A stretch of 10,435 nucleotides of DNA from a bacterium (GTDB taxonomy: Bacteria > Joyebacterota > Joyebacteria > Joyebacterales > Joyebacteraceae). Below, piece after piece: positions 1 through 10,435 of this stretch; position 1 is the stretch's first letter; every line of letters starts with the position of its first letter. Under the pieces are notes generated by a model. That model searched no databases and had not been told where the DNA came from. It worked only from the letters and a program-made list of their open reading frames with translations. Where the stretch lies: contig JALGZK010000032.1 of assembly GCA_025774935.1 (NCBI GenBank), positions 1 through 10,435 of the forward strand. Direction: 5' to 3'. The position numbers were made by a program, and so were the translations under genes.

Positions 1-1475
1 ACCGTCTCTCCATCGAGCGTGATCGTGGGGCGCACGACCATGAACCCCCACGAGACGCTCGCCTCGTTCTCGCCTCCAATGAGGAGGTTGTCGCCCAGCC
101 AGAGCGTGGCGTCGCCGTACGACTTCGAGTCCCAGAGGGCGTACCCGATCGGATTCGTGATCTGCGGATTCGTTCCGATCTCGAACCCGCCGAGCCGACG
201 ACTTTCTCCCGTTCCCTGCGAGAGCACGAGCTGGAGAAGCTCGTCGTTCTCCTCCGCGGTCGCATAGACGAGTTCGCCGTCCCGGAGCTCGAGCCGGATG
301 CCGGTGATCCTGACGCCAAAGTAGTCGGTCATGCCGCCCATCACGATCCCGCTCGCCGTTCCTGCGACGGGAGCGACGATTACCTTCCCCGCGGGCAGGT
401 GCCCCCACCCTCTCCCGTGCTCCACCTCCCACTCCGAGATGATCCCGTCGTCGACGAACACCTCGCGCGCCGAGATGCTGAACGTGAGATCCGTCCCCCC
501 GTCCGAAGTGATCGCAACGTCGCTCCCACTTCCGAGCACGTCCTTGAGCGCGTTGCACCGGCGCTCCATCTCGCGGTAGTCGGCATCGATCGCTGTCCAG
601 CAGGCGTCGTGGAGATCGTGGAAGTCGATGCCCATTACCTCCGCCTTCTGAGGAGTCGGATAGCCGAGGTAGATGAATCGCTTGCCACTGTTGATGAGGG
701 CGCGGCTGACCGGATCCTCGAGCGGGTATCCGGGGATGCCGGCGTAGAGGAACTTCGTCCCGCTCTCCACGAGCCTCTTCAGGAACTGCGCCCTGTCGCC
801 CGGCGCGGCGTCCGGGGCGTACCCCTCGCCGTTCTCGAACGGATAGTCCAGCGGCTCCTCGATCACGATCACCGACGAGAGCCCGTCCTTCCACTGCAGG
901 ATGAAGTCGCCCAGCGGTCCTTTGCCCGTGTGAAGGAGACAGTGAGCGCCGACCACCTCGATCGCGCGGTCGAGCGGCTGGATGATGTCCTTCTGCACGA
1001 GGTCGCCTCGAATGATGACGACGTCGCCTTCCTTCGTACCGAGGCAGTCCTGGATCACCTTCCTCGCGATCGCTTCCTGGTCGACCTCGAGCATCTCGCG
1101 GCGCCGCCACCCGAGCATGCTCGCGGAGATCATCTCCCTCACGTCGCCCTCGAGCCCCGCGTGCTCTCCGATCCCTCGAGCGAGGTAGAAGTTGCGGGCG
1201 ACGGCACGGTAGTACTTCTCGACGACTCCCCCATGCTCGACTCGGCGGCTCATCTCCACGAGCCCCGCCTTCTCGAGTTCTTTGATGTGGTAGTGCACTC
1301 GGCCGCGGGTCGCGCCGATCCAGTCCGAGACCTGCTTCGCCGTTCCCGGGCGCTCGATCAGGAGCGCCAGGATGCGCACGCGCTCGGGATTCGAGAGCGC
1401 CTTGATCTGCGCGTCGCGGTCGACGACGGTGAGTTCCCGCTGGAGGGAGTCGCGCTCGGTCTCGTCGGTGAGCAT
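1..1475 (-). CDS. ArsR-like winged-helix protein fused to degenerate M29 aminopeptidase-like domain (3' end cut)
   Basis: Open from ATG at 1475 to the window edge: 491 codons without a stop, C-terminus missing. An AGGAG ribosome site (1482-1486) sits 6 nt before the ATG. Residues about 22-98 form an ArsR/HTH_20-like winged helix: SNPERVRILALL, a recognition helix around RGRVHYHIKELEKAGLVE, then a wing ending VVEKYYRAVAR. Residues about 130-491 resemble COG2309/M29 leucyl aminopeptidases: GTDLTF (327-332), LPAGKVIVAP (360-369), FEIGTNP (431-437), LGDN (460-463), GG.N and TLDGE (486-490). Compared from memory with active M29 enzymes, the metal-ligand Glu of the LPxxEVFTAP motif is Lys364, the His before the LGDN-like segment is Thr457, and the late His/Asp pair is Ser475/Gly477; only Glu432 seems kept. 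Loss of peptidase activity and a role as a ligand-sensing transcription factor are inferences. The target genes and ligand are not visible. Confidence 0.8.
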   Translation of the reverse strand, partial: MLTDETERDSLQRELTVVDRDAQIKALSNPERVRILALLIERPGTAKQVSDWIGATRGRVHYHIKELEKAGLVEMSRRVEHGGVVEKYYRAVARNFYLARGIGEHAGLEGDVREMISASMLGWRRREMLEVDQEAIARKVIQDCLGTKEGDVVIIRGDLVQKDIIQPLDRAIEVVGAHCLLHTGKGPLGDFILQWKDGLSSVIVIEEPLDYPFENGEGYAPDAAPGDRAQFLKRLVESGTKFLYAGIPGYPLEDPVSRALINSGKRFIYLGYPTPQKAEVMGIDFHDLHDACWTAIDADYREMERRCNALKDVLGSGSDVAITSDGGTDLTFSISAREVFVDDGIISEWEVEHGRGWGHLPAGKVIVAPVAGTASGIVMGGMTDYFGVRITGIRLELRDGELVYATAEENDELLQLVLSQGTGESRRLGGFEIGTNPQITNPIGYALWDSKSYGDATLWLGDNLLIGGENEASVSWGFMVVRPTITLDGET

Positions 1476-1547
1476 GCGAGTCTCCTGGCGAACGAGGCTC
1501 GGTGCGGCGTGGGGCGCGCAGTGCCGGTCTAATTTTCCAGCGCGTCC

Positions 1548-1577
1548 ATTGTACCATTGCCGAGTGGTATTCGTCAA
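1548..1577 (-). promoter_or_regulatory. Sigma-70-type promoter of the HTH-M29 gene
   Basis: Read on the minus strand, TTGACG (1572-1577) and TACAAT (1548-1553) are separated by 18 bases. Both boxes differ from consensus at one position. The predicted transcript begins near 1541 and reaches the ATG at 1475 after about 65 nt, with AGGAG just before it. Confidence 0.7.
1552..1569. promoter_or_regulatory. Candidate operator: TACCA-N8-TGGTA inverted repeat in promoter spacer
   Basis: TACCA (1552-1556) and TGGTA (1565-1569) are perfect inverted copies around an 8-base centre. The element fills the spacer of the minus-strand promoter and overlaps the first two bases of its -10 box. ArsR-type dimers commonly bind such dyads to block polymerase, and the adjacent gene encodes an ArsR-like domain, so autorepression is the simplest reading. 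Arms of 5 bases are short and could arise by chance. Confidence 0.45.
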
Positions 1578-1640
1578 CTGCTAATCCGCCCCCCTCTCCC
1601 GAAACAGCCCGCTGGAAGGGGATTTGCGGGGCGTTTGCGC

Positions 1641-3016
<1,376 letters not shown>

Positions 3017-3046
3017 GTCGGGAGCCCGGGGCCGGAGGGAGACGAC

Positions 3047-3439
3047 ATGCCCAACCCTTCCGGAGTGAACAGACGGAAACGCGCGAGGCAGGAGCCGCCG
3101 CGCTTCCTGCGGAAACCGTTCGCGGGCTACGGCCGCGGCGCATCGTCCAAGATCCTCCGCATCCTCGGCTGGACGCTCGCGATCTGGTTCGTCTCGGCAA
3201 TCCTCCTCGGCGACTCGGGTCTCTTCTCCATCTTCCGAATGCGCTCGATGAAGAGCGATCTGGTGGAGGAGAACGAAGCGCTCGAGGCCGAGCGCGACGT
3301 GACGGCCGAGTACCGGGACGACCTCGAGAACGACCCCGCCACGATCGAGCGGGTCGCCCGCGAGGACTACGGGATGATTCGTGAGGGAGAGACTGTCTAC
3401 CGTCTCCCCAGCGAGGAGACCGAGACGGAAGAGGAGTAG
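3047..3439 (+). CDS. FtsB/DivIC-family septum formation initiator
   Basis: A 130-residue bitopic membrane protein of the divisome; family members bind FtsL/FtsQ-type partners and help activate septal peptidoglycan synthesis. The N-terminus (1-35) is basic and cytoplasmic (NRRKRAR, LRKPF). One membrane segment spans about 37-56 (LRILGWTLAIWFVSAILL). A coiled coil follows at about 62-95 (MRSMKSDLVEENEALEAERD). The conserved tail motif NDPATIERVAREDYGMIREGE (95-115, YRLP at 118-121) is typical of FtsB/DivIC. The last residues are a Glu/Thr-rich tail. A GGAGGGAGA ribosome site precedes ATG 3047. The start lies 30 bases after eno, so it is probably in the eno operon. Whether it should be named ftsB or divIC cannot be settled from sequence alone; family membership is secure. 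Confidence 0.88.
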   Translation: MPNPSGVNRRKRARQEPPRFLRKPFAGYGRGASSKILRILGWTLAIWFVSAILLGDSGLFSIFRMRSMKSDLVEENEALEAERDVTAEYRDDLENDPATIERVAREDYGMIREGETVYRLPSEETETEEE

Positions 3440-3445
3440 CCCGCA

Positions 3446-3470
3446 GGCGCCGCGGCTGGGTCGCGGCGCC
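3446..3470 (+). terminator. GC-rich hairpin between the FtsB-like gene and ccsA
   Basis: GGCGCCGCG (3446-3454) pairs perfectly with CGCGGCGCC (3462-3470) around a 7-base loop. It begins 7 bases after the preceding stop codon. No T-run follows, so it is not a classic intrinsic terminator; it may attenuate readthrough or protect the upstream mRNA end. No clear promoter for ccsA was seen between 3471 and 3518. Confidence 0.45.
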
Positions 3471-3507
3471 GATGTCATAGCCCCACGCCACCCAATCACT
3501 TCGGAGC

Positions 3508-3514
3508 AAGGAGA
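3508..3514 (+). promoter_or_regulatory. Ribosome binding site of ccsA
   Basis: AAGGAGA lies 4 nt before GTG 3519. It supports this non-ATG start over an in-frame ATG at 3381, which lies inside the upstream coding sequence. Confidence 0.6.
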
Positions 3515-3518
3515 CGCC

Positions 3519-4400
3519 GTGGATCCACAGGTTCTCATTGCACGAGACGCGTCACTCTTCGCAGCGGAGCGCACCGTTCTCTGGGTGGCGCTCTATGCGT
3601 ACGGAGTGGCGTTCGTCTGCTACGTGATGCACTTTTTCGCCCCACGGAACCGTCTGTTCCGCCAGGCGGCGACCGCGGCGCTCGTCGCCGCAGCGGGTCT
3701 CCAGACGGCCGTGATCGTGATCAGGACCGTCCTCAAGGGGGCCTCACCGTTCCAGAGCCTCTACGAGAGCCTCGCGTGGTTCGCGTGGTCGGCGGCGGTC
3801 GCCTACCTCGTGATCGAGTGGCGGAGGCACGTGAAGCTCCCGGGGTTTTTCGTCTCGCTCATCGCCGGAGGAGCGGTCCTCTACGCGCTTCTCGGACAGA
3901 ACCCAGAGATCAAGCCCCTCTTCCCCGCGCTCCAGAGCTCGTGGTTCTTCTGGCACGTCGCGATCGCGTTCGCGTCGTACGCGATCTTCGTGGTCGCGTT
4001 CGGGGTCGAGATCTCGTACCTGCTCCAGCTTCTCTTCTGGAAGCTAGGAGTGACCAAGGACTACGGCCTCACGCGGGACAACATCTCGAGGTTCCACCGC
4101 TCGGTGCACCAGCTCGTGCTCTTCGGGTTCCCGATGCTCACGTTCGGGATCATGTCCGGAGCGGCCTGGGCGAACGAGGCCTGGGGGGTCTACTGGCAGT
4201 GGGACCCGAAGGAGACGTGGTCCTTGATCACGTGGTTCGCGTTTGCGCTCTACCTGCACGCGAGGGTGATGCCGAGGTGGCGGGGCGCGCCGTCCTCGTT
4301 GATCATGATCCTCGCGTTCGCGTGCATGGTGACGACGTTCCTGGGTGTGTCCTGGCTCGCGAAGCTGTTCGGCGTTCCGAGCCTGCACCTCTACGGATAA
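3519..4400 (+). CDS. ccsA: Cytochrome c biogenesis protein CcsA (system II heme exporter/ligase subunit)
   Basis: With ResB/Ccs1, CcsA forms the system II synthase that delivers heme across the membrane and attaches it to CXXCH apocytochromes. The 293-residue product, from GTG 3519, is strongly hydrophobic with about eight membrane segments (for example 20-41, 50-69, 84-100, 108-125, 143-172, 197-214, 232-249, 258-275). The tryptophan-rich heme-handling (WWD) motif is clear: AWANEAWGVYWQWDPKETW (216-234). Histidines suited to axial heme ligation lie at 146 (WFFWHV), 197 and 290 (near the C-terminal SLHLYG). SPFQSLYESL (76-85) is also typical. An extended start at 3381 would overlap the upstream gene by 59 bases and adds a basic stretch unlike the family, so it was rejected. 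resB begins 10 bases downstream, confirming the functional pair. Confidence 0.95.
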   Translation: MDPQVLIARDASLFAAERTVLWVALYAYGVAFVCYVMHFFAPRNRLFRQAATAALVAAAGLQTAVIVIRTVLKGASPFQSLYESLAWFAWSAAVAYLVIEWRRHVKLPGFFVSLIAGGAVLYALLGQNPEIKPLFPALQSSWFFWHVAIAFASYAIFVVAFGVEISYLLQLLFWKLGVTKDYGLTRDNISRFHRSVHQLVLFGFPMLTFGIMSGAAWANEAWGVYWQWDPKETWSLITWFAFALYLHARVMPRWRGAPSSLIMILAFACMVTTFLGVSWLAKLFGVPSLHLYG

Positions 4401-4410
4401 GGGAGGCGGC

Positions 4411-5967
4411 ATGACCGAGCGAGCAGCAAGAAGCCACTCGAGTTGGACTGCCCCCTTCCGCTGGATCTGGCGGGAGCTGTCGCGGCTCCGACTCACCCTG
4501 TGGCTCCTCATCGTGATGTTCGTGGCGATGATCGTCGGTTCGATCTTCCCCCAGGGCTACGACCCCGAGATGTACATCTCGTCGTGGGGCGAGGCGAAGT
4601 ACGAGTCGATCGCGAGATGGGGAGTCCTGAACCTGTTCCACTCGAAGTTCTTTCTTACGCTGGGCATTGTCCTTCTCCTGAACCTCGTTGTCTGCAGCCT
4701 CGTGCGTTGGTTCGGGCGGTCGGGCGCACGGCTCGCGGGAGAACGCCCTCCCGCGTACGCACGCGAGGTCAAGCTCGAGGGCGGACACGGGATGTCACCG
4801 TCGGTGAAGGCGGTGAGCGTGCTCGAGTCGCGGGGGTACAAGGTCCTGAGCTCGACCGGAAACGTCGTCACGGCGAGACGAGGCCCGTGGCCGGAGGGAG
4901 TGAGTCTCCTCTACCACATCGCGATGGCGGTCGCGATCATCGGGTTCATCGTGTCGGCGCTCTTCGCGTTCGAGGGAGACGTCACGCTCTATCCCGACGA
5001 GCCTCAGCAGGTCGCCACCGTGAGTGACGAGACCGGCGCAATCCGTCTCGGTTTGGTGAAGCCCGACACGACCGCATGGGCCGACCGCTACGTCACGCTC
5101 AACCTGAACGAGTTCATCACGGAGTGGGAGTACTACGAGGAGAAGTACTATCCGCGCGACTGGTTCAGCGATCTCACCGTCGAGGACGACAACGGCCGCT
5201 CCCGCGACTTCATGATCGAGGTGAACCGCCCGCTCCGCGTGTCGGGGCTCACGTTCTACCAGATGGCGTACGACCAGACGTTCGACGTCGTCGTCATGCA
5301 GGACACGCTCGAGGTCGAGCGCGTGAGCGGGAGCGCATACGTGCCGTTCACGCTCGAGTCGATCGGCGGGATGTTCTTCCCCGGGACGATGAGGGTCGGC
5401 ACGCTCTACCAGAAGTACCACGACACCGAGCCGGTCGTTCCGCACACGCCGCTCAAGTGGCAGCCGCCGGCGGAAGGGGAGCCCGGAGAGGACGCCACTG
5501 ACGTCGGGGAGATGGCGCACGGAGAGGCGGAGGAGCCCGAGGGCGAACACGGCGAGGGAAGCGAGCATGCGGAGGAAGCCGCTCACGACGAGGAGGGCGA
5601 AGAGCTCGAGGAAGAGCCGCCTCCCCCGCCGCCCGAGAAGCTCGAGATCGGAGACCTCTCCGCAGAGGTTCCGCTCGAGGTCGAGGGCTACGAGGGATAC
5701 ACGCTCATCCTCGAGAACCCGTACGAGGGAAGCGTCCTCACCTACCGCCACGATCCGGGCGTGCCGCTCCTCTACCTCTCGATCATCGCGTTCATGGTCG
5801 GGCTCGCCATCCGGACGTACTGGCCGAGCTACCGCGTGAACCTGTGGATCGAAGACGGTGCCGACGGGCGCAAGGGCTGGCTCGCCTTCCGTGCAGCGGG
5901 CATGCTCGGTGAGCCGGAACTCATCGAGGAGGACCTCGTGAAGGCCCTTGCCGAGCCGGAGTTGTAG
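4411..5967 (+). CDS. resB: Cytochrome c biogenesis protein ResB/Ccs1
   Basis: Partner of CcsA in system II cytochrome c maturation; thought to hold the apocytochrome and help keep the exported heme reduced. The 518-residue product starts at ATG 4411, after GGGAGG. Membrane segments are near 27-47 (LRLTLWLLIVMFVAMIVGSIFP), 77-98, 166-187 (LLYHIAMAVAIIGF, with a candidate heme-ligand His169) and 450-468. A large extracytoplasmic domain lies between the third and fourth segments; FMIEVNRPLRVSGLTFYQMAYDQ (267-289) matches the ResB core. Odd: residues about 352-408 are a Glu/His/Pro-rich low-complexity insert ending in six prolines, placed just before the final conserved beta region. It is 10 bases after ccsA and surely co-translated with it. 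Family assignment is secure; the role of the insert is unknown. Confidence 0.95.
   Translation: MTERAARSHSSWTAPFRWIWRELSRLRLTLWLLIVMFVAMIVGSIFPQGYDPEMYISSWGEAKYESIARWGVLNLFHSKFFLTLGIVLLLNLVVCSLVRWFGRSGARLAGERPPAYAREVKLEGGHGMSPSVKAVSVLESRGYKVLSSTGNVVTARRGPWPEGVSLLYHIAMAVAIIGFIVSALFAFEGDVTLYPDEPQQVATVSDETGAIRLGLVKPDTTAWADRYVTLNLNEFITEWEYYEEKYYPRDWFSDLTVEDDNGRSRDFMIEVNRPLRVSGLTFYQMAYDQTFDVVVMQDTLEVERVSGSAYVPFTLESIGGMFFPGTMRVGTLYQKYHDTEPVVPHTPLKWQPPAEGEPGEDATDVGEMAHGEAEEPEGEHGEGSEHAEEAAHDEEGEELEEEPPPPPPEKLEIGDLSAEVPLEVEGYEGYTLILENPYEGSVLTYRHDPGVPLLYLSIIAFMVGLAIRTYWPSYRVNLWIEDGADGRKGWLAFRAAGMLGEPELIEEDLVKALAEPEL
5464..5634 (+). repeat. Acidic, His- and Pro-rich low-complexity segment within resB
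   Basis: Encodes residues about 352-408 of ResB, dominated by Glu, with five His, several Gly/Ala and a PPPPPP run at the end. The DNA is rich in GAG/GAA codons. The reading frame continues cleanly on both sides, so this is an in-frame linker insertion and not a frameshift. Confidence 0.75.
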
Positions 5968-5982
5968 TAACGTGGATTGGGC

Positions 5983-6011
5983 TTGACTCTTGCTGGCCTG
6001 AATGCTATATA
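5983..6011 (+). promoter_or_regulatory. Promoter of tRNA-fMet
   Basis: TTGACT (5983-5988), a 17-base spacer and TATATA (6006-6011). The predicted start lies within a few bases of 6018, about 10 nt before the mature tRNA 5' end. It shares the TTGACT box and 17-base spacing with the eno promoter. Confidence 0.75.
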
Positions 6012-6028
6012 TGTTCCGAAGTACATGA

Positions 6029-6105
<77 letters not shown>

Positions 6106-6110
6106 GGTCA

Positions 6111-6144
6111 GAGGAAGCCCGGGACACTCGTCCCGGGCTTCCTC
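6111..6144. terminator. 15-bp perfect hairpin between tRNA-fMet and the convergent large gene
   Basis: GAGGAAGCCCGGGAC (6111-6125) pairs without mismatch with 6130-6144 around loop ACTC. It lies 5 bases after the tRNA and 30 bases beyond the stop of the convergent minus-strand gene, so it could end transcription from both sides. Neither flank has a T-run; termination is inferred from stem strength and position. Confidence 0.65.
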
Positions 6145-6174
6145 GTACTCTCAGCCGGATGACAGGGCGAGACT

Positions 6175-9100
6175 CTACTCCAGCAACGTGACCTTGATGA
6201 CGCCCTCGAACCCAGGAGCCTCCATCCGGCACATGTAGACCCCGGATGCCGCACGGCCCCCGTGATCGGTACGGCCGTCCCAATACACCGACTGCCGGCC
6301 CGCAGCACACTCGCGATCACACAAGGACGTTATGCGTCTGCCGGCGACGTCGTACAGCACGACCGAGACACGACCGCCCGGCTCGGGCACGTCGAAGAAC
6401 ACGGACGTTGCCGGATTGAAAGGATTGGGAACAGCACCCACCAAGGCATACCGTACCGGCGCCCGATCCGGCACATCCACACACAGAGGCCCAGAGCCGG
6501 TGCCATGGTCGCTTGTCTCAACCCTGTAGCAGCACAGCTCGCCCGGAACGGCGGTCTCGTCGACGTGGACGTACCTCCCATCACCGTGCGACTCGATCGA
6601 GGCAAGTAGCACGTACTCTCCGTCCTGGGCGCCCACCGCGCGGTAGATCTCGTAGGTGGCCCCAGAGCCTGCCCCGCCGTACCACTGCACCTCCACGCCG
6701 TTCTCACCTGCGACGGCCGAGAGCAGCGCGAGCTCCACCGGAGTGTTCTGCCAGTAGACGACGGTGCTGTCGCTCGAGCCACAGCCGCTGCGAACCACCA
6801 GCGGTCCGGACTGGGCTTCTGGCGGGACGACCAGGCGGATCCAGGAGTCGGTCCAGTCAAGACACTCGGTGGGCAGCACCGGGACTCTCGGTCCCGCACC
6901 CTCGCCCACAAACACCACTCGGTACTCCGCCGGGTCCAAGGTATCGGGACCGTCTCCGAAACGGGACCCATAGATGTTCAGCTCGTCACCGGGGTCACAG
7001 CCGCTCGGAGGGTCCAGAGAGGCGACCGCGGGTGCGCACGTTGCATACGCGACATCGCCGTTGCTGAGGCTTGCGCCGAGGATGCTCACGTCGCCCACGG
7101 CAGCGTTGCAGCTTGCCGCGCGGCTCTCGGAGACGAGAGTGGCGTAGACCTCGTAGGCTCCGAGCGACGTCAGCGGCTGGGGCCCCGGACCGCCAAACAG
7201 CGTATCAGTAAGGTAACCTCCGGCCAGGAGGTCGACAAGGAAGCCCGTGTCCGCACTGACGCCCAACTGAGGGGCTGCCTGCGCCAACGGTTCCAGGCTC
7301 ATGAAGAGCAGCATGTCGAAGCCATCGAAGTCGACGTCGTAGCCGGCCGGCCCTACGTCGAGCCGTGCCAGAGCGGCTCCCGCACCCTCAGGGGCATCGT
7401 CGAGTATCGTGCCGATGTCCGCGGCCGTCACTCCTTCGAGAAGACCGAACAGCTCTGCGCCGCCGGCAAGTCTGGGGATATACGGCGTCTCGCTCGAAGG
7501 GTCGATGAAGGGATTGGCCGCCATCGGTCCAGGATGCGTCTCGATCTGCGCGCCACTCACCGTCCCCCAAGAGCCGCTGGTGTCGTGGCTGCAGATGACG
7601 AAACGCCCCTGGCCGCCTGCAGAGGCTCCGAAGCCGCCTCGCCCGCCTCCAGTGAAGATGGCTGGAGATCCGGCGCTGATCAGCGAACCAGTGAACATCA
7701 CTGTGCCGCCTGCGCCACCGGCACCGCTCCCACCTAGGCCACCGAGACCGCCAGGCGCGCCAGTCCCACCGTCACCTCCGTTTCTGCCGTTCTGGTTAGG
7801 CGGATTCAGGCCCGCGCCCGGGAGCCCGGGGTCACCCGATTGCCCCGGCAAACCCGGACTCCCGTCGGAACCAAGGTCGCCGGTCAGCCCGGAGCCGCCG
7901 CCGACGTGAAACTCCCCTGCAACCTGGACGACGCCCCGCGCCGCAAGTTCTAGAGCGCCCCCACCTCCCCCACCTGGCCCTCCGGCCCCGCTCCTCCCTC
8001 CATCGCCGCCGGCTCCACCATCGCCGCCCTGACCACCGTCGCCGCCGACGCCATTGAGATGAGGACAGCCTACTGATCCGTATGTCGCCGCACCGCCACC
8101 GCCGCCACCGCCACCGCCGCCGCCATTTCCTCCGCCACCGGAGCCTCCACTACCACCCCCGCCGCCACCCCCTCCACCCGAGAGCACTGGCCCGACGCTG
8201 GCCTGCTGCCCCGACGTCCCGGGTCCCCCTCCATGACCGTCCGGCCCTTGAGCCGCCTCGATGGCGGGCCAGCTCTCGCCATCATCTCCAGCTTCTACAG
8301 CCAGTAACTCGGCCGGTGTGCATGATCCGTATGGAGGGGGGGGGGTGTGCGCGGTAGAACCAGCCTGCCCCCCTTGCCCGCCGGCCAGGTTGCAGACTCC
8401 GTCGACGTCCCATACGGCCGGGTCGCCCCCGTTCCCGCCAGGACCTCCACCGGCACTCGGGCCTATCCCCGCGTCCCCGGCGAGGCCGGGTTGTCCTTCC
8501 GTCACCGGCACCGGACCGTTGTTGGGGCAGTTCGGATAGTGCCATTCCGGCTCACCGTGTTCCCCAGGTGTGTTCTGGAGCTGGCCAGGGAACCAGGTTC
8601 CTCGCCCTTTCGCCCCGCCCTGCCCTCCGGGTTGTCCTGACTCACCTGCCACCCAGGCGCCGCCTGCTCCTCCGGCTCCTCCACCGGGTCCGGAGACATC
8701 TCCTGTCGCTGAGAAAGCGACGCCAGCAGTCGCGTCGAACGCCACGTTGTTCAACGCCAGCAGCGATACACCACTGGGACCAGATGCGGTGATGAGCTCG
8801 TGCGGGCCAATCGTGAGGTCGCCCTGGAAGACGAACTCCGCAACTCCGCCGTCAATGCCGGCGTTGAAAGGCACTCCATTGAACTGACCGGAATCGCCGT
8901 TGATGGTAAGCAGCTCGGAGTCGATGACCACCAGCCCGTAGTCGAACTCCTGAACGCGGTCGTCCTGGGAGTCCGCCACCCATACCGCAGCCCGCGCTGC
9001 TCCCCCGCTCCACAACTGCACGGCGACGCCAGTGGGCGAAGTGAATTCCCCGTCCCCGGTTCCGGGCGAGCCCCACGCAGCAAGGAAGTCGCCCTCCTGT

Positions 9101-9906
9101 GTGAATTTCTGGATGCGGCTGTTGCCGGTGTCGGCGACGTACACGAAGCCCCACTCGTCGACGGCGATGCCTGTTGGCTGACTGAAGTCACCCTCTCCCG
9201 AACCGGCTGAACCCCACTTAGTCATGAAGTCCCCATTGGCGGAGAACTTCTGTATCCGGCTGTTCCCAGTATCAACCACATAGACGTTCCCGGATGCGTC
9301 ACACGCGATTCCTGTAGGACCATTGAACTCACCGTCGCCGGAACCGGTCGCACCCCATAGAGACCGGAAGTTGCCGAATCCGTCGAACAGCTGGATGCGG
9401 TCGTTGCCGGAATCAACGACGTGAACGTTCGGCCCGAAGGGGAAGAGATGCGTCAGATCCGAGACGCAAATCCCTTCCGGCGAATCGAACTGCTCATCGC
9501 CTGTACCGAATTCGCCGAACTCGAACTCAACCGCCCCATTGACGAGGCGCTTCTGGACCTTGTGATTCGCCCTGTCTGCGACCCACATGCCGCCGTACTC
9601 GCTGTCTGCGCAGAGCCCGGTCGGTACGAACGTGCCCGCCGTATCAGGCGCACCGATCTGCCATTGGTAGACTCCGAGAGAATCGAACGCCTGGACGCGG
9701 CCGTTCTGTTCATCCGACACGAGCAGAACGTGGTCGAACGCCGAGAATGACATGTACGTCGGAGCGTCGAGCTGCCCGTCGCCTGCGCCCTGCTCACCCC
9801 ACTCGGAGTGGAACGACGGTATGGATCCTGCCTGCGCCCCTGTTGCGAGAAGCACCGTAGCGGACAGCAACGTCGTGAGAACCACCTCCCGTAGCAGTTG
9901 CCTCAT
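6175..9906 (-). CDS. Secreted modular protein: NHL propeller, PGRS-like glycine-rich region, TIG-, FN3- and FlgD-Ig-like domains
   Basis: A 1243-residue product. ATG 9906 was chosen because GGGAGGT (9914-9920) lies 7 nt before it and a signal peptide follows at once (basic MRQLLR, hydrophobic core, cleavage after AQA at about 26); an in-frame extension to 10011 lacks both. Residues 36-324 hold six NHL repeats (blades near 36, 86, 132, 186, 233, 280), each with WG..G.GDG.F..PTGIA and VADTGNSRIQKF-like parts. Residues about 325-404 are beta-rich. About 405-770 are extremely glycine-rich, including a near-pure Gly stretch at 577-605. About 961-1052 resemble an IPT/TIG domain (LDPPSGCDPGDELNIYG), about 1056-1147 fibronectin type III, and about 1152-1243 a FlgD-Ig-type C-terminal domain (VPNPFNPATSV, LYDVAGRRI, WDGRTDHGGRAASGVY). 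Eleven or so cysteines cluster in the last third. Likely exported and surface-anchored or released; the specific function is unknown. No partner gene adjoins it. Confidence 0.85.
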   Translation of the reverse strand: MRQLLREVVLTTLLSATVLLATGAQAGSIPSFHSEWGEQGAGDGQLDAPTYMSFSAFDHVLLVSDEQNGRVQAFDSLGVYQWQIGAPDTAGTFVPTGLCADSEYGGMWVADRANHKVQKRLVNGAVEFEFGEFGTGDEQFDSPEGICVSDLTHLFPFGPNVHVVDSGNDRIQLFDGFGNFRSLWGATGSGDGEFNGPTGIACDASGNVYVVDTGNSRIQKFSANGDFMTKWGSAGSGEGDFSQPTGIAVDEWGFVYVADTGNSRIQKFTQEGDFLAAWGSPGTGDGEFTSPTGVAVQLWSGGAARAAVWVADSQDDRVQEFDYGLVVIDSELLTINGDSGQFNGVPFNAGIDGGVAEFVFQGDLTIGPHELITASGPSGVSLLALNNVAFDATAGVAFSATGDVSGPGGGAGGAGGAWVAGESGQPGGQGGAKGRGTWFPGQLQNTPGEHGEPEWHYPNCPNNGPVPVTEGQPGLAGDAGIGPSAGGGPGGNGGDPAVWDVDGVCNLAGGQGGQAGSTAHTPPPPYGSCTPAELLAVEAGDDGESWPAIEAAQGPDGHGGGPGTSGQQASVGPVLSGGGGGGGGGSGGSGGGGNGGGGGGGGGGGAATYGSVGCPHLNGVGGDGGQGGDGGAGGDGGRSGAGGPGGGGGGALELAARGVVQVAGEFHVGGGSGLTGDLGSDGSPGLPGQSGDPGLPGAGLNPPNQNGRNGGDGGTGAPGGLGGLGGSGAGGAGGTVMFTGSLISAGSPAIFTGGGRGGFGASAGGQGRFVICSHDTSGSWGTVSGAQIETHPGPMAANPFIDPSSETPYIPRLAGGAELFGLLEGVTAADIGTILDDAPEGAGAALARLDVGPAGYDVDFDGFDMLLFMSLEPLAQAAPQLGVSADTGFLVDLLAGGYLTDTLFGGPGPQPLTSLGAYEVYATLVSESRAASCNAAVGDVSILGASLSNGDVAYATCAPAVASLDPPSGCDPGDELNIYGSRFGDGPDTLDPAEYRVVFVGEGAGPRVPVLPTECLDWTDSWIRLVVPPEAQSGPLVVRSGCGSSDSTVVYWQNTPVELALLSAVAGENGVEVQWYGGAGSGATYEIYRAVGAQDGEYVLLASIESHGDGRYVHVDETAVPGELCCYRVETSDHGTGSGPLCVDVPDRAPVRYALVGAVPNPFNPATSVFFDVPEPGGRVSVVLYDVAGRRITSLCDRECAAGRQSVYWDGRTDHGGRAASGVYMCRMEAPGFEGVIKVTLLE
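8092..8178 (-). repeat. Near-pure Gly codon tract (GGN triplet run)
   Basis: Twenty-nine residues (577-605) that are almost all Gly with only two Ser and one Asn, coded by runs of GGC/GGT/GGG triplets. Such trinucleotide tracts change length by replication slippage in whole codons. Confidence 0.75.
8336..8345 (-). repeat. C10 homopolymer tract within the large secreted-protein gene
   Basis: Ten consecutive G on the plus strand, read as ten C in the coding strand, encoding Thr521-Pro524 (the tract runs into Pro525). Homopolymers of this length are prone to gain or loss of single bases, which would shift the frame. Confidence 0.85.
8935..9801 (-). repeat. Six degenerate NHL-coding repeats of about 140-160 bp
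   Basis: Encodes residues 36-324. Blades 4 and 5 share the exact eight residues GNSRIQKF but use different codons, showing old divergence and not recent tandem duplication. Unit starts are near 9801, 9651, 9513, 9351, 9210 and 9069. Confidence 0.8.
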
Positions 9907-9994
9907 GCCGTCTACCTCCCTCACGGTAGTACACAAGCACTCCGCACCGCATGGATGCAGAGCGCAGTTGGCTTCCACTCGAGGAACGTCTTCA

Positions 9995-10022
9995 ATTCTA
10001 GCAGTACCCAACGTCCTGTAGA
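9995..10022 (-). promoter_or_regulatory. Candidate promoter of the large secreted-protein gene
   Basis: On the minus strand, TCTACA (10017-10022), a 16-base spacer and TAGAAT (9995-10000), with TGC directly before the -10 box giving an extended -10. The -35 matches consensus at four of six positions and the -10 at five of six. The leader to ATG 9906 would be about 80 nt. Confidence 0.4.
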
Positions 10023-10139
10023 AGTCGTTCTTGCGGTTGACCGTTGCGAAGTCGGCCGACGGCCCGCCGCCCGTTTCTGGACAGGTCGTGCCCTTTCACC
10101 AACCGCTCCCCCATCGCGTCGTGAATAGCTCCGTAGCAG

Positions 10140-10153
10140 GCCCCCGCTACCAG
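10140..10153 (+). repeat. tRNA 3'-end direct repeat, copy 2 (possible attachment remnant)
   Basis: GCCCCCGCTACCAG, identical and in the same orientation to the 3' end of tRNA-fMet at 6093-6106. The rest of the tRNA (T loop, anticodon arm) is absent upstream, so this is not a second tRNA gene. As with the intact tRNA, a hairpin follows within a few bases (10163-10196). Confidence 0.55.
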
Positions 10154-10162
10154 ATCGAAAGA

Positions 10163-10196
10163 ACTCCCAGTGCTGGCCAAGTCCGGTGCTGGGAGT
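10163..10196. terminator. 14-bp hairpin downstream of the tRNA-end remnant
   Basis: ACTCCCAGTGCTGG (10163-10176) pairs with 10183-10196 in all 14 positions, three as G-U wobbles on the plus-strand RNA, around loop CCAAGT. No T-run follows. Its placement just after a tRNA 3' end suggests a displaced tRNA terminator, but it could also serve as a border signal for the IS. Confidence 0.4.
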
Positions 10197-10277
10197 CTCT
10201 TCATCTGGACCTCCCCGCTTTCCGATGCGCCATCAATCGTGATGCGCTCGACGAACGCCCTCACTACCCTGACCTGA

Positions 10278-10321
10278 CCCCCTGGAACTGATCCAGTCTG
10301 CGAGCCGGATCACACAGGGGG
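10278..10321 (+). promoter_or_regulatory. Nested stem-loop covering the orfA ribosome site
   Basis: CCCCCTG (10278-10284) pairs with CAGGGGG (10315-10321), and inside it TGATCC (10289-10294) pairs with GGATCA (10307-10312). The GGGGG arm is part of the only plausible Shine-Dalgarno sequence (AGGGGGAG, 10316-10323) for ATG 10328, so folding would hide it. Confidence 0.55.
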
Positions 10322-10327
10322 AGTTCT

Positions 10328-10435
10328 ATGGGCAGGAAGCGCTACACGCCGGAGCAGATCGTGACTCTGCTGCGGGAGGCGGAGGTTCTCTTGTCGAAGG
10401 GCTCGACCATCGGTGTTGCCTGCCGGGAGCTGGGG
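10328..10435 (+). CDS. IS3-family transposase OrfA (N-terminal fragment, cut by window)
   Basis: Thirty-six codons from ATG 10328 to the window end. The N-terminus, KRYTPEQIVTLLREAEVLL followed by STIGVACRELG, matches the start of OrfA helix-turn-helix proteins of the IS3 family, most like the IS407-type subgroup. OrfA binds the terminal repeats; in full elements it is joined by programmed -1 frameshifting to OrfB, which carries the DDE catalytic core. Neither the frameshift site nor orfB is in view, so activity cannot be judged. Expression is probably limited by the stem-loop at 10278-10321. Confidence 0.85.
   Translation, partial: MGRKRYTPEQIVTLLREAEVLLSKGSTIGVACRELG

Follow-up and report, generated by a model that had tools for sequence, protein, structure and literature searches.

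PepA, an M17 leucyl aminopeptidase, also regulates transcription; it is catalytically active and needs no fused winged helix to bind DNA. The NicX-type 2,5-dihydroxypyridine dioxygenase is a mononuclear iron enzyme that uses an HxD pair. The M29 aminopeptidases have the EEHYHD set of residues in common; in AmpS, E319 is bridging, E253 and H348 hold one metal and H381 and D383 hold the other (PMC7023490). CgnB and CgnE of crocagin biosynthesis are M29-derived peptide-binding proteins, of which CgnE has lost the metal site; they have no extra domain, much of the N-terminal part is absent and their role is in peptide biosynthesis (PMC10070186).

The window, the whole stretch of DNA that was analysed, is 10,435 bp long, makes up the entire contig C25 of a 3.24 Mb genome and carries a gene in which an ArsR-type winged helix is fused to an M29-fold domain. 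The fusion has the fold and the scaffold motifs in common with AmpT, AmpS and PepS (PF02073), but all five metal ligands are replaced and a winged helix is added at the N-terminus. Judged by these residues it is not an active-type M29 peptidase, as the defining metal residues fail. Like CgnB and CgnE it is M29-derived and of similar fold (Z 12-15 for the fusion models), with the metal site lost as in CgnE, whereas the winged helix, the full-length M29 part and the putative role in transcription are found in the fusion only; the extra domain separates it from the CgnB/CgnE family. The NicX-type dioxygenase (7cn3, 7cup) has the same fold (Z 22-25), but the fusion is without the HxD pair and with a winged helix. 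The ArsR/SmtB regulators and PH1932 (1uly) have the winged helix (residues 20-98) in common with the fusion, which differs in its large C-terminal domain. The score against the NCBIfam metalloregulator model NF033788 is 33.3 bits, below the cut-off of 55, and residues 20-98 contain no Cys, so by its sequence the fusion is not a classical ArsR/SmtB metalloregulator. PepA is likewise an aminopeptidase recruited to transcriptional control, from another peptidase family. The literature search, in which subscription journals were thinly covered, found no HTH-M29 regulator, in agreement with an earlier sequence-only reading of this DNA to which the design was unfamiliar.

The fusion gene and its domains

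The gene and its two domains are placed as follows.
1..1475, minus strand: coding sequence of the wHTH-M29 fusion, residues 1-491 of 500 inside the window
1182..1418, minus strand: ArsR-type winged helix-turn-helix, residues 20-98 (Pfam, solved relative and fold match)
3..1088, minus strand: M29-aminopeptidase-fold domain, residues 130-491 in the window and 130-500 when complete (Pfam and fold match)

The frame starts with an ATG at 1475 and is open down to base 3. The 3' end of the gene is absent from the window because the window is the whole of contig C25. Contig C27 of the same genome supplies the last 9 codons and the stop: its end and the start of C25 have 114 bases exactly in common, and the joined protein has 500 amino acids. 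The position at a contig end, and the splitting of the gene by an apparent frameshift in the relative G004 (the L012 contig), could point to separate wHTH and M29 genes fused by an assembly error, an origin that the sequence-only reading had itself raised against the intact frame it described. Unbroken fusions are however present in many separate MAGs, at 63-94% identity and with synteny kept; these full-length copies refute an artefactual join and make such an error extremely improbable.

Both domains that had been read from the letters are matched in Pfam. HTH_20 and HTH_5 (ArsR) match residues 27-75 with 37.4 and 31.8 bits (HTH_5 cut-off 22), Peptidase_M29 (PF02073) matches residues 299-441 with 40 bits (cut-off 27), and both families were matched in all nine orthologues scanned. 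The winged helix matches its solved relative PH1932 with E 1e-10, and residues 19-102 match ArsR-type proteins with Z about 10 (VIA-align). The structure prediction suggested earlier gave a whole-chain fold that matches AmpT, AmpS and PepS, with Z about 26 for AmpT/AmpS; the model of the M29 domain alone gave Z 21-22 against AmpT/PepS, and the range for the fusion models against these enzymes and the dioxygenase was 19-26. The 371-residue M29 part aligns over its length to full M29 enzymes. The AlphaFold models are of moderate confidence (pLDDT 69-70; pTM 0.59 for the whole chain and 0.73 for the domain alone) because the number of usable sequences was 11. By the Pfam and fold matches, one polypeptide contains both a DNA-binding domain and a putative sensor domain, which is the mark of a one-component regulator, and the architecture works like a regulator of that kind with an enzyme-derived sensor.

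Loss of the metal site

The ligand positions were read by alignment to 15 ligand-intact M29 homologues. The following substitutions, all taken from alignments, were found.
384..386, minus strand: Lys364 for the first metal-binding Glu (LPAGK vs LPxGE)
186..188, minus strand: Gly430 for the bridging Glu (LGG vs LGE)
126..128, minus strand: Ser450 for the conserved Glu of the FDEK motif
105..107, minus strand: Thr457 for the first metal-binding His (Ala in genus g5)
45..53, minus strand: Ser475-Trp-Gly477 for the metal-binding His-Trp-Asp

The ligands E, E, H, H and D of the EEHYHD set are thus replaced by K364, G430, T457 (or Ala), S475 and G477, and A371 replaces a further invariant Glu of the ligand-intact homologues. 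Profile alignment to the solved PepS gave matching substitutions at the ligand positions. The degenerate site had been described earlier from Lys364, Thr457, Ser475 and Gly477, which are substituted as stated, while the fifth ligand position, G430, had been missed. Across the fusions four of the five positions are invariant, while the remaining one is either Thr or Ala; the loss is fixed, being present in each orthologue whose sequence spans the sites. The closest-scoring HTH-less relatives, L045 and L046, retain all five ligands.

The scaffold motifs are kept, as previously claimed: N436, D449, K451, G461, W476 and D488 are common to the fusions and the active-type set. There are 55 positions that are invariant in the fusions with a residue never found in the active-type set; the invariant residues restricted to the fusions include H359, E432, Y445, W448, D455, W459 and D462. 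It agrees better with a conserved pocket that was remodelled than with decay. With the fold kept and all five ligands lost, the earlier view of the M29 part as a pseudoenzyme is strongly supported by the alignments.

Two other readings of the domain bear on the same residues. It could have gained another active site, comparable to that of the NicX-type enzyme with its one iron, so that the protein would be a bifunctional enzyme-regulator turning over its inducer. The dioxygenase is about as close in fold as the aminopeptidases, and H359, E432, D455 and D462 are among the fusion-only residues that could make a new site, but the HxD pair used by the dioxygenase corresponds to S475/G477 and no remaining cluster of His, Asp or Glu is apparent from the sequence at the old site, which leaves a second activity unlikely. 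The domain could also be a mere platform for dimerisation or protein interaction, in a regulator that senses no small ligand. M29 enzymes form dimers through an extensive interface (PMC10070186), and the loss of all ligands removes the need for a pocket. The old active-site region, with its fusion-specific invariant residues, is nevertheless more strongly conserved than a platform needs, and a purely structural role is considered improbable.

Distribution, conservation and origin

A search for further HTH plus M29 proteins had been proposed earlier; run with a profile over 20 genomes of the phylum, it found the fusion in 16 and not in G009, G016, G018 and G019. Among the 16, the gene is split in G004, as described above, and truncated by contig ends in G000, G008 and G017. 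Nine relatives (64-94% identity) come from Eisenbacteria and other bacterial MAGs. In ten pairs, dN/dS ranged from 0.01 to 0.1 in the winged helix and from 0.06 to 0.26 in the M29 part; with values below 0.26 in both, the sequences indicate that both parts are kept by purifying selection.

Outside the phylum, no full-length fusion was found among the other genomes of a 386-genome set sparsely spread over the domain, nor were there full-length fusion matches in the two small phyla that contain the nearest relatives. The full-length matches of a pattern scan of genome contigs gave no fusion in other phyla. One match, L013 (Peptococcaceae), is a stand-alone ArsR-type regulator of 107 amino acids and not a fusion.

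In the maximum-likelihood tree the fusions fall into a single group (100/100), and the phylum's ordinary M29 paralogues lie outside it. The fusions cluster with the HTH-less proteins L045, L046, L047, L053 and L056 at moderate support (92/79), and their exact sister is uncertain because of long branches. L045 and L046 are the best-scoring HTH-less matches (E about 1e-50), while the ligands are lost in L047, L053 and L056. From these alignments the loss of the M29 metal site looks to have occurred repeatedly, and it has also been reported in the CgnE group (PMC10070186).

Some of the M29-like genes outside the fusion group have features of their own. L053, L056, L116, L117 and L118, from one small phylum, are HTH-less M29-like proteins in which the metal ligands are also lost; by their residues they are a separate, second case of degenerate M29 proteins. 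On L124 and L125 a degenerate M29-like gene lies near phosphatidylserine decarboxylase/synthase-like and ABC-type export genes (named by eye). L047 (L123:5449-7040) has C, H, F, N and D at the ligand positions, and its gene adjoins the gene of a DUF2087 protein and a large gene for a predicted secreted protein. Two tandem ordinary M29 genes are present in G000 (G000:C18:209668-211899), both with all ligands, and this genome therefore retains active-type M29 beside the fusion.

The fusion promoter and an 18-bp element

The region upstream of the fusion gene is shared with a divergent enolase gene.
1548..1577, minus strand: predicted sigma-70-type promoter of the fusion gene, TTGACG, 18 nt, TACAAT (promoter scan, conserved in relatives)
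1525..1543, minus strand: conserved block GCGCTGGAAAATTAGACCG, candidate operator at the expected transcript start (intergenic comparison)
1733..3016, plus strand: enolase gene (product named by sequence motif)

The promoter scan of the region found two promoter-like sites against 0.1 expected in shuffles. An element was found by comparing the intergenic regions between fusion and enolase: the GCGCTGGAAAATTAGACCG block begins four bases past the -10 box of the fusion promoter, and its 18-bp core, CGCTGGAAAATTAGACCG, five bases past it. When 21 sites were aligned, the positions of the element were far more conserved than the near-random flanks. With up to 3 mismatches there is a single copy in the window's own genome, at the fusion promoter. 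Matches were obtained in exactly 16 of the 20 genomes, those with the fusion. The four genomes without the fusion gave no match, and the reversed control gave zero across all 20. A 35-position profile also separates these 16 genomes from the others, and most of its strong sites score above 28 bits; the two weakest fusion-promoter sites are those of G015 (23.3 bits) and G014 (16.4 bits), in which the spacing deviates. The 3-mismatch matches G010:C3 and G011:C2 fall within genes, and the profile gives them no support. Taken alone, the finding of element and fusion in the same genomes is in part trivial, as the promoter of the fusion itself supplies one of the sites.

A coding leader (RWKIRP in one frame) was rejected as an explanation of the element: its most invariant positions include third codon positions, and others vary. 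Inverted repeats are the usual binding sites of ArsR-type dimers. The dyad symmetry of the element is weak (5 of 9 pairs, about 5% of shuffles being as good), and this is the main point against simple dimer binding. In the promoters of L005 and L006 there are two tandem copies 18 bp apart instead of one; this could be cooperative binding.

Unlinked copies of the element and secreted-protein genes

In 12 of 13 loci the gene after the fusion encodes a predicted secreted protein (signal sequences judged by eye), mostly of the MAM/FlgD-tail kind; it lies on the strand of the fusion and in most cases no more than about 200 bp away. The exception is G012. Five further strong sites, with the same promoter layout, precede other genes for predicted secreted proteins.
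Unlinked element in G007: ahead of a sortilin/BNR-type protein gene
Unlinked element in G012: ahead of an InhA-MAM protein gene
Unlinked element in G014 (C31): ahead of an InhA-MAM protein gene
Unlinked element in G013: ahead of a beta-helix-like protein gene
Unlinked element in G014 (C61): ahead of a beta-helix-like protein gene (the Pfam match is of the G014 copy)

In G010, of a sister genus, a MAM gene comes directly after the fusion. Its homologue in G012 (69% over 484 amino acids, the best among the candidates compared) is on another contig behind an element of its own, and the DNA around the two element-bearing promoters of G012 is otherwise unrelated. In G013 and G014 an operon headed by the element has the homologue (70-72%) in second place. 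Thus in three genomes an unlinked element heads an operon with a homologue of the G010 gene, at 69-72% identity, and the element therefore tracks specific genes, whether these adjoin the regulator or have moved away. It is not a general feature of MAM genes: there are five strong sites beyond the fusion promoters against roughly 90 MAM-family matches in the phylum, most of which lack a strong site in their vicinity. In G000 a tandem array of genes for MAM-family secreted proteins (G000:C22:7210-24055) is without the element.

The element could instead be bound by another factor, or act in an RNA leader, with the fusion protein acting elsewhere. Its weak dyad and its position at the expected transcript start agree with this. 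Against it, the 16 of 20 genomes that have the element are those that have the fusion, and the unlinked copies track homologues of fusion-adjacent genes; a known RNA element is not indicated either, as Rfam gave no match at the region. An element that serves another factor or an RNA is therefore held to be fairly unlikely.

Proposed mechanism

The fusion is probably an autoregulated one-component regulator that controls secreted surface proteins through a pseudo-aminopeptidase sensor. The winged helix, the element at the gene's own promoter and the copies before predicted secreted-protein genes give comparative support to the transcriptional control that the sequence-only reading had suggested. 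The ArsR-type winged helix would bind the 18-bp element, which overlaps the expected start of the regulator's own transcript. As the M29 fold is kept and the two-metal centre lost, the M29 domain would bind a ligand rather than cut it. The ligand, most likely a peptide or an amino-acid-like molecule, would sit in the old M29 substrate cavity, and through an altered DNA binding it would determine how much of the regulator is made. Sensing of peptides or amino acids is plausible by analogy with the M29 substrate pocket and with CgnB/CgnE. The secreted MAM/FlgD-tail proteins encoded behind the fusion would be under the same control, as would, in some genomes, the unlinked secreted-protein operons with the element. 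Given where the element lies, across the expected start of the transcript, ligand-modulated repression would be the simplest sign. We infer each of three steps, namely binding of the element by the fusion protein, the sign of control and the sensing of a ligand.

It is possible, though put forward tentatively, that the fusions are a new regulator family, in which a metal-less M29 sensor reads intracellular peptides and controls a small regulon for secreted MAM and beta-helix proteins and related surface proteins via the 18-bp start-site element. If the proposed mechanism is true, a peptidase fold joins the enzyme folds reused as sensors of one-component regulators, by the route of fusion to an ArsR-type winged helix plus loss of the whole two-metal site. 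It would also be a second case, beside CgnB/CgnE, of M29 proteins that no longer cut their substrates but probably hold them, and would give a handle on the control of some of the large families of secreted surface proteins in a poorly known uncultured lineage. The defined DNA element and the short list of candidate targets make binding, sign of control and ligand directly testable.

Neighbouring genes

The enolase gene is divergent from the fusion in all 16 genomes; it is a neighbour of the fusion and is not counted as a target. Downstream of it on the plus strand, a DivIC/FtsB-like gene and two cytochrome c biogenesis genes (CcsA- and ResB-like, by eye) occupy 3017-5967, and the gene order after enolase is preserved in most relatives. 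A tRNA gene is found at 6029-6102 on the plus strand (Rfam, 65.5 bits). The minus strand at 6178-10011 encodes a protein of 1278 amino acids that has NHL repeats, a middle part rich in glycine and a FlgD-type domain at the C-terminus.
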